From: Acidobacteriota bacterium
GTDB taxonomy: Bacteria > Acidobacteriota > Vicinamibacteria > Vicinamibacterales > 2-12-FULL-66-21
DNA: 64,000 bases
Assembly: GCA_003222675.1 (NCBI GenBank)
Contig: QHWT01000058.1
Coordinates: forward strand, 1 to 64,000
Direction: 5' to 3'
Position numbers and translations under genes: made by a program. Below the pieces are notes generated by a model. The model was not told the origin of the DNA and ran no database searches. It was given only the letters and a program-made list of their open reading frames with translations. The first letter of the stretch is position 1, and each line of letters starts with the position of its first letter. Positions 1-64,000 of this stretch are shown here, piece after piece.

Positions 1-2325
1 GGCACGGCGACGATTACCGTGACGGTGAAGGACGCTGATGGCGGGACCGCCAGCGACAGCTTCGTGTTGACTGTGACGGCGGTGAACCACGCGCCGGTGG
101 CGGCCAATGATACGTACAGTGTGAACGAGGACACGAAGCTGACGATCGCCGCGCCGGGCGTGCTCGGGAACGACAGCGACCCCGACGCGGGTGACACGCG
201 CACGGCGTTGCTCGTGGCCGCGAGCGGCCCGACCAGCGGCACGCTGACCGTGAATGCCGACGGTTCGTTTGCCTATACGCCCAACCTGAACTTTAACGGG
301 ACCGACTCGTTCAAGTATCAGGCGAAGGATGCCGCCGGCGCGCTGTCGAATAGCGCGACGGTGACGATCACGGTGAACGCGGTCAACGATCTGCCGACCA
401 TCACTGACATCGTCAATCAGACAGTGAACCAGGACACCGTGGCGGCGGCGCTCGCCTTCACGATCGGCGACGTCGAGACGGCGGCAACCGCCCTGACCGT
501 GACGGCGGCCTCGTCGAACCTGACGCTCGTGCCTGCCGCGAACATCGTGTTCGGTGGGAGCGGCGCCAGCCGCACCGTCACCGTGACGCCGGCGGCCGGT
601 CAGACCGGAACGGTAACGATTACCGTCACGGTTGCCGACGGCAACAGCGGCACGGCGAGCGATCCGTTCGTGGTGACGGTCACGGCGCCGGCGAACAGAG
701 CGCCGGTCGCGAATAACGATGCCTACAGCACGAACGAAGACACAGCGCTGACCATCGCTGCGAACGGCGTGCTCGGTAACGACACCGATGCCGACGGCAA
801 TCCGCTGACGGCCGTGCTCGGCACGGGCCCGACGCACGGGACGCTGACGTTGAACGCAAACGGATCGTTCACCTACACGCCGGCGGCGAACTACAACGGC
901 CCTGACAGCTTCACGTATAAGGCGAACGACGGCGCCCTCGATTCCAATATCGCCACCGTCACGATCACCGTCACCTCGGTGAACGATCTGCCGACGATTT
1001 CCGCCATCGCCGATCAGGCGACGACGAGCGGCACGGCTGTCGGGCCGCTGGCCGTAACGGTGGGGGACGTCGAGACGGCGGCCGCCAGCCTGACACTGAC
1101 CGCAGTGTCGTCGAACCTGACGCTCGTGCCTGCCGCGAACATCGTGTTCGGTGGGAGCGGCGCGAACCGCACCGTCACCGTGACGCCGGTGGCCGGTCAG
1201 ACCGGAACGGCGACCGTTACCGTCACGGTTGCGGATGGCAACAGCGGCACGGCGAGCGATCCGTTCGTGGTGACGGTCACGGCGCCGGTGCCGACGAATA
1301 AGCCACCGGTCGCGAACGCGCAGTCGGTGGGTGCGGCGACGAACACCGCCAAGTCGATCGTGCTGACGGCGAGCGATCCCGACAACGATCCGCTGACATT
1401 CACCGTCGTCGCAGCCCCGACCCATGGAACTGTTACGGGAACGGCGCCGAACCTGACCTATACGCCGGCGACGGGTTACACCGGCGCCGACAGCTTCACG
1501 TTCAAAGCGAACGATGGCAAAGTCGACTCCAACATCGCGACCGTGACGATTACGATCAACGCGGGGAATCGCGCTCCGACCGTCGGGGCCATCAGCTGGA
1601 ACACCTCGGTCGATCCCGTGAAGGTCAACACGTCAATTACGGGTAACGCCACGTTCACCGATGCGGACGCTGGAGACACGCACACGGCCACCTGGGACTG
1701 GGGCGATGGGACGACGTCGACTGGTGCTGTGAATGATGCGACAAAGGTCGTCACTGGCAGCCACAGCTATACCGCGGCGAAGCTTTACACCGTCACGCTG
1801 ACGGTGAAGGATGCAGCGACTGCGTCCGCGACGTCCGCCTTCCAGTACGTGGCCGTCATCGATCTGCTGGCCGGATATGAGACTGGTTCGGGTTCCATCA
1901 ACTCTCCTGCCGGGTCATACACGGCCAATCCGTCGCTGGCAGGCACGGCGGGCATATCGCAGTTCACGGCAAAATACGGTATCGACGGAACACTGGGCGC
2001 CATCACCAACACGTTCAGGTTCAGCTACTCTGCCGGTGGGTTTGCGTTCTCCAGCCTCAGCATGAAGTGGCTGGTGATCTCGGGAAACAAGTCGTGGCTG
2101 AAAGGCGAGGGTTCGGCGAGCGGCGTCACCGACCCGTGCTATTTCCTGGTATCGATCGTCGACAACACGACCACGCTCGATAAGGTGCGGGTGAAAATCT
2201 GGAACAAGGTGACCGGCAAGATCATCTACGATAACCAGAAGGACGGCGTGGGTGTCAGCGCACCGGACGACGCGCTGGCCGTCCAGTCTTCGACGAGCCC
2301 GAGCACGATCCTATTCTTAAAGTAG
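1..2325 (+). CDS. Large Ig/cadherin-like repeat protein with PKD domain, C-terminal part
   Basis: The reading frame is open from base 1, so the N-terminus lies outside the window; 774 residues are visible. Cadherin/VCBS-like modules of the type NxAPVAxND...NGxDSFxYxAxD...ATVTITV (about residues 30-130 and 235-335) alternate with modules beginning PTI.DI and containing SSNLTLVPAANIVFGG. A further cadherin-like module follows, then a PKD domain near residues 525-625 (WDWGDGT, TxxLTVKD). The last 150 residues form a Gly/Ser-rich beta domain seen after PKD domains in other secreted proteins. Such modules are usually extracellular and adhesive or carbohydrate binding. No sorting signal or membrane anchor is visible at the C-terminus. 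The ligand cannot be told from the sequence. Confidence 0.9.
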   Translation, partial: GTATITVTVKDADGGTASDSFVLTVTAVNHAPVAANDTYSVNEDTKLTIAAPGVLGNDSDPDAGDTRTALLVAASGPTSGTLTVNADGSFAYTPNLNFNGTDSFKYQAKDAAGALSNSATVTITVNAVNDLPTITDIVNQTVNQDTVAAALAFTIGDVETAATALTVTAASSNLTLVPAANIVFGGSGASRTVTVTPAAGQTGTVTITVTVADGNSGTASDPFVVTVTAPANRAPVANNDAYSTNEDTALTIAANGVLGNDTDADGNPLTAVLGTGPTHGTLTLNANGSFTYTPAANYNGPDSFTYKANDGALDSNIATVTITVTSVNDLPTISAIADQATTSGTAVGPLAVTVGDVETAAASLTLTAVSSNLTLVPAANIVFGGSGANRTVTVTPVAGQTGTATVTVTVADGNSGTASDPFVVTVTAPVPTNKPPVANAQSVGAATNTAKSIVLTASDPDNDPLTFTVVAAPTHGTVTGTAPNLTYTPATGYTGADSFTFKANDGKVDSNIATVTITINAGNRAPTVGAISWNTSVDPVKVNTSITGNATFTDADAGDTHTATWDWGDGTTSTGAVNDATKVVTGSHSYTAAKLYTVTLTVKDAATASATSAFQYVAVIDLLAGYETGSGSINSPAGSYTANPSLAGTAGISQFTAKYGIDGTLGAITNTFRFSYSAGGFAFSSLSMKWLVISGNKSWLKGEGSASGVTDPCYFLVSIVDNTTTLDKVRVKIWNKVTGKIIYDNQKDGVGVSAPDDALAVQSSTSPSTILFLK
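511..690 (+). repeat. Tandem coding repeat, copy 1
   Basis: About 180 bp that recurs almost base for base 597 bp downstream (copy 2 at 1108-1287). It encodes SSNLTLVPAANIVFGGSGA and the rest of that module, about 60 residues in all. The near identity at DNA level, including third codon positions, points to recent duplication or gene conversion inside the adhesin-like gene. Confidence 0.85.
1108..1287 (+). repeat. Tandem coding repeat, copy 2
   Basis: Second copy of the module at 511-690, with an exact 199-codon offset. Only scattered substitutions separate the two copies. Confidence 0.85.
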
Positions 2326-2360
2326 ACGGAACCTGCCGCGTTGCGAAGTCCGGGAACGGA

Positions 2361-2383
2361 GTCGGGGGCATCGCGCCCCCGAC
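2361..2383. terminator. GC-rich hairpin between convergent genes
   Basis: A perfect 9-bp stem GTCGGGGGC / GCCCCCGAC with a 5-base loop. It lies between the stop of the repeat protein (2325) and the stop of the convergent minus-strand gene (2398). There is no clear U-tract, so this is a probable bidirectional terminator rather than a certain one. Confidence 0.55.
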
Positions 2384-2397
2384 AATCCTCGCCTGGG

Positions 2398-2961
2398 TTA
2401 GGGCACGGCACTGCACGCAACGCTGAGCCCTTGAAGCACCGCTGCGCTCGGAACACCGTTTGTGAACGTGAGGTCGATCGCGGTGTCGAGGAGCAACTGA
2501 TCGGATCCATCGCCGGTCGAGCGCACGAGGAAATCGCGGACCGCCGGATCCTGCATGAAATCCTGCGGCGTCGACGGAAAACTCGCGTCGGTCAGCATCT
2601 GCGACGAGTAGGCGTAATTCGCCTTCTGCGAGCCATCAACGACGAGCGTGCCGTCGGCCAACGCGTCCTGGCCGGTTCCACTGCTCGTATATGCCACCGC
2701 GACCGTGAATGGGACCTGGCCCCCCTGAACCGTTGTGATGCTCAGTTTCATGGTGCCCTTCACCAGGACGTATCCGCCAGTGCAGCTGTTGGGGACCACC
2801 TTCGCGATCGGGACGCTGGCCGCATAATTCAGCGTAATGGGCGCAACGAGCTGCGCCTGTGCATGATGAGCGACCGAAAGCGTGGCGATAAGAACGACAA
2901 GTGTTGTTATCCGCAGGACTTTTGGCCCGCAGCCTGTGTCTCGAGTTGTCGCGATACTCAT
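2398..2961 (-). CDS. Small secreted protein, paralogue A
   Basis: 187 residues. A signal peptide occupies about residues 15-37 (hydrophobic stretch ending HHAQAQ). The mature part is beta-rich with a cysteine near its start (NSCTGG) and another four residues from the end (VACSAVP), plausibly a disulfide. The start is supported by a GGAG ribosome site 8-9 bases upstream. It sits 34 bp after a second small secreted gene on the same strand. The C-terminal 40 residues of the two align (gap-free core with TNG and a final Cys), suggesting tandem duplication. Function unknown; no family recognised. Confidence 0.75.
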   Translation of the reverse strand: MSIATTRDTGCGPKVLRITTLVVLIATLSVAHHAQAQLVAPITLNYAASVPIAKVVPNSCTGGYVLVKGTMKLSITTVQGGQVPFTVAVAYTSSGTGQDALADGTLVVDGSQKANYAYSSQMLTDASFPSTPQDFMQDPAVRDFLVRSTGDGSDQLLLDTAIDLTFTNGVPSAAVLQGLSVACSAVP

Positions 2962-2995
2962 GATTGTCTCCTGATAAGGAAAAGCGTTCTGTCAC

Positions 2996-3499
2996 CTACT
3001 TGCAGGCGCTCTGGACGTTCTGGACATTGAACACTGCATGCCCGTTGGTGACGTTCATAAGTATCTTTTGCACGATGTAAAGATCGTCTCCCGGAACCGA
3101 CGCACCCTGGCGAATAAGGTGTTCTCGGGCGAGGATCCGAACGGAGAAATTCGGGGAACTGGAACGGAAATTGTTCTGGCTCATACTGGAAAACTGATAC
3201 TGGGCGCGTGACGCCTCTCCGATCCCGCTGCCTTGATCATGAAACGTGTCGCTGATCCTCACGAAATTGGGGCCGGATTGTGTCTGCGCTTGGTGGGTCT
3301 CATCGAAGGTCACGTCCACCGTCTCGGTACACCCGGGCATGGCCAGCGGACCAAACTGAGTCCTCGTGGTTTCTGTCGTGGTCGTTGTTTGGGCGCCTGC
3401 AGGCGAGGCCGTTCCGAGCAGAGCGGCTGCCGTCAAGCTCAACGCCAGAGTCCCTGGATGCAACTGCCTTTTCTTCGTGGTTCTCATCGTCATCTTCAT
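2996..3499 (-). CDS. Small secreted protein, paralogue B
   Basis: 167 residues. The basic N-terminus and hydrophobic core ending GAQ form a signal peptide, followed by a Thr-rich linker. As in the gene at 2398-2961, there is one Cys early in the mature chain (MPGCTETV) and one at the end (VQSACK). The tail GDDLYIV...NVTNGHAVFNV parallels GSDQLLL...TFTNGVPSAAV of paralogue A. A GGAGG site lies 6-7 bases before the ATG. This gene comes first in a likely two-gene transcript. Function unknown. Confidence 0.72.
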   Translation of the reverse strand: MKMTMRTTKKRQLHPGTLALSLTAAALLGTASPAGAQTTTTTETTRTQFGPLAMPGCTETVDVTFDETHQAQTQSGPNFVRISDTFHDQGSGIGEASRAQYQFSSMSQNNFRSSSPNFSVRILAREHLIRQGASVPGDDLYIVQKILMNVTNGHAVFNVQNVQSACK

Positions 3500-3895
3500 C
3501 TTCGCCTCCGTCGGCCGGTTGCTGTGCCTGCCGTCCTGATGAAATGGACCGCGTCTAGATATCGCCGCGTGACCCGAGTGGCTGCGACAGACGGATGACG
3601 TCGGGGTTCTCGCACGGTCACGTCGCCCTTACAACTCGCGTGCCGATTGCATGGGCGCTCAAGCATCATGTCAGGCTGGCTGCCACGCACGTCCTCGCGG
3701 GCCCGACCTGCCGGCTGAGATCCGATTTGCCTTGATTGAGCGGTCTAGCATCGGGCTTGCTGAGCGGTTTTACGCCCGACCTAATGCCGAGCGAGAGAGG
3801 CACGTGTGACCGAACGTTCTTCCCGGCGGCAAATGTGTGACGTCGTCGCCACACGGAACGGAAGACCGTCGTCCCACTTGATAGCGTGGCCCCGT
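3500..3895. other. Intergenic region, nothing recognised
   Basis: About 400 bases between the start of the minus-strand secreted gene pair and the ankyrin-like remnant. It must hold the promoter of the minus-strand pair. I see no convincing gene, hairpin or repeat in it. Confidence 0.5.
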
Positions 3896-4765
3896 ATGTC
3901 GATGATGCTTGATCGCTCACGCTGTGTCGCGAAAGACGCGAGCCCGCCGCTCGAGCGTTACCGCGGCTGGCGTGATGTACCGGAGGACCTGGTCACGACG
4001 CCGGACGAGGTCTACAAGCACCAGGTCGCGCGCGGCGCGTACGTCGATAACGGCATGGCCGCCTTCCAGGGGGACCTCGCGCGCGTGCGCGCGCTCCTGG
4101 ACGAGGATCCATCGCTCGCCGATCGCGTAGATGACTACAACTCCTACTACGCTGGCTGCGGCGCGCCGCTCAAGAATGCGGCTGTCGGCGGGCACCTCGA
4201 GATCGTGAAGCTGCTCCTCGAGCACGGCGCCAATCCGAATCTGCCCGAAGAGGGCATCGTGCCGCACGGTCACGCGCTCTACTCGGCCGTCTACCACGGC
4301 CACTACGAGATCGCCCGGCTCCTTCTCGAGCGCGGCGCCTATCCAAGCCCTCCGGTGGAGAACTCCGCCGATGCCGGGTGGATCGCGAGGCCCCTCCGTG
4401 CCCGACGACCCGCCCTGGGCGACGCCGAAATCGTGGGCGGAAAAGCGCGGACACTACGCCATCGTTCGGCTGCTCGAGGACTACGAGCGCTCCGGCGCCC
4501 TCCCGTCGCGACGACTGGAAGGATACGAGGCGCTCGCGCGGGATCTCGCTCAGGCGTACGGTCCGGGAGATCCCGGGGCGCTCCAACGTATCGTCGAGTA
4601 TTTCCGCGCGGCGCGTGCGATAGGGTGGGATCGCCCTGCACACGAGGTGCGAGTGTCACGCCTGCGGAAGGCCTTGCAGGAGCGGCTGGGGAATCGCCGG
4701 AGCCCGGAAACTACCGAGACGGGCAGATCTCGAACAGATTCAATCGGAAGCGAAAAGCGCGCTGA
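3896..4765 (+). pseudogene. Ankyrin-repeat protein, frameshifted remnant
   Basis: The first frame (from about 3896) encodes two clear ankyrin repeats, GHLEIVKLLLEHGANPN and GHYEIARLLLERGAYPS, to about base 4365. The continuation RGHYAIVRLLEDYERSG, followed by a Pro/Arg-rich helical tail, lies in the next frame from about 4371 to 4701. The coding sequence therefore crosses frames near 4365-4380. The second frame has no stop near its natural end and runs on into the promoter region of the next gene, so the 3' end also appears lost. Ankyrin repeats bind proteins; no partner can be named. Confidence 0.65.
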
Positions 4766-4815
4766 GGACGGAACGCCCCGAGAGAGCCCGGGCCGCCCAG
4801 TCACTCCGAGTTGGC

Positions 4816-4844
4816 TTGACATGGGTTGTGAATCGCCGTACAAC
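4816..4844 (+). promoter_or_regulatory. Sigma70-type promoter for the first TonB receptor
   Basis: TTGACA (4816-4821), a 17-base spacer, then TACAAC (4839-4844). This is a near-consensus -35/-10 pair about 195 bases upstream of the receptor start codon. The intervening leader contains no obvious gene. Confidence 0.6.
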
Positions 4845-5037
4845 TCGGGTGCCCTCACCGCCAGCATTCCAGGCGCGTCGCTGGAATCGAAGCTGTTCGA
4901 CCTGCAGTCCGCAAGGAGGTTGCAGTGCGATTCCGGCGCTCCTCTCGATCGTTTCCCGCTGACGGCGCGCTTCCTGATCAGGACAGGATCTCCCTTCGGA
5001 TCGTCGGCATCAGGCCGAGTGTTGAGGAGGATCTCCC

Positions 5038-8019
5038 ATGGTGACACGGAACGAACTTGCGCTCGCAGTTGTTCTCATCCTGTGCGCCGCCGGCGTCGCC
5101 TACGGCCAGGTCGATCGCGCCAACCTCAATGGCACTGTGACGGATTCGAGTCGGGCCATGCTTGCGGACGCACACGTGGAGCTCGTGTCGCACGACAGCG
5201 GTCTGAAACGAGTCGTTACGACTGGGGCGACCGGCACCTACAGCATCACCGGCATACCAATCGGAACCTACGACCTGACGATTTCGCGGACCGGATTTCG
5301 CACCTTCGAGGTGAAAGGGATTCAGCTGGTCGTGGGCCAGACGCGGACGGTCGACGCGGAACTCCAGGTGGGCGCTGTCTCAGAAGAAGTTCAAGTGGAC
5401 GCGACCGTGGCGCCGCTGGAAACCACCAACGCCCGAGTAGGCGCTGTGCTCGAACATCAGCAGCTCGATGAGATCCCGGTCAACGGTCGGAACTGGGCCA
5501 CGCTGGAGATCCTGGCTCCGGGAGCGATCAACTCCGGCCGCGGCGGCCAGCAGGACATCCGATTCTTCGGTCGAGGACGCGACGACAACAACTTCACCTT
5601 CGACGGAATCGACGCGACCGGCGTTCAGGAACAGAGTCAGAAGGCCGACGCGCGCTTGAACATTTCGCTGGAATCGATTGCCGAGTTCCGCGTCGAATCG
5701 GCGGTCTATACCGCGGAGAGCGGTTCGTCCGGCGGCGCGCAGGTGAATGCCGTATCCAAGAGCGGAACCAACACGTTTCACGGAGCGGGCTTCGATTTCT
5801 TCCGGGACAGCATGTTCGATTCGCGCTCGCCATTCGACCCCCCGGAGATCCTCCCGTTCCGCATGAACCAGTTCGGCGTCAGCCTCGGCGGGCCCATCGC
5901 GCGCAATCGCACGTTCTTTTTCGTCAATTACGAAGCGATCAGGCAAACCCAGACGGAAACCATCGTCGGGTTCGTGCCGAACGCGTCCTTCCGAGGCGCG
6001 GCTGTGGCGGTCTCTCCCGCGCTCAAATCGATCGTCGACTCCTGGCCGCAGGGCCAGACGCCTGTCGATGACATCACGGATCTGTACAAGGCGCCGGGCA
6101 TCAACTCGGTTCGCGAAGACAGCGTGACCGGACGCTTCGACCACAGCCTCAGCGATCGCACCTCGATGTTCGTCCGCTACAACATCGACGACGTCTCGAT
6201 CGACAAACCGTTCGATCCGGTCGGCGCGCGCGACACGGAGAAGATCCGACCGTCGAATCTTGCCGTCCAGTTGATGCACATCTTTTCGGTCCAGGCCGTC
6301 AACGAAACGAAGTTCGGCATCAATCGTTCGACATTCCACCATCCCGTGCTCGGCACTTCACCGGTCGCCGTGTCGAGCGTGCCGGGATTCAGCGACCTCG
6401 ATCCGGACCAGCTCGATCTGGAGATCGGCACGACGTTTTCGGGCAGCGATAATCTGAGCATCATCCAGGGGCGCCACACGTTCAAAGTGGGCGCCGAGGT
6501 CAGGCGCATTCATCTCGACAACACGAGCGTCGGGATTGCCGTCTCGACGATCGCCTTCAACAGCCCGGACGATTTCGTCAACAATCGCATCGATTCGGTC
6601 AGCGTGGACGATGTGCTGGGGCTGGGCCGGCTGCGCCGGACATTCTGGATGGGTTACGGTCAGGATGAGTTCAAGGTCCGTCCCAACCTCACGATGAATC
6701 TCGGCGTCCGCTATGAGTACTACACGGTGATGACGGAAGCGAGCGGACACACCGCGGTGGTGGACTTCGCCTGCGGCGGCTTCTGTCCACCGGGTACACC
6801 AATGTACTCACCGGATCGGAATAACTTTGCGCCGCGACTGAGCGTCGCCTGGCTGCCGGGTGGAGCCGATGGACGGACGACGATCCGCACCGGCTTCGGC
6901 ATGTACTACAGCGCGAATCAGAACGATGACTTCAGCGATCCTCACGAGAGCACGGCCGCGCGCTTTGCGCTCTCGTCGGCGGATGTGCCGAATCTCTCGT
7001 ATCCTCTGACGCCTTTCCTGGGCCTGCTGCAGGATCAAGGCGCCAGCCCGAAGGGAATCGATCGGCATCGCCAGGACGGCTACTACGAGAACTGGGATCT
7101 TTTGATCCAGCGGCAGATGCCGGCCAGCTTCATCGCCCAGGTGGGCTACATCGGCAGTGAAGGGCACGATCTGTTTGGCGGCCGTCAGGTCAACCTCAAG
7201 GATCCACTCACGGGCAAGCGGCCGCTGCCGCAATTCGGCCAGTTCCAGATCAAATACAACGACAACAACAGCAACTACCATGCGCTGCTGGCATCCTTGC
7301 ATCGTTCGTTCATGACCGGGTGGTCCTGGCAGGCGCAGTACATCTGGTCCCACGCCATCACCGACGGTACCGGCGGAACGGGAGAGACGGTGCAGGTCCA
7401 GAACGCCTCGTGCCGCGTCTGCGACCGGAGCGATGCGACCTTCGACGTGCGTCACAACTTCACGACGAATTGGGTGTACCAGCTTCCATTTGGCCCGGGC
7501 CGCAGCCACTTGAACGCAACAGGCGTGGCGGGCACTCTGATCGGCGGGTGGCAACTGAGCGGAATCGTCACGGCCCGAACGGGTCTTCCGATCAACATCA
7601 CTGTGACCCGAAAAGCGTCGGACATGCTGGACGGCAACAACAGGAATCAGCGGCCCGATCTGGTTCCGGGCGTTCCGATCTACCCGACGAATCAGACCAT
7701 CGACAACTGGCTGAATCCTGCGGCCTTTGCCGTGCCCGCGAAGGGCACGTGGGGCAACCTGGGACGCAACGTCGCCCGCGGTCCCGGCTACTGGGAGGCC
7801 GACGCCGCGCTCGAGAAGACGACGCCCATTGGAGGCAAAACGAACCTGAAGTTCCGAGCGGAGGCGTTCAATCTGTTCAATCGGCCGATCTACGCCAATC
7901 CCGCCGCCAACATCTCGGCGACGTCCAGCTTTGGCCGGATCACGAGGGTGTTGAACCCTGGGGCCGTCGGGACCGGCACGCCGCGGCGCATTCAGCTCAT
8001 GGTCCGCGCCGAATTCTGA
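5038..8019 (+). CDS. TonB-dependent receptor, Oar-like, with carboxypeptidase regulatory domain
   Basis: 993 residues. Signal peptide 1-24 (cleavage after YGQ). A carboxypeptidase-regulatory-like beta-sandwich follows at about 27-110 (NGTVTDSSRAM...GTYSITGIPIGTYDLTI), then a plug domain at about 115-235 (NGRNW, FDGIDATGV, VNAVSKSGTN), and an outer-membrane beta-barrel to the C-terminal Phe (VRAEF). The start is fixed by GAGGAGG 8 bases upstream. The family imports large or scarce substrates through the outer membrane with TonB energy. The substrate is unknown, and no degradative enzyme lies immediately beside it. Confidence 0.93.
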   Translation: MVTRNELALAVVLILCAAGVAYGQVDRANLNGTVTDSSRAMLADAHVELVSHDSGLKRVVTTGATGTYSITGIPIGTYDLTISRTGFRTFEVKGIQLVVGQTRTVDAELQVGAVSEEVQVDATVAPLETTNARVGAVLEHQQLDEIPVNGRNWATLEILAPGAINSGRGGQQDIRFFGRGRDDNNFTFDGIDATGVQEQSQKADARLNISLESIAEFRVESAVYTAESGSSGGAQVNAVSKSGTNTFHGAGFDFFRDSMFDSRSPFDPPEILPFRMNQFGVSLGGPIARNRTFFFVNYEAIRQTQTETIVGFVPNASFRGAAVAVSPALKSIVDSWPQGQTPVDDITDLYKAPGINSVREDSVTGRFDHSLSDRTSMFVRYNIDDVSIDKPFDPVGARDTEKIRPSNLAVQLMHIFSVQAVNETKFGINRSTFHHPVLGTSPVAVSSVPGFSDLDPDQLDLEIGTTFSGSDNLSIIQGRHTFKVGAEVRRIHLDNTSVGIAVSTIAFNSPDDFVNNRIDSVSVDDVLGLGRLRRTFWMGYGQDEFKVRPNLTMNLGVRYEYYTVMTEASGHTAVVDFACGGFCPPGTPMYSPDRNNFAPRLSVAWLPGGADGRTTIRTGFGMYYSANQNDDFSDPHESTAARFALSSADVPNLSYPLTPFLGLLQDQGASPKGIDRHRQDGYYENWDLLIQRQMPASFIAQVGYIGSEGHDLFGGRQVNLKDPLTGKRPLPQFGQFQIKYNDNNSNYHALLASLHRSFMTGWSWQAQYIWSHAITDGTGGTGETVQVQNASCRVCDRSDATFDVRHNFTTNWVYQLPFGPGRSHLNATGVAGTLIGGWQLSGIVTARTGLPINITVTRKASDMLDGNNRNQRPDLVPGVPIYPTNQTIDNWLNPAAFAVPAKGTWGNLGRNVARGPGYWEADAALEKTTPIGGKTNLKFRAEAFNLFNRPIYANPAANISATSSFGRITRVLNPGAVGTGTPRRIQLMVRAEF

Positions 8020-8042
8020 TAATGCAGTGTCGGTTCGGCGTC

Positions 8043-8056
8043 TAGCGCTAGCGCTA
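8043..8056. promoter_or_regulatory. Perfect 14-bp palindrome of overlapping TAGCGCTA sites
   Basis: TAGCGCTAGCGCTA is its own reverse complement and holds two overlapping TAGCGCTA octamers. It lies just after the first TonB receptor stop. The octamer recurs at 28848-28855 ahead of the third receptor. The core resembles LacI-family operators of the xyl-box kind known in Xanthomonas. Here it could also act as part of a 3' end, so its role is uncertain. Confidence 0.45.
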
Positions 8057-8218
8057 ATTCACTTTCCGTCGCGGATGCTCTACCACGATCACTGCGGCCG
8101 TTTGTCTATTTCCACTCCCAGATTTGTGCCCGAGTGCCGCCTTGGGCGTCCACCTCATATTCGAAGATCGCGGCCACGCTGTTCAGTCGTGACCATTTGG
8201 TAGCGGGAGTCTGGATCG

Positions 8219-8902
8219 TCACCGGACGTGACGCGAAATTCGTCTCCCCACCGATCCCTCTGTATGTGCGCGGTCCTGAATCTCAAAGCAGCATCTCGGG
8301 CGATCCGTCCGATCACAACATTCGTGAGCGCGCACTCCGACGACCTCGGTGACCAGACTTTCCATCGCCACACACACGCCGGGGTTCTTGCCGGTCAGTG
8401 CTGCAAGGGGACACCCAACGCCGCGGATCACGTACCCGCCGTTTCCCTCAACGCGAGTCGTCGCGCCCAGTTGCTCATTCATCATTTCGCTAGCCATCGC
8501 CACTCGCGAACGAAGGCTGCCTGAAGCTCGTTTCCCTCGCAGCAACTCGTCCGCGAGTCCCTTACCGGAGCGTCGCAACAACTCATCCACCTGATCGGCT
8601 GGCAGGGCCTCGGCGAAGACGCGAACGAGCTGCCCCAGCAGCGGAATGTATGCCTTCGACAATAGCTGCTCCACTTCAGGCGTCAACGCGAATACCTGCG
8701 AAGGCCTCGTCGTCCCTGGTCGTTTTCCAACGCGACGCACGACGCCGTCGCGTTCCATTGCGGTGATTTGGATCCGAACGGCACTCCGAGTCAGCCTTAA
8801 CTGGAACGCGATATCATCAGCCGTCAATCCGCCGGTCTGGAGCAGGATCACGATGCGCCCGCGGCTGGTATCCAGGAGCTGGTTTCTGAGCATTTCGGCC
8901 AT
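8219..8902 (-). CDS. SufR-like winged-helix regulator with C-terminal cysteine cluster
   Basis: 227 residues. The N-terminal winged helix-turn-helix spans about 1-70 (LTADDIAFQLRLTRSAVRIQI...MERDGVVRRVGKR). A helical middle follows, then a Cys-bearing C-terminal domain: GCPLAALTGKNPGVC, AHECCDR, RCCFEI. This cysteine pattern matches the iron-sulfur-binding domain of SufR-type repressors. The last 16 residues (after EIQD) are basic and unlike the family, so the 3' end may be altered. It is transcribed away from the cytochrome gene at 9259. No suf operon is present here, so the target is unknown. Confidence 0.75.
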   Translation of the reverse strand: MAEMLRNQLLDTSRGRIVILLQTGGLTADDIAFQLRLTRSAVRIQITAMERDGVVRRVGKRPGTTRPSQVFALTPEVEQLLSKAYIPLLGQLVRVFAEALPADQVDELLRRSGKGLADELLRGKRASGSLRSRVAMASEMMNEQLGATTRVEGNGGYVIRGVGCPLAALTGKNPGVCVAMESLVTEVVGVRAHECCDRTDRPRCCFEIQDRAHTEGSVGRRISRHVR

Positions 8903-9258
8903 GTGTTTTCGGCGTGAACGCGCACTCTTCTGTCAGGCAGGATTACGGGCGCTGTCTTGGGATCGCTACACCGGATGTGAATCCTCACACGTGGTTACGA
9001 TGGACCGTCGCTGTACGCGGAAGCTCCGACCAGAACGCGGCTCCTTGCTCAACGAATCCGCCATGCTGAGGACTCCTGGCTCACCACCGAAGGTATTTGC
9101 AACTCGCTCGCCCGGCGTGCGTCTTACTAGATACGCAAGTTGCGGTTTGTCTATCTCCATAACTCAGCAGACCGCTTGCAGCACAGGCGGCTGCAGGAGA
9201 TGGGTTTGCGCCGAATCGGGGTCAGTATTGCCTGTGGTCCCACGGCGAAGGAGGTCCG
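8903..9258. other. Divergent intergenic region
   Basis: 356 bases between the SufR-like gene (minus) and the cytochrome gene (plus). It must carry both promoters. I find no clear -35/-10 pair, hairpin or repeat and no supported small gene. Confidence 0.5.
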
Positions 9259-10605
9259 ATGGCCCGCCTAGTCCGAGTCCTGCTCGCGGCGGCAGCGATT
9301 GTGTTCGGCACTGTCGCGACGGTAACTTTCCATCAAGGATCTGCCTCGCTGCAGGCTCAACCGGCTGCGAACGGTCCATTCGATTCGAGCATCAGCCAGA
9401 ATGCACAGCGAATGATCGAGGAGGGCCGCGGCATCTTTCGCTATGACACGTTCGGCGATGAGGCCTTCTGGGGCGATCAACTCAAACTGCACCAGGCAAT
9501 CGCGGGACAAAAGCTCGGAGGCGTCGGACCCGGCCTCAGCCCGAAGATGGCGCTGAATCTCGGCTTGAAAGTCGATGCTGACGCATTGCCGTCCGATTTA
9601 GTGACCCAAATCAAGGCCGGCAAGGTGGATATGGATGATCCCGCTTCGACGGTGGCGCTCTTGAAGGCCAACGCCGTCGTCGGCATCACAGGATTTCTGA
9701 ATCCCGACGGCTCAGCGAAGTCCGTCGGTGTTCAGTGTTCGATCTGCCACTCGACGGTGGATGATTCATTCGCGCCCGGTATCGGGCACCGTCTGGATGG
9801 GTGGCCGAACCGCGATTTGGACGTCGGCGCGGTTATCGCATTGGCGCCGGATCTCTCGCCGTACACGAAGCTCCTCGGTAAAGACGCGGAAACCATTCGA
9901 ACGGTGCTGAGAAGCTGGGGTCCTGGCAAGTACGACGCGGAACTCGTGCAGGACGGCAAAGCGATGCGGCCCGACGGCAAGTCAGCGGCGACACTCCTTC
10001 CCGCAGCCTTTGGGCTCGCCGGTGTGAACCTGCATACGTACTCCGGTTGGGGCAGCGTAACGCATTGGAACGCTTACGTGGCGAACACGCAACTGCACGG
10101 AAAAGGCGTGTTCTTCGATCCCAGACTCGACGACAAAGATCGCTTTCCTGTCGGCGCCAAAGCGGGCTTTGGCAACATGCGCAGCAACCCCGATCTCGTG
10201 ACGTCAAAGCTGGCGGCACTCCACTTCTATCAGCTGGCGATTCCGGCGCCATCGCCGCCCGCTGGCAGTTTCGACGCTCAGGCCGCAAAAGCCGGAGAAG
10301 CCGTTTTCACCAATCAGGCTCGTTGTGCGCAGTGCCATGTGCCACCCCTGTTCACGGAACCGGGATGGCCGATGCACAAGCCGGACGAGATCGGGATCGA
10401 CGACTTCCAGGCGAATCGATCTCCGGACAAACGCTATCGCACGACGCCGCTGCGGGGCCTGTTTGCGCGCATGAAAGGCGGGTTCTACCACGACGGCCGG
10501 TTCCCGACGCTCGAGGCCGTCGTGAACCATTACGACGCTCACTTCAAGCTAAAGCTGACGGCCGAACAGAAACGGGACCTTATTGAGTATCTGAAGTCGC
10601 TGTGA
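9259..10605 (+). CDS. Secreted di-haem cytochrome c
   Basis: 448 residues with an N-terminal signal sequence (hydrophobic 6-24). There are two c-type haem sites: CSICH at residues 160-164 and CAQCH at 356-360. The C-terminal haem domain (QARCAQCHVPPLFT...RTTPLRGLF...FYHDGRF) resembles the cytochrome c peroxidase/MauG group, but the N-terminal half is longer and different. The start is supported by GAAGGAGG before ATG. It probably acts as a periplasmic electron carrier or oxidase. A peroxidase role is possible, but I cannot assign the distal ligand. The gene at 10682 follows after 76 bp. Confidence 0.82.
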   Translation: MARLVRVLLAAAAIVFGTVATVTFHQGSASLQAQPAANGPFDSSISQNAQRMIEEGRGIFRYDTFGDEAFWGDQLKLHQAIAGQKLGGVGPGLSPKMALNLGLKVDADALPSDLVTQIKAGKVDMDDPASTVALLKANAVVGITGFLNPDGSAKSVGVQCSICHSTVDDSFAPGIGHRLDGWPNRDLDVGAVIALAPDLSPYTKLLGKDAETIRTVLRSWGPGKYDAELVQDGKAMRPDGKSAATLLPAAFGLAGVNLHTYSGWGSVTHWNAYVANTQLHGKGVFFDPRLDDKDRFPVGAKAGFGNMRSNPDLVTSKLAALHFYQLAIPAPSPPAGSFDAQAAKAGEAVFTNQARCAQCHVPPLFTEPGWPMHKPDEIGIDDFQANRSPDKRYRTTPLRGLFARMKGGFYHDGRFPTLEAVVNHYDAHFKLKLTAEQKRDLIEYLKSL

Positions 10606-10681
10606 TGTGAATCGGACCCTCAGATCTGAACGCTTTCGACGTGGCTGCAAGCGTACGTCTATTTGAACGAGGAGGTCAGAC

Positions 10682-11101
10682 GTGCAGGAAATCGATAGTC
10701 GACCCCGGGGCGAGCGCGATGCGTACAAGTTGTTGTACGCAGCATTCATCGCTGCGCCGATCGTTGCGGGCATCGATAAATTCACCGACAAGCTCGGAAA
10801 CTGGGACCGGTACCTTTCGGATGACGTCGCGGCTAGGTTGCCCACGGATCGGCACACCTTCATGCAGGGTGTTGGCCTGATTGAGATCGCTGCCGGCCTG
10901 CTGGTCGCTGCCAAACCCAAATGGGGAGGCTATCTCGTCGGCGCGTGGCTCCTCGGAATCATCGCCAACCTTTGGGCGAAGCCCGACTATCGGGACATAG
11001 CCTTACGCGACTTCGGCTTAGCGCTCGGCGCCGTGGCGTTGGCGCGTATGGCGACCGATCTGCCGAGTAACCGGCAACGGAGAGCGGAGCTGCCAGCGTA
11101 G
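10682..11101 (+). CDS. Small integral membrane protein, DoxX-like
   Basis: 139 residues with about four hydrophobic segments (near 17-32, 65-78, 84-97, 108-124). A GTG start is chosen because GAGGAGG lies 8 bases upstream. The FIAAPIVAGIDKFTDKL opening and the second-helix layout recall DoxX-like proteins. It follows the cytochrome gene on the same strand, so it may work with it at the membrane. Function otherwise unknown. Confidence 0.7.
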   Translation: MQEIDSRPRGERDAYKLLYAAFIAAPIVAGIDKFTDKLGNWDRYLSDDVAARLPTDRHTFMQGVGLIEIAAGLLVAAKPKWGGYLVGAWLLGIIANLWAKPDYRDIALRDFGLALGAVALARMATDLPSNRQRRAELPA

Positions 11102-11199
11102 TCGAGGGCGACGCTGAGCCAACGGGAAGATCTGCCGGAGCAAGCAACTCGCGTGTGCCAGAGGGCCGGTCGCGTCTTATGGCAAACCAAGGGAGCGCT

Positions 11200-11270
11200 A
11201 TGGAAAGTCGAGCCAAACTCCTTGGGCATCCGATCCACCCGATGTTAATCGTCCTGCCGCTAGGCATCGA
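11200..11270 (+). pseudogene. DUF2231 membrane protein, N-terminal stub
   Basis: The start of a DUF2231 protein is recognisable (MESRAKLLGHPIHPMLIVLP), then homology stops abruptly at about 11265 where the first membrane helix should continue. The rest to 11352 is unrelated sequence. This is a deletion remnant at the junction with the debranching-enzyme gene. Confidence 0.65.
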
Positions 11271-11385
11271 TCGACCCGGCGTCGGCGTGGACGACGGAGC
11301 GCATCTCGACGCGCCGAGCTGTTGGTCGGGCCGTCCGGCTCCACAGAGGTAAGGGCCGCCTTCGGAACGCGGCACGAGCACACAC

Positions 11386-13608
11386 GTGCCTCTTGCACTC
11401 ATTCGCCCCCGACAGCTCTACGCGTGGAAGGGCCCGTCGTTGCTGCTGGTCAACACACGCGGGGACTGCGGAGAGGACGAGCCGTTGTCCGGGTACTACT
11501 TTCGCGAAGCACGGTTTCTCAGGACGTTACGGCTCGAGGTCAACGGCCGCTCACCGTGGCCGTGTGAAGCATCCCCTCTCGAGCCGCACGTGCTCGCGTT
11601 CACGTACATCTATCCAGAGTTAACTGAGTTCGGAGGCGGTGGCAGCGGACAGTCTGGCGACGAAGTCTCGACCGACGCTCACGGCATCCCGCATCGCGCC
11701 TTGTCGCTGCGCGCAGCGTATATGGTCGGTGTCGCCGGCTTCACGGTCGCCCTCACGATCAGCAATCATTCCACGCGTCGGATCGAGACGCAGATTACAT
11801 GGAACCTCGACGCCGACTTCGCGGACATTCAGGAGGCGCACGAAAGCAAGCGCGAGCAGGAAGGTGAGGTGCGTCGAGAAATTCGCGGACAGCAGCTGCA
11901 TTTCACCTACCAACACCCACAGCTGCCGTATCGATCTGTCGTCACCCCAAATGGTCCGATGCCATGGACGCCGACCGAGTCCACGATGAGGACGACGATC
12001 CGCCTCGAGCCGCAGGAAACGATCGACTTGACACTGCAGGTCAACCCTCACGCGCACGACCAGGCGATGCTCAATGACGTCGATAGTCGCGAGCAGCACC
12101 TTCGCGCGTGGCAGGACCGCCTGACGCGTGTCACCGTTCCGCCGAACCGCCACGCCGAACGGATCCTCAACGCCAACATCCGGGACTTCGCTTCGTTTCC
12201 GTTGCTCGAGGGTGCGCGCGACGAATGGTTGGCGCTCCAGGCCGGGATGCCGCTCTATCCCGCGCTGTTTGGGCGCGACACGCTCACCGCAGGGTGGCAA
12301 GCCGCGTATCTGGATCGCGGTGAATCGCTCGACGCGAGCTTGACACGGCTTGGTCGAATGCAGAGTGATCGAGTGCACGACTGGCGGGACGAAGAGCCGG
12401 GACGGATCCCATATCAGGTACGCCGCGGGCCACTGGCCCGCCTCGACGTGAATCCTTACGCCGCGTACTACGCCGACTTCGCGAGCCCGTTGATGTTCGT
12501 GATCTCGCTCGCGCACCTGTACTCCTGGACAGGAGACAAGACCTCCCTTCAGCGACACTGGGATGTGGCGCGCCGTATCCTCGACTGGGCGCGGACCGAC
12601 GGCGATAAGGACCAGGACGGATATCTCGAATACCAGACGCGTTCGACGAAAGGCACCAAGAATCAGGGGTGGAAGGATAGCGGAGATGCCATCCTGTATG
12701 ACGATGGGACGCCTGTACCGTCGCCGATCGCCACGTGCGAGCTGCAGGGGTATTGGTTCGCCGCGCAGCAGCTGATGTCGGTCATGAGCGTGGCGATGGG
12801 AGAGTACGGCGACGCGCGAGCGCTGTGGCGGAGCGCGTCAGATCTCAAAGACCGATTCAATCGTGACTGGTGGGACGACGAGCAGGGCTCGATTGTCCTG
12901 GCGCTCGATCCGGACAAGCGCCAGGTCAGGGCGGTGACCTCAAATGTGGGGCACTGTATCGCGTGCGGAATTATCAATGACAACCATCTTCCACAGGTGG
13001 TCGGTCGAATGTTTGCGCCGGACATGTTCAGCGGGTGGGGGATCCGCACACTCTCGTCCAACCACCGCGCGTACAACCCGCTGAGTTATCACTTGGGAAC
13101 GGTGTGGGCGGTTGAACAGGCGACCATCGCCTTCGGACTTCGCCGTTTTGGCTTCAACACTCGCGCACTCGAGATCGCGCAGGCGATATTCGATCTGGCG
13201 GATCTGTACCCGGAATATCGGATTCCTGAGTGCATCGGCGGATACCCGCGCGCGACGACAGGCGTTCCGGGCGCCTACCCCCGCGCCAACACGCCACAGC
13301 TGTGGAACGCCGGCGCGTTCCCTCTGCTGATCCACACCATTCTCGGCTTTCAGCCCGTCGCACCACTCGAAACACTGGTCGTCGATCCGGTGCTCCCCAC
13401 GTGGCTGTCGGAGCTCTTCGTACATGATTTGCGTCTCGCGGGCGCCAAGGCTACGCTGCGGTTCTGGCGCGACGGCTCAGGATCGTCGCACGTCGAGCTC
13501 CTGCATAAGCGCGGGACGTTCCGGGTGATAAAGCAACCACCGCTCGAGTCATTGACGGCTGGCGTCTCAGGTCGCCTGAGCGCTCTTCTGGACGGCGTGC
13601 GGCACTAG
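11386..13608 (+). CDS. Amylo-alpha-1,6-glucosidase-like (glycogen debranching) enzyme
   Basis: 740 residues. The N-terminal domain (about 1-230) is of the GDE_N_bis type (AWKGPSLLLVNTRGD...GYYFREARFLRTLRL). It is followed by an (alpha/alpha)6 glycosidase domain: LFGRDTLTAGWQ, NQGWKDSGDAI (residues 426-436, the Asp pair being the likely acidic centre), TSNVGHCIACGI and GIRTLSSNHRAYNPLSYHLGTVW. The length is usual for the family. A GTG start gives the expected N-terminus. Cytoplasmic, since there is no signal peptide. It would cleave alpha-1,6 branches or related alpha-glucosides; exact specificity is not readable. An SDR gene follows after 49 bp. Confidence 0.88.
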   Translation: MPLALIRPRQLYAWKGPSLLLVNTRGDCGEDEPLSGYYFREARFLRTLRLEVNGRSPWPCEASPLEPHVLAFTYIYPELTEFGGGGSGQSGDEVSTDAHGIPHRALSLRAAYMVGVAGFTVALTISNHSTRRIETQITWNLDADFADIQEAHESKREQEGEVRREIRGQQLHFTYQHPQLPYRSVVTPNGPMPWTPTESTMRTTIRLEPQETIDLTLQVNPHAHDQAMLNDVDSREQHLRAWQDRLTRVTVPPNRHAERILNANIRDFASFPLLEGARDEWLALQAGMPLYPALFGRDTLTAGWQAAYLDRGESLDASLTRLGRMQSDRVHDWRDEEPGRIPYQVRRGPLARLDVNPYAAYYADFASPLMFVISLAHLYSWTGDKTSLQRHWDVARRILDWARTDGDKDQDGYLEYQTRSTKGTKNQGWKDSGDAILYDDGTPVPSPIATCELQGYWFAAQQLMSVMSVAMGEYGDARALWRSASDLKDRFNRDWWDDEQGSIVLALDPDKRQVRAVTSNVGHCIACGIINDNHLPQVVGRMFAPDMFSGWGIRTLSSNHRAYNPLSYHLGTVWAVEQATIAFGLRRFGFNTRALEIAQAIFDLADLYPEYRIPECIGGYPRATTGVPGAYPRANTPQLWNAGAFPLLIHTILGFQPVAPLETLVVDPVLPTWLSELFVHDLRLAGAKATLRFWRDGSGSSHVELLHKRGTFRVIKQPPLESLTAGVSGRLSALLDGVRH

Positions 13609-13657
13609 GTGCGGCTGCCGTTCGACGCGTCGAATACGCGAACATAGGAGAACAGAT

Positions 13658-14686
13658 ATGAGGCTCACACTGAAGCCTCTCGACGAGCAGGTAATCGTGA
13701 TCACAGGTGCCTCCAGCGGCATCGGACTCGTCACAGCCAAACACGCGGCTCAGCGCGGCGCCAGAGTCGTGCTCGCAGCCCGCAATGAGAGGGACCTGCA
13801 TGACGCGACCGAAACCATACGTCGTCGTGGCGGCCGGGCCGTGTTCGCCGTCGCCGATGTCGCGGATGCGTCGCAGGTAGAAGCGATCGCGGCCGTCGCG
13901 ATCCGGGAGTTCGGGCGCATCGATACATGGGTCAACAACGCAGCGGTGTCGATGTACGGTCGCATCACCGAACTGACGATCGAGGACATGCGGCGCCAGA
14001 TGGACGTCACTTACTGGGGTCAGGTATACGGGTCGCGAACGGCCGTGCGCAACCTTCGTCACGCCGGCGGCGCTCTGGTCAATGTCGGTAGCGTGTTGTC
14101 CGATCGAGCGATCCCGCTGCTGGGTGGGTACTGTGCCGCCAAGCACGCACTCAAGGCGTTCACGGATGCACTCCGGATGGAACTCGAGGAAGAGGGTGTG
14201 CCTGTGTCCGTTACGCTGGTGAAGCCAGCGAGCATTGATACACCCTTCTTCGAGAAAGCTCGCACCTATCTCGGCGTGGAGCCACGGCCCGTACCGCCGG
14301 TCTATGCGCCAGAAGTCGTGTCGGACGTGATTCTGCATGCCGCGCAGCACCCACTCAGAGAGCTCATCGCGGGCGGATCCGGAGTCACGCTAAGCGCCGC
14401 GCGCTTCGCTTCGCGTCTCGCGGACCTGTACATGGAGCGATGGACGTTTGAGTCGCAGCGGACCGGCAAGCCGATCAACGGCCGCTCGGACAACCTGTAC
14501 AAGCCGGTGGCCACAGACGGAGGCGAGCGAGGGCAAAACTGGAAAGGTCATACGCGCGAAAGCAGCGTTTATACGCGTGCCGCCTTACATCCACGTGCGA
14601 CGACTGCTGTTATCGCGGGCCTGGCGCTGGGCCTCGGGGCCGCCGCAGCCGCGACGCGATGGCGATCGGAGCACTTGGCTTCGTGA
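13658..14686 (+). CDS. SDR family oxidoreductase with C-terminal hydrophobic tail
   Basis: 342 residues. Rossmann nucleotide site TGASSGIG at 16-23, NNAA at 93-96, and the catalytic YxxxK as Y158 and K162. After the usual 250-residue fold there is an extension of about 90 residues ending in a hydrophobic segment (about 312-332), perhaps a membrane anchor. An AGGAG site lies ahead of the ATG. It probably shares a transcript with the debranching enzyme. The substrate is unknown. Confidence 0.88.
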   Translation: MRLTLKPLDEQVIVITGASSGIGLVTAKHAAQRGARVVLAARNERDLHDATETIRRRGGRAVFAVADVADASQVEAIAAVAIREFGRIDTWVNNAAVSMYGRITELTIEDMRRQMDVTYWGQVYGSRTAVRNLRHAGGALVNVGSVLSDRAIPLLGGYCAAKHALKAFTDALRMELEEEGVPVSVTLVKPASIDTPFFEKARTYLGVEPRPVPPVYAPEVVSDVILHAAQHPLRELIAGGSGVTLSAARFASRLADLYMERWTFESQRTGKPINGRSDNLYKPVATDGGERGQNWKGHTRESSVYTRAALHPRATTAVIAGLALGLGAAAAATRWRSEHLAS

Positions 14687-14699
14687 GGAAGAGCCGTGG

Positions 14700-14915
14700 A
14701 CCTTCCGCCTTCCTTTCGACGCCGCCAAGATGCTCTTCCACGTCGTCAACGAGCGCCATCGGCGCCTGCGTCGATGATCTTCACGACGAACACGTCCCTG
14801 ACAGGGTGGGGTCGCGTGCTGCACGACGAGGATCTCGCCCACGCCATCATTGATCGGGTGCTCGAGCGAGGACGTCTCTTGCGGCTCGATGGACCGTCGG
14901 TCCGCACGCTCAAGG
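14700..14915 (+). pseudogene. IS21 helper ATPase (IstB) fragment, frameshifted
   Basis: FRLPFDAAKMLFHVVNERHRR (to about 14770) and SMIFTTNTSLTGWGRVLHDEDLAHAIIDRVLERGRLLRLDGPSVRT (about 14773-14913) are the C-terminal part of an IstB-type IS21 helper. They lie in two different frames. The ATPase Walker regions are absent. This is a remnant of an IS21-family insertion. Confidence 0.75.
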
Positions 14916-14985
14916 TCTATCGCGATTACATCAATCGCTGGCGGCGGCGCTTTCTCGCCGACGGGCTTGACGGGCTAGAGGGTAT
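14916..14985 (+). pseudogene. IS630-type transposase helix-turn-helix fragment
   Basis: VYRDYINRWRRRFLADGLDGLEG is the helix-turn-helix end typical of IS630/Tc1 transposases. It is fused directly to the IstB remnant in the same frame, then homology is lost. This shows nested or sequential insertion and deletion at this spot. Confidence 0.6.
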
Positions 14986-15188
14986 TCGCGGTATTCGCGC
15001 CTTGCCGCTCGGTCAAGCTTGGATAGCGATGACGTTGCGACGAACAGAGTCTCGTGACTGCTCGCCGGAAGCCGCCGGTCAAGAACTGCCTATCGATCGT
15101 CCGCGATCACCCGCCGCGGCCCTGGCGGGATTTCCTGAGCACAGAGTGGACGACAATGGATGGCCTTGTGACTGGAGAGGAGAGAGTC

Positions 15189-16595
15189 GTGCAGCATCAG
15201 GCACGTGGACGTGCGCCCGCGATCGTTGCTTCGATATTCGGGGGCCTTCTGATGGCCCCTCCCGTGTTGTCGGCCCAGACGACGATCGTTCGTCCCACCG
15301 AGATAGACGACGTCCTCGTGAATCCGGGCATGGGGATTGAGACGTTCCAGCGATTCCAAGGACAGCCGCTGAACGAGGGCGTCCGCTGGTCCGAAGTGGG
15401 TCCTGAGGCCACCGGCGTCGATGCGTCTGCGGCAGCGCACGTCGATTTTCCCGCGTCGAGCGTCGCCTATCTGCGCTGGTTCTGGTCGCAGCTCGAGCCC
15501 CGGCGTGGAGTATATCGCTGGTCGATCATCGACGATGCGCTGGCCGAGGCACGCCGTTACGGCCAGAGGCTGGCCATCCGGATCATGCCGTATGACGACA
15601 AGCATCCGATGCCCGACTGGTACCTCAGGTCGGGCGCGAAGCGAGCCAACGCCCCCACGGACAAGGACGGCGCGATTTGGTCGCCGGATGCGAACGATCC
15701 GCTCTATTTCCGGTATTGGAGCGCGCTCATCCTCGAAGCGGGAAGGCACTACGACGGTCACCCCGACCTCAATCATGTGGACGTTTCCACGGTGGGCTAC
15801 TGGGGAGAGGGCTGGGGTCCGTACTTGCCCGAGTGGCCCGTTCAGCAGCAGTTGATCGAGCTTTACTTCAAGGCGTTCCCGCGCACTTTGCTGTTGATGA
15901 ATTTCGATGCGCTGCCGGCGCTGCAATACGGTGTGAAGTTGGGCGGCGGCTGGCGGCTCGACTGCTGGGGTGACATGGGCGCACCGGGCCGCAGCTTTGC
16001 GCACATGAAAGACTTCTATCCGCAGCAGCTAGCGCGAGGCGGGCTTCAGGACGTCTGGCAGACCAGACCGGTTGCGCTCGAAACCTGTTGGGTCCCCGAG
16101 CAATGGCGCCAGTGGAACTTCCCGTTGAAGCCGATCCTCGACCAGGCCCTCCGCTGGCACGCGTCCACGATCAACATCAAGTCCAGTCGGATTCCCGCGG
16201 ACTGGAAGACCGCATTCGACGCGTTCCAGAAGCAGATTGGCTATCGCTTCGTGCTCAAGAAGCTCGAGTACCCGTCGCAAGTGACACGCGGATCGATGGC
16301 CGCGGTGAACATGTGGTGGTTCAACGGCGGTGTCGCGCCCATCTATCGCAGCTACTCCCTCGCGCTGGCGATCGGCGACACAGTCATCGCGCTCGACACT
16401 GATATCCGGCGCTGGCTGCCGGGAGATGCAGTGTGCGAAAATACGATAGCCGTGCCTCGGGAGCTCGCGCCGGGCCGGTACCCCGTACGCGTGGGGCTGC
16501 TCGACCCGGCGACGCGACGCCCCGCCATTCAGCTGGCAATTGCAGGCAGGCAGACGGATGGATGGTATCAGGTCGGCGAGATCGTCGTGTACTGA
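15189..16595 (+). CDS. Secreted DUF4832 protein, putative glycoside hydrolase
   Basis: 468 residues from a GTG start placed after a GGAGAGGAGAG site; the same frame is open further upstream. The signal peptide runs to about residue 30 (VLSAQ). A TIM-barrel-like region follows (NPGMGIETFQRF, SSVAYLRWFWSQLEPRRGVYRW, YWGEGWG, LETCWVPEQW), then the C-terminal DUF4832 domain (FVLKKLEYPSQV...MWWFNGGVAPIYRSYSLALAI). GH42-like architecture suggests action on galactosides or similar glycans, but this is inference. It is followed 199 bp later by a TonB receptor, fitting a secreted glycan-processing role. Confidence 0.8.
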   Translation: MQHQARGRAPAIVASIFGGLLMAPPVLSAQTTIVRPTEIDDVLVNPGMGIETFQRFQGQPLNEGVRWSEVGPEATGVDASAAAHVDFPASSVAYLRWFWSQLEPRRGVYRWSIIDDALAEARRYGQRLAIRIMPYDDKHPMPDWYLRSGAKRANAPTDKDGAIWSPDANDPLYFRYWSALILEAGRHYDGHPDLNHVDVSTVGYWGEGWGPYLPEWPVQQQLIELYFKAFPRTLLLMNFDALPALQYGVKLGGGWRLDCWGDMGAPGRSFAHMKDFYPQQLARGGLQDVWQTRPVALETCWVPEQWRQWNFPLKPILDQALRWHASTINIKSSRIPADWKTAFDAFQKQIGYRFVLKKLEYPSQVTRGSMAAVNMWWFNGGVAPIYRSYSLALAIGDTVIALDTDIRRWLPGDAVCENTIAVPRELAPGRYPVRVGLLDPATRRPAIQLAIAGRQTDGWYQVGEIVVY

Positions 16596-16654
16596 GGTTG
16601 GATTGGCGCCTATTGGCGGAGTGTCTGGGACCTCGCCGCAGTTGACCTCGCCGC

Positions 16655-16682
16655 TTGACAACCCCACCGAGACAACAATAGT
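16655..16682 (+). promoter_or_regulatory. Possible promoter for the second TonB receptor
   Basis: TTGACA (16655-16660), a 16-base spacer, then AATAGT (16677-16682, four of six bases matching TATAAT). It lies about 110 bases ahead of the receptor start in the gap after the DUF4832 gene. Confidence 0.4.
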
Positions 16683-16794
16683 CACCCGGAATTACGTGCA
16701 TTGGCGTGTTGATCCGTCTCGGCCGACGGTTCAGCCTGGGTCAATCGAATTATTTGTCCATGCCCTGACGGACCAGACATCGAGGAGGTGGGTA

Positions 16795-19700
16795 GTGAAG
16801 AACCGCCACATTCGAGCAGCGTCCGCGATCGCGCGCATCGGCGTGTTCGTCGGGTTCATCGCGAGTACAGCATCTCCGGCCAGCGGCCAGGTGCTCTACG
16901 GCGGCATTACGGGAACGGTGACCGACGCGAGTGGCGCGGCTGTGCCCGGCGCAACCGTCACGATCACACACAAGGATACGAACCTCTCGCGAGAGGCCGT
17001 CTCGAACGAGACAGGGATCTACAGCTTCACCAACGTCCAGGCTGGGACGTACAACGTCAAAGTCTCACTGAGCGGCTTTCGCGAGTTCCTCAAGACCGAG
17101 GTGCCGGTCAGCGTCAATGAGATCAGCCGCGTTGACGTCAGGCTCGACGTCGGCACTCTCGCCGAGACGGTTACGGTCCAGTCTGCGGCGGAGTTGCTCC
17201 AGACGGACAAGGCCGACGTTCATACCGAGCTGAAGTCAACGGAGATCACATCGCTTCCGCTGAACCAGTTCCGCAATTACCAGGCGCTGATCAACCTGGT
17301 GCCCGGCGCGACGCCAGCCGTGTTTCAGAATGCCGAGACGGACACACCGACGCGCTCACTGTCGACCAACGTCAACGGCCAGAATCGCAACAACAATGGG
17401 ACGCGCACGGACGGCGCCACGAACCTCAACATCTGGCTGCCACACCACAATGTCTACGTGTCGCCGGCCGAGACGATCGATACCGTCAATATCTCGACGG
17501 ACAACTTCGACGCGGAACAGGGAATGGCGGGCGGCGCGGCCGTCACCGTCATCACCAAATCGGGAACGAACCAGTTCAAGGGCTCGGCGTTCGAGTTCTA
17601 CAACAGCGACGAGCTGAACGCGACGCCGTACTTCTTCGGGAACGACCCAAAGGGAAAACCACCGAAGCTGCCCGTCAGCCGCAACATCTACGGTGGCACG
17701 CTCGGCGGACCGATCCGGCGGAACCGTTTGTTCTTCTTCGGGTCGTTCGAGGGATACCGGCAGGATCGCAGTCTCTTCAATTTTTTCAACGTGCCGGACG
17801 CGGCGCTGCACGCGGGCGATTTCAGCAACGCGCGGAATGCCAACGGCTCCCTTCAGATCATCTACGATCCGATGACCGGTAACCCGGACGGCAGCGGCAG
17901 GACGCCGTTTCAGGGCAACGTCATTCCCTCCAATCGGCTGAACCCGATCGCGCTGAAGCTGCTCGGTCTGTATCCACTGCCGAACTCCGGAGGCACGGGA
18001 GCCGGAAACCTCACGAACAACTACTCCCGCGAAGAGAGACGCACGACCGACCGAGACAACTACGACTTCAAAGTCAACTTCAACCGCACGTCGGCGCACC
18101 AGATCTGGGGCAAGTTCAGCATGCTCGACGCCGTCGTGGACGACCTGACGTACTACCTCGGCCCTGATACGAACTCGGACAAGGACGGTGGGTTCACGAA
18201 GGTGTACATGTTCACCGGCGGTCAAACCTGGACGCTCGGACCGACGCTCGTGTGGGACATGACCGTGGGGTTCTCGCGACAGGATCAGAAGGCCTTCGGG
18301 GCTGACTTCTTCCAGGGAAACTTCGGCCTCGACACGCTCGGCATCCCGGGCACCAACGATCAGGGGACCGGCAATCCGCGGTATGCGGGCTATCCGCAGT
18401 TCGCAACCGGCTTCAGCACGCTCGGGAATCTCGATACCTGGACGCCGGTCTGGCGCGACGAGCGGGTGACCTCCATCGCCACGAACGTGACGAAAGTGAA
18501 AGGCCGCCACGACCTGCGTGCCGGCTACTCCATGAATTTCCTGTTCCTCAACCACTGGCAGCCGGAAGTGGACAACCCGCGCGGACGGTTCGACTTCTCC
18601 AGCAACACGACGGCGCTGCGGGGCGGCACGCAGACCGGGAATTTCTACAACCAGTACGCATCATTCCTGCTCGGCCTCGTCAGCAACGCTCGCAAGAGCG
18701 TGCAGTACGAGCTGCTGACCGGCCGGGAATGGCAGCACGGTTTGTACTTCCGCGACCGCTGGCAGGCTACACCACGCTTGACGCTCGACCTCGGATTGCG
18801 ATGGGAGTACTACCCCATCATGCATCGCCGCGATCGTGGGATCGAACGCGTCGATCTCGACACGCTCGACGTGCTCCTCGGGGGACGGGGCGGCAATCCC
18901 ACCAACCTCGGGCTCACAGCCGGAAGGGATAACTTCGCGCCGCGCGTTGGCGCGATCTTCCGCCTGAACGAGAACAATGTCATTCGCTCAGGATACGGCG
19001 TCACCTACAATCCGCTGCCGTGGACGCGTCCGATGCGCGGTCAATATCCACTCACGATCGCGGTGAACTTCCAACAGAACGAACCGTTCAGCTATTTCTC
19101 GACGCTCGAGCAGGGTATCCCGCAGATCATCGGACCCGATCTGAACAGCGGCCGGTTCCCACTCCCGCCGTCAGCCTCCATGCGGACGCCCAAGCCGGGC
19201 GACGTCGATCGCGGAACGATTCAGTCGTGGAACCTGGCGTACGAGCGGCGCCTGCCGCTCGATATCGCGGTCGACGTGGCCTACGTCGGCACACGAGGCG
19301 ACGGCGGCTACATGCTTCTCGACATCAACGCGCCGCAGACCATTGGCGGCGGAAACCAGAGCCGTCCGTACGCGAGGATGGGCCGCTTCCTCGACCTCAC
19401 CAGCTTCGAATCGGGGTTGAAGACGCGATATCACTCGCTGCAGGTCGGGATCAACCGTCCCTTCACGAAGGGATTGCTGATCAAGGGCGCCTACACGCTG
19501 TCGAAAGCCGAGAACATGGCGGACGATGATGGCGCTGGCGTGTCGTTCAATTCGCCCAGCGAGTTCTCTCGCAACATGGCGCTGGCGGGCTACGACAGGA
19601 CGCACAACTTACACGTCGCCGCGGTCTATCAACTGCCGTGGCAGAGCAACGGCAACCACGCGAATATCCTCCGCGCGGTCGTCAACGACTGGCAGATCAA

Positions 19701-20148
19701 CGGGACGTTCGCCGCCTTCTCCGGCACACCGTTCAGCGTGACGGCGAACGGCGCGATCGTGAATATGCCGAGCAACCAGCAAACGGCGGATCTGGTGGGG
19801 ACTGTGAAGAAAATCGGCGAGATCGGCGCGTCAGGGACGTACTACGATCCGACTGCGTGGCAGCAGCCGCAGGGAGTTCGGTTCGGGAACACCGGCCGCA
19901 ATCAGTTCCGTGGCCCGGGCGCCGTGAACCTCGATATGTCACTGTTCCGCGCCTTCCCACTGGGTCAGAGTCGTCGCCTCGAGTTCCGTGTCGAAGCGGC
20001 GAACGTGACGAATACACCGACGTTCGTCAACCCGAACAGCGATGTCAACAGTGGCAACTTCATGCGCATTCTGGGCACGTTCGGCACCGCGACGTCCGGG
20101 GCGTATTTCGAGCGCAACATCCGGCTCGGATTGAGGTTCGCCTTCTGA
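16795..20148 (+). CDS. TonB-dependent receptor, Oar-like, with carboxypeptidase regulatory domain
   Basis: 1117 residues from a GTG start with GAGGAGG 7 bases upstream; an open frame continues 85 codons further but has no signal-like N-terminus. The signal peptide ends at PASGQ. The regulatory beta-sandwich (GGITGTVTDASGAAVPGATV...GIYSFTNVQAGTYNVKV) is followed by a plug (NGQNRNNNGTRTDGATN, GAAVTVITKSGTNQFKG) and a barrel ending LGLRFAF. Placement right after the DUF4832 glycosidase-like gene suggests a shared glycan substrate. Confidence 0.93.
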   Translation: MKNRHIRAASAIARIGVFVGFIASTASPASGQVLYGGITGTVTDASGAAVPGATVTITHKDTNLSREAVSNETGIYSFTNVQAGTYNVKVSLSGFREFLKTEVPVSVNEISRVDVRLDVGTLAETVTVQSAAELLQTDKADVHTELKSTEITSLPLNQFRNYQALINLVPGATPAVFQNAETDTPTRSLSTNVNGQNRNNNGTRTDGATNLNIWLPHHNVYVSPAETIDTVNISTDNFDAEQGMAGGAAVTVITKSGTNQFKGSAFEFYNSDELNATPYFFGNDPKGKPPKLPVSRNIYGGTLGGPIRRNRLFFFGSFEGYRQDRSLFNFFNVPDAALHAGDFSNARNANGSLQIIYDPMTGNPDGSGRTPFQGNVIPSNRLNPIALKLLGLYPLPNSGGTGAGNLTNNYSREERRTTDRDNYDFKVNFNRTSAHQIWGKFSMLDAVVDDLTYYLGPDTNSDKDGGFTKVYMFTGGQTWTLGPTLVWDMTVGFSRQDQKAFGADFFQGNFGLDTLGIPGTNDQGTGNPRYAGYPQFATGFSTLGNLDTWTPVWRDERVTSIATNVTKVKGRHDLRAGYSMNFLFLNHWQPEVDNPRGRFDFSSNTTALRGGTQTGNFYNQYASFLLGLVSNARKSVQYELLTGREWQHGLYFRDRWQATPRLTLDLGLRWEYYPIMHRRDRGIERVDLDTLDVLLGGRGGNPTNLGLTAGRDNFAPRVGAIFRLNENNVIRSGYGVTYNPLPWTRPMRGQYPLTIAVNFQQNEPFSYFSTLEQGIPQIIGPDLNSGRFPLPPSASMRTPKPGDVDRGTIQSWNLAYERRLPLDIAVDVAYVGTRGDGGYMLLDINAPQTIGGGNQSRPYARMGRFLDLTSFESGLKTRYHSLQVGINRPFTKGLLIKGAYTLSKAENMADDDGAGVSFNSPSEFSRNMALAGYDRTHNLHVAAVYQLPWQSNGNHANILRAVVNDWQINGTFAAFSGTPFSVTANGAIVNMPSNQQTADLVGTVKKIGEIGASGTYYDPTAWQQPQGVRFGNTGRNQFRGPGAVNLDMSLFRAFPLGQSRRLEFRVEAANVTNTPTFVNPNSDVNSGNFMRILGTFGTATSGAYFERNIRLGLRFAF

Positions 20149-20155
20149 CTAGACC

Positions 20156-20263
20156 GGGGGGCTTCGCCCCGCCGGACCCCCCATCGCCGTCGCTCGCGGG
20201 GCCCCCGTGCCCCGCTCCGCTCCGGCGGGGCGCGCCCGTGGCGCGCCTAGCCCCGGACTAAAG
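20156..20263. terminator. GC-rich hairpin cluster after the second TonB receptor
   Basis: GGGGC-TTC-GCCCC (20158-20170), GCGGGG...CCCCGC (around 20195-20214) and GGCGCGC-type inverted repeats follow within 110 bases of the receptor stop, ahead of a convergent ADOP gene. This is probably a transcription end structure or an intergenic palindromic element. No U-tract is seen. Confidence 0.45.
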
Positions 20264-20331
20264 CCATGGATTATCGCCACGGGTCATCACGGATTGAACG
20301 CTGTAATCCGTGTTGATCCGTAGGTTGAAGC

Positions 20332-23019
20332 TCAATCGCAGCGGAGCGCCACGTCGGGACGGATCCGTGCCGCATGCCAGGCAGGAAGAGCGGCGGCAAC
20401 CACGCCCGTTGACGCAAGCAGGCAGGAGGCTCCCACTACCGTCGGAACATCCGTTGGCGTGAGACCGAATAACAGCGCCCTGGCGCCGCGCATGGCGGCC
20501 ACAGCGAGGGGCAGACCTATCGCGACGCCAGTGGTCATCAGCCACAGATGGTCGCGAAGCACGAGGCCCGCGATCTGTGCGCGCGTCGAGCCGAGCGCCA
20601 AGCGGATGCCGATCTCGTTTCTGCGACTCACGGCGAGATACGCGATGATGCCGTACAACCCGACGGCCACGAGCGTCATGGCGAGGATGCCAAAGGCGGC
20701 CGCGATCCACGCGATCATCCGTTCGCGAATGAGGCGCTCGCGAATCTCGGTCTTCAGCTCGACAAATTGGATCACGATGGCTGGGTTGAGGCGTGCGACC
20801 CGCTGCCCGATGGCGGAGGCGATCCCGGCCAGTCGCGTGCTGGAGCGGACAATCACTGGAGCCCACGCGTACGGACTCGGATTCTGTGCGATTGGCACGT
20901 ACGCAATCGGGGCCATCGACCCGCCGGCCATGTCACACCAGCAATCCTCTTCTCGCAAATCCGCGTACTTCGTGTCACCGACGACGCCGATGATTTCGTA
21001 AGTCGTCTCCGGGAACCCCGCTTCCGCAATCGTACGAATCGTCGCGCCAAGCGGACTCAATCCGCCCAGGTGACTTCGAACGAAGCTTTCGTTGACCAGC
21101 ATCACGCGTCTGGAGCGGGCATTGTCGAGCGCGGCGAAATCACGGCCCGACCGTATAGGGACCTTCAGCGTGTCGAAGTACCCTGGGCTGACGTACGCGA
21201 ATCGCGACGCCTTGCGTTTGTCTCCCGCCACGCCCGTGACGCGAAAGGGCACTGAGCGGATCTCGCCGGTCAGCTGCTCCTGAAATGCTGCTTTCTGTTC
21301 GACCGGAAGATTCTGTGAGGCCAGATCCAGGAAGTACACCGCAATCGCGCGGTCCGGTTCGAACCCGATGTCGACCGCCGCGAGGTTTCGGAAGGTCTGC
21401 ATGAAGAGCAGCGCCGAGAAGATCAGCACTAGTGAGACCGCGATCTGCGCGACCACGAGCCCGCGCTGAAATCGAGCGCGATGACGATCGAGCGTCAGAC
21501 CGCGCGATGCTCCGCGGAGGGCGGCGATCGGGTCGACCATCGACACGCGAAGCGCCGGGACCAGTCCAAACAGGACTGCCGCAAGTGTGGCGATCGCGCC
21601 GACGAACGTGACCAGCCGCCAGTCCATCGTCAGAGTGAGATTGATCGGGCTTGTCGACGTATCGAGGAACGCCACCAGCGTTCGTCCGGAGAGCAGGGCA
21701 ACCGGGACGGCGAGGGCTGCGCCGGCTGAAGCGACCAGAAGACTTTCGATCAGCGTCTGGGACACGAGTCGCGCCCGCGACGCGCCGATAGCGACGCGCA
21801 CGGCGATCTCGCGCTCGCGAGCGCTCGCCCGTGCGAGCATGAGCGTAGCGAGATTGCCGCACGTAATGAGCAGCACCAACCCGGTGAGACCAAGGAGCAG
21901 CGAGAGCGACGTCCCATGCTCTTCGCGCAGCCGACTGACGCCGCGGCCTGCGGGAAACACGCCGAACCGAAGACGGCGATATTCATCGATCAGCCCGGCA
22001 TCGTAGCCTGGCGGGATGGTGGCGTCGAGGAAGCCCGGGCTCAACGTCCGCAGGTGCTGATCCGCGCGGGCGATCGTCCAATCCCGCTTGAGCCGGCCCA
22101 TGATGGTCAGCCACCAGCGGTCCCGCTGGTCGACACGGGAATCCCAAAGTGAGGCGGAGCAGACGGGCAGTGCAATGTCAAACGTTTGTCCGACTTCCAA
22201 GCCAGTGAACGAAGCCGGCGTCACGCCGACGATGGTGAACGGCTGATTCAGGAGCGTTAGCGTGCTTCCCGTGACGGACTCGCGACCGCCGAAGTACGCC
22301 TGCCAGAACGCGTGACTGACCACCGCCGATCCGGCGCCGCATCCTCGGCGATCGTCATCGGGCCCGAGCAGGCGTCCGCGCTCCGGTACGATGCCGAGCA
22401 CCGGGAAAAAGTCGCCGGTCACCCAGAGCCCGCGCGCTTTCCGCGCCTCTCGGCCGCGGCCGACGAGGAACTCGGCATCTCCCCATGCAAACATCGCGGA
22501 GAACGCGGTTTGGTGCGCGTGAATCAGCTCCCAGAGCGGATACGTCGCTTTCGAGTTGACGCCGTCGTAGCTCCCGAACGCCTGCGGGCCATTGGCGCGT
22601 ACTTCGGCCAGCTCGTGAGGGTTGGCAATCGCGAGACTTCGCAGCCGTATCCTGTCAATCAATTGAAAGATGGCGGCGTTTGCACCGATGCCCAGCGCGA
22701 GCGACAGGATCGCAACGGCGGTGAAGATCGGGGTTCGTCTCAGGAGCCGCAATCCATACCCTGTGTCGCGAATAACGTTGTCGCCAAGTTGAACGCGCCG
22801 CTGATCTCGGCACGCCTCCTTCTGCTGTTCGACACCCCCCATCGCGCGAATCGCAGCGTGACGCGCTTCGGCGGGATTCATGCCGCGTGCGACGTTGAGC
22901 TCGATCTGGCGCTCGATGTGAAACTGCAGCTCGTCATCGAGCTCGCGATCGACGGAGTTCGACCGAAACAGCGAGCGCAGGCGGAGCGGGAGCACATAGC
23001 GCCAGCGGTCGAACCCCAT
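20332..23019 (-). CDS. ADOP-type ABC transporter permease (MacB/FtsX family)
   Basis: 895 residues. The N-terminal soluble helices (ELDDELQFHIERQIELN...RHAAIRAMGG) are typical of acidobacterial duplicated orphan permeases. They are followed by a first transmembrane helix (FTAVAILSLALGIGANAAIFQ), a MacB periplasmic domain, FtsX domain 1 (TCGNLATLMLARASAREREIAVRVAIGASR), a second periplasmic domain and FtsX domain 2 (AVGLYGIIAYLAVSRRNEIGIRLALGSTR). The start at 23019 lies 1 base after the stop of the PadR stub. No ATPase gene is linked. The role is probably export or envelope signalling. Confidence 0.88.
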   Translation of the reverse strand: MGFDRWRYVLPLRLRSLFRSNSVDRELDDELQFHIERQIELNVARGMNPAEARHAAIRAMGGVEQQKEACRDQRRVQLGDNVIRDTGYGLRLLRRTPIFTAVAILSLALGIGANAAIFQLIDRIRLRSLAIANPHELAEVRANGPQAFGSYDGVNSKATYPLWELIHAHQTAFSAMFAWGDAEFLVGRGREARKARGLWVTGDFFPVLGIVPERGRLLGPDDDRRGCGAGSAVVSHAFWQAYFGGRESVTGSTLTLLNQPFTIVGVTPASFTGLEVGQTFDIALPVCSASLWDSRVDQRDRWWLTIMGRLKRDWTIARADQHLRTLSPGFLDATIPPGYDAGLIDEYRRLRFGVFPAGRGVSRLREEHGTSLSLLLGLTGLVLLITCGNLATLMLARASAREREIAVRVAIGASRARLVSQTLIESLLVASAGAALAVPVALLSGRTLVAFLDTSTSPINLTLTMDWRLVTFVGAIATLAAVLFGLVPALRVSMVDPIAALRGASRGLTLDRHRARFQRGLVVAQIAVSLVLIFSALLFMQTFRNLAAVDIGFEPDRAIAVYFLDLASQNLPVEQKAAFQEQLTGEIRSVPFRVTGVAGDKRKASRFAYVSPGYFDTLKVPIRSGRDFAALDNARSRRVMLVNESFVRSHLGGLSPLGATIRTIAEAGFPETTYEIIGVVGDTKYADLREEDCWCDMAGGSMAPIAYVPIAQNPSPYAWAPVIVRSSTRLAGIASAIGQRVARLNPAIVIQFVELKTEIRERLIRERMIAWIAAAFGILAMTLVAVGLYGIIAYLAVSRRNEIGIRLALGSTRAQIAGLVLRDHLWLMTTGVAIGLPLAVAAMRGARALLFGLTPTDVPTVVGASCLLASTGVVAAALPAWHAARIRPDVALRCD

Positions 23020-23020
23020 C

Positions 23021-23152
23021 TCACGTCTCGCGAAGCGCCACGACAAGCGAGATGGCGTCCGAAAGGCGCTGCCAGGAAGCGGTCTCCAGTGCGAGAATCT
23101 TCAGAATCAGAAGGTCGAGGGTGCCTTGCACCAGATCTGGAGGACGACTCAT
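23021..23152 (-). pseudogene. PadR-family regulator, truncated
   Basis: The N-terminal PadR signature PPDLVQGTLDLLILKILALE is present, then the sequence jumps to an unrelated 20-residue tail and stops. The winged helix and dimer helices (about 70 residues) are missing. In the loci at 51353 and 54588 an intact PadR precedes the ADOP permease in the same way, so this is the decayed cognate regulator. Confidence 0.75.
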
Positions 23153-23236
23153 CGGTTCATCTCGGTTTCCGAGAGGAGCATATCCAACCTGCCCTCGATA
23201 AACAACAGGAGGCTGTGAGAAATCTGCAGCAGACAT

Positions 23237-23495
23237 GGTTCCCGAGTCGTGGCGGATCGTCAGGCGCTGATTGAAGTCATCCTGCTGCCGGAGTCAATCG
23301 ACTCGCTCACCGTGCTGCGCGGCGGTCTGCAGTCGATTCGCCGAGACCTTCAGCAGCTATCGGCGCTGTGTGACGACGGGCCGCGTCATCAGCGGCCCTT
23401 GAAGGCTTTCTTGTTAGTCGGTGCAGACGAGCGACAGGGACGCGCTGGTACTGCGTGCCTGGCAAATGTTCGGGCCAGAGTTCGCGCCGCGCGGC
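23237..23495. other. Intergenic region
   Basis: Non-coding as far as I can see, between the PadR stub and the 52-bp palindromic repeat. No supported gene. Confidence 0.4.
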
Positions 23496-23547
23496 TTGCC
23501 AACCGTAGCTCACGCTCATCTTGGCAGGCATGAGCGAAGGTTGGCGG
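23496..23547. repeat. 52-bp dispersed palindromic repeat, copy 1
   Basis: Begins TTGCCAACCGTAGCTCACGC and ends GCGAAGGTTGGCGG. The arms GCCAACC / GGTTGGC pair, so it can fold into a hairpin. It abuts the 3' end of the GH127-like gene (stop at 23548). A second copy of identical length lies at 51858-51909, also just 3' of a minus-strand gene. It is REP-like and may stabilise or end transcripts. Confidence 0.8.
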
Positions 23548-25410
23548 TCAGGCCTTCACCTGGACGTAAGTACTGTAGCTCTCCTCCTTGATCGTCATAA
23601 ACGGCCGCATCACCACGTCCTTCCCATCGCCAGAGGTCACCGTACAATCGCCCGAGCCGTTGCCGGCAGGTCTCGCCCGGAGCAGCTCCGCCTTCTCGAA
23701 CGCCGGCTGCGCCGGCGCGATCGCGAAGAGCACGAGCGGCCCTCGCAGCAAGGCCTGCTGATTCGAGTGCTGCACGTCCACGGGCTCGAGGCGCAGCGGC
23801 ATCGGCAACTCCAGCTCGATGCGGTCGCCCTCCTTCCACGTCCGGTGGATCGTTGCGAAGGTGCCAGGCTCGACACCGGCGGTCACCCGCGTACCATTCA
23901 CCGACAGCATTGGCGGAGGCGCCGCCCACGCGGGAATTCGCATATACACGGTCGTCTCGATCGGAGTCGAGGCCGACACCTTCACGGCCACCCTGCTGTC
24001 GAACGGATATTTCGTCTCCTGCGTCAGCGCGCATTTCGTCGTGCCTTCGGTCCAGCGCACTGTGGACGGCGCGAACAAGTTCACGTAGACGCCGTCGGCT
24101 GACCGCAGGTACGTGCTGATGTGATAATCCGCGGCGAGTTGCGGGAACGTGCCCGAGCAGCACGGCCACTTGTCGCGGTGCCAGCCCTTCCGTCCCGTGC
24201 TCCCGTAGTCCGAGTAGTAGAACGACGTGCCGTCGGCCTGGATCGGCCACGCTCCGAGGATGGTGTTGTAAAGCACACGCTCCATGCTGTCGCCATACCG
24301 CGCGTCCTTCGTGGTCCGAAGCAGGTAGCGCGCGATCTTGAAATGCCCGTACGCACCGCATGGCGTCTCGAAGCTGGCGTGCGTTGTGCGCAGGCTTTCC
24401 CCGAGTTGCCCGGTGCCGGGTTCGCCGAACGCCTCGTTCGGGCCCCAGCCGCCCGTGGCAAAACTCTGAGTGGTCAAGATCATCTCGAAGCCGTTCCGCG
24501 CGGCGCGCAGGTGCTTCTCGCTTCCGAGCGTGATGTAGGCCTGCATCGCGGAGCTGAAGGCATTCACGTGACTGTAGGCGTGCTCGCCGGGCAGGACGTT
24601 GTTGCCCTGTGCGAGCGGGTCGAAGTACGTGTCGTCCTCGAGGAACTGCTTCGCCACGTCGCGATAGAACGCGTTGCCGCTGCGCTGGTACGCGAGAAAG
24701 AGGTTCTCGGGCAGCGTGTAGCTCTCGTCCCAGGTGAACGATGTGTCCTTGTGCGGACGCATCCGCTGCTCCGCGCGCGAGAGGGCTTTTTCCGGCAGGT
24801 ACGCAGTGACGGCGCGCGTCAGCTTCTCGTGGACGGCGAGCGCCAGAGGATCCCGCGCGAACTCGTACGCATCGATCAGCCCGCAGGACAGCTTGTCGTA
24901 GGTGTAGGCCGGCAGCCGGTACCCCTTGAAGAAGATCGCCTTGTCGTCGAGCGTGTCGGCGTAGCCCTTGACCAGCCGGTTGATCTTTGCGCGCGTCGGC
25001 TCCGACCCCGTGACCGCGTACGCGCGCGCGAGGCCCGACACGTACTGCCCCAGACTGTGTCCGGCGATGAACCCGTGGAAATCGTTCGTGTCGAGGTTGA
25101 AGCCAGTGAGATCGTACCAGCCGCCCATGTCCTCTCCGGGGGCGGCCATGCCGGCCACCTGCCGAAACACCTTCAGCAGGCGGTCATCGTCGACGTGGAG
25201 GAAGCGCTCGTGGTTCTCGTCGAACTGGCGCTTCATGGGTCCCTCGAGGAGCTGCACGTCCGCGTACGGAAACGTCGCAAGCGGCAGCGTTATCGATACG
25301 GATCCGCGTGCGGCTTCCTGCGCGCGGGCGCGACCGACGCGCCAGGTGGAGGCAACCGCCGTTGCAGTGGTCGCTGTCTGGAGGAACGTTCGCCGGCTGA
25401 CTGCTGTCAT
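23548..25410 (-). CDS. Tat-exported GH127/DUF1680 family glycosidase
   Basis: 620 residues from an ATG with a GAGGAG site. A Tat-type signal is present (SRRTFLQTATTATAVAS). The alpha/alpha barrel follows, with the conserved Glu-Cys element at E348 and C351 (ETPCGAYGHFK) and the double cysteine C417-C418 (WPCCSGTF). In the characterised beta-L-arabinofuranosidase HypBA1, the Glu and Cys residues bind zinc and one Cys is the nucleophile. A C-terminal beta-sandwich (YMRIPAWA, LELPMPLRLEP, LLRGPLVLFAI) completes the fold. It probably acts in the periplasm on arabinofuranoside-type glycans; specificity is inferred from family. Divergent from the TPR gene. Confidence 0.87.
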   Translation of the reverse strand: MTAVSRRTFLQTATTATAVASTWRVGRARAQEAARGSVSITLPLATFPYADVQLLEGPMKRQFDENHERFLHVDDDRLLKVFRQVAGMAAPGEDMGGWYDLTGFNLDTNDFHGFIAGHSLGQYVSGLARAYAVTGSEPTRAKINRLVKGYADTLDDKAIFFKGYRLPAYTYDKLSCGLIDAYEFARDPLALAVHEKLTRAVTAYLPEKALSRAEQRMRPHKDTSFTWDESYTLPENLFLAYQRSGNAFYRDVAKQFLEDDTYFDPLAQGNNVLPGEHAYSHVNAFSSAMQAYITLGSEKHLRAARNGFEMILTTQSFATGGWGPNEAFGEPGTGQLGESLRTTHASFETPCGAYGHFKIARYLLRTTKDARYGDSMERVLYNTILGAWPIQADGTSFYYSDYGSTGRKGWHRDKWPCCSGTFPQLAADYHISTYLRSADGVYVNLFAPSTVRWTEGTTKCALTQETKYPFDSRVAVKVSASTPIETTVYMRIPAWAAPPPMLSVNGTRVTAGVEPGTFATIHRTWKEGDRIELELPMPLRLEPVDVQHSNQQALLRGPLVLFAIAPAQPAFEKAELLRARPAGNGSGDCTVTSGDGKDVVMRPFMTIKEESYSTYVQVKA

Positions 25411-25495
25411 GGCAGGCTCCTCTGATGGGGGCTGACGCTGCTGAAAAATGTGAAGAGCGCTCAACAGCGTTAGATCCCGTGTACGATGGACGGCC

Positions 25496-27028
25496 GTGCG
25501 CTGTCAACACCGGGCGCGGACTTGTGGACGAACCCTGGGGCACGGATGGAGACCCGCCGGGCTCGCGATCGCCATCACGTTCTGCTTCGGACTCGCCGCG
25601 GACGCCAGTGCTGGCGATCAGGTGGACGCCATCAGTTCTGCCCTCCGCGCACGCGACTACGACCGGGCCATCGAGCTAACGCGCGATGCCTTGAAGGGGT
25701 CGCCGAACGACGTACAGATCTGGACGCTTCAAGGCATCGCCTTCTCCAGGACGGGTGACAACACCGCCGCCCTGGCCGCCTACCGTCGCGCGCTGACGCT
25801 CTCGCCCGACTACATCCCCGCGCTCGAGGGCGCCGCCCAATTGCAGTACCAGGCAGGCAGTCGCGACGCGGTGCCGCTGCTCACGCATCTGCTCCGGTTA
25901 CGCCCCGACGATCCGACAGGCCACGCGATGCTCGCCGTTCTCGAGTACCGTGACGGGAACTGCCAGTCGGCGGTCGGCCACTTTGCGGCGGCCGGCGCGC
26001 TCCTCGACTCGGAGCTCGATGCGCTGCACGCCTACGGCACATGCCTCGTCAGGCTGAAGCAGCTCGAGGACGCGACCTGGGTTTTCCAGCGCACGGTGGC
26101 GCTCCGGCCCGACGATGCCCGCGAGCGCCGCCTCCTGGCCTCGATTCAACTCATGGCCTCGAAGCCGCGCGAAGCCGCAGACACATTGACCCCAATCCTC
26201 GAAGGCGGCGCGGTCGATTCCGACACCCTCGAGCTCGCGTCCAGCGCCTACGAGGAGGCCGGCGATACGGCGCGCGCCGTGAGCACGCTCCGTCAGGCGA
26301 TTCTCCTGGATCCGCGGAATCCGAACCTGTACGTGGATTTTGCGAACATCGCCTTCGCGCACCAGTCGTTCCAAGTCGGTATCGACGTGGTCAACGATGG
26401 CATCAGCCTGCAGCCGCAGGCAGCGTCGCTGTACCTGGCCCGCGGCGTGCTCTACGTGCAGCTGGCCGAGTACGACAAGGCAGAAGCAGACTTCGAGAAG
26501 GCCAACGAACTGGATCCCAAGCAATCACTGAGCGCGGCCGCGCAGGGACTCGCTGCGGTTGAAGCCAACGATCTCGATCGCGCGCTCGCGACAGTGCGGA
26601 AGAGGCTCGCCAGCAAGCCTGAGGATCCGCTGTTGCTGTACGTGCAGGCGGACATCCTCGCGCAAAAGGGCGTGGAGCCTGGGACGCCCGACTTCAGGAC
26701 GGCGGTGTCGTCAGCACGGAAGGCCGTGGCGCTCCGGCCGTCGCTCGCACCGGCGCGCAGCGTGCTGGCCAAGCTCTATCTCCAAGCCGGGCAGACCCAG
26801 GCCGCGATCGGGCAGTGCCGCAAAGCGCTCGCGAGCGATCCGAACGACCAGACGTCCGTCTACCGCCTGATTCAGGCCCTCCGGAAGGCCGGCGACAAGT
26901 CAGAGATTCCCGGCCTGCTCAAGCGCCTCGCCCAGCTTCGTGAGCAGGCGGCGCAACAGGAACGCGAGCGGTATCGATACAAGCTCGTCGAAGGAGAGAG
27001 GACGCCTGCGCCGTCACCACCGCGCTGA
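25496..27028 (+). CDS. Secreted TPR-repeat protein
   Basis: 510 residues, GTG start. A hydrophobic signal lies at about 21-40 (LAIAITFCFGLAADASAG). About ten tetratricopeptide repeats fill residues 43-480 (for example NTAALAAYRRALTLSPDY, LEDATWVFQRTVALRPDD, YDKAEADFEKANELDPKQ). The tail is charged and Pro-rich. It ends 12 bases before the CRTAC1 gene, and this TPR-CRTAC1 order is common in Acidobacteria. It presumably scaffolds a periplasmic or outer-membrane assembly. The exact role is unknown. Confidence 0.85.
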   Translation: MRCQHRARTCGRTLGHGWRPAGLAIAITFCFGLAADASAGDQVDAISSALRARDYDRAIELTRDALKGSPNDVQIWTLQGIAFSRTGDNTAALAAYRRALTLSPDYIPALEGAAQLQYQAGSRDAVPLLTHLLRLRPDDPTGHAMLAVLEYRDGNCQSAVGHFAAAGALLDSELDALHAYGTCLVRLKQLEDATWVFQRTVALRPDDARERRLLASIQLMASKPREAADTLTPILEGGAVDSDTLELASSAYEEAGDTARAVSTLRQAILLDPRNPNLYVDFANIAFAHQSFQVGIDVVNDGISLQPQAASLYLARGVLYVQLAEYDKAEADFEKANELDPKQSLSAAAQGLAAVEANDLDRALATVRKRLASKPEDPLLLYVQADILAQKGVEPGTPDFRTAVSSARKAVALRPSLAPARSVLAKLYLQAGQTQAAIGQCRKALASDPNDQTSVYRLIQALRKAGDKSEIPGLLKRLAQLREQAAQQERERYRYKLVEGERTPAPSPPR

Positions 27029-27040
27029 CACATTCGCATC

Positions 27041-28807
27041 ATGAGGGTGACACGCCGCACGTTCATGCACGTCGCGCTCGCATCAGCGGCGTCGCTCTCG
27101 GCCGAGCGCGCACTCGCGCAGGGCATTGCGAGTCACACCGCGAAGCCGCTGGCAAGGCGGGCGCCTTCCGGGCGTCCCTTCCTCTCCCGCTTCGTGGACG
27201 TGGCGGCCGTCTCCGGGCTCACAGCGCCCGTGGTGTATGGCGCCCTCGAAGGTCAGAAGTATATCCTCGAGGCGATCGGTTGCGGCTGCGCCTTCATCGA
27301 CTACGACAACGACGGCTGGATGGACCTCTTTCTTCTGTGTGGGACACGCCTCGAGGGAGATCCGGAAGGCGCCAGCAATCGGCTGTACAAAAACAACCGC
27401 GACGGCACGTTCACCGATGTCACGGAGAAGGCCGGACTGAAGGCCGTCGGCTGGGCCTCTGCCGTCTGTGTTGGTGACTACAACAATGATGGCTTCGAGG
27501 ATCTGTTCTGCACGTACTTCGGACAGAACCGACTGTATCGCAACAACGGCGACGGCACATTCACGGACGTGACGAAGGCAGCCGGCCTGTGGACGGTGGA
27601 GGCGCGGTGGGGCGCCGGCTGCAGCTTCGTCGACTACAACCGCGACGGCCACCTGGATCTGTTCGTGTCGAACTACGTGCAGTTCTCGTTCACACCCGCA
27701 CCGGTCCCGGGTGCGAACACGAACTGCAACTGGAAAGGGATCCCCGTCGTCTGCGGCCCGCGCGGATTGCCGCCGGGCACACACTCGCTCTACCGCAACA
27801 ACGGCGATGGCACGTTCACCGACGTCAGCCGGGAGTCAGGCGTCTCCGGCGCGCCCAGGACGTACGGCATGACGGTCGTCGCGGCGGACCTCGATGAAGA
27901 TGGCTGGCCCGACATCTACGTTGCCTGCGACTCGGCGCCGAGCCTGCTCTTCGTCAACAACCACGATGGGACGTTCCGCGAAGACGGCATCGTGCGGGGC
28001 GTCGCTCTCAGCGATGACGGGGGCGAACAGGCGGGCATGGGCGTCGCCATCGGCGACTACAATCGCGACGGTCACCTCGATCTCTTCAAGACGCACTTTG
28101 CTGACGATGCCAGCGGCCTGTATCACAACGACGGCACGGGCAACTTCGACGAGGTGACGCGGGCGTCGCGCATCGCAGTCGAAACACGCTACGTGGGGTG
28201 GGGCGCGGCGATGGTGGACCTCGACAACGACGGCTATCCCGATATCTTCATGGTGTCGGGCAACGTCTATCCCGATGTCGAGCGCAAGCTGCCGAAGTAC
28301 GCCGCCAGAACCCCGCGCGCGGTATTCCGGAATCTCGGCAACCGTACCTTCGAGGAGCTGCAGGAGCAGGCGGGGCCCGGCGTCACGGAGGCGCACTGCA
28401 GCCGTGGATGCGCGTTCGGAGACTTCGACAATGACGGCGATGTCGACGTGCTCATCGTGAACCTGAACGAAGCGCCGTCGCTGCTGCGCAACGACGTGAC
28501 GGGATCCGGGCACTGGATCAAAGTAAAACTGGAGGGCGTCAAGTCGAACCGGAGCGCCATCGGGGCGCGCGTGCTGGTCCACGCAGGAGATCGGACGGAG
28601 GCGCAGGCCGTGGTCAGCCAATCGAGTTTCTATTCGGCGAACGATCCGCGCCTCCACTTCGGTCTCGGGAACATCGCGACCGTCAGTATCGAGATCTTCT
28701 GGCCGAGCGGCGCGCGCGAGGTGATTCCCCGCGTCGCCGCGAACCAACTCGTGACCGTGCGTGAAGGCGCGGGGATCGTGCCCAACAAAGGGTGGGGAAA
28801 GCGCTGA
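27041..28807 (+). CDS. CRTAC1 family protein (VCBS/FG-GAP repeats with ASPIC/UnbV domain)
   Basis: 588 residues with a Tat-like signal (RRTFMHVALASAASLS). A beta-propeller is formed by at least six FG-GAP/VCBS blades carrying Ca2+-binding DxDxDG loops (DYDNDGWMDLF, DYNNDGFEDLF, DYNRDGHLDLF twice, DLDNDGYPDIF, DFDNDGDVDVL). The C-terminal ASPIC/UnbV domain spans about 500-580 (IGARVLVHAGD...SIEIFWPSGAREV). It is translated right after the TPR gene. Probably an extracytoplasmic glycan- or protein-binding partner; no catalytic motif is evident. Confidence 0.9.
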   Translation: MRVTRRTFMHVALASAASLSAERALAQGIASHTAKPLARRAPSGRPFLSRFVDVAAVSGLTAPVVYGALEGQKYILEAIGCGCAFIDYDNDGWMDLFLLCGTRLEGDPEGASNRLYKNNRDGTFTDVTEKAGLKAVGWASAVCVGDYNNDGFEDLFCTYFGQNRLYRNNGDGTFTDVTKAAGLWTVEARWGAGCSFVDYNRDGHLDLFVSNYVQFSFTPAPVPGANTNCNWKGIPVVCGPRGLPPGTHSLYRNNGDGTFTDVSRESGVSGAPRTYGMTVVAADLDEDGWPDIYVACDSAPSLLFVNNHDGTFREDGIVRGVALSDDGGEQAGMGVAIGDYNRDGHLDLFKTHFADDASGLYHNDGTGNFDEVTRASRIAVETRYVGWGAAMVDLDNDGYPDIFMVSGNVYPDVERKLPKYAARTPRAVFRNLGNRTFEELQEQAGPGVTEAHCSRGCAFGDFDNDGDVDVLIVNLNEAPSLLRNDVTGSGHWIKVKLEGVKSNRSAIGARVLVHAGDRTEAQAVVSQSSFYSANDPRLHFGLGNIATVSIEIFWPSGAREVIPRVAANQLVTVREGAGIVPNKGWGKR

Positions 28808-28829
28808 ATCCTCCGAAGCCGATCGTGAC

Positions 28830-28856
28830 TTGACATCTGCAGCGCTTTAGCGCTAG
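28830..28856 (+). promoter_or_regulatory. TTGACA box and TAGCGCTA operator-like site
   Basis: TTGACA at 28830-28835 is followed by AGCGCT (28841) and the palindrome TAGCGCTA (28848-28855), the same octamer as the double site at 8043-8056. A good -10 is not visible at normal spacing, so this may be a regulated promoter whose -10 region overlaps the operator. Confidence 0.45.
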
Positions 28857-28872
28857 CGTCCCCGAGATTCAG

Positions 28873-28892
28873 CACCGTGAACGTTCACGGTG
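28873..28892. promoter_or_regulatory. 20-bp perfect palindrome, LacI-type operator candidate
   Basis: CACCGTGAACGTTCACGGTG is a perfect inverted repeat centred on a CG step, as in LacI/GalR operators. It lies 87 bases ahead of the third TonB receptor start and 17 bases after the TAGCGCTA site. A perfect 20-bp palindrome is very unlikely by chance in an intergenic gap. No LacI gene is in the window. Confidence 0.65.
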
Positions 28893-28978
28893 GCCATGTT
28901 GCCCGAACAACGGTCGTCCGGCCGGCCGAACTCCCGGCCCCGGGCCGGATATCGTCACTCGCATCACCGGGGGGACAC

Positions 28979-31900
28979 ATGCGCACCCGGCGCCTGTTCT
29001 GGAGCGCCTGCTCGGGGCTCTTCGTTCTGCTGACGTCCGGTGTTGCCTACGCCCAGTACACCGGCAACATCACCGGCATCGTCAAAGACCCCAGCGGGTC
29101 GGCAATCGCGAATGCCAGCCTTGAAGCGGACAACCTCACTACGCAGGTCTCCGCGACCACGACGTCGGATGCGGCGGGGAACTACCAGTTCCTGAGCCTG
29201 GCGCCAGGTCCGTACAAGATCAGGGCCGAGGCCCAGGGCTTTCGCAAGCACGAAGCCAGCGTCATTCTTCAGACGAACCAGACGCTGAATGTCCCCATGT
29301 CGCTGGAGGTCGGCACTGTTTCCGAAGAGGTGACCGTCAGCGCGGTGAGCGCGCTCGTGAACACGGCGGAGACACGGAACGAGATGACGCTAGAGAGCGA
29401 TTCGCTGTCGACCTTGCCGCTTGCCGGCCGGAGCTACATCTCGCTCGCGACGATGGCACCCGGCGTGTCGGGGTTGGGCACGATGGGAGGCGGCCAGCCG
29501 GGCGGCGCCGGCACTCCCGGATCGGGCGTCGACAATTTCTCAACCGAGACGGCGGTGGACGTCAGCGCGAACGGCCAGGGTACGGTGGCGAACCAGTTCA
29601 TCATCGACGGCCTCAACATCACGAGCGGAATCCGGCAGGGAGTGCTGAACCTGACGCCGAATCCGGACGCCATCCAGGAGACGAGCATTCAGGTCAATAC
29701 GTTCTCCGCCGAATATGGGGGCGGCAGCTCCATCCAGATGGCGAGCACGACGAAATCGGGATCGGAGCAGCTTCACGGGTTGATCAGCGACTACTACAAC
29801 AACCAGAACATGTTCTCCAACACCGTGTTCATGGCGCCCGGTCAGAAGTACAATCCGTTTCACGCCAACAACTACTCCTTCACGGTCGGCGGCCCGATCG
29901 TCCCGCGCAAGCAGTTCTTCTTTTTCTTCGCGGCGGAGCCGCTCCGTTCCTCGGCGTCCACGGGGAACCAGACGATCTTTTTCCCGGACCAGCAGTTCGC
30001 GACGTGGGCGCAGCAAAACTATCCCGGCACATTCGGCACGCGCATCCTGAATACGTACCTGCCGAGCAAAGCGAGCATCGGCGGCGTTTCCAAGACCGCG
30101 GCCGACGTGTTTCCGGGCACGTGCGGGACACCCGCGACCAACGGCCTGCCCTGCTCGACGGCACTCATCGACACGGGCATCTTCAATTCGAGCAACTTCC
30201 GCAACGGCGACCAGTACTTCGTGCGGATTGACAAGCACCTGAAGGCCGACCGGATCTACGGGAGCGCCTTCTGGACGAACCTGCACTACGGCGGCCCCGC
30301 GGTGATCCCGCAGTTCTCGACGACTAATCACAACACCCAGCAGGCGCTCCAGGTGAACTACACCCACGTCTTCAGCAAGAGCACGCTGAACGAGGCGATC
30401 TTCGCCCAGAACCGGATCGAAGGGTTCATCGGCGAGACAGGTGATTTCACGATTCCTTCGATCTCGGTGACGGGGCTCACGGTGGGCTATGGCGTCGGCT
30501 TCGCGCAGGGCGATTTCATCCAGCACAATTACCACTGGCGCGACGTGCTCACGCACGTCCGTGGCACGCACGTCCTGAAGTTCGGCTACGAGGGCTGGTT
30601 CGGCGATGATGTCGAGCCGTTCCAGGGACCGTGGTCGCAGCCGAAATTCAGCTTCGACAACCTGCTGACGCTGGCGCAGGATGCGCCGCACACCGAGGGC
30701 GGCGTGATGTACGATCCGGTGGCTGGCCAGCAGAAGCTCTGGGAATGGAACGCCGCGTCGAGGACGTGGGGCGTCTTCGCTCAGGACACCTGGACCGCCC
30801 GTCGCAACCTGACCGTGACGCTCGGCTTCCGGTATGACGATCAGGGGAATCCCTATTCCCGGACCGACACGACGGTCTTCGGAAATTTCTATCTGGCGGG
30901 TGGAAGCGTCCAAGAACAAGTGGCGAACGGGATCGCGCGGCCCACAAGGAACGCGCTCAATCGTTCACCCAAGGCGTACAACCCGCGCGCCGGCGTGGCG
31001 TGGGACGTCACGGGCAAGGGCGACTGGGTGGTGCGGAGCGGGTTCGGCTTGTATGCGAACTGGCTGACGTCGGCCAACGTGCAGGAGGAATTCCGGGGCA
31101 ATCCGCCGGGGCTGATCCTGCCGACGTTCTTCGCCGGATCGTCCACGCCTCCCGTGTTTACGCAGGGCACCGGCAGCACTCCTCCTTTCGGGTTCACGTT
31201 CCCGAGCCTGGCCGGCTCGGCGCTCTGTCCCACGGCCCCGTGTCTCGATTCCAAAGGAGGCATCGCGGGCGCCGCTGCTCCGATTGGAGGGATCAATCCC
31301 AACGTGAAGTCTCCCACCGCGTACATCTATGCCGCCGCGGTGGAACACAAGATCGGCAACAACCTGTCGGCAAGGGTGCTCTATAGCGGATCTCATTCCG
31401 CCAACCTTGTGGGTAACGGCAACCAGGCGGGCCTCGTCAGCTACGGCGTGGACATCAACGCGCAGCCCGGAGACCTGCTCAACAAGCCGCCAGGGTCGCC
31501 GCCCACACGGCTCAATCCCAGTTTCGGGCCGATCGCGTATGCGGACAACGATCGCGTGGCCAACTACAACGGGATTACGTTCGATGTCAGAGGACGCGCG
31601 AAAAACACGTTCTTCGACGTGTCCTACACGCGATCGAGCTCCAAGGACGACGCCGGCAACTACCCGACAGCCATCAATCCCCACCAGTTCTATGGGCCGT
31701 CGCCGTGGGACGTGCCGCATCGCCTGTCGGCCACGTTGAACTACCAGATCCCGGGAATGAACGACGGCCATGGTGTGGCGGGCGTCCTGACCGCGGGATG
31801 GGGTGTCAGCGTCATCGACATTCAGCAGTCGGGTTATCCGATGACGGTCATCACGACGGCGCCGTTCACGGCCGGAGGGGATTACAACGCCGACGGCGAT

Positions 31901-32248
31901 AACCTGGATTACCCGAACGTCACCAGTTACGACATGAACAGATCGCACAGTGCATATCTGAACGGGGTGTTTTCTCCCGGACAGTTCACCGCGCCCACGC
32001 CTGGAACTAATGGCAACGAAAAGACGCAGCAGTTCCGGCAGCCGGGTTTCTCCGAAGTGGATCTGGCGGCCTTCAAGGACACACGCCTGACCGGACGGGT
32101 CAACTTCCAGATCCGGTTCGAGTTCTACAACCTGTTCAACTACGACAACCTGTATCTCGGCAACGACATGTCGAACGGGGGCTTCGGGAAAGGGATCAGC
32201 CAGCAGCTGCCGAGATGGTGGCAGATCGGGGCGAAGCTGACGTTCTAG
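28979..32248 (+). CDS. TonB-dependent receptor, Oar-like, with carboxypeptidase regulatory domain
   Basis: 1089 residues. The ATG at 28979 is chosen because it follows a G-rich ribosome site and starts a clear signal peptide (MRTRRLFWSACSGLFVLLTS, cleavage after YAQ). The regulatory beta-sandwich (GNITGIVKDPSGSAIANASL...NYQFLSLAPGPYKIRA) precedes the plug (LPLAGRSYISLATMAPGVSG, NQFIIDGLNITSG) and a barrel ending IGAKLTF. It lies between two GH127-like enzymes and after the TPR/CRTAC1 pair, behind two palindromic sites, so regulated uptake of the glycan products is likely. Confidence 0.93.
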   Translation: MRTRRLFWSACSGLFVLLTSGVAYAQYTGNITGIVKDPSGSAIANASLEADNLTTQVSATTTSDAAGNYQFLSLAPGPYKIRAEAQGFRKHEASVILQTNQTLNVPMSLEVGTVSEEVTVSAVSALVNTAETRNEMTLESDSLSTLPLAGRSYISLATMAPGVSGLGTMGGGQPGGAGTPGSGVDNFSTETAVDVSANGQGTVANQFIIDGLNITSGIRQGVLNLTPNPDAIQETSIQVNTFSAEYGGGSSIQMASTTKSGSEQLHGLISDYYNNQNMFSNTVFMAPGQKYNPFHANNYSFTVGGPIVPRKQFFFFFAAEPLRSSASTGNQTIFFPDQQFATWAQQNYPGTFGTRILNTYLPSKASIGGVSKTAADVFPGTCGTPATNGLPCSTALIDTGIFNSSNFRNGDQYFVRIDKHLKADRIYGSAFWTNLHYGGPAVIPQFSTTNHNTQQALQVNYTHVFSKSTLNEAIFAQNRIEGFIGETGDFTIPSISVTGLTVGYGVGFAQGDFIQHNYHWRDVLTHVRGTHVLKFGYEGWFGDDVEPFQGPWSQPKFSFDNLLTLAQDAPHTEGGVMYDPVAGQQKLWEWNAASRTWGVFAQDTWTARRNLTVTLGFRYDDQGNPYSRTDTTVFGNFYLAGGSVQEQVANGIARPTRNALNRSPKAYNPRAGVAWDVTGKGDWVVRSGFGLYANWLTSANVQEEFRGNPPGLILPTFFAGSSTPPVFTQGTGSTPPFGFTFPSLAGSALCPTAPCLDSKGGIAGAAAPIGGINPNVKSPTAYIYAAAVEHKIGNNLSARVLYSGSHSANLVGNGNQAGLVSYGVDINAQPGDLLNKPPGSPPTRLNPSFGPIAYADNDRVANYNGITFDVRGRAKNTFFDVSYTRSSSKDDAGNYPTAINPHQFYGPSPWDVPHRLSATLNYQIPGMNDGHGVAGVLTAGWGVSVIDIQQSGYPMTVITTAPFTAGGDYNADGDNLDYPNVTSYDMNRSHSAYLNGVFSPGQFTAPTPGTNGNEKTQQFRQPGFSEVDLAAFKDTRLTGRVNFQIRFEFYNLFNYDNLYLGNDMSNGGFGKGISQQLPRWWQIGAKLTF

Positions 32249-34302
32249 GATACCTGCCAATACACTGAATAGCGCCTGTCGAACAGCCGGTTGAGCGGAA
32301 CCAGCGTCACGTCCTTGTTCTGCCTGACGGTCCGAAAGGTCCGGGGCTGGTCGGCGGCACTGATCCACGAGTCCGGATTGGGCCCGGCGGCTCGAAACGT
32401 CGGAATCTCGATGTCCGGCACCGGAGGCGTTCGGTTGATCGGTCCGAGGGGCGAGCCGTGTTGTTCGACGCCGGCGGCTCCAACGCGCAGATTCGGTCCG
32501 ACGATGTGTGCTTCGGTGAGGCCGTCGTTGCCAAGGTCGCCGGCCAGCACCAGCGGTCCGTAGAGAAATGCCTGCGTCCGCGGCTCGTCCGGCATCGCTT
32601 CCACGTGCAGGTGCATCGGAAGGTCCATCTCCACACGGTCGCCGGCCTTCCACGCTCGCCTGAGCGTCAGATAGCTCCCGGGCGTGGCGGAGGCGTCGAG
32701 CGGCTTTCCATTGAGCTTCAGAACGGGTGACGAGCGGAGCCACCCGGGGATGCGCACTCGAATCGTCAGCTGACGAGGCCCCGCTTCGACGACGGTGAGA
32801 GCCGTGTGCTCGGATTCGGGATACTTCGTGTCCTGACGAAGCTTGAAGCGCTCTTCCTGCCAATCGAGCTCCGACGCGATGAACAGGTTCACGTACACGC
32901 CTTCCTCGTCGCGCCAGTAGATGCTGTCGGTGAGCTTCGCGTATTCCTCGATGCCCGTCCCGGTGCAGCACCAGAACGTCTGGTCCTCGGTGTTGAAGGT
33001 CTTCCAGACGCCTGGCGTGAGCGAGAGATAGTACTGTGTGGTTCCAACGTTTGGACGGATGGTGCCAATGCGATGATTCAGCAGGAGACGCTCGTAGTAA
33101 TCGAAGTATCCCGCCTGCGGTTCCCAGCCGTAGAGGTGCCGCGACAGCTTGAGCATGTTGTACGCGCAGCAGCACTCACAGGTATTCGCGCTGGCCTTCC
33201 ATTCCGATGCGAGCTGTCGCGGCGGCGACAACCAGCCTTCCGCGTTGCTGGTGCCGCCCGTCACGTAGGATCGCGCGTCGCTCACCTCGTGGAAGAAATA
33301 GTCGGCGACATCGCGAAACCGCGTGTCTCCCGAGATCTCGTAGCGGCGGGCGGCTGCGATCGCCTGCGGGATGTGCGTGTTGGCGTGCAGTCCGCGCAGC
33401 TCGTCGCGCCTGAGTGCCAGCGGGTTGATGAAGCTTTTCTTCTGAAACCGGTCACCGACCCTCGCCAAGCGGTCGTTGCCGGTCGACGCGGCAAGGTTAT
33501 AGAGCGTCTCGGCGATGCCGCCAAACTCCACTTCGAGAATCTTCTGCATGTGCTCATCGGTCTTCGGGGCGGTCCATGCGTCCGCCCATGTCGCCATACC
33601 TTCAAGCACCTGAAGCGCCTGCCTGTTGCCAGCGAGTCGATACATGTCGAACATGCCGGCCATGATCTTGTGAATTGTGTAGAACGGCGCCCAAACCCGC
33701 TTGCCTGCCTCGAGACGATCCCACCATGTCGTCGGGAAGGCGCTGAGGTACGTCCCCCCCAGCCGCTGCTGGCATCTCGCCAGCTCCGCTACCATGGAAT
33801 CGGCTTGCGACTTCACGTCCGTCGCGCCGTTGGAGGCGTAGAGGAGCGCGCTCGCGGACAGGAAGTGGCCGACGAAGTGACCGCGTAGCTCGCTCGACCG
33901 CTTGCCATTCTCCGGCTGTTCCCAGCCACCCAGAGGCGTCGCCGAGCCCACCGGCAAACCCGCGTTCACTCGGAATGTGTACAGGAGCCGCTCCGGCGCC
34001 AGTCGCGCCATGTACCCACGGTTCCATTCCTGCGCGTCGTGAAAGACGGTGCCCGGCAGCAGCCGCACTTGCGACATCGGGAACGGTTCCACGCGGGGCA
34101 CCACGCGCCTCGGCGTGAATTCCAGGGTTCCGGAGAACGGCGGCACCTCGGGGACGAGTGGCCGCGGCGGCGGCACGTACTCGGGCTGCTGTGGAGTGGC
34201 CTGGCGGCTTCGCTTCACGCCGTTCAGCGGCGCTGCCGCCGCCGCCATCACGACTCCGAATTCACGACGGCTGATCCGCGAAGATTTGATCGTGCTGCTC
34301 AT
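32245..34302 (-). CDS. Tat-exported GH127/DUF1680 family glycosidase
   Basis: 685 residues from the ATG at 34302 (GGAGG 7 bases upstream); an open frame further upstream lacks a signal. The Tat motif is SRREFGVVMAAAA. The catalytic barrel shows HTNIPQA-like ANTHIPQAIAAARRYE, the Cys-rich NTCECCCAYNMLKLSRHLY and WCCTGTGIEEYAKL, corresponding to the Glu/Cys zinc site of GH127. The C-terminal beta domain includes IRVRIPGWL and QAFLYGPLVLAGDL. It is a more classic DUF1680 member than the gene at 23548, and the two share low identity. Its stop overlaps that of the receptor on the other strand. Confidence 0.88.
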   Translation of the reverse strand: MSSTIKSSRISRREFGVVMAAAAAPLNGVKRSRQATPQQPEYVPPPRPLVPEVPPFSGTLEFTPRRVVPRVEPFPMSQVRLLPGTVFHDAQEWNRGYMARLAPERLLYTFRVNAGLPVGSATPLGGWEQPENGKRSSELRGHFVGHFLSASALLYASNGATDVKSQADSMVAELARCQQRLGGTYLSAFPTTWWDRLEAGKRVWAPFYTIHKIMAGMFDMYRLAGNRQALQVLEGMATWADAWTAPKTDEHMQKILEVEFGGIAETLYNLAASTGNDRLARVGDRFQKKSFINPLALRRDELRGLHANTHIPQAIAAARRYEISGDTRFRDVADYFFHEVSDARSYVTGGTSNAEGWLSPPRQLASEWKASANTCECCCAYNMLKLSRHLYGWEPQAGYFDYYERLLLNHRIGTIRPNVGTTQYYLSLTPGVWKTFNTEDQTFWCCTGTGIEEYAKLTDSIYWRDEEGVYVNLFIASELDWQEERFKLRQDTKYPESEHTALTVVEAGPRQLTIRVRIPGWLRSSPVLKLNGKPLDASATPGSYLTLRRAWKAGDRVEMDLPMHLHVEAMPDEPRTQAFLYGPLVLAGDLGNDGLTEAHIVGPNLRVGAAGVEQHGSPLGPINRTPPVPDIEIPTFRAAGPNPDSWISAADQPRTFRTVRQNKDVTLVPLNRLFDRRYSVYWQVS

Positions 34303-34384
34303 GGTCGACCTCCAGGCAGAGAAGGCGCGCGAGTGATGATATCGGAACACGATCCAGCTGCCCGAGTGGAGCGATAATCGAGTT

Positions 34385-34855
34385 ATGGGTACCGTGGCGG
34401 CAATCGCTCTCTGCGCCGTTATCAGTGCCGGCCAGGCGAACACCGGCGGCAAGGAATCCGTGCGGGTCTACGTCTTCGCCACCACCGCCGCCGGCGAAAC
34501 GACACCGGATCAGCGTTCCATCGTGACGCCCGCCGCAGTGCGCGAGATGCGCGAGGCAATACGGCGCAAGGCGGGCCTGAGCGTCGTGGATGACCGCACG
34601 CAGGCAGACGTCATCGTCGAAATCACCGGTTTCGAGCAGCAGGAGGGTGACGGCGGGTTCGGTGGCATCAAGCTCACGCCGCTCGTCACCACGACGATTC
34701 GTCTCCATGTCACGAGCGGTAACCATGCGACGGACCTGAAAGGGACCGGGCCCGGTACAGGCTCGGGCGCGGCGAAGGATGCGGCGACCCGCCTGCTCAA
34801 GTGGATCGTGCGCAATCGCCTCGATCGCTCACCAGGTTCCCACGCGACCGCCTGA
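34385..34855 (+). CDS. Small secreted hypothetical protein
   Basis: 156 residues. A short hydrophobic N-terminus (MGTVAAIALCAVISAGQA) acts as signal. The mature domain (VRVYVFATTAAG...MREAIRRKAGLSVVDDRTQADVIVEITGFE) alternates strands and helices and resembles small periplasmic proteins that sum or report oligomeric states, without a family I can name. The gene is divergent from GH127, with an 82-bp gap that must hold both promoters. Confidence 0.65.
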   Translation: MGTVAAIALCAVISAGQANTGGKESVRVYVFATTAAGETTPDQRSIVTPAAVREMREAIRRKAGLSVVDDRTQADVIVEITGFEQQEGDGGFGGIKLTPLVTTTIRLHVTSGNHATDLKGTGPGTGSGAAKDAATRLLKWIVRNRLDRSPGSHATA

Positions 34856-34879
34856 TGTCCTGAAGGTTCCCTGCGCTCG

Positions 34880-36103
34880 TTATCCGGTGAGCTTCACTCC
34901 GAGGACGCGCTCGGCATTCTCGTGATACACCTTGCGGAGGATCGATTCCGGCAGGCCGAGACCGTAGATCCGCCACCGGCCCTGCGGCGGGATGGGCGAC
35001 GGCGCGTAGTCGAAGTACTCATCCTCGGTTTCGAGGAAGCGGTAGTAGATGCGGTACATGTCCTGGGCGAGCACTGTTCGCGGGTCGGCGTCGGTGCCGA
35101 ACAGGATTCGATCCTGGTACTTGTCGAAGAATCGAGCCGACGTCCGCGGCTGGCGGCCAAGCTCTCCAATCCGCGCGGCGATCTCCACGCGCACGTTGGG
35201 AAACTTGTCGAGCATCTCGCCGACCGCCTTGAGGTTCTCGGACCAGTGCCCGACGTGTAGCGCCACGAACGTTGTCTTCGAATGCCTGGCGAACACGCGG
35301 TCGCGCGCTGCAAGAATGTCCGCGAATGCCGGAAAGTCCTTGCCGTAGAATGACCAGTCCGGGTGTGCGCCGAGCTCTTCGTACCGCTCGTTGAAGCGGT
35401 CGACCGGCAAGAAGAACGCCTCGGGATCCCCGACGTGCATCGCAACGGGCAGGCCGAGGCTGCCGCATGCCTCCCACATCGGGTCGAATCGCTCATCATC
35501 CACGCGAACCAGCTTGCCCGTCGGACCGCCGTCGCGCAGGTAGAGTCCCAGCGTCTTCAGGATCTTCAGCCCGACCGCCCCCGCTGCTTTGGCCCTCCCG
35601 ATTTCGTCTCCCTGCCACGCGGCGTAGCCGCTCTCGCCGGCGCGCGTCCACGTCGGTTCGGTCATCGTCACGAAGCGGCCGGGAAACGCGCGATCGAAAC
35701 GCGTGATAGTCGTTACGAGATCTCCTCCCGATCCACCCGTCAGGTTCACCATCGTCCGGATATTGATGGCGTCCATCGAGCGCACCATCTCGGCCGGCGG
35801 CACGCTCGGCTGCGTCGAGGTGGGGCGAGGAGAGACGTGCGAGTGAAAGTCGATGACGGGAAAACGCGCGCGCGCGACATGAGTTTCGGCCACGTGCAGC
35901 ATGCTCTTTGGCTCGAACTCTGACAGCGCCAGCGGCGCCGCGCGGTTGCCGCGTCCCTGCGCGTCGATGTCGGTTCGTCGGGTGTGTCCGGCGGCGGCCG
36001 TGCCGCTGAGCGCAGTGCCGATGAGACCGGCGCCGGCCGCTGAGAGCCATCCGCGCCGGCTGACCGTCGAGTCTCGTCTCTGTCGCGTGTGCAGGTCGCT
36101 CAT
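34880..36103 (-). CDS. Tat-exported amidohydrolase (amidohydrolase-2 family)
   Basis: 407 residues; start at 36103 behind GGAAAGGA. The Tat signal contains SRRGWLSAAGAGLIG. The metal-dependent TIM barrel shows FHSHVSP (HxH), MHVGDPEAF, ALHVGHWSE and FGTDADPRT (metal-ligand Asp). This layout fits the ACMSD/amidohydrolase-2 group, which hydrolyse or decarboxylate small cyclic or aromatic acids; the substrate is unknown. It lies between two small secreted genes. Confidence 0.82.
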   Translation of the reverse strand: MSDLHTRQRRDSTVSRRGWLSAAGAGLIGTALSGTAAAGHTRRTDIDAQGRGNRAAPLALSEFEPKSMLHVAETHVARARFPVIDFHSHVSPRPTSTQPSVPPAEMVRSMDAINIRTMVNLTGGSGGDLVTTITRFDRAFPGRFVTMTEPTWTRAGESGYAAWQGDEIGRAKAAGAVGLKILKTLGLYLRDGGPTGKLVRVDDERFDPMWEACGSLGLPVAMHVGDPEAFFLPVDRFNERYEELGAHPDWSFYGKDFPAFADILAARDRVFARHSKTTFVALHVGHWSENLKAVGEMLDKFPNVRVEIAARIGELGRQPRTSARFFDKYQDRILFGTDADPRTVLAQDMYRIYYRFLETEDEYFDYAPSPIPPQGRWRIYGLGLPESILRKVYHENAERVLGVKLTG

Positions 36104-36162
36104 CGCAATCCTTTCCGGTCCCGCCAAAACGGAAGCGCCTGTACTGACTCTGGTGGGCCTCG

Positions 36163-36627
36163 CTACTGTTTCTCGTAGAACGACATGCCGTTGATCGGCT
36201 TGCCCTTGTCGTCCTTGCCTTTGCTCGTGGTGGTGCGGGTCTTTCCATCGGCGGCCACGACGATGGTTTGCGTGACTGTCTCCTTGCCGCCTCGCTTGGC
36301 CCTAATCTTCACCGTGTTCGGATTGACGCGGGTGAGGGCGATCGTGTCACCGAACGGGTTGTTGCCGGTGACCGGATTGTCCTTGCCATCGTACTTCGCC
36401 GCGAACGTCCAGTGGTATGCCGTACCGTCCGCCGCGGCCAGATCCACCGTGCCTTTGACCCCGTCGGCGTCCGCCTCGAACACGCTCGTCCCGCTCTTGT
36501 AGGGTCCCTTGGATTTCTCCGGGTTCAGCTTCCACGTCCCGACCAAAGGATCGGTCCCTTGTGTCAGCGCCGTGGTGCAGGCAACGCAGACGAGAACTGC
36601 GATGCCGAGGAAACGTTTGAAGGTCAC
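36163..36627 (-). CDS. Small secreted lipocalin-like protein
   Basis: 154 residues, GTG start after GAGGAG. A signal peptide with a Cys near its end (LVCVACTTALTQG) may be cleaved by signal peptidase I or modified as a lipoprotein. The mature part (DPLVGTWKLNPEKSK...YHWTFAAKYDGKDNPVTG...) is the short beta-barrel type common in Acidobacteria. It follows, on the same strand, the amidohydrolase's upstream side, so the two may be co-transcribed. Function unknown. Confidence 0.72.
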   Translation of the reverse strand: MTFKRFLGIAVLVCVACTTALTQGTDPLVGTWKLNPEKSKGPYKSGTSVFEADADGVKGTVDLAAADGTAYHWTFAAKYDGKDNPVTGNNPFGDTIALTRVNPNTVKIRAKRGGKETVTQTIVVAADGKTRTTTSKGKDDKGKPINGMSFYEKQ

Positions 36628-36781
36628 GATGCGCTCCTCTCTGTACGGAAAACTGTCGAGCTAAAAACGCCACAGTCTGCTATCAGTCATGCGCGATAGC
36701 AAGGAGATTCATCGACGACCCAACTCTCCCTAGAGCAAAGGTTGCATTTTCGCTGGACTGATGCACGCGCGTGGGAGCGAA

Positions 36782-37660
36782 ATGAGTCGCATGAGCAATG
36801 CCACCACGGCCACTCTTCTCGTCAGTTGCCGCGACCGCACCGGGCTCGTCGCAGCGCTCTCCGATTTCGTGTTTCGTCACGATGGCAACATCCTCGATGC
36901 AGACCAGCACGCAGAGCGAGCAGAGGGAGAGGATGGGTTCTTTTTCATGCGCCTGCGTTGGGATCTCGCGCGGTTTCGGCTTGAGGAGCCCGCGATGCGT
37001 GAGGCGCTCCGCGCCTTGGGCCAGCGTTTCGACCTGACCTGGGAGCTGACCATCGACAGCCGGCGTCAGCGCGTGGCGATCTTCGTCAGCAAGACGCCGC
37101 ACTGCCTTTACGACCTGTTGCTCTGCCGCCAACTGGGCGAGTTGGGCGGCGACATTGTCCGGGTGGTCTCGAACCACGACGTGCTCGAAGACGTGTGCCG
37201 CCATTTCGACGTGGCATTCACGCATACGCCGGTCGACCCTATGAATCGGAGCGCCGCGGAGGCGACGCAGATCGCGCTGCTCGACGAGCTGCAGGTGGAT
37301 CTCGTCGTGCTCGCTCGGTACATGCAAATCCTGTCACCGCCGGTCGTCGACCGCTGGTCCGGCAACATTATCAACATCCACCACTCGTTCCTGCCAGCTT
37401 TCGTGGGCGCCAAGCCCTACCACCAGGCCAAAGCGCGCGGGGTCAAGCTCATTGGCGCGACCGCTCACTACGTCACTCGGGAGCTCGACCAGGGACCGAT
37501 CATCGAGCAAGACGTGTGTCGCGTTAGCCACCGCGATGAAGTGGACGACCTCGTACAAAAGGGCCGCGAGCTCGAACGGCAGGTGCTTACGCGAGCCGTG
37601 CGCTTGCACCTGCAGCGGCGCGTGTTGATCTTCGGGAACCGAACGATCGTGTTTGGCTAG
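36782..37660 (+). CDS. purU: Formyltetrahydrofolate deformylase
   Basis: 292 residues from the ATG at 36782 (GGGAGCG upstream). The N-terminal ACT domain spans about 7-85 (LLVSCRDRTGLVAALSDFVFRHDGNILDADQH). The formyltransferase fold follows, with NIINIHHSFLPAF (catalytic Asn/His region) and GATAHYVTRELDQGPIIEQD (catalytic Asp). It hydrolyses 10-formyl-THF to formate and THF in the cytoplasm, balancing one-carbon pools and supplying formate. Length and motifs are complete. Confidence 0.93.
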   Translation: MSRMSNATTATLLVSCRDRTGLVAALSDFVFRHDGNILDADQHAERAEGEDGFFFMRLRWDLARFRLEEPAMREALRALGQRFDLTWELTIDSRRQRVAIFVSKTPHCLYDLLLCRQLGELGGDIVRVVSNHDVLEDVCRHFDVAFTHTPVDPMNRSAAEATQIALLDELQVDLVVLARYMQILSPPVVDRWSGNIINIHHSFLPAFVGAKPYHQAKARGVKLIGATAHYVTRELDQGPIIEQDVCRVSHRDEVDDLVQKGRELERQVLTRAVRLHLQRRVLIFGNRTIVFG

Positions 37661-37811
37661 CTGCTACAAGGGGCTTTCAGCGCGATGGCGCCGGTGGTCA
37701 ATTCATCACCGTCCTGCCGGGGGAAGATATGATTGTCGCGCACCGGCGGCCGTAGGTCGGAACAAGCCGCCCAGGACTTGCAGTGCCCAGGACTCCAAGG
37801 GTCGCTTCCGT

Positions 37812-38456
37812 TTACAAGCTCGAACGGCGGGCGTGGTGAACCCGAGTGGCGCGCCGCACATGACGTTTGGGCGGCACACGCCTCGCCGCGTGTCCGCTCT
37901 TGGTCGCGCGCTTCACAATCGGCCCGGCCGCGCGAGCTTTGCGCCGCTCAGCTGTCGCAGGTCTTCTGCGTTTCGAGAGAGCATCTCCTCCGCTGTCGTT
38001 CTGCTTCTCGAGGTCGGCGATAACGCTTTGCAAGAACACGATCATCCGCTTGCGCTGCGTCGTCGGCGTGGCGCTCCACTTCTCGCTGCCCGCGCGCTTG
38101 TGCGCGATCTTGAACTTGAGTCCGGTCAGTGATGTTGTGTAGTCATTCGCACTTTGCTTCGCGACGTTTTGATGCGCGAGGACGTACCAATGGTATTCGG
38201 TACCGACCGGGACACCGGATCCTTCCGGAGCGCGTCCGGCACGTCGCTTGGTGACCGCATAGCCGATCTGCCACAAGTCGGGAGTGATTTTCGTTTCCTT
38301 CCAGTCGCCCCGGTCGTAATGCCACTTGTGACTTCGGCCGATCTTCATGCCCGTATAACGCTGTCCCTCGTACTCCTTGAACTGGTTGTACGAAACGGCG
38401 CGATCGCTCTTTGGTTCGTTCATCGATTGCTTCGCCGAGCTGGGCTTTGCCGCCAT
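37812..38456 (-). CDS. Basic hypothetical protein with Arg/Lys-rich tail
   Basis: 214 residues from an ATG with GGAG upstream. Residues about 20-145 form a compact domain (QFKEYEGQRYTGMKIGRSHKW...WQIGYAVTKRRAGRAPEGSGVPVGTEYHWYVLAHQNV). The last 65 residues are very basic and Ala/Arg/His rich, like histone H1-type tails, suggesting nucleic-acid contact. I know no function for the family. It lies isolated downstream of purU on the other strand. Confidence 0.7.
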   Translation of the reverse strand: MAAKPSSAKQSMNEPKSDRAVSYNQFKEYEGQRYTGMKIGRSHKWHYDRGDWKETKITPDLWQIGYAVTKRRAGRAPEGSGVPVGTEYHWYVLAHQNVAKQSANDYTTSLTGLKFKIAHKRAGSEKWSATPTTQRKRMIVFLQSVIADLEKQNDSGGDALSKRRRPATAERRKARAAGPIVKRATKSGHAARRVPPKRHVRRATRVHHARRSSL

Positions 38457-38647
38457 GATCACTCCAGTCTTTGCCCTAAAGCGTGCAAACGGGAGGCCGG
38501 CGCATAGCGGAAAATCAAGAGGCTGGTACGCCGCACCGGCGCTTCCGTATTCCATCTCCGCGAACTCCAACAAGACGCTCTTTCAACAAAGCCACGGATC
38601 AGGTCGAGGGATTTGACGCGCATGATTCCCTCGCGACCGAAGGGGCG

Positions 38648-38926
38648 CTCGCACAGGGCGAGGCCGGTGATGTTGTGGCCGCCGCCGCGAATCGAGAGGA
38701 TCAGGTCGTGCTCTCGCGCAAAGGTGAGGGCGGCCTGGACGTCCTCGCGACTGATGCACTGTGCGATCAGACCCGGCCGGCGATCGATCATCGCGTTCCA
38801 GATCCGTCGCGCGGAGTCGTATCCTTCGTCTGCTTGCGTCAACACCGCACCGCGCATGCGCGCGCGCAGGTCTGCGACGGGGGCGTGGGCGATCGTGCGG
38901 CCGGTGCTCGATTCGAGGTTGAACAT
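38648..38926 (-). pseudogene. FAD-linked oxidase, N-terminal fragment
   Basis: About 93 residues match the start of berberine-bridge/FAD-binding-4 oxidases, up to the flavin motif SIRGGGHNITGLALCE, after which homology ends. The following stretch (about 38560-38640) reads VKSLDLIRGFVERA in the same frame, perhaps a piece of another gene. The catalytic and C-terminal domains are missing. Confidence 0.7.
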
Positions 38927-38951
38927 GATGTGGCCCCCTGCAGAGAATCGG

Positions 38952-39243
38952 TTACGCGCCCTGGACAGCGGCGCCCGCTCGCTTCGCCCGCGCGTCGAGG
39001 CCGAACTCGGTGCCGAACCGGTCGTACCACGCGTCGTCCGGCAACGCGGCCCCAGGCGACCCACTCGGCGTCGGTCATCGATGCGTGCCAGCCGAGGAAG
39101 CCTTCCGCGCCTGCGCCGATCGGATGGCGCAACGTCAAGGTGCCGCTTTCGATGACCTCGAGGATCGTCGCGGCGACCGCGCCCGGCGGCGTCAGCGTGT
39201 CGAGCGCCGCTGCGAACATGTCGCCGAAGTGCTCACGCTCGAC
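38952..39243 (-). pseudogene. SDR oxidoreductase, C-terminal fragment, frameshifted
   Basis: REHFGDMFAAALDTLTPPGAVA followed by HPIGAGAEGFLGWHASMTDAEWVAWG is the C-terminal end of an SDR enzyme. The last stretch (DDAWYDRFGTEFGLDARA) continues in another frame to a stop at 38952. No Rossmann motif is present upstream; at about 39240 the sequence switches to a plus-strand AAA gene fragment. Confidence 0.6.
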
Positions 39244-40541
39244 GATGTCCGGAGCTACGTGCAGTCGGCGTTCGGCGGCGCCGACGTGCCAGCGGATCTG
39301 CCGACGTTCGTGTTCCGGAAGACCGAGGGCAATCCGCTATTCATGACCGACCTGGTTCGCTACGTCCGGGAGACCGGCATTCAACCCGAGACCGCGCTTC
39401 GCGCGACCGACGTCCCGGACTCGCTGCGCGGGCTGATCGAACGCATGCTGGAGCGCTTCGATGCGCCGCTGCGGCAGCTGCTGTCGATTGCCGCCGTCCA
39501 GGGCTTCGAATTCGATTCAGCGACCCTCGCGCGTGTCAGCGGCGCCGCCGCGGCGGAGGTCGAAGAACGCCTTCGCAGTGCGGCGCAGGTGCACGCGGTG
39601 GTGTCGCCGGTGGAGGAACGCGAGATGCCGGACGGGACGCCGTCGCTCGTCTATCGGTTCGTGCACGTGCTCTACCAGGACGCGTTGTATGGATCGATCG
39701 CTCCCTCGAGACGCATCGCCTGGGCGCAGCAGATCGCCGAGGCGCTGCTCGCGTCGCACGCGGCGCGAAGCGAGGCGATCGCCGGGCAGCTCGCGGTCCT
39801 GTTCGAAACCGGGCGCGACTTCTGGCAGGCGGCGCAGTACTTCCTGATCACCTCGAGAAATGCCGTCCGGCTGTTTGCGTTTACCGCGGCCGCCGAGCTG
39901 GCCGATCGCGGGCTGCACTGTCTGCAGGCGGCGGCGGCCGTCGACGACCGCGAGAGGCTCCGGCGCGAGCTCGACCTGACGTTCGCGAAACTGGTCCCGC
40001 TCGCGAGCCTGCAGGGGTACGGCAGCGCGGAGGTGAAGCCACTGGCGCGGCGCGTCGTGGAGCTCGGCGAGAAGGTCAGCGATCCGGCGGCGACGGCGGC
40101 TGGACTCGCGGCGACGTGGATCGTGCGGATGGTCCGCGGTCTTTGCCTCGACGGAAAGAAGCGGCCGAACGGCTCGTCGATCTGGCGCGCACGGCCGGCA
40201 GCGACGTTCTGCTGATCAACGGGCACATGGAGGCGCAGACCGCCTGCCATCATCTCGGCGAGTTCCGCGAGGCGGCGAAACACGCGACGGCGGTGCTTGC
40301 GCTGGCGCCTCGCGTGCCGGGCGCCGAGCGCTGCATCACCATCCTCGATCCGGTGGTGGGATCACTCGCCGAATCGGCGCGCAACCTGTGGATCACCGGG
40401 CACCTGACTCGCGCGTTGATGGCGTGCGACGAAGCAAGCGGCGCGGCAGATTCTCCGCTGAGCGCCGACGCGAAGGAGCCAGCTAGCGACACCGAATGGC
40501 CACTCGTCTCTCGATGCTCGTCATGGCGTATCTCCAAGTGA
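39229..40541 (+). pseudogene. AAA-ATPase/TPR signalling protein, internal fragment with frameshift
   Basis: From TLDDVRSYVQSAFGG (39235) this matches the AAA/TPR part of large kinase- or cyclase-linked regulators: KTEGNPLFMTDLVRYVRE, PDSLRGLIERMLERFDAPLRQLLSIAAVQG, then helical TPR-like sequence. Near 40150 the frame changes and continues as EAAERLVDLARTAGSD...AKHATAVLALAPRVPG...ITGHLTRALMACDEASGAA, then is lost after about 40440. The Walker A region, N-terminal sensor or kinase and C-terminal half are absent. It is an internal relic of a much larger gene. Confidence 0.7.
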
Positions 40542-40558
40542 GCCGGAGCGCCGCTTCC

Positions 40559-41041
40559 TTATTCGCCGGCTGGAGGCACATGCGTCAGGCCGAGCGCCGG
40601 CATGCCCGCCTTCCGCACTTGGCGCCACGTCTGCACGCCGCAGGCGAGCATCATGACGCCCGCCGCGAGCCACGCATAGTACCCTGGACCAAGGTGGCCG
40701 CCCGGAAACCGAAAGGGACCATCGCCCGGCCGCGGCGGCAGCATGATTCCGCAATACGCCATGGATACGAGAGCGACGACCGAACACGCAATGGCCGCGC
40801 GGGAGGAGCCGATTGCGATGAGCAGTGCTGCGGCCGCATAGCCAAGGTTCGACGGTCCGAGGATCACGACCATCGGTGTCGCCATGCTCATGAGCGCCGC
40901 CTGCCATCCCCACGTCTCAACCCAACCGAATGAGGGCGTCGGATTCGGGTTGATCACGGCAGGGAGCACAAACGAGGCGGCGTAGACCCCGAGCGAGGTG
41001 AAGTACAGCGTTTGCGTCGTTCGTCGGGGACGGTCGGCCAT
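40559..41041 (-). CDS. Four-helix integral membrane protein
   Basis: 160 residues with four hydrophobic segments (about 12-30, 45-60, 65-100 as two, 123-138) and short loops. No recognised family. It lies just downstream of the frameshifted amidohydrolase on the same strand (47 bp), so the two may be co-transcribed. Confidence 0.65.
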   Translation of the reverse strand: MADRPRRTTQTLYFTSLGVYAASFVLPAVINPNPTPSFGWVETWGWQAALMSMATPMVVILGPSNLGYAAAALLIAIGSSRAAIACSVVALVSMAYCGIMLPPRPGDGPFRFPGGHLGPGYYAWLAAGVMMLACGVQTWRQVRKAGMPALGLTHVPPAGE

Positions 41042-41087
41042 CTATGCGCACACCACCGACGCATTCTCGCATGCTCCGCCGAATGCG

Positions 41088-42367
41088 CTACCGGGTGAGT
41101 GTTTCTCCGTAGATGACTCGCCCGGATCGTATGGTGAGGCGTACATCGCCGAAGGCCTGGATGTCGTCCTGGGGATCGGCTCCGAGGACCACCACATCTC
41201 CGGCCATGCCTTCTGCGAGCTGCCCTCGCTGACTGGCTTCGTTGAAGCGGCGAGCGGGGATGGTGGTCAGCGCTGCCAGGACTTGCCGCCAGTTCAGCCC
41301 GCCTTCCCCAGTGATGCGAATTCGAGCCGCGTGTCGTACATCTGGTGGTAGCCCACATCAGTGCCGAAGAGGATGTCGCCGCCCTGCGCAGCGTACTCAC
41401 CAACTTCCTTGAAGATCTCGGCGGCGTTCTGTGCACTGGCAAATAAAGTCAGCGTCGGAATCATGGCGATTCGCGCCTCCTTCATCCGGCGCAAGAGACC
41501 GGGCGTCAGGCCGCGCGTGTCGTCGAGCGCGTGAGCGACGACATCGACGCCGGCCGCCAACGTGACCTCGAGGCCCGCAGGGCTCGACGTGTGGGCGAAG
41601 ACGAGGGCGCCGCGGCGGTGTGCCTCCTGAACGGCGGCGATGGCAACGGTTTGCGGCATTGGCAGGACACGGCCTCGTTCGACCCAGGAGCCGGTAAGGA
41701 GCTTGATTATGTCGGCGCCACCATCGAGGTTGCGCGCCACCTCACGTACTGCGTCAGCGGCGGTCGCCGGTTGCGGCAGTTGACGCAACAGGTCGGGGGG
41801 AATGCTGCCGTCTCGGAGGTAGTACGGAATTCCGTTTGGCGGATAGAGGGGTGAGCCGGCGGTCAGGATCCGTGGGCCCTCAATCTCTCCGGACTCGATG
41901 CGGCGCCTGAGCGCTGTTGTGTCCGGCAAGAAGGAACCGGTGTCTACGACGGTCGTGAAACCGTACCTCGTGAGCATGCGTTGCAGGTGTGCTGTGAGGA
42001 CAGCGGCCGGCTGGGTGGCTGCTCCGGCCCAGTGTGGCTCGCTGAAGTGCACATGACTATTCTGAAAACCAGCGACGAGCACCTTGTTCGGGCAGTCGAT
42101 GATTCGCGCAGTCGGCGGTACTCGCACCTGAGCGCGCGGACCGATACTGACGATCCGGCCGCCTTCGATGACCACGGCCGCGTTGTCAATGGGTGTCGCG
42201 GCAGGCGACGCGTACACCCGGCCACCGACAAGCGCTACGACTGGCGGCCTCAGTTGCGCCGACACTGTGGGTCCGACGACGCCCACGGACAATCCGACAA
42301 GAACCAGCAGTGCTGACGTGACCACCGGGGCGGTGATCAACCCCAGAGCCACCCTGACCTTGTCCAT
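41088..42367 (-). pseudogene. Secreted amidohydrolase (imidazolonepropionase/dipeptidase-like), single frameshift
   Basis: The first 345 residues in one frame show a signal-like N-terminus, NSHVHFSEP (HxH), IIKLLTGS (metal-bridging Lys), VFAHTSSP, VVAHALDD and LFGTDVGYH (Asp ligand). A stop at 41294 cuts it after LEFASLGKAG. The family's C-terminal end continues without gap in the next frame as NWRQVLAALTTIPARRFNEA...AGDVVVLGADP...SGRVIYGETLTR to a stop at 41088. One base missing in a G run near 41296 explains it. The protein is otherwise complete, so a sequencing error is as likely as inactivation. Confidence 0.75.
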
Positions 42368-42401
42368 CTCGGCTCGCACGCTCGCGGTAAACCCGGCGCC
42401 G

Positions 42402-43060
42402 TTAACGATCGTCGCCGCGGTCGCGCAGGCGGATGATCTCGTCCACGCTCAGGGTCGAGATGCCGCGCTGTTGAAGCCGCCGCACGTACGGCGGATCCAC
42501 GCCGTGATCGCGCATGCGGATCAACGCGTCGATCGCGATGCCCTTGTAGCCGAGCTCCGCCATCGCGCGCACGTACTCGGGATCGACGCCGTGGTCGCGC
42601 GCGCCGACGAGCGCGTCGTCCGTGAGTCCCGCGTAGCCGAGCGACGCGAGGTCGCGGACGTATTCCGGATCCACGCCGTGATCGCGCGTGCGCGTGAAAC
42701 CGTCGATTGTGAGCTTGTGGCCGAGGCTCTGCATGCCGCGGATGTACTCCGGGTCGACGCCATGATCGCGCGCGCCGACGAGCGCGTCGAGGCCGAGGCC
42801 GCCGAAACCGAGCGCTGCGAGTCCGTGCACGTAGTCGGGATCGACGCCATGGTCGCGCGCGAGGACGATGTCGTCGGCCGACAGCTTCGCGAGGCCGTTC
42901 GCCGCCATTCCGCGGACGTATTCCGGATCGACGCCGTGATCGCGGAGGCGGATCAGCGCGTCGACGGTGCCGAGACGGTAGCCGAGTGCCGCCATGTCCT
43001 TGACGTACCCGCCGTCGGCGCCGTGCTGCGCCGCGCCGACAAGCGTGCGAAGGTCCGGCG
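42402..43060 (-). repeat. 99-bp tandem coding repeats in the M56 gene
   Basis: Six exact DHGVDP units plus one degenerate leading copy (HGADGGYV) and one partial trailing copy (RDRGDDR). They are spaced about 33 codons apart and are very similar at DNA level, consistent with expansion by slippage or recombination. Confidence 0.8.
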
Positions 43061-44549
43061 TCGCGTAGCCGGCGGCGGCGGCCAGCGTGTCGAGATACGC
43101 GATGCCGATGTCGGAGACGGCGAGATAGAACTGGTCCTGTGGCGTCGGCCGGCCGATGCCGCGCTTCGCCAGCTCCGCGCCGAACGTGGCGCTCGGCTCG
43201 AAGACGAACGTGCCCGCGCACGCGCTGTTGCGGCACGTGCCGTGGATCATGAACGTGCCCGCCTCGCGGCGTATGGGGAAGTGCACCATGGACGCCGATG
43301 CGAGCGTCGTTCCCGCCAGCCGCTCGATATCGGCGAGCGCCATCGTCCTGCCATTCGTCGAGTGGCCGCTGCGAACGTTGATCTGCACCTGGCCCGGATC
43401 GCGCGAGAGATGAACTTCCCACGTGCCGGTGAACTCCTGCGCGCCTGATGCGGGCAACAGTGCTGGCGACGCAGGTTCGATCGGCATGAGCGCCGCGCGC
43501 ACGCCGGCCATCGGCAGGAACACCGCGATCGCCACCGCGACGAGGACGCTGCCGCGGCCGCGGCCGAGCGCCGCGCGATTGCGCGCCTCGTCGAGGATCG
43601 CGAGCAGCCGGTTCTCGAGCTGTCGTGCGCGAGCTATGCCGAGCGCCGGCGCTGGCGCCGCGCGGAATGCGTGCGCAACGTCGAGCAGATGCCCGGCGTA
43701 GTCGCGCGCGGCCGCGCCGGAGGCGAGCACGCGATCATCGCAGGCGAGCTCCCGCTCCGTGCGCAGCCGCTTCGCCGCCCACCACACGCCCGGATGCGGC
43801 CAGTACAGCGCGCACGCGCAGGCGGCGAGCCGCTGGACCAGGCAGTCGCGCCGTGCGACGTGCGCCAGCTCGTGCAGCAGCACCGCCCGCCGGCGATCCT
43901 CGGTCCACTCGTCGGCCGACGCGGGAAGCACGATCGTCGGCGCGATCGTGCCGAACGTCAGCGGCATCACGTCGCGTTCGCTGCGCACCAGGCGCACCGT
44001 CCCGGACACGCGAAGCTGCGCCGCCGCAGCGTCGCGCAGCCGACACCACGCGGCGTCGGTCACGTCACGTGACGCGCGCGTCAGCGTCGCGAGGGCGAAC
44101 GGCTCGACGATGAGCCGCGCGAGAAGCAGGAGGACTCCGGCTGCGTACAGGGCGTACAGCGCGGCGATCGCGGCGCCCGGCGTCAGGCGCGGCACGCTCG
44201 CCGGCGCAGACGCGCCCGCCGGCGCCGTATCCGGTTCGCAGCGCTTGCCGTCTTCGGGGCAGGGCACCACCGCACGCGAAGCTCCGGCCGGTGTGACCAC
44301 CGCGTTGGAAGGGGCAGTCCCGGTGGGGGCGACGCGCGGCGCGAACGGCCGCGCGATCGGAACGGGCACGGTCCATTCCGGGAGGACGTACGACGCGATC
44401 GGCAGCGCGAGCAGTGCGCCGATCGCGAGCGTCCACACGAGATGCCGTGTCGCCGCCGACGCGCGGCGGCACAGGACGAAGTCGGCGAGTGCCGCAGCCG
44501 CCAGCAGCGCGGACGCGCGGACGATGATGTCGAGTGCGAACAGGCTCAT
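42402..44549 (-). CDS. BlaR1/MecR1-like M56 metallopeptidase with C-terminal HGVDP tandem repeats
   Basis: 715 residues. Membrane helices lie at about 5-25, 35-55 and 110-130. The zinc protease motif HELAH sits at H226-H230 (LLHELAHVARRDC), followed by the ERELACDD metal-ligand element. A fourth helix lies at about 345-365, then a periplasmic domain. The C-terminal 220 residues hold about eight copies of a 33-residue unit centred on RDHGVDPEYV..MA.LGY. There is no penicillin-binding sensor domain as in BlaR1, so the repeats may be the sensor. The ATG overlaps the TGA of the BlaI-like gene (ATGA), as expected for a regulator/protease pair. Confidence 0.87.
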   Translation of the reverse strand: MSLFALDIIVRASALLAAAALADFVLCRRASAATRHLVWTLAIGALLALPIASYVLPEWTVPVPIARPFAPRVAPTGTAPSNAVVTPAGASRAVVPCPEDGKRCEPDTAPAGASAPASVPRLTPGAAIAALYALYAAGVLLLLARLIVEPFALATLTRASRDVTDAAWCRLRDAAAAQLRVSGTVRLVRSERDVMPLTFGTIAPTIVLPASADEWTEDRRRAVLLHELAHVARRDCLVQRLAACACALYWPHPGVWWAAKRLRTERELACDDRVLASGAAARDYAGHLLDVAHAFRAAPAPALGIARARQLENRLLAILDEARNRAALGRGRGSVLVAVAIAVFLPMAGVRAALMPIEPASPALLPASGAQEFTGTWEVHLSRDPGQVQINVRSGHSTNGRTMALADIERLAGTTLASASMVHFPIRREAGTFMIHGTCRNSACAGTFVFEPSATFGAELAKRGIGRPTPQDQFYLAVSDIGIAYLDTLAAAAGYATPDLRTLVGAAQHGADGGYVKDMAALGYRLGTVDALIRLRDHGVDPEYVRGMAANGLAKLSADDIVLARDHGVDPDYVHGLAALGFGGLGLDALVGARDHGVDPEYIRGMQSLGHKLTIDGFTRTRDHGVDPEYVRDLASLGYAGLTDDALVGARDHGVDPEYVRAMAELGYKGIAIDALIRMRDHGVDPPYVRRLQQRGISTLSVDEIIRLRDRGDDR

Positions 44550-44938
44550 CGCGTGCCTCCCTCGCGGCGACGCCTCAGGAGCGCGTTCAGCCGCTTGTAT
44601 TCCTCGTCGGACAGCGGCTCGGCGTCCATGCCGAGCAGCGCCGCAGCCGCGGATCCGGGTGAATCGTTGAAAAAGGTGCGCACCAGCTGCTTCAGCGCGG
44701 AGCGGCTCGCGTCCTGCGGCGTCGCGGCCGGGGAATAGACGAAGCGCGGGCCGTCGTACTCGCGGCCGAGCAGGCGGCGATCGATCATGATATCGAGCAG
44801 CTTGCGCACGCTGGACGGGCTCGGCGCGTCGGGCAGCTCGGCCCGGATCTGTTCGACCGTCGCGCGACGGCGGCGATGGAGGATTTCCATGATCTGCGCT
44901 TCGCGGCGCGTGAGGTGAGGCGGATGGGGTCGCGGCAC
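44546..44938 (-). CDS. BlaI/MecI-family transcriptional repressor
   Basis: 130 residues from the GTG at 44938 (PRPHPPHLTRREAQIM), which matches the family N-terminus; an upstream GTG at 44971 is possible. The winged helix spans 8-75 (RREAQIMEILHRRRRATVEQIRAELPDAPSPSSVRKLLDIMIDRRLLGR), and the C-terminal dimer helices include the region the partner protease would cleave. The gene precedes and overlaps the M56 gene. It should repress its own operon until the membrane protease is activated. Confidence 0.85.
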   Translation of the reverse strand: MPRPHPPHLTRREAQIMEILHRRRRATVEQIRAELPDAPSPSSVRKLLDIMIDRRLLGREYDGPRFVYSPAATPQDASRSALKQLVRTFFNDSPGSAAAALLGMDAEPLSDEEYKRLNALLRRRREGGTR

Positions 44939-44972
44939 GGCGTCTCGGACTGGGCGACAAAATTCGCGCACG

Positions 44973-44986
44973 GCGAATATATTCGC
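44973..44986. promoter_or_regulatory. 14-bp palindrome upstream of blaI-like gene
   Basis: GCGAATATATTCGC is a perfect palindrome with an AT-rich core in GC-rich surroundings, 35 bases ahead of the chosen start codon. A related half site (ATTCGCGC) lies at 44961. It is a strong candidate for the autoregulatory operator, and the AT core may include the -10 element. Confidence 0.6.
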
Positions 44987-45088
44987 GCCACGCCGCGGCT
45001 GTCAAGCGCGCGCACAGCGGTTTGCGTCAACGACTCTCCGAGACAGACGTTGAAGTCAGCAGAAGAACCACTTCGACAGCTGCTTTAC

Positions 45089-45149
45089 TTATCGACTGTC
45101 AATAATAGATTGACGACAGTCGATAAATGGATTATCGTTATTCGATAAT
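45089..45149. promoter_or_regulatory. Double inverted-repeat operator/promoter of the DUF2975-XRE operon
   Basis: A 12-bp perfect inverted repeat, TTATCGACTGTC (45089-45100) and GACAGTCGATAA (45115-45126) with a 14-base AT-rich spacer, is followed at once by a second, ATTATCG-TTATT-CGATAAT (45131-45149). The common half site is (T)TATCG. It ends about 20 bases before the first start codon and is markedly AT-rich. Probably bound by the XRE protein encoded at the end of the same operon. Confidence 0.65.
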
Positions 45150-45168
45150 ACAGGAGGAAGTGCCGATC

Positions 45169-45696
45169 ATGTCAAGGCCAGCCTCGTCATCGGCCGCGCT
45201 GCCGATCGCGTACGTCGCGCTGCGGATCCTCATCGTTCTGAACTGGCTGATGGGCGCCGCGATCCTTGCCCTGCTTGTGGTCCTCCCCAACGAGCAATGG
45301 ATCATGGCCGCTTTCAAACTTTCGCCTTCGCCTGACACGGACCGGCTGATCGTGGGCCTGCGCGCGGTCGCGGGACTCGGCCTCGTCGGGATCCCGCTGA
45401 ACTATGTCGTCCTCGAGCGGCTGGTCGCGATCGTTGAGACCGTTCGCGCGGGCGACCCCTTCGTCGCCGCCAACGCGGCCCGTTTGCAGGCAATCGCCTG
45501 GGCGCTGCTCGCGCTGCAGCTTCTGAGCCTCGTCATACACGCGATCGCCAAGGCCGTTTCGAGTCCGGCGCATCCGCTCCATTTAGATGCTGGCTTTTCG
45601 ATCAACGGCTGGCTCGCCGTCCTCCTCACGTTCGTACTGGCCCGCGTGTTCGCGGAAGGCACGCTCATGCGTGAAGACCTCGAAGGGACCGTCTGA
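45169..45696 (+). CDS. DUF2975-like membrane protein
   Basis: 175 residues from the ATG at 45169, behind AGGAGGAA. Four transmembrane helices lie at about 11-35, 60-80, 108-128 and 147-165. Such proteins are paired with a small Cro-like regulator encoded right after, as here (1-base gap). It may modulate the regulator at the membrane; the trigger is unknown. Confidence 0.8.
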   Translation: MSRPASSSAALPIAYVALRILIVLNWLMGAAILALLVVLPNEQWIMAAFKLSPSPDTDRLIVGLRAVAGLGLVGIPLNYVVLERLVAIVETVRAGDPFVAANAARLQAIAWALLALQLLSLVIHAIAKAVSSPAHPLHLDAGFSINGWLAVLLTFVLARVFAEGTLMREDLEGTV

Positions 45697-45697
45697 C

Positions 45698-45955
45698 ATG
45701 GCGATCGCCGTCAAGCTCGACGACCTGCTCCACGATCGGCGGATGACGCTGACCGAGCTCGCGGATCGGATCGGAATCACGCTGGCCAACCTGTCGATCC
45801 TCAAGACGGGCAAGGCGCGCGCGATGCGCTTCTCGACGCTCGATGCGATCTGCGAGTCGCTCTCATGCCAGCCTGGCGACATTCTCCGGTTTGAGCCGGA
45901 GCAAGCACAACGCCGGCGGCCGGCAGCGGCGGTCAAACGGAGCGCGAGCCGATGA
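45698..45955 (+). CDS. Small XRE/Cro-family transcriptional regulator
   Basis: 85 residues. It is a compact helix-turn-helix protein (LDDLLHDRRMTLTELADRIGITLANLSILKTGKARAMRFSTLDAICESLSCQPGDILRF) of the YozG-like type, with a basic tail. Its ATG lies 1 base after the stop of the DUF2975 gene. It probably binds the inverted repeats at 45089-45149. Confidence 0.85.
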   Translation: MAIAVKLDDLLHDRRMTLTELADRIGITLANLSILKTGKARAMRFSTLDAICESLSCQPGDILRFEPEQAQRRRPAAAVKRSASR

Positions 45956-46001
45956 ACGCGCGACGGTACGAGTAGATCGTGAAGCTCGCGGTGATCTGGG
46001 C

Positions 46002-48433
46002 TCAACCTTGACTGCGAAGCGCGGTCCGCGGGTCGACGGCTGCCGCCCGCCGCGCAGGCAGCAGCGTTGCGAGGGCGCTGACCGCGAGGATAACGCAGGC
46101 GACTGTCGCGAACGTAATGGGGTCGCGCGGCGAGATCTCAAACAGGAGCGAACCCATGAGACGAGTGGTGAGCGACGCCACCCAGAGTCCCACGGCAACA
46201 CCCGCGAGCGCGACTCCGAGGCCCTGACGGAGAACCATCGCCCATACCGCGGCCGGGCTGGCGCCGAGCGCGACGCGAATCCCGATTTCGGCCGTGCGGT
46301 CAGTGACGATGTAGCTGATCGCGCCGTAGAGTCCAACCACGCCGAGCGCGAGCGCGATTCCCGCGGCGATGGCGAGCAGCGTCAGCGTAAACGACGCCTG
46401 CACCACTGAGGCCGCCACAATCTCCGGCATCGTCTGCACGGTGGTCAGCGGCACGGACGCATTCACGCCGTCGACAGCTGCGCGCAGTGCCGGGGCAAGC
46501 GAGGCCGCGAGGCTGCCGGTCCGAATGACGGCGTACAGAACGTCCATACCCGCGGCGGCGTTACTTGGCGGCACGTACACCATCGGCCGCACGGGCTCGC
46601 GCAATCCCATCGTGCGCATATCGCCGACGACGCCGACGATTTCGAGCCACGTGTTCTGAAGCTGGATCGATTCACCGATGGCACGGCCTCCGAGAAACTG
46701 ATGCTCGAAAGCGTGATTCACCCAGGCGACCGGGCGTGTGTTGTCGGCGTCCGCTCGATCCGGCGCGCGCCCTGCGAGAAGCGGCACGCCGAGCGTTTCG
46801 AAATAGCCGGCGGTTACCGCGTTGTACATCGTGAAGGGGGGCACTTGGTTCTCCGGCCGCGGGCGCGAGCGGATCTCGAAGCTCGTTCCGTTCAGGCTTG
46901 TTGCCGCAATCGGGAGGCTGCTTGCGGCACCGATAGCGGTCACGCCGGGCACACGAGCCATTTCGTCCAGCACCTGATGGTAGAACGTCACGGCCCGCGC
47001 GCGATTGCGCTCGTCCCCAAGGGACACACCAACGACGAGAAGTCCGTCGGGCCGGAATCCGGGATCGACCGCGTTCAGCCGCACAGCACTTCGAAGCATC
47101 AAACCGGAAGCGACGAGCAGAACGAGGGCCATCGCAACTTGCGCCACGATGAGTAACTGGGGGACCCGGTGACGATCCCGTCCGGCCGTCACGCCGCGTC
47201 CCGGTTCGCGAATGGCGCTGGCGAAAGACCGTCGCGCGAGCCGCACCGACGGCAGCATCCCGAGCGCGAGGGCGGTCAGCGCGCTCAGAACGGCAGCAAA
47301 CAGGAACACGCGTGCGTCCATGCGCACCTCGTCCAGACGGGCAGCTGCGCGGGGCCGTGCGCCACGAGGAGGCGGGTTCCTGCCGCCGCCAGCAGTACGC
47401 CCATCAAGCCGCCGGTCAGCGCGAGCACGACGCTTTCAGCAAGAAACGTCCCGGCGATCCGGCCGCGGCTCGCGCCGAGCGCAGCCCGCACGGCGATTTC
47501 CCGCTGGCGCGATTCCGCGCGCACCAGAAACAGGTTGGCGACGTTCGCTCCTGCGACGAGCAGAACGAGCGCCACGGTGCCGAGGAGAATCCACAAGGTG
47601 GGAGCCACGCGGTGGACGACGCGGTCAAGTAACGGATCGACGGTCACCGACCAGCGAAATCCGTCCAGCGTTTCCTTCGTGAGCTCGGGAAACCACTCAG
47701 GAATTCGCCGCTGCAACTCGTTGACTTCGTTTCTTGCCGCGCCGAGGGTTACTCCAGGCCGAAGGCGCGCCAGAACGTAAATGCCGAATGTGCCGAACCC
47801 GTCTTGCGGATCGAGCGGCAGCGGAACGAGCAGCCGGGTGTCGCGCGTCGGAAACGCGAATCCGCGTGGCATCACCCCTACGATTTCGGCCGGGCGGCCA
47901 TCGAGTTGAACAGTGCGACCGACGACACCTGGATCGGTACCGAAACGGGTCTGCCACATGTTGTAGGTGAGGATTGCGACGAGCGGCGCACCTGGCCGGG
48001 CATCCGCATCATGGAACGGCCGGCCAAGGACGCGACGCGTTGCAAGGACGTCGAACAGCTCCGCCGTGACCGCCACCGCGTTCACCCGCTCGGGACTGCC
48101 GCTCCCCGCCAGATTCAGCCGACGGTTGTTATAGGCCGCCATCGGTGTCAGCGTGCGCGCGCTCCGGCGATACCGTTGGATGAGTCCGGGCGAGCTCTCG
48201 AGATCTGGCATGTTCAGACCGGGCGCGTGATGCCGTACCTCGACGATGCGGTCGGAATCCGGATAGGGCAACGGCCGAATCAGTACAGCGTTCACAACGG
48301 TGAAGATCGCGAGGCTCGCGCCGATTCCGAGAGCGAGTGTGAAGGATGCGACGCACGCATATCCTGGCCGCTTCGCGAGCGCCCGCGCGGCGAGCCGCAG
48401 TTCGGTGAGTCCATTCCGAAACATCGTGGTCAT
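46002..48433 (-). pseudogene. ADOP/MacB-type ABC permease, single frameshift
   Basis: The N-terminal half (48433 to about 47335) shows LRLAARALAKRPGYACVASFTLALGIGASLAIF, a MacB periplasmic domain and FtsX domain 1 (VANLFLVRAESRQREIAVRAALGASR). At HGPAQLP it shifts frame. The rest (to 46002) continues RLDEVRMDARVFLFAAVL...GVVGLYGAISYIVTDRTAEIGIRVALGAS to the end. One base missing in a C run near 47335 restores the full protein of about 810 residues. It lacks the N-terminal helical domain of the other copies and has no PadR gene. Sequencing error or recent inactivation. Confidence 0.75.
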
Positions 48434-48566
48434 CGATATATCCCCGGATCGTGAACGTGCTCGCACGACCGCGTCCAGACGCGGCGTGGATGAATTCTAA
48501 CGACACTACTCGCGAGCCTCGAGAAGTTGACCGTGGTCGCCGCATGTCAACCATGGATTGGGCGCG

Positions 48567-51353
48567 TCACTCGTATCTAAGTGCCGTCATTGGATCGATC
48601 CGCGTCGCCCGGCGAGCCGGCAAATAGGACGCGATCGAGGTGACCGCTGCAAACAGCGCAACCACGGCGACATAGGTCAGAGGATCAAGAGGGGTAACGC
48701 CATACAGCATTCCCTCGATATACCGCGTCAAGGCAATCGCGCCGGCCAATCCGATGCCGATGCCAATACTGGTTAACCGGAGACCTTGACTGAGCACCAT
48801 TGCAAGGACGTCTCGACTTCTGGCGCCCAGCGCGGTTCTGACACCGAACTCTCGAGTACGTTGCCCGACGGCGTAGGCGAGTACGCCGTAAACGCCAACC
48901 GCGCTCAGCAACACGGCTATCGCGGCAAACACGCCCATGACGGCTGCATAGAACCGTTGGCGCGTCAGCGAAGACGCCACGAGTTGGTCCATCGGGAGCA
49001 GCGCGTCGATCCCGACGTTCGAGTCCACCCGAGAGATCAGCGATCGCATCGTCGCCATCAAACGAGCGGGGTCGCCATCCGTTCGTACCACGAACGACAG
49101 GAAACCGAACGCGAGGCGTTCCTGCGCAGGAACGGGCATCTGTCTCGCCTGCGTCAGGGCGAGCACTTGACGATAGTCGACGAAGAACTGCGGAGCGGGC
49201 TCCTGGTCCAGGCGCGCCTGCCGCATGTCGTCGACAACACCGATGACCTGCTGTGGCGGCAGATCCATGCGACCGTCCAGATGTACCATTTGTCCCACCG
49301 GATCCTCGCTCCCAAAGAACCGCCGTGCGAGCGAACGATTGACGATGATCACTGGCGGCGCGCCTCCATCATCACGCGGCTCCAGCCAGCGGCCAGCCAG
49401 TAAGCGCACCCCCATTGCCTGGAGGAAGTCGTGGCTGACCGAGCGGATTTGAGGGGCGTCGGGAATGCCACGCATCTCCTCAGGCGTACGTCCCGGCGGA
49501 ACGAACACGCCAAAATGATCGATGAGCCCTAGCAGCGGACCCGCGTATGTGAAGCCCGCAGCGTGAACATCCGGCGTCCTGCGCAGTTCCACGAGCAGTT
49601 CGTCGATGAGCATCGCCTTCCGTTGTGTGGTGTACCCCTGGGGGGCGACCAGATAGAACGTGAGCAGCCCCGAGGCGTTCCAGCCCGGATCCACGCGTGC
49701 GAGCCTGCCGAAGCTATTGACCAGCAGCCCCGCCCCGACGAGCAGCAGCGTGGCCGTCGCCACCTGACCGCCCACGAGCAGATTGCGCAGGCGAGTGTCG
49801 CTGCGTTCGCCGCTCGCCCCCCGTACAGCCATCGCCTGAACGTGATCGATCCGTGACAGTCTCAACACCGGAAGAACGCTGATCACGAGAGCTGTGAACG
49901 CTGACAGCGCGACTGCGATCAAGAGCATCGAGCGATCGACCGCGACCTCGTGGAGGCGTGGGATCATCACTCCACCGAACGAGATGAGAAACGGCCCCTG
50001 CGCGTTCGGCGACGCAAGACTTCGCAGCACCTGCACACCGCCAACGGCGAGCAAAACGCCGAGCCCGCCGCCAATCGCCGTGAGGATGACGCTCTCCGTC
50101 AGTAGCTGTCTGGCAATACGTGAGCGGCTGGCCCCTAACGCCAGGCGAACGGCGACTTCTCGATAGCGTGCCGTGCCTCGCGCCAGCAACAGGGTGGCGA
50201 CATTCGCACAGGCGATGAGCAGCACCACGCCGACCGCAAGCGCCAGCACCCTGAGTGCCGGCCGGCTCGCCGCGATGGCCTGCTCTTTCATGGGTTCGAC
50301 ATCGAAACGGCGCGCTCCTCGAGGAAGGGGCCGCGACAGAGGACCGGAAGCAGGTTTTGGTCGCAGTGCCTCGCCAATCACATTGGCTTCGTCTGTCGCG
50401 ACCGCAGTCGAGACGCCGTCGCGCATCCTGGCGATCACAGAACCTGATCCGGGCCATGACCGAACGGGCGAAGCCTTGGTGATAGGCGCCCAGTAGTCGC
50501 AGTACGGGACCGGATAATCGAACTCGCGGGGCATGACGCCGACGATCGTCAGGGGCGTCCCATCCAGGAATCCAGCTTCAAATCCCTGTGTCTTGAGCGC
50601 GACCGTTCGACCAATGATGGCTGGGTCGCCCTGAAAGTACCGCTGCCAGGCTCCCTCGCTGATGACGAGGGCGTCGGACCCTGGCGCCTCGTCGCGAGTG
50701 TCGAGCGTGCGCCCGAGCAGCGCGTGTGCGCCGAGTATCGAAAAGAGGTTCGATGATACGAGTGTGCCGCTCAGCCGCGTCGATCCTTCCGGTGTCGGCA
50801 TCAAGGTGGTGGGCGGGCTGATCGTGGAGGCGAGATCGGACAACGTCGTGCTTCGTGCTCGCCACTCCTCCATTTCCGACCAGCGCATGCTCGTCCGACG
50901 GAGGAGTGGGCCCCCTGCGGTCCTCGGAGCCGCGCGCTCGACAACGCGTACGAGCCGATCGGAGTCGCGATAGGGCAGGGGCTGCAGCAGCACGGTATTG
51001 ACGATGCTGAAGACGGCGGTGGTGACACCGACGCCGAGGGCCAACGTGGTCACCGCGGCAAGCGTGAAGCTTCCGTTCCGCGCAAGCGACCGGATGCCGT
51101 ACCGCACATCACGCCACGTGGCTTCCCAGGTCGCAGTCCAACCCACATCACCGACGGCATCCTTGACAGCCAGCGCGCTACCCATCTCGATCCGAGCGGT
51201 TCGCGTCGCCTCTTCGCGTGACATGCCGGACTGCATCTTGTGCGCGACAGAGGCTTCCAGGAAGGTGTCGAGTTCGTCACTCAGGTCGTCATCCGTAGCC
51301 TGCCCGCGGACGAACGCCCGTACGTCATGGAGGAATCGTCGGAATATGCGCAT
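48567..51353 (-). CDS. ADOP-type ABC transporter permease (intact)
   Basis: 928 residues. The N-terminal helical domain (DDDLSDELDTFLEASVAHKMQ...TARIEMGSALAVKDAV) is followed by the first membrane helix (FTLAAVTTLALGVGVTTAVFS), a MacB periplasmic domain, FtsX domain 1 (CANVATLLLARGTARYREVAVRLALGASR), a second periplasmic domain and FtsX domain 2 (AVGVYGVLAYAVGQRTREFGVRTALGARS), ending SYLPARRATRIDPMTALRYE. The ATG overlaps the PadR stop (TGATG), so translation is coupled. No ATPase is nearby. The PadR partner probably controls it. Confidence 0.9.
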   Translation of the reverse strand: MRIFRRFLHDVRAFVRGQATDDDLSDELDTFLEASVAHKMQSGMSREEATRTARIEMGSALAVKDAVGDVGWTATWEATWRDVRYGIRSLARNGSFTLAAVTTLALGVGVTTAVFSIVNTVLLQPLPYRDSDRLVRVVERAAPRTAGGPLLRRTSMRWSEMEEWRARSTTLSDLASTISPPTTLMPTPEGSTRLSGTLVSSNLFSILGAHALLGRTLDTRDEAPGSDALVISEGAWQRYFQGDPAIIGRTVALKTQGFEAGFLDGTPLTIVGVMPREFDYPVPYCDYWAPITKASPVRSWPGSGSVIARMRDGVSTAVATDEANVIGEALRPKPASGPLSRPLPRGARRFDVEPMKEQAIAASRPALRVLALAVGVVLLIACANVATLLLARGTARYREVAVRLALGASRSRIARQLLTESVILTAIGGGLGVLLAVGGVQVLRSLASPNAQGPFLISFGGVMIPRLHEVAVDRSMLLIAVALSAFTALVISVLPVLRLSRIDHVQAMAVRGASGERSDTRLRNLLVGGQVATATLLLVGAGLLVNSFGRLARVDPGWNASGLLTFYLVAPQGYTTQRKAMLIDELLVELRRTPDVHAAGFTYAGPLLGLIDHFGVFVPPGRTPEEMRGIPDAPQIRSVSHDFLQAMGVRLLAGRWLEPRDDGGAPPVIIVNRSLARRFFGSEDPVGQMVHLDGRMDLPPQQVIGVVDDMRQARLDQEPAPQFFVDYRQVLALTQARQMPVPAQERLAFGFLSFVVRTDGDPARLMATMRSLISRVDSNVGIDALLPMDQLVASSLTRQRFYAAVMGVFAAIAVLLSAVGVYGVLAYAVGQRTREFGVRTALGARSRDVLAMVLSQGLRLTSIGIGIGLAGAIALTRYIEGMLYGVTPLDPLTYVAVVALFAAVTSIASYLPARRATRIDPMTALRYE

Positions 51354-51703
51354 CACAGCTCCCCGAGAGAGGCTTTGAGCACGCGGGAGATGGCAGCCGT
51401 CTGACGCTGCCATTCCTTCGTGGTCCTGGCGAGCGTCTGGCGGCCTCGCCGCGAGAGAGAGTAGTACTTCGCGCGCCGGCCGTTCTCGGTGGTTCGCCAC
51501 TCAGCAGCGATCTCGCCATCCCGCTCGAGACGCCGGAACGCAGGGAAGAGCGAACCGGCGTTGACATGCAAAGCCCCACGGCTGATCTGCTCTAGCCGTA
51601 CACCAATGCCGTAGCCATGCATCGGCTCGAGGGCGAGCGTCCGCAGGATCAGCATGTCGAGCGTGCCCTGCACGAGCCCGCTTGGATTCTCGCTTTCGCC
51701 CAT
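51353..51703 (-). CDS. PadR-family transcriptional regulator
   Basis: 116 residues. LVQGTLDMLILRTLALEPMHGYGIGVRLEQ...NAGSLFPAFRRLERDGEIAAEWRTTENGRRAKYYSLSRRGRQ is the complete winged helix with wing, followed by a short C-terminal helix. It is the first gene of the operon with the ADOP permease at 48567. It resembles the PadR at 54588 closely. Confidence 0.9.
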   Translation of the reverse strand: MGESENPSGLVQGTLDMLILRTLALEPMHGYGIGVRLEQISRGALHVNAGSLFPAFRRLERDGEIAAEWRTTENGRRAKYYSLSRRGRQTLARTTKEWQRQTAAISRVLKASLGEL

Positions 51704-51748
51704 CGCGTCCCTCTTGTTCGTCTAGAGGAGAAGAGCCTGATGTCCTAT

Positions 51749-51762
51749 ATCTAGATCGTCAA
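51749..51762 (-). promoter_or_regulatory. Promoter/operator element upstream of PadR gene
   Basis: On the minus strand TTGACG (51762-51757) is followed at once by the palindrome ATCTAGAT (51756-51749). It lies 54 bases ahead of the padR start. The second PadR-ADOP locus has TTGACA at almost the same distance (54977-54972), and the two share TTGAC...CTA.AT.....CAT. Confidence 0.5.
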
Positions 51763-51857
51763 GAGGAAGTCTGCAAGCAGAGCTGTGACCAACACGAGCG
51801 TAGGCCGATGGAATGAAGGTCCACCTACGCGCTTCGGTGGACAACCCTTCGCGTGGT

Positions 51858-51909
51858 TTGCCAACCGTAGCTCACGCTATCGTTGGCAGGCGTAAGCGAA
51901 GGTTGGCGG
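51858..51909. repeat. 52-bp dispersed palindromic repeat, copy 2
   Basis: Second copy of the element at 23496-23547, with the same length, orientation and outer arms (GCCAACC / GGTTGGC) and only a handful of differences. It lies 44 bases beyond the 3' end of the ADOP gene that stops at 51953. Confidence 0.8.
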
Positions 51910-51952
51910 GCTGTCTGGGGACGATTTCCGCAGCTGGCCCCTCGTCCCAATA

Positions 51953-54591
51953 CTATTCCTGCCGCAGGGCAATCATCGGATCGATGCGCGCGGCGCGGCG
52001 CGCGGGAACAACACATGCCAGTGCTGCTACCGCCACAAGAATCACGGAGACGGCAACGACAGTCGTGATGTAGTCGGGCCGAAAGCCGTAGAGCAGAGTA
52101 CTTATCAGGCGCGATGCGATCGCCGCCAGGACGACACCGATGGCGAGTCCGGTGAGCGTCACACCCAAGCCTCGCCTGGCAAAGGAGAGCATGATCGCTT
52201 TGGAGGTCGCACCCAACGCCATGCGTACGCCGATCTCGTTGGTGCGCTGAGCGACGGCGTAGGAGAGCACGCCGTAGATGCCCAGCGCCGCGAGCAGCAG
52301 CGCGAGCAGCGCGAATGCGCTCAACAGCGCCGTGCTTTGTGAAGGCGTCGACAGCTGCCGATCGACGATCTCGTCCATCGTCTGGATGCGCGCAAGCGGC
52401 TGATTCTTGTCGAGCGACCAGATGGCCTGACGGACCGCCGGGATGATCGACGCCGGCTCGACCGCCGTTTGCACAACGATGCCGAGTTGGAGGCTGCCGA
52501 TCTGGTCGCAGTGTTCGTGCAGCCGATAGACGGCGGGCTTCATGTCCTCCAACACGCCGGCTTCGCGAATCGGCTTCACGACGCCGACAATCGTGTACCA
52601 GTAACCTTTTTCACCTGTATCTCCAAACTTGAACCTCCGGCCGAGAGGAGACTGGCCTTGGAAATGGCGGGCGGCAAACGGCTCGTTGACGATGGCCAAG
52701 GGTAGCTTGGACGCCTGGTCCGTCGCGCTGAAGAATCTGCCTTCGTGCAAAGTCGCGCCGACCGTCGCGAGATAGCCGCGGCTGACGTTGCGAATGAGCG
52801 CGACCTGCTGCGGGATGCTGGATCTGGGCTGCCCTTCCAGCCAATAGAAGGTCGCGTCGGCGGCGTTCGTGAACGGAATGCGACTGATCGCACCGGCGTT
52901 GACCACGCCCGGAATGGCGCGCACGGCCTCCAACTCGGCGTTGATGAAGGCGACGCGCCGCGGGAACTCCTTGTAGCGGAACAACGGCGTCTCGAAGGTC
53001 AGGAGCCGTTGGCTCCTGAACCCCACATCGGTGTTGCGCAGATGCTGAAAGGTCTGGAGGAGGAGACCGCAGCATGTCAAGAGCACAACGGCGAGCGCCG
53101 TTTCGACGACGATCAGCGAATGCTGGAACCAGTGTCTGCGCGCGCCCGCGATGCCGCGTCCGCCATCGCGGAGTGCTTCCTGCGGAGCGACGTGTGATCC
53201 CCGTAGCGCGGGCGCGAGGCCGAACGCCAAGGCCGATCCGATAGCCGCGGCGGCGGAGAATGCGAGCACGCGCCAATCGAGCGTCAGGCGCGCGGCGCCC
53301 ATGGCCTCAGGCACGAGCCGTTCGAGAAATCGCAATGCCGGAAGGCCGATCGCGAGTCCGGCCAGCGTGCCGAGCGCGGCGAGCACCAGGCTTTCGATGA
53401 GAAACTGGGACACCAGCCTGCCGCGCGCCGCGCCGAGTGCCGCGCGCACCGCGACTTCCCTGCCCCGCGCTGTGCCGCGCGAGAGCAGCAGATTCGTCAA
53501 ATTGACGCAGGCGATCAAGAGGAGCGCACCCGACGCGCTCAGCAGCAGGATCAGCGCGGTCCGCGTTTTCCCGGCGATTTCCGCCCGCAGAGGCGCGACG
53601 ATCACCGAACGGGGGCCGCGGAAGTTCTTCGCCGTTACCTGGAGACTCAACGCCGCCATGGACTGCTGTGCGTGATCTATGGTGACGCCGGGCTTGAGTC
53701 GCGCCACGATTTGGGCGTCATGCCACGTAAGGTTCGTCCGCATCCAGGGCGGGAACGACGCCGGCATCCACATGTCGATCTCGCGCGAGGGCATGAAGTA
53801 GAAGTTCCGCGGCATGACGCCGATCACTTCGTAGGGCTCGTCGTTGAGGGGATCGCACGCCCGACGATGTCGGATGCGCCGCCGAATCGGCGTTGCCACA
53901 GTCCGTGGCTGATGATGACGACCCGCACGCCCTTGTTGTCCTCGTCCTCGGTGAAGGCACGCCCGAGCATGGGCTGCACGCCAAGGACGCTCCAGAACGT
54001 CCACGTGACCTTCCGCGCGGGGACGAGTTCGGGTTCGCCGTGGCCGGAGAGCGTCGCGTCGGCCGGCTGGGTGCATGCGAGATCCGTAAAGACCGTATTG
54101 AGGCGGCGCCACTCGATCCACTCCGCGGGTGTGGAGTTGAACCTCGACGTGAGGTCGGTCCCGCCCGTTTCCCAGTCCCAGACCATCACGAGACGGTCCG
54201 CATCGGCGTAGGGCAAAGGGCGGACGAGCACCGCGTCGAAGACGCCGAACATCGCAGTCGTCCCGCCGATGCCGAGCGCGAGCGTCGCGATGGCGATCGC
54301 CGAGAACGCCGGATTACGTCGAACCTGCCGCAATCCATAGCGGACGTCCCGCCCGGCCACGTCCAGCCACGCCCCATGGCGGGCGCCGCGAACGCGTTCC
54401 TTGGCCTGTTCCATGCCTCCGAGCTGGACTGCAGCTCGACGGCGGGCCTCGGCGCCCGTCGCGCCGTCGCGGATCTCGTCGGCGGCTGCCATGTCGACAA
54501 AGGTCTGCAGCTCGTCGTTCAGGTCGCGCTCGGCCTGGTTCCGCCGGAAGATCCACCGCACGATCGAAGCAAGGCGATGCAGCAGTGTCAT
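51953..54591 (-). pseudogene. ADOP-type ABC transporter permease, single frameshift
   Basis: The N-terminal part (54591 to about 53850) has the helical domain (AERDLNDELQTFVDMAAADE), first helix (FSAIAIATLALGIGGTTAMFG) and most of the periplasmic domain, then shifts frame after SDIVGRAI. The rest from LNDEPYEVIGVMPRNFYF runs to 51953 with FtsX domains (CVNLTNLLLSRGTARGREVAVRAALGAAR; ALGIYGVLSYAVAQRTNEIGVRMALGATS). A single base missing from a C run at about 53850 would give an intact protein of about 880 residues. The ATG overlaps the PadR stop (ATGA). Confidence 0.78.
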
Positions 54592-54914
54592 GCGCCCTCC
54601 AGAACACTGGCCACGGCGAACGAGACCCGGTTCCAGCGTGTGCGATGCTCTTCAAGCTGGCGCCGGCCGGAGGTCGTCAGCCGGTAGTACTTGGCCCGGC
54701 GATTGTTCTCGGTGGCGCGCCACTGCCCTTTCAGTTTGCCGTCCTGCTCGAGACGGTACAGCGACGGGAACAGCGATCCCGGATTGACGCGGAACTGATC
54801 GCGACTAAGTACGGCGAGTCGCTGCGAGATCCCGTAACCGTGCATCGGCTCGCGAGCGAGCATCGTGAGAATCATCAAATCGAGCGTGCCCTGGGGAATG
54901 TCGAGCTTCTCCAC
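54588..54914 (-). CDS. PadR-family transcriptional regulator
   Basis: 108 residues, complete PadR winged helix (IPQGTLDLMILTMLAREPMHGYGISQRLAV...NPGSLFPSLYRLEQDGKLKGQWRATENNRRAKYYRLTTSGRRQ). Translationally coupled to the downstream ADOP gene. Paralogous to the PadR at 51353, consistent with duplication of whole PadR-ADOP units. Confidence 0.9.
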   Translation of the reverse strand: MEKLDIPQGTLDLMILTMLAREPMHGYGISQRLAVLSRDQFRVNPGSLFPSLYRLEQDGKLKGQWRATENNRRAKYYRLTTSGRRQLEEHRTRWNRVSFAVASVLEGA

Positions 54915-54971
54915 ATCGCTCCTTTAGGAAATCCAGATGAAGGAGCGATGGTGGCATGGACTCATTTAGGG

Positions 54972-54977
54972 TGTCAA
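54972..54977 (-). promoter_or_regulatory. TTGACA -35-like box of the second PadR-ADOP unit
   Basis: TTGACA on the minus strand, 58 bases ahead of the padR start, preceded by CCTCCTC as at the first unit. The -10 is not clear. Confidence 0.45.
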
Positions 54978-55257
54978 GAGGAGGACGCCGCGAAAGCAGG
55001 TTCCCACGTTTTCGAGCGTGGCGCTCGGCTGGGCGGATTCAACCAGCAGCTGCGGCAGCGGGCGCTTTCTCCACGGCTCCCGCACGCTGCCGGCAACAAC
55101 TCTCTGGGATTCGAACACCGCGAATGCTTCGAAGCTACTGCTGGTGTTGGTCTCGCGCGAGTCGGGTTGAGCGGGCTGGCGACGGAGCGATTGAATCGCC
55201 TTTTTAGAACTCGAGAAACACCCGGAAAATGTGACTGTTGAAAGGCTCTGTGAGGGA
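54978..55257. other. Region without a supported gene, next to the att-like remnant
   Basis: About 280 bases with reading frames on both strands, but none with a recognisable domain or a convincing start. It may be part of a lost mobile element, given the tRNA-Ser end that follows. Confidence 0.35.
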
Positions 55258-55278
55258 TGGCGGAGAGAGTGGGATTCG
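55258..55278 (-). other. tRNA-Ser 3'-end fragment, possible attachment site
   Basis: On the minus strand the 21 bases read CGAATCCCACTCTCTCCGCC then A. This equals the T-arm, the 3' acceptor strand, discriminator G and encoded CCA typical of tRNA-Ser. The rest of the tRNA is not present on either side. Integrases that target tRNA genes leave such 3' duplications, so this marks a possible att scar. The spurious reading frame AERVGF it creates is a well-known artefact. Confidence 0.6.
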
Positions 55279-55426
55279 GACTCTCAGGCATCCTTTAGAT
55301 TCTGTAACTTACAGAAACCACATTGCCGTGAATGCCAGGAATGCCGGCGATGCCGTCGACCCTTGCACGCTATTGCACGCCGGCAGAGCTGTTCGCCACG
55401 ACTTTTCTCGACATCCCAAAGTGGCA

Positions 55427-55440
55427 TATACTTATGTATA
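55427..55440. promoter_or_regulatory. Candidate vapBC operator/-10 region
   Basis: TATAC-TTAT-GTATA is an AT-rich inverted repeat 28 bases before the antitoxin start. Antitoxins of this type bind such repeats to repress their own operon. Confidence 0.4.
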
Positions 55441-55468
55441 CGGCGCGGTTTCACGGAGGCATCCCATC

Positions 55469-55696
55469 ATGCAGCGACGAGCCAAGGTGTTCAGGAACAA
55501 TCGGAGCCAGGCCGTACGGTTGCCGAAGGAGTTCCAGTTCAACACCGACGAAGTGTTCATTCGCAAAGAAGGCGAAGAGGTGATCCTGTCGCCCCGCCCC
55601 ATGGATTGGGGGCCGTATCTCGATCGCGGTCCGATCGCGTCGGACGCCTTCATGGAAAACGTCGAGGACCTGCCCGTCCAGGAGTGCGAGCCCTGA
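55469..55696 (+). CDS. vapB: VapB-type antitoxin (AbrB/SpoVT fold)
   Basis: 75 residues from the ATG at 55469 behind GGAGG. The N-terminal swapped-hairpin DNA-binding fold is clear (KVFRNNRSQAVRLPKEFQFNTDEVFIRKEGEEVILSPRP). The acidic C-terminal tail (ASDAFMENVEDLPVQE) should wrap the toxin. Its stop overlaps the toxin start by one base (TGATG). Confidence 0.88.
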   Translation: MQRRAKVFRNNRSQAVRLPKEFQFNTDEVFIRKEGEEVILSPRPMDWGPYLDRGPIASDAFMENVEDLPVQECEP

Positions 55697-56133
55697 TGGC
55701 CCGCTACATGCTGGATACGGACACGTGCTCCTACATCATGAAGCGCTCGAACCAGACCGTTGTAAAACGGTTACGTGCTGTCGCTGTCGCGGACGTCTGC
55801 ATGTCGGTCATGACCAAATCCGAGCTGCTCTACGGTGTTGAAGTGTCGCCGCGCCGAGAGCAGGATGCCACCGCGCTGCGGGCGTTCCTTCCGCACGTCG
55901 AAGTTCTCGAGTTTCCCGCCGCCGCCGCTACCCACTATGCCGCGATACGGGCTGACCTGAAGAAACGGGGCCAGATGATCGGAGCCAATGATCTCTTTAT
56001 CGCCGCACATGCACACACTCTCGGACTCAGGCTCGTCACGAACAACACCGCCGAGTTCGGCCGCGTGAAGGGTCTGACGCTCGAGAACTGGACGCTTGCT
56101 GTTCGTCGCTCTCGTTCGAGAGAAGACAAATAG
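55696..56133 (+). CDS. vapC: VapC-type PIN-domain ribonuclease toxin
   Basis: 145 residues. Acidic centre of the PIN fold: D7 (MLDTD), E43 (KSELLYGVE) and D99 (GANDLFIAAHA), plus NNTAEF at 116-121. Family members cleave tRNA or rRNA when the antitoxin is degraded. It is coupled to vapB. The last ten residues are basic. Located beside an att-like tRNA scar, which fits a horizontally gained module. Confidence 0.9.
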   Translation: MARYMLDTDTCSYIMKRSNQTVVKRLRAVAVADVCMSVMTKSELLYGVEVSPRREQDATALRAFLPHVEVLEFPAAAATHYAAIRADLKKRGQMIGANDLFIAAHAHTLGLRLVTNNTAEFGRVKGLTLENWTLAVRRSRSREDK

Positions 56134-56160
56134 CTCGCGCCGATCTAACCGTCCCACGTG

Positions 56161-56718
56161 ATGCGGCCCAAGCCGATCAAGCCCGAACAGCGTCTGGAGG
56201 TCAGCCTGATGGGCCGTGAGCGCGACCTGATCATTGAGCGGACGGTAATCGATCCTGAGTTGGAAGAGCGTCTCCGAGCCGCACCGGCGCTCGGATCGCG
56301 AATCGTCGTTCAGCTGACGCTCGACGAAGTGGACGATCTCGCCGGCCATGTTGCGGCCGAAGCGAATCATTGTACGGAGTCACGCGTGCGTCGAGCGCTC
56401 GAAGCTGTGTACGACCGACTTGCAGAAATTGAGGCCCGGTTCACGAATGAAGAAGCTGCGCCGGGCGCAGCAATCGAGGGGGGCCAGCCGTTCACTGCCA
56501 AGCAGGGGCAGTACCTCGCGTTCATCTACTACTACACCAAGATTCACGGCACGCCACCCGCCGAAGCAGACTTTCAACAATTCTTCCGTGTGACGCCGCC
56601 CGTGGTGCACCAGATGATCAAGACGCTGCAGGCACACGGATTCATCGACCGCGAACGTGGGAAGGCGCGCTCGATCAAGCTTCGCCTCACGAGAGCGCAA
56701 TTGCCCGACTTGGAGTAG
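56161..56718 (+). CDS. Hypothetical protein with C-terminal LexA-type winged helix
   Basis: 185 residues. Residues about 1-100 form an alpha/beta domain (ERDLIIERTVIDPELEERL...VQLTLDEVDDLAGHVAAEAN). Residues about 115-180 form a winged helix like the LexA N-terminal domain (TAKQGQYLAFIYYYTKIHGTPPAEADFQQFFRVTPPVVHQMIKTLQAHGFIDRERGKARSIKL). Probably DNA binding. It lies 27 bases after vapC on the same strand. Confidence 0.72.
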   Translation: MRPKPIKPEQRLEVSLMGRERDLIIERTVIDPELEERLRAAPALGSRIVVQLTLDEVDDLAGHVAAEANHCTESRVRRALEAVYDRLAEIEARFTNEEAAPGAAIEGGQPFTAKQGQYLAFIYYYTKIHGTPPAEADFQQFFRVTPPVVHQMIKTLQAHGFIDRERGKARSIKLRLTRAQLPDLE

Positions 56719-56767
56719 CGTCAGCTCTGGACGTGGGCAGCGTCCCGCGGATTGCGAGGACTTTAGG

Positions 56768-57162
56768 GTGGATGAATTCTCGGACATCTGGATAGAACAA
56801 TGCGCGGCCGCACGCGACATCCGTGACGCGTGGGGAACACGCAAGGCCTTGGGGTACCTGGTCGGCGAAAAGTTCCTGAACTACATTCGGGCTTCCGACT
56901 CCGATCCCTCGTGGCGGCGAAGCTGCCGCTGTTCGCAGCGGAGGTCAGACGGATCTTCACCGCCGAAGAACTGCGCGCATACTTCGCAACGACCACGCGT
57001 GTCGGACCGGCTGCCCACATCGCGACCAATGAACAGTATCGGACGATGCGCGATGCCGGTGCGTTCGGCGACGATGTGGTCAGCGGAGCAGCGGACGCCA
57101 TCCTTTTCGAGCGGGCACGAGTGCTTCTGATCGGTGGCGCGGCACCCGGCGGCTCTCTGTGA
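56768..57162 (+). pseudogene. Hypothetical protein, frameshifted
   Basis: VDEFSDIWIEQCAAARDIRDAWGTRKALGYLVGEKFLNYIRASDSDP is in one frame to about 56905. LVAAKLPLFAAEVRRIFTAEELRAYFATTTRVG and the rest continue in the next frame to 57162. The first part matches a small acidobacterial/proteobacterial hypothetical family that begins with the same GEKFLN helix. No function is known. Confidence 0.55.
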
Positions 57163-57476
57163 AGCGGCGCCGTTCATCAGCACGGCGGCGATCGATGGCA
57201 GGAACGAGCCCAAAGAACCTCGATTGCCTGGACGTGCTGAACGGGAACGAGGCCTCGGCAGTTCTCCGTGAGCTTCTATCGTCGCACCCGGAGCTCATTC
57301 CCGATGCCAGGCAAGCGGCCAACGCCCTGCTTGCGACAATGTCGTTCACGGCTATCGCTCTAGTGGGATTCGAGCTTGTACGTGTGGCGTATCTCACGGA
57401 GGGTCCGGCGCATTTCCTCGACCACTGTCATCTGTTCGAGCGTAGCCTTCAGACTCTCGGTGGTTGCGCGCACTGA
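57159..57476 (+). pseudogene. Truncated hypothetical protein (N-terminal fragment)
   Basis: LDCLDVLNGNEASAVLRELLSSHPELIPDARQAANALLATMSF (57219-57353) is the N-terminal helical part of a family of about 150 residues. After MSF the frame reads into the 3' end of the convergent gene at 57360 and the family's C-terminal domain is missing. The GTG start overlaps the stop of the previous remnant. Confidence 0.45.
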
Positions 57477-57797
57477 ATCCACCGCGGCCTGACGGGCGTC
57501 CTCGGCCGCGTGCCGCGCCTCTTCGCTGGCTGCTCGCGCCGTCTCCGCAGCCTGTCGTATCTTTTCTTGTCCTTGACGAAACAGTTCAGCCGTCTCGCGA
57601 TGCTGGTCGCGGACCTCGCGAAACTCCTCAGCAAGTCGCCTTAACTGCTCCGCCTCGTCCCTGGCAGCTTCCGCGAAGACGACCTGCGCTTTTGCGTACG
57701 TGCGGTCGTCTTCGGGATACTCACCGCCGTTGTCGGCCTTCGATCCGGCGCCGTGCAGCCGCGAGGGCTGCTCGGGGGGAAGGCGTTCGTTTGCCAT
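57360..57797 (-). CDS. Long coiled-coil hypothetical protein
   Basis: 145 residues from the ATG at 57797. After a short polar N-terminus (EQPSRLHGAGSKADNGGEYP), residues 30-145 form one almost continuous Ala/Glu/Arg-rich coiled coil (EAARDEAEQLRRLAEEFREVRDQHRETAELF...ETARAASEEARHAAEDARQAAVDSV). No membrane helix or enzyme motif. Possibly structural. Confidence 0.65.
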   Translation of the reverse strand: MANERLPPEQPSRLHGAGSKADNGGEYPEDDRTYAKAQVVFAEAARDEAEQLRRLAEEFREVRDQHRETAELFRQGQEKIRQAAETARAASEEARHAAEDARQAAVDSVRATTESLKATLEQMTVVEEMRRTLREIRHTYKLESH

Positions 57798-58178
57798 GCG
57801 ATGTTTAGTTTGACCTTCCCTGCAGCGTACCAAAGAGGTCGCAGGGGCGATGTCTCTAAACGCACATCGAAGACCTCGTGCGAGAGGGGGCGAGTGCTCG
57901 ATCCAGTACACCATCGACCAGCTGACGCGCGAACTCTTCTTGTACCAGTTCAGGTAGCTCCGATTCCTCGAGTCGGCGCCGAGGAGAGTGACACGCCCTC
58001 TTTGCTTTGTTTCAACGTGCGGTGGGGCAGCTTGGGATACGGCGTTGCAGAGCGAATCGAGCAACGAAGGCTTTGGCCTGATGCGTCGACAACCGGCCGT
58101 CGATCAAAGCGCCGCACCCGCTAAGCATCGGCGGGTGTACGGAGCGCCACGAAACGACGAGGCGAGAGCCCACGGTGT

Positions 58179-58457
58179 TTACGTTGTCTTCTCGTCGGTC
58201 GACGCGCGGCGAAAATGAAGCAGGTCTCGCAGGTTCTGCAGTTCTCGGTAATAGTAAAGGGCCGTCGGCCGTTTGCGCGCGAATCGCAGCTTTTTGAGAA
58301 ACTCGATTTCTTCCGTGGTTGCATCGCCCTTCAAGGAGGGATCCTGAAGGAACGCCTGAAACCCCGCCTCCTGGTCGCCCGCGGCGGCTTCCCGTTCGAC
58401 GAACTCAAATCTCTTCAGCTGCCCGGGCGCCAGACGGCGGTTGAGTACGATCTCCAT
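58179..58457 (-). CDS. Small hypothetical protein
   Basis: 92 residues, helical, with the C-terminal signature FARKRPTALYYYRELQNLRDLLHFRRAS, which recurs in acidobacterial hypothetical proteins. No ribosome site of note. Function unknown. Confidence 0.55.
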   Translation of the reverse strand: MEIVLNRRLAPGQLKRFEFVEREAAAGDQEAGFQAFLQDPSLKGDATTEEIEFLKKLRFARKRPTALYYYRELQNLRDLLHFRRASTDEKTT

Positions 58458-58499
58458 TCCGAACGTCGCGAGGTCGATATCATCACACCTCCGCGCCGG

Positions 58500-58844
58500 T
58501 CATGACGAAAGACTGGGATGACGGAGTAGTTTGGCCGAGTCACAAAACACCGCTGCTGACGTCATCCGCGGCGCGCCGCCTTCGCTCTCCCACCGATAGA
58601 CGTCGATCCAGTCGGGATCCCACGGTGACTGATCGCGCGAGTTGGCGACGACCCTCGGACGTTTGCGAGATCTCGCGATCACGCCGACACGATGCTGAGT
58701 CATAACGATGAGGACTGGCGTTGCCAGAGTGACCAGGAGGAACAGGAGCAGCCAGGCCCCCCCGATCACACCCAATCCCGTCAAGCCGAACAGTCCGAGG
58801 GTGGTAAGCCATATGAAGGAAGGAGATTTATATGTATTGGGCAT
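58500..58844 (-). CDS. Small membrane protein
   Basis: 114 residues from the ATG at 58844; the longer open frame upstream has coding-unlike composition. Two transmembrane helices lie at about 9-30 and 32-50 (LTTLGLFGLTGLGVIGGAW, LLLFLLVTLATPVLIVM). A basic cytoplasmic region (RSRKRPRVV) and a soluble tail (DPDWIDVYRWE) follow. No family recognised. Confidence 0.5.
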   Translation of the reverse strand: MPNTYKSPSFIWLTTLGLFGLTGLGVIGGAWLLLFLLVTLATPVLIVMTQHRVGVIARSRKRPRVVANSRDQSPWDPDWIDVYRWESEGGAPRMTSAAVFCDSAKLLRHPSLSS

Positions 58845-59234
58845 GGAAGAGTACTCCGTTACCACTGTACGCGGATACGACGGACCGGGATGTTCAGAAC
58901 GGTACAGCCCGATGGTCCGTGGAGGTGGGAGTAGCCGCCGATCGTTTCCCAACCAGAAACCACACGCATTTCGGGTGGGGCGCCTCGCGTTAGCAATGTC
59001 TGTTACGAGGATGGGATGGAGACGGGTCGCCAGCTCGCGCGAGAACCATCGAGTCCCCCTCAAGGCGGGGGATCGTCTGGGGCTTATCGCCGCGGCTCGG
59101 CAGATGGTGTGCGTTCGACGGCCGGCGCGTGTGGCCATCACGTCGCGAGTGATGGAGCGCCAGGCCGCAAACGAGAGCGATAGAGACGCATAGACGGAAC
59201 GGTCAACGTGACGGCGATTGAAGGGAACAGTCAC
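58845..59234. other. Intergenic region, nothing recognised
   Basis: About 390 bases with no supported gene, hairpin or repeat on either strand. Confidence 0.4.
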
Positions 59235-59548
59235 ATGGGCGCAAACGACTCTATTCGTTGGCTCTGACGATTTACCTAGTGGCCGCACTGGTGTGATGGG
59301 CTGTCCTCGTCCCTGGGTGGATCTCGCGCGCCACACTCGGCTCGATCGTGGCGGTGGGATTTGGATTGGGCGCGGTTTCTCTGATGACATTACGCGCGGG
59401 GTGCTCGACCCGCTCCGTCACACACGTGCTCTACGAAACGGAAACCGAGCCGCGCACCCCCGTCAAGGCCGCGCACGCGCCGTGTCCATGGCCCGCCCGT
59501 AGGCGTCCTGGTGGCGGTCAACTTCTCTCCGGCACACAGATTTCATAA
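59235..59548 (+). pseudogene. Small two-helix membrane protein, broken frame
   Basis: ATG at 59235 (MGANDSIRWL) meets a stop. The next frame continues LALTIYLVAALV, a TGA at 59294, then WAVLVPGWISRATLGSIVAVGFGLGAVSLMTLRAG and a soluble tail. One shift and one stop removed would give a protein of about 105 residues with two hydrophobic helices. Weak but consistent. Confidence 0.3.
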
Positions 59549-59589
59549 ACGTTCGGTAATGTACGTGCCGGCGTACTGGTGACGTGGCG

Positions 59590-60705
59590 TTATCCGCCGG
59601 TGCCGGGCGAAGTGTCTGCCGCCACCTGCGGGCCCCCACCGGGCGATCCAACTCGCCCTGCCTGTGGTTGATGCGCTCGTACCGCGCGTAGGGCGCGAGG
59701 CGGAGGCCTGCGAGCTCCAGGGATTGTCTGTGGACGGAGCCGTTTCGTTGCGCACACGGCATTACCCATGCGAGTGCGCGACACCTCGGCGCCGCCGAGC
59801 CGGGACGCCACTTCTTGCCCCGCGACGACGGACGGTTGGTAGACCGCGAACCGGTCACGGCCGAGTGCCTTCGCCTGGTACATGGCGAGATCGGCTGCTG
59901 CCATGATCTCCATATTGGTGAGGCCGTCGAAGAGCGCGACGCCGACACTGGCCGTGACGGGAACGTGATGTTCGGCCGGCATCACTGTTAGACGGCGGAG
60001 TGCCTTCACGATACCCTCCGCGACGTTCTCCGCCTTGGCGCCGTCGACTCTGGGCAGAATCATCCCGAACTCGTCGCCGCCCAGCCGTCCGAGCACGTCA
60101 GTGTCCCGCATCCGGCCCCGCAGCGTTGCGGCAACAGTCTTGAGCAGATCGTCCCCTATTTTGTGGCCAAACCGGTCATTGACCGCTTTGAAATGATCGA
60201 CGTCGAGCAGCAGCATTGCGCCGCCGCCGTCACCATAGCGGTCCGCAAATTTGATCTCCTGCACCAGCGCCTGCTCGAAGCGCCGGCCGTTGTATAACAT
60301 GGTCAGAAAATCATGATCGACGAGATGTTCCAGACGCGCTTCGCGTTCCTTGCGCGCTGAAATGTCCTGAACCTGCGCGATGAGGTGTAGCGGTCTGCCG
60401 ACCCTGTCGCGAACGAGCGAGACACTCAACAACACCCATACGGAATGACCTGAGGCGTGTTGGTACCGCTTCTCGACGTGATAGCTCGGGATGCGGCCTT
60501 CGAACAGATCTCGCTTTTCGGGTTCGTCGATATCGGCGTCCTGCGGATCCGACAGGTCGCGAAACGCGTGCAGGCGGATCTGCGCATTTGTATATCCGGT
60601 GATCCGGCACAGCGCCTCATTCACGTGCGACATCCGACCGGACATGTCCACCAGTGCCATGCCAATCGGCGCGTCGCTGAACGCACCTTCCAAGACACTT
60701 CGCAT
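59590..60705 (-). CDS. PAS-GGDEF diguanylate cyclase, EAL part lost
   Basis: 371 residues. The PAS domain spans about 3-120 (SDAPIGMALVDMSGRMSHVNEALCRITGYT...QDISARKE). The GGDEF domain spans about 125-285, with the active-site GGDEF at 209-213 and an intact inhibitory RxxD (RDTD) at 200-203. Both imply cyclic di-GMP synthesis with product inhibition. After residue 290 the sequence turns Arg/Pro-rich. EAL-like pieces (HRQSLELAGLRLAPYARYE) appear in another frame at about 59690, so a former EAL domain seems frameshifted and truncated. No N-terminal membrane segment. Confidence 0.82.
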   Translation of the reverse strand: MRSVLEGAFSDAPIGMALVDMSGRMSHVNEALCRITGYTNAQIRLHAFRDLSDPQDADIDEPEKRDLFEGRIPSYHVEKRYQHASGHSVWVLLSVSLVRDRVGRPLHLIAQVQDISARKEREARLEHLVDHDFLTMLYNGRRFEQALVQEIKFADRYGDGGGAMLLLDVDHFKAVNDRFGHKIGDDLLKTVAATLRGRMRDTDVLGRLGGDEFGMILPRVDGAKAENVAEGIVKALRRLTVMPAEHHVPVTASVGVALFDGLTNMEIMAAADLAMYQAKALGRDRFAVYQPSVVAGQEVASRLGGAEVSRTRMGNAVCATKRLRPQTIPGARRPPPRALRAVRAHQPQAGRVGSPGGGPQVAADTSPGTGG

Positions 60706-60793
60706 CGCGGCTCAGGATCTCATACGTCCGCACGGGGCGATGTTCACAATGAGACACTTCGATTCACTCGGGGGACGCCATCCGTGCCGACAG

Positions 60794-61357
60794 TCATCGT
60801 GATGCGTCAACTTCGTGAGCGCGCACAATGAAACGGTCCGGCGCCGGACCAATATAAGAAAAGGGAAAGCACGTGATCAGCGTCAGCGAACGTTCGTTCG
60901 TCGGCTGAATCACCTCGAGGTCAGTCGGTCGCACGACTGCCGCCCATTCCACTAAGTACTCGAAATCGTCGGTGCGGGTTTTCAACGTGATCGCGTCGCC
61001 CGCGCGAACTCGATTCAACGGCCGGAAGAACGTGTCGCGATGGCCCGCGAGCACCACATTGCCAGGCGCGCCGGGCAGCGCAGTGCCCGTAAGGTGCCCG
61101 ACCGCACGTTGAAGAATAGCAGGCGAATTGCCCTGCGCGACAATCGCCCGCAGCCCAAGACGCGGGATCTGAATCTCGCCGATGACTCCGCCATCAGCGA
61201 TCGTTTGTGTGGACGACGATGGATCCGATCTCGCACGCTCCAGTCGTCGATGCTCGATCGCCTGATAGGCCTGGATATCGATGGCGACGTAGCCGGCGTA
61301 GCCGAGCCCAAGCAGACCCGCCATGAGGCACACGCGAGCGGGGAGCAGCGGGATCAC
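60794..61357 (-). CDS. Sortase (class D/E-like)
   Basis: 187 residues. An N-terminal membrane helix lies at about 8-26. The sortase barrel holds catalytic H106 (LAGHRDTFF), C163 (TLITC) and R175 (APDRFIV). Such transpeptidases cut LPxTG-type motifs; in diderms they are unusual. The adjacent upstream gene (61409) encodes a protein with a C-terminal LPQTA sorting signal, the likely substrate. The downstream neighbour on the same strand is the PAS-GGDEF gene. Confidence 0.9.
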   Translation of the reverse strand: MIPLLPARVCLMAGLLGLGYAGYVAIDIQAYQAIEHRRLERARSDPSSSTQTIADGGVIGEIQIPRLGLRAIVAQGNSPAILQRAVGHLTGTALPGAPGNVVLAGHRDTFFRPLNRVRAGDAITLKTRTDDFEYLVEWAAVVRPTDLEVIQPTNERSLTLITCFPFSYIGPAPDRFIVRAHEVDASR

Positions 61358-61408
61358 ACAGCACTTCCTCAGGCCCGCCGCAGTCCGGCGGCGCGACAGC
61401 CAGATTTC

Positions 61409-61864
61409 CTACGCGCTGGATCCGCGGCGGAGTCTGCCAAAGATCAGCAGGCCGAAGGCCACACCGATGGACACAACACTGAGCAACACGATCAGCGGCA
61501 GCGCGCTGGCCGTCTGTGGCAGGCGAGCAGCGTGGCTCGTCTTCTGCACAGGTCGGGTGACGCCAGCAGTGCCCGTTGCCGACACACGCGCCACGACATT
61601 CGGCAGAGCCCTGGTCTGGATGACGGCAGCGATTGGTGCGTCTTTCTCGTCGGGTGTCACGGCCACGATCGGCACCGTCTCAAGATCGGTGAGGCTGAGG
61701 CTCGTGACGTCGACGGCAATCGCCGGCACGACGGCCTTCGACGCGTTCGCCAACTGCACTGAGTTCTTGTTCCGTTCGTCCGCCCGAACACTGGTCGCCA
61801 GGACGAACGCGAGCACCGTCACCGCCACCAGAATCCAGATTGTTTTCTTGATCATCACACTCAT
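61409..61864 (-). CDS. Secreted LPxTG-type protein, likely sortase substrate
   Basis: 151 residues from the ATG at 61864 (an alternative ATG lies at 61855). The signal peptide contains IWILVAVTVLAFVLATSVRA. A short Val/Ala-rich mature region follows. The C-terminus has the three-part sorting signal: LPQTA at 115-119, a hydrophobic helix (LPLIVLLSVVSIGVAFGLLIF) and the basic tail GRLRRGSSA. It is encoded 51 bases ahead of the sortase gene on the same strand. The mature part has no known domain. Confidence 0.8.
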   Translation of the reverse strand: MSVMIKKTIWILVAVTVLAFVLATSVRADERNKNSVQLANASKAVVPAIAVDVTSLSLTDLETVPIVAVTPDEKDAPIAAVIQTRALPNVVARVSATGTAGVTRPVQKTSHAARLPQTASALPLIVLLSVVSIGVAFGLLIFGRLRRGSSA

Positions 61865-61991
61865 CTCATTTGAACAACACTCGAAGGGGCCCGCGGTCAC
61901 GATCGTAGGTCACGTGCGCGATGGACGCGTGTACCGGATCGCACACGCGACGTCGTTGCCTTGAAAGGTGGCACACACGACACCCAAGCGG

Positions 61992-62276
61992 TCAGTCTGA
62001 TGTGCGCTCGAACACGACCACTTGTGCCGGTAATCTAGGTGTGGCGGTCCTGTCGGCCTGCATCCAGGACAGCGACTGCGGGGATGGAGAGTCCGGATCG
62101 GCATTCGCCCACCACGCTTGCTCGACGCGAGCGACGTCCGGCAGCGCGAAACCGAGCAGATCTTCCATTTCGGTAAACGTCAGGACGACGGTGTCCGCGT
62201 ATCGATCGTGCAGGTATTTATAGAGAGACCGAAACTCCGCCGGCATGGCGAACAAAGACGAGGCTGGCATCGTCAT
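61992..62276 (-). CDS. Small DUF7662-like protein
   Basis: 94 residues from the ATG at 62276. The domain reads FRSLYKYLHDRYADTVVLTFTEMEDLLGFALPDVARVEQAWWANADPDS...LSWMQADRT, matching the AWWAN...W motif of the DUF7662 domain found alone or at the ends of restriction-related and regulatory proteins. It lies between the Crp/Fnr gene and the sortase substrate. Function unknown. Confidence 0.65.
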   Translation of the reverse strand: MTMPASSLFAMPAEFRSLYKYLHDRYADTVVLTFTEMEDLLGFALPDVARVEQAWWANADPDSPSPQSLSWMQADRTATPRLPAQVVVFERTSD

Positions 62277-62334
62277 CGGCGTCCACCCTTCCGAAAGCCG
62301 GCGATGACGAGTGCAGCAAGTTTCATGCAACGCC

Positions 62335-63018
62335 TCAATCGTGCAGAACGACGCTGAGCAGCGAGCTGTTGATCTTGAGGGGGTTCTCGCCGTTATATTC
62401 GATGAAGCCGAGCTTCTTGAACTTGTTCAAAAAGAAGTTCACCCGCGAGCGTGTCGTGCCGATCATCTCCGCGAGCGTTTCCTGTGAGATCCTTGGCATC
62501 ATGCGGGCCGGCTTGTCCTGCTTCCCGTAGCGCGCTAGCAGCAAGAGGGTGCGCGCCAACCGCTTCTCGCTCGAGTTGAACAGCTGATCGATCAGGTCCT
62601 CTTCGATGCGGATGTTGCGCGACAGCATATGTGCGATGAACCGGTCGGACATCGTATGTTGCCGGTGTAGCAGCTGAACCATCTTCTCTCTGTCCACGAG
62701 GAGGATCACGCTCTGGGTGATGGCCGTTGCGCTGGCCATCCGGAGCGACTGACCCGCGAGGCACCCCTCGCCAAAGAAGTCTCCGGGGCCGAGCATCGCC
62801 ACGATCGCCTCCCGGCCAGCCTTCGACAGCACCGACAGCTTGACGCCCCCGGCCTGGATGTACATGACATGCTTGCAGGGATCTCCCTGCGCGAAGATGA
62901 CATCATCTCGCCCGTACCGGACGACCTTTCTCGCGAGTCCCGCGGAATCCAGAAACACCTGGGCGTTGAACGGCAGCATCGCGCGGGTCAAATCGCTCGT
63001 CGCTTTTCGGGGTTCCAT
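62335..63018 (-). CDS. Crp/Fnr-family transcriptional regulator
   Basis: 227 residues from the ATG at 63018. The cyclic-nucleotide-binding fold spans about 18-130 (DVIFAQGDPCKHVMYIQAGGVKLSVLSKAGREAIVAMLGPGDFFGE). The winged helix spans about 150-220 (RISQETLAEMIGTTRSRVNFFLNKFKKLGFIEY). There is no Cys cluster for an iron-sulfur centre and the cAMP-contact Arg is not evident, so the ligand is unknown. First gene of the minus-strand run that ends with the GGDEF protein. Confidence 0.88.
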   Translation of the reverse strand: MEPRKATSDLTRAMLPFNAQVFLDSAGLARKVVRYGRDDVIFAQGDPCKHVMYIQAGGVKLSVLSKAGREAIVAMLGPGDFFGEGCLAGQSLRMASATAITQSVILLVDREKMVQLLHRQHTMSDRFIAHMLSRNIRIEEDLIDQLFNSSEKRLARTLLLLARYGKQDKPARMMPRISQETLAEMIGTTRSRVNFFLNKFKKLGFIEYNGENPLKINSSLLSVVLHD

Positions 63019-63060
63019 GCACTCAGCATGACACGCGACGCCGTCGGCGCCTGTGCACAA

Positions 63061-63541
63061 GTGAACAACTCCAGTCTCCGAATCGCGCGTTCACTAAAAC
63101 CGTGAGTGGACCGGTCGGATCTGGGCCAGCCCGATCAGTGGACGCGCTCCGGCTGTGCGTCGCACCGCAGCTATTGTCGATCGGCCTCCGTCCTGCGCCA
63201 TCATCTGATGGCCCGTCGCGCGATGCGCCGGCGCTTCGCGCGACGAAATCCATCGATCATCCCGTGAATTCGCGCAAAGTGCTCCTCGGCCCCGGTGATG
63301 TCGATTCTCATGGTCGCAGAGTACCCGGGACCGCACGGCCAGCGTGTCCCGGATTGCACAGAAGCCAGTCACTCAAGAGAATGTTCTGGTTTGCACCGCC
63401 GCAATACCCGAGGAGACGTTGGGGTCCGCAGTTCGCCGAAGGCAGTCAGCAAACGTTGTTCTTGACTTGGGCTCGACCGTTGCTTTTCGACCTCGATAAA
63501 GGACGGATCCTAGTAAATACCTGAAGTCACTGTAGCCCGCA
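63061..63541. other. Intergenic region between crp-like gene and groEL
   Basis: About 480 bases. A short minus-strand frame of 36 codons from an ATG at 63311 is open but unsupported. No hairpin or repeat is obvious. The promoter of the crp-like gene should be within the left part. Confidence 0.4.
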
Positions 63542-64000
63542 TCAGAACATGCCACCACCCATGGCGCCCGCCGACATCGCCGGGTGCTGATGCTTGTCGG
63601 GAATCTGCGCGATGACGGCTTCGGTGGTGAGCAGGAGCGACGCAATGGACGCCGCGTTCTGCAGCGCCGAGCGAACCACTTTGGTGGGGTCGATCACGCC
63701 TGCCTGCACCAGATTCTCGTACTGCTCCGTCTGTGCATTGAAGCCTTCGTCGTCCTTCATCTCTTTCACGCGCTCGACCACGATCGAGCCCTCGTGACCC
63801 GCGTTCGTGGCGATCCAGCGCAGCGGCTCCTCGAGTGCCCGGATAATGATGGTCACGCCGATCTGCTCGTCAGCAGGGAGGGTCAGGCCCTTAAGCACTT
63901 TCGATGCACGCAACAGCGCCACGCCGCCGCCTGGAACGATGCCCTCTTCGACGGCCGCCTTGGTCGCGTGCATCGCGTCCTCGACGCGCGCCTTCTTTTC
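63542..64000 (-). CDS. groL: Chaperonin GroEL, C-terminal part
   Basis: The frame is open to the right window edge, so the N-terminal two-thirds is missing. Visible are [29 protein letters not shown] (equatorial domain, ATP-site loop), [29 protein letters not shown]-like [44 protein letters not shown] and the flexible tail ending MGGGMF. It folds cytosolic proteins with GroES in an ATP cycle. Highly conserved and reliable. Confidence 0.97.

Follow-up and report, generated by a model that had tools for sequence, protein, structure and literature searches.

The closest described relatives of the locus considered here are sortase systems of Gram-positive bacteria. In Bacillus anthracis, SrtC cleaves LPNTA at the T-A bond, with m-Dpm serving as the acceptor (PMC3297441). 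Class D sortases have been solved from B. anthracis (SrtD, 2LN7) and Clostridium perfringens (SrtD, 4D70), and class GN sortases (TIGR03784, marine_sortase) are found in Gram-negative-type genomes. Sortases as yet have no settled role in bacteria that possess an outer membrane. A 2011 paper already tabulated the sortase genes of one acidobacterium, giving six for Solibacter (PMC3174227). Among open-licence papers, we found none on an acidobacterial sortase-substrate pair, on the substrate family or on the gene set described below.

We suggest, with confidence and doubt in equal measure, that a hitherto undescribed sortase system of Acidobacteriota may attach members of a new beta-domain protein family, with a VWA protein as partner, to the thin peptidoglycan layer in the periplasm of these two-membrane cells. 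In some lineages, including the one studied here, only a minimal anchored linker would be kept.

The window, by which we mean the whole stretch of 64,000 nucleotides that was analysed, lies on one contig (C28) of an Acidobacteriota genome of 7.16 Mb. Relatives from the same order include the Acidobacteria MAGs fen_299 and RIFCSPLOWO2_12_FULL_68_19. An earlier note on this DNA had described TonB receptors and ADOP genes around the sortase pair, and the window indeed carries OMP beta-barrel/TonB-type receptor and MacB/FtsX (ADOP-type) genes. Omp85 is present in the genome. The Pfam model of LptD found no match in the genome, but we do not take this to mean that an outer membrane is lacking; the assignment of that membrane rests instead on Omp85 and the OMP barrels. 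The note had also regarded sortases as rare in diderms. This generalization fails for the Acidobacteriota, given that 81 of 396 sampled genomes of the phylum have a sortase and that those of Solibacter had been tabulated (PMC3174227).

Sortase and candidate substrate in the window

The sortase gene (60794..61357, minus strand) encodes a protein of 187 aa from a GTG start, with an N-terminal membrane helix. The product matches the Pfam Sortase profile (PF04203) at 107 bits, against a cut-off of 26.6. Its catalytic residues H106 (61040-61042), C163 (60869-60871) and R175 (60833-60835, all on the minus strand) are invariant among relatives in two alignments of 21 and 59 sequences, which upholds the earlier description of a complete sortase. 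These residues are numbered from the GTG and appear as H110, C167 and R179 in alignments A1 and A5.

The enzyme is class D-like and is not a filed member of class D. It scores 144.3 with the SrtD model NF058671, exceeding the cut-off of 140 by 4 bits, and most of the relatives tested fall just below that cut-off. With the NCBIfam class D model NF033746 it reaches 130.6, under the curated cut-off of 165, and the sortases of relatives score 118-131. The class GN model TIGR03784 gave 91.7 against a cut-off of 158.25. In a sequence comparison with solved structures, the class D enzymes 2LN7 and 4D70 rank first. An AF2 model of the window sortase (pLDDT 93.6) has 4D70 as its first match by fold, with a Z of 23.4 and 1.5 Å over 151 residues.

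The sortase sits 51 bp downstream of the gene for its candidate substrate (61409..61864, minus strand). This gene encodes 151 aa, comprising a signal peptide, a short linker, LPQTA, a hydrophobic helix and a basic tail, and appears to be a reduced form of a longer protein. The LPQTA motif, at residues 115-119 (61508..61522, minus strand), is a direct reading and corresponds to an LPxTA motif conserved in relatives; the cut is predicted between T and A. From LPQTAS, the C-terminus continues through the hydrophobic helix to the tail RLRRGSSA, and the ORF thus has all the parts expected of a sortase substrate (signal peptide, LPxT motif, hydrophobic helix, basic C-terminal tail). The linker includes TVPIVAVTP (61652..61678, minus strand), a motif retained from the full-length family and found in 27 of 100 substrate ORFs, versus 0.1% in shuffles.

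A profile made from the substrates of relatives only, with the window sequence left out (A2), picks out the window substrate from the entire 7.16-Mb genome (E = 5.6e-15), the match covering the linker and sorting signal. Direct reading and this match together confirm the small secreted protein with a full sorting signal that the note had placed beside the sortase. The sole other match of the A2 profile in the genome has E = 0.31 and is out of frame within an ADOP gene. A sorting-signal profile, which has the window sequence as one of its rows, gave weak matches in the genome besides the window substrate, the best of them on contig C98. This C98 match was ruled out as a second sorting-signal protein, because it reads an ADOP gene in the wrong frame.

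The gene set in the Acidobacteriota

In relatives, the usual gene order is substrate, TIGR03436 VWA protein and sortase. The substrate of the full set consists of a signal peptide, a beta domain, a linker and an LPxTA sorting signal. The middle gene belongs to the acidobacterial VWA family TIGR03436, scoring 199 against a cut-off of 81.25. Of 100 relatives, 23 have a sortase homologue, in most cases near an LPxTA ORF; among named genomes, 80 sortase loci were identified. Neighbourhoods were counted in the 72 named relatives with at least 2.5 kb upstream of the sortase. An LPxT-type sorting-signal ORF accompanies the sortase in 70 of them, a substrate with an N-terminal beta domain lies beside it in 64, and a TIGR03436 VWA gene is alongside in 50. 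The fifth position of the motif is A in 67 of the 75 LPxT motifs of relatives. Judged by sequence comparison, the full set of substrate, TIGR03436 VWA protein and class D-like sortase is Acidobacteriota-wide.

The predicted pairing of sortase and substrate is well supported. The proposal that this diderm sortase has an LPxTA substrate of its own therefore stands, and extends to the relatives. The earlier note had been prepared to abandon it if the LPQTA gene was not kept beside the sortase or if the motif had changed in orthologues; neither is the case, because the substrate-sortase pair is conserved.

Across the 396 sampled genomes, the beta domain occurs in 44, of which 39 also have a sortase (Fisher p = 8e-26, a value that is too small because the genomes are related). 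Physical linkage agrees in direction with this statistic, with 37 of 62 beta-domain matches lying 5 kb or less from a sortase. Five genomes that lack a sortase match served as a control: the beta-domain proteins read from them have no LPxTA sorting signal at their ends. Two entries titled Candidatus Eisenbacteria (L113 and L129) have a sortase with a different substrate architecture that ends in LPETAS.

The beta domain has about 118 aa; it is confidently modelled (pLDDT 90.3) and in most members has no assigned family. There was no confident match to it in Pfam, NCBIfam or the PDB, a fold search of the PDB gave nothing below E 0.8, and the plasmid collection contained no match. DUF2911 (PF11138) shows a weak likeness (E 1.2e-6 at best) to 16 of 69 members and leaves most without a match. 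A PH-like Rpn13 fold was considered and set aside, the best VIA Z of 2.9 being too weak to use.

The reduced pair

The signal peptide, the linker TVPIVAVTPDEK and the sorting signal of the window substrate align with those of relatives L094 and L065. In the same alignment, about 98 beta-domain residues are missing in frame from the window protein, at a junction between codons 33 and 34 (61765..61766, minus strand). The note had seen no recognised domain in the substrate; this is correct, because the N-terminal domain has been lost relative to relatives. The VWA gene is also absent from the pair. The gap between the stop of the substrate and the start of the sortase, where the TIGR03436 VWA gene lies in most relatives, is 51 bp here (61358..61408, minus strand). 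Contig C28 has no TIGR03436 match, versus about 30 over-cut-off places elsewhere in the genome, in which TIGR03436 VWA proteins are strongly expanded. Searches of the genome with the A2 profile and the beta domain found no full-length substrate elsewhere.

In the sortase tree, the window groups with fen_299 (support 89/87) inside a clade of 19 rows (99/98). The remaining members of this clade for the most part carry the full set, and the window pair is therefore best read as secondarily reduced. The fen_299 locus (L030) has two consecutive sorting-signal ORFs, at about 5715-6419 and 6454-6858; the second is without the beta domain and is another shortened substrate.

The genome has a second sortase (C123:52121-52672), which is sister to the sortase of a genome of the same family, G010 (100/100). 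Unlike its sister in G010, the C123 sortase has neither a sorting-signal substrate nor a VWA gene close to it. It could process the window substrate in place of the window sortase.

A different view of the window pair is that it is a relic, unused and decaying after the loss of the beta domain and VWA gene. These losses would fit decay, as would the orphan state of the C123 sortase and the other searched genome of the genus (88% complete), which shows no sortase match. However, the catalytic residues and membrane helix of the sortase, and the sorting signal and linker motif of the substrate, are all intact. The substrate ORF has a normal coding pattern (codon GC 0.62/0.48/0.78), and short sorting-signal ORFs occur also in relatives L131 and L139. 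We consider decay unlikely, though worth keeping in mind.

Anchoring, acceptor and known systems

The two genes probably form a dedicated pair, in which the class D-like sortase would cut LPQT|A and join the protein to meso-diaminopimelate of the periplasmic peptidoglycan. We infer the cleavage, the acceptor and the location, as well as the continued activity of the reduced pair. In this scheme, Sec would export the substrate, which would remain tethered to the inner membrane by its C-terminal helix. The sortase, anchored in the same membrane, would attack the LPQT|A bond via C163, and the acyl-enzyme would be passed to an amino group, most likely that of the meso-diaminopimelate side chain on lipid II. 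The product would be a protein covalently attached to the periplasmic peptidoglycan; in the window, it would be a linker of about 90 residues.

The genome's own MurE has a DNPR motif, which marks MurE enzymes that add meso-diaminopimelate. This motif and the analogy with B. anthracis SrtC make meso-diaminopimelate of the periplasmic peptidoglycan the likely acceptor. The sortase might instead only cut and free the protein into the periplasm, or join it to something other than peptidoglycan, such as an outer-membrane protein or the VWA protein, whose gene is conserved alongside in 50 of the 72 relatives. We regard this as rather improbable, given that m-Dpm is the acceptor of the known sortase acting on LPNTA (PMC3297441) and that the DNPR motif is present in the host MurE.

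It is very doubtful that the sortase is a pilus-building polymerase like the class C enzymes, with the lysine of EFVYPK in the beta domain as nucleophile. The beta domain does end in EFVYPK, and YPK occurs in pilin motifs. We reject polymerization mainly because this lysine varies, being K in 52 of 69 members and R, E, H or N in the other 17. The segment is also absent from the window protein, there is usually one sorting-signal protein per locus, and the best structural match is a class D enzyme, 4D70.

Crp/Fnr, DUF7662 and PAS-GGDEF genes are present in the run as the note had described, on the same strand and with short gaps, but the idea that Crp, DUF7662 and the diguanylate cyclase join the pair in a unit for surface anchoring under c-di-GMP or cNMP control can hardly be sustained, because conservation beside the sortase is lacking for all three (in the 72 named relatives, DUF7662 is found in 0, GGDEF in 2 and Crp in 5). 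Crp relatives in genomes of the same order are located elsewhere. The proposed functional linkage is thus not supported, and of the proposed order Crp-DUF7662-LPQTA-sortase, relatives keep the sorting-signal ORF with the sortase (70 of 72) but not Crp or DUF7662.

Elsewhere in the window, an ORF at 55231-56130 has a C-terminal PIN-domain match and is preceded by an overlapping ORF that resembles a VapB-type antitoxin; the two are likely a VapBC toxin-antitoxin pair. The protein encoded at 56158-56715 carries a LexA-type DNA-binding domain in its C-terminal part.

The conservation seen across a major soil phylum links the enzyme to its substrate, motif and partner gene, which turns the acceptor and the location into questions for ordinary experiments. 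Among known systems, the SrtD enzymes of B. anthracis and C. perfringens are the top sequence and fold matches to the window sortase, which differs from class D sortases in falling below the general NCBIfam cut-off for that class. Class GN sortases share with it the setting of a Gram-negative-type genome, but the window sortase is far under their cut-off. The LPxTA motif of the window substrate is shared with BasI and BasH, the LPNTA substrates of B. anthracis SrtC. The B. anthracis and C. perfringens systems belong to Gram-positive cells with a single membrane, whereas the system described here is found in a diderm phylum, has a substrate family with another domain and is accompanied by a VWA gene.
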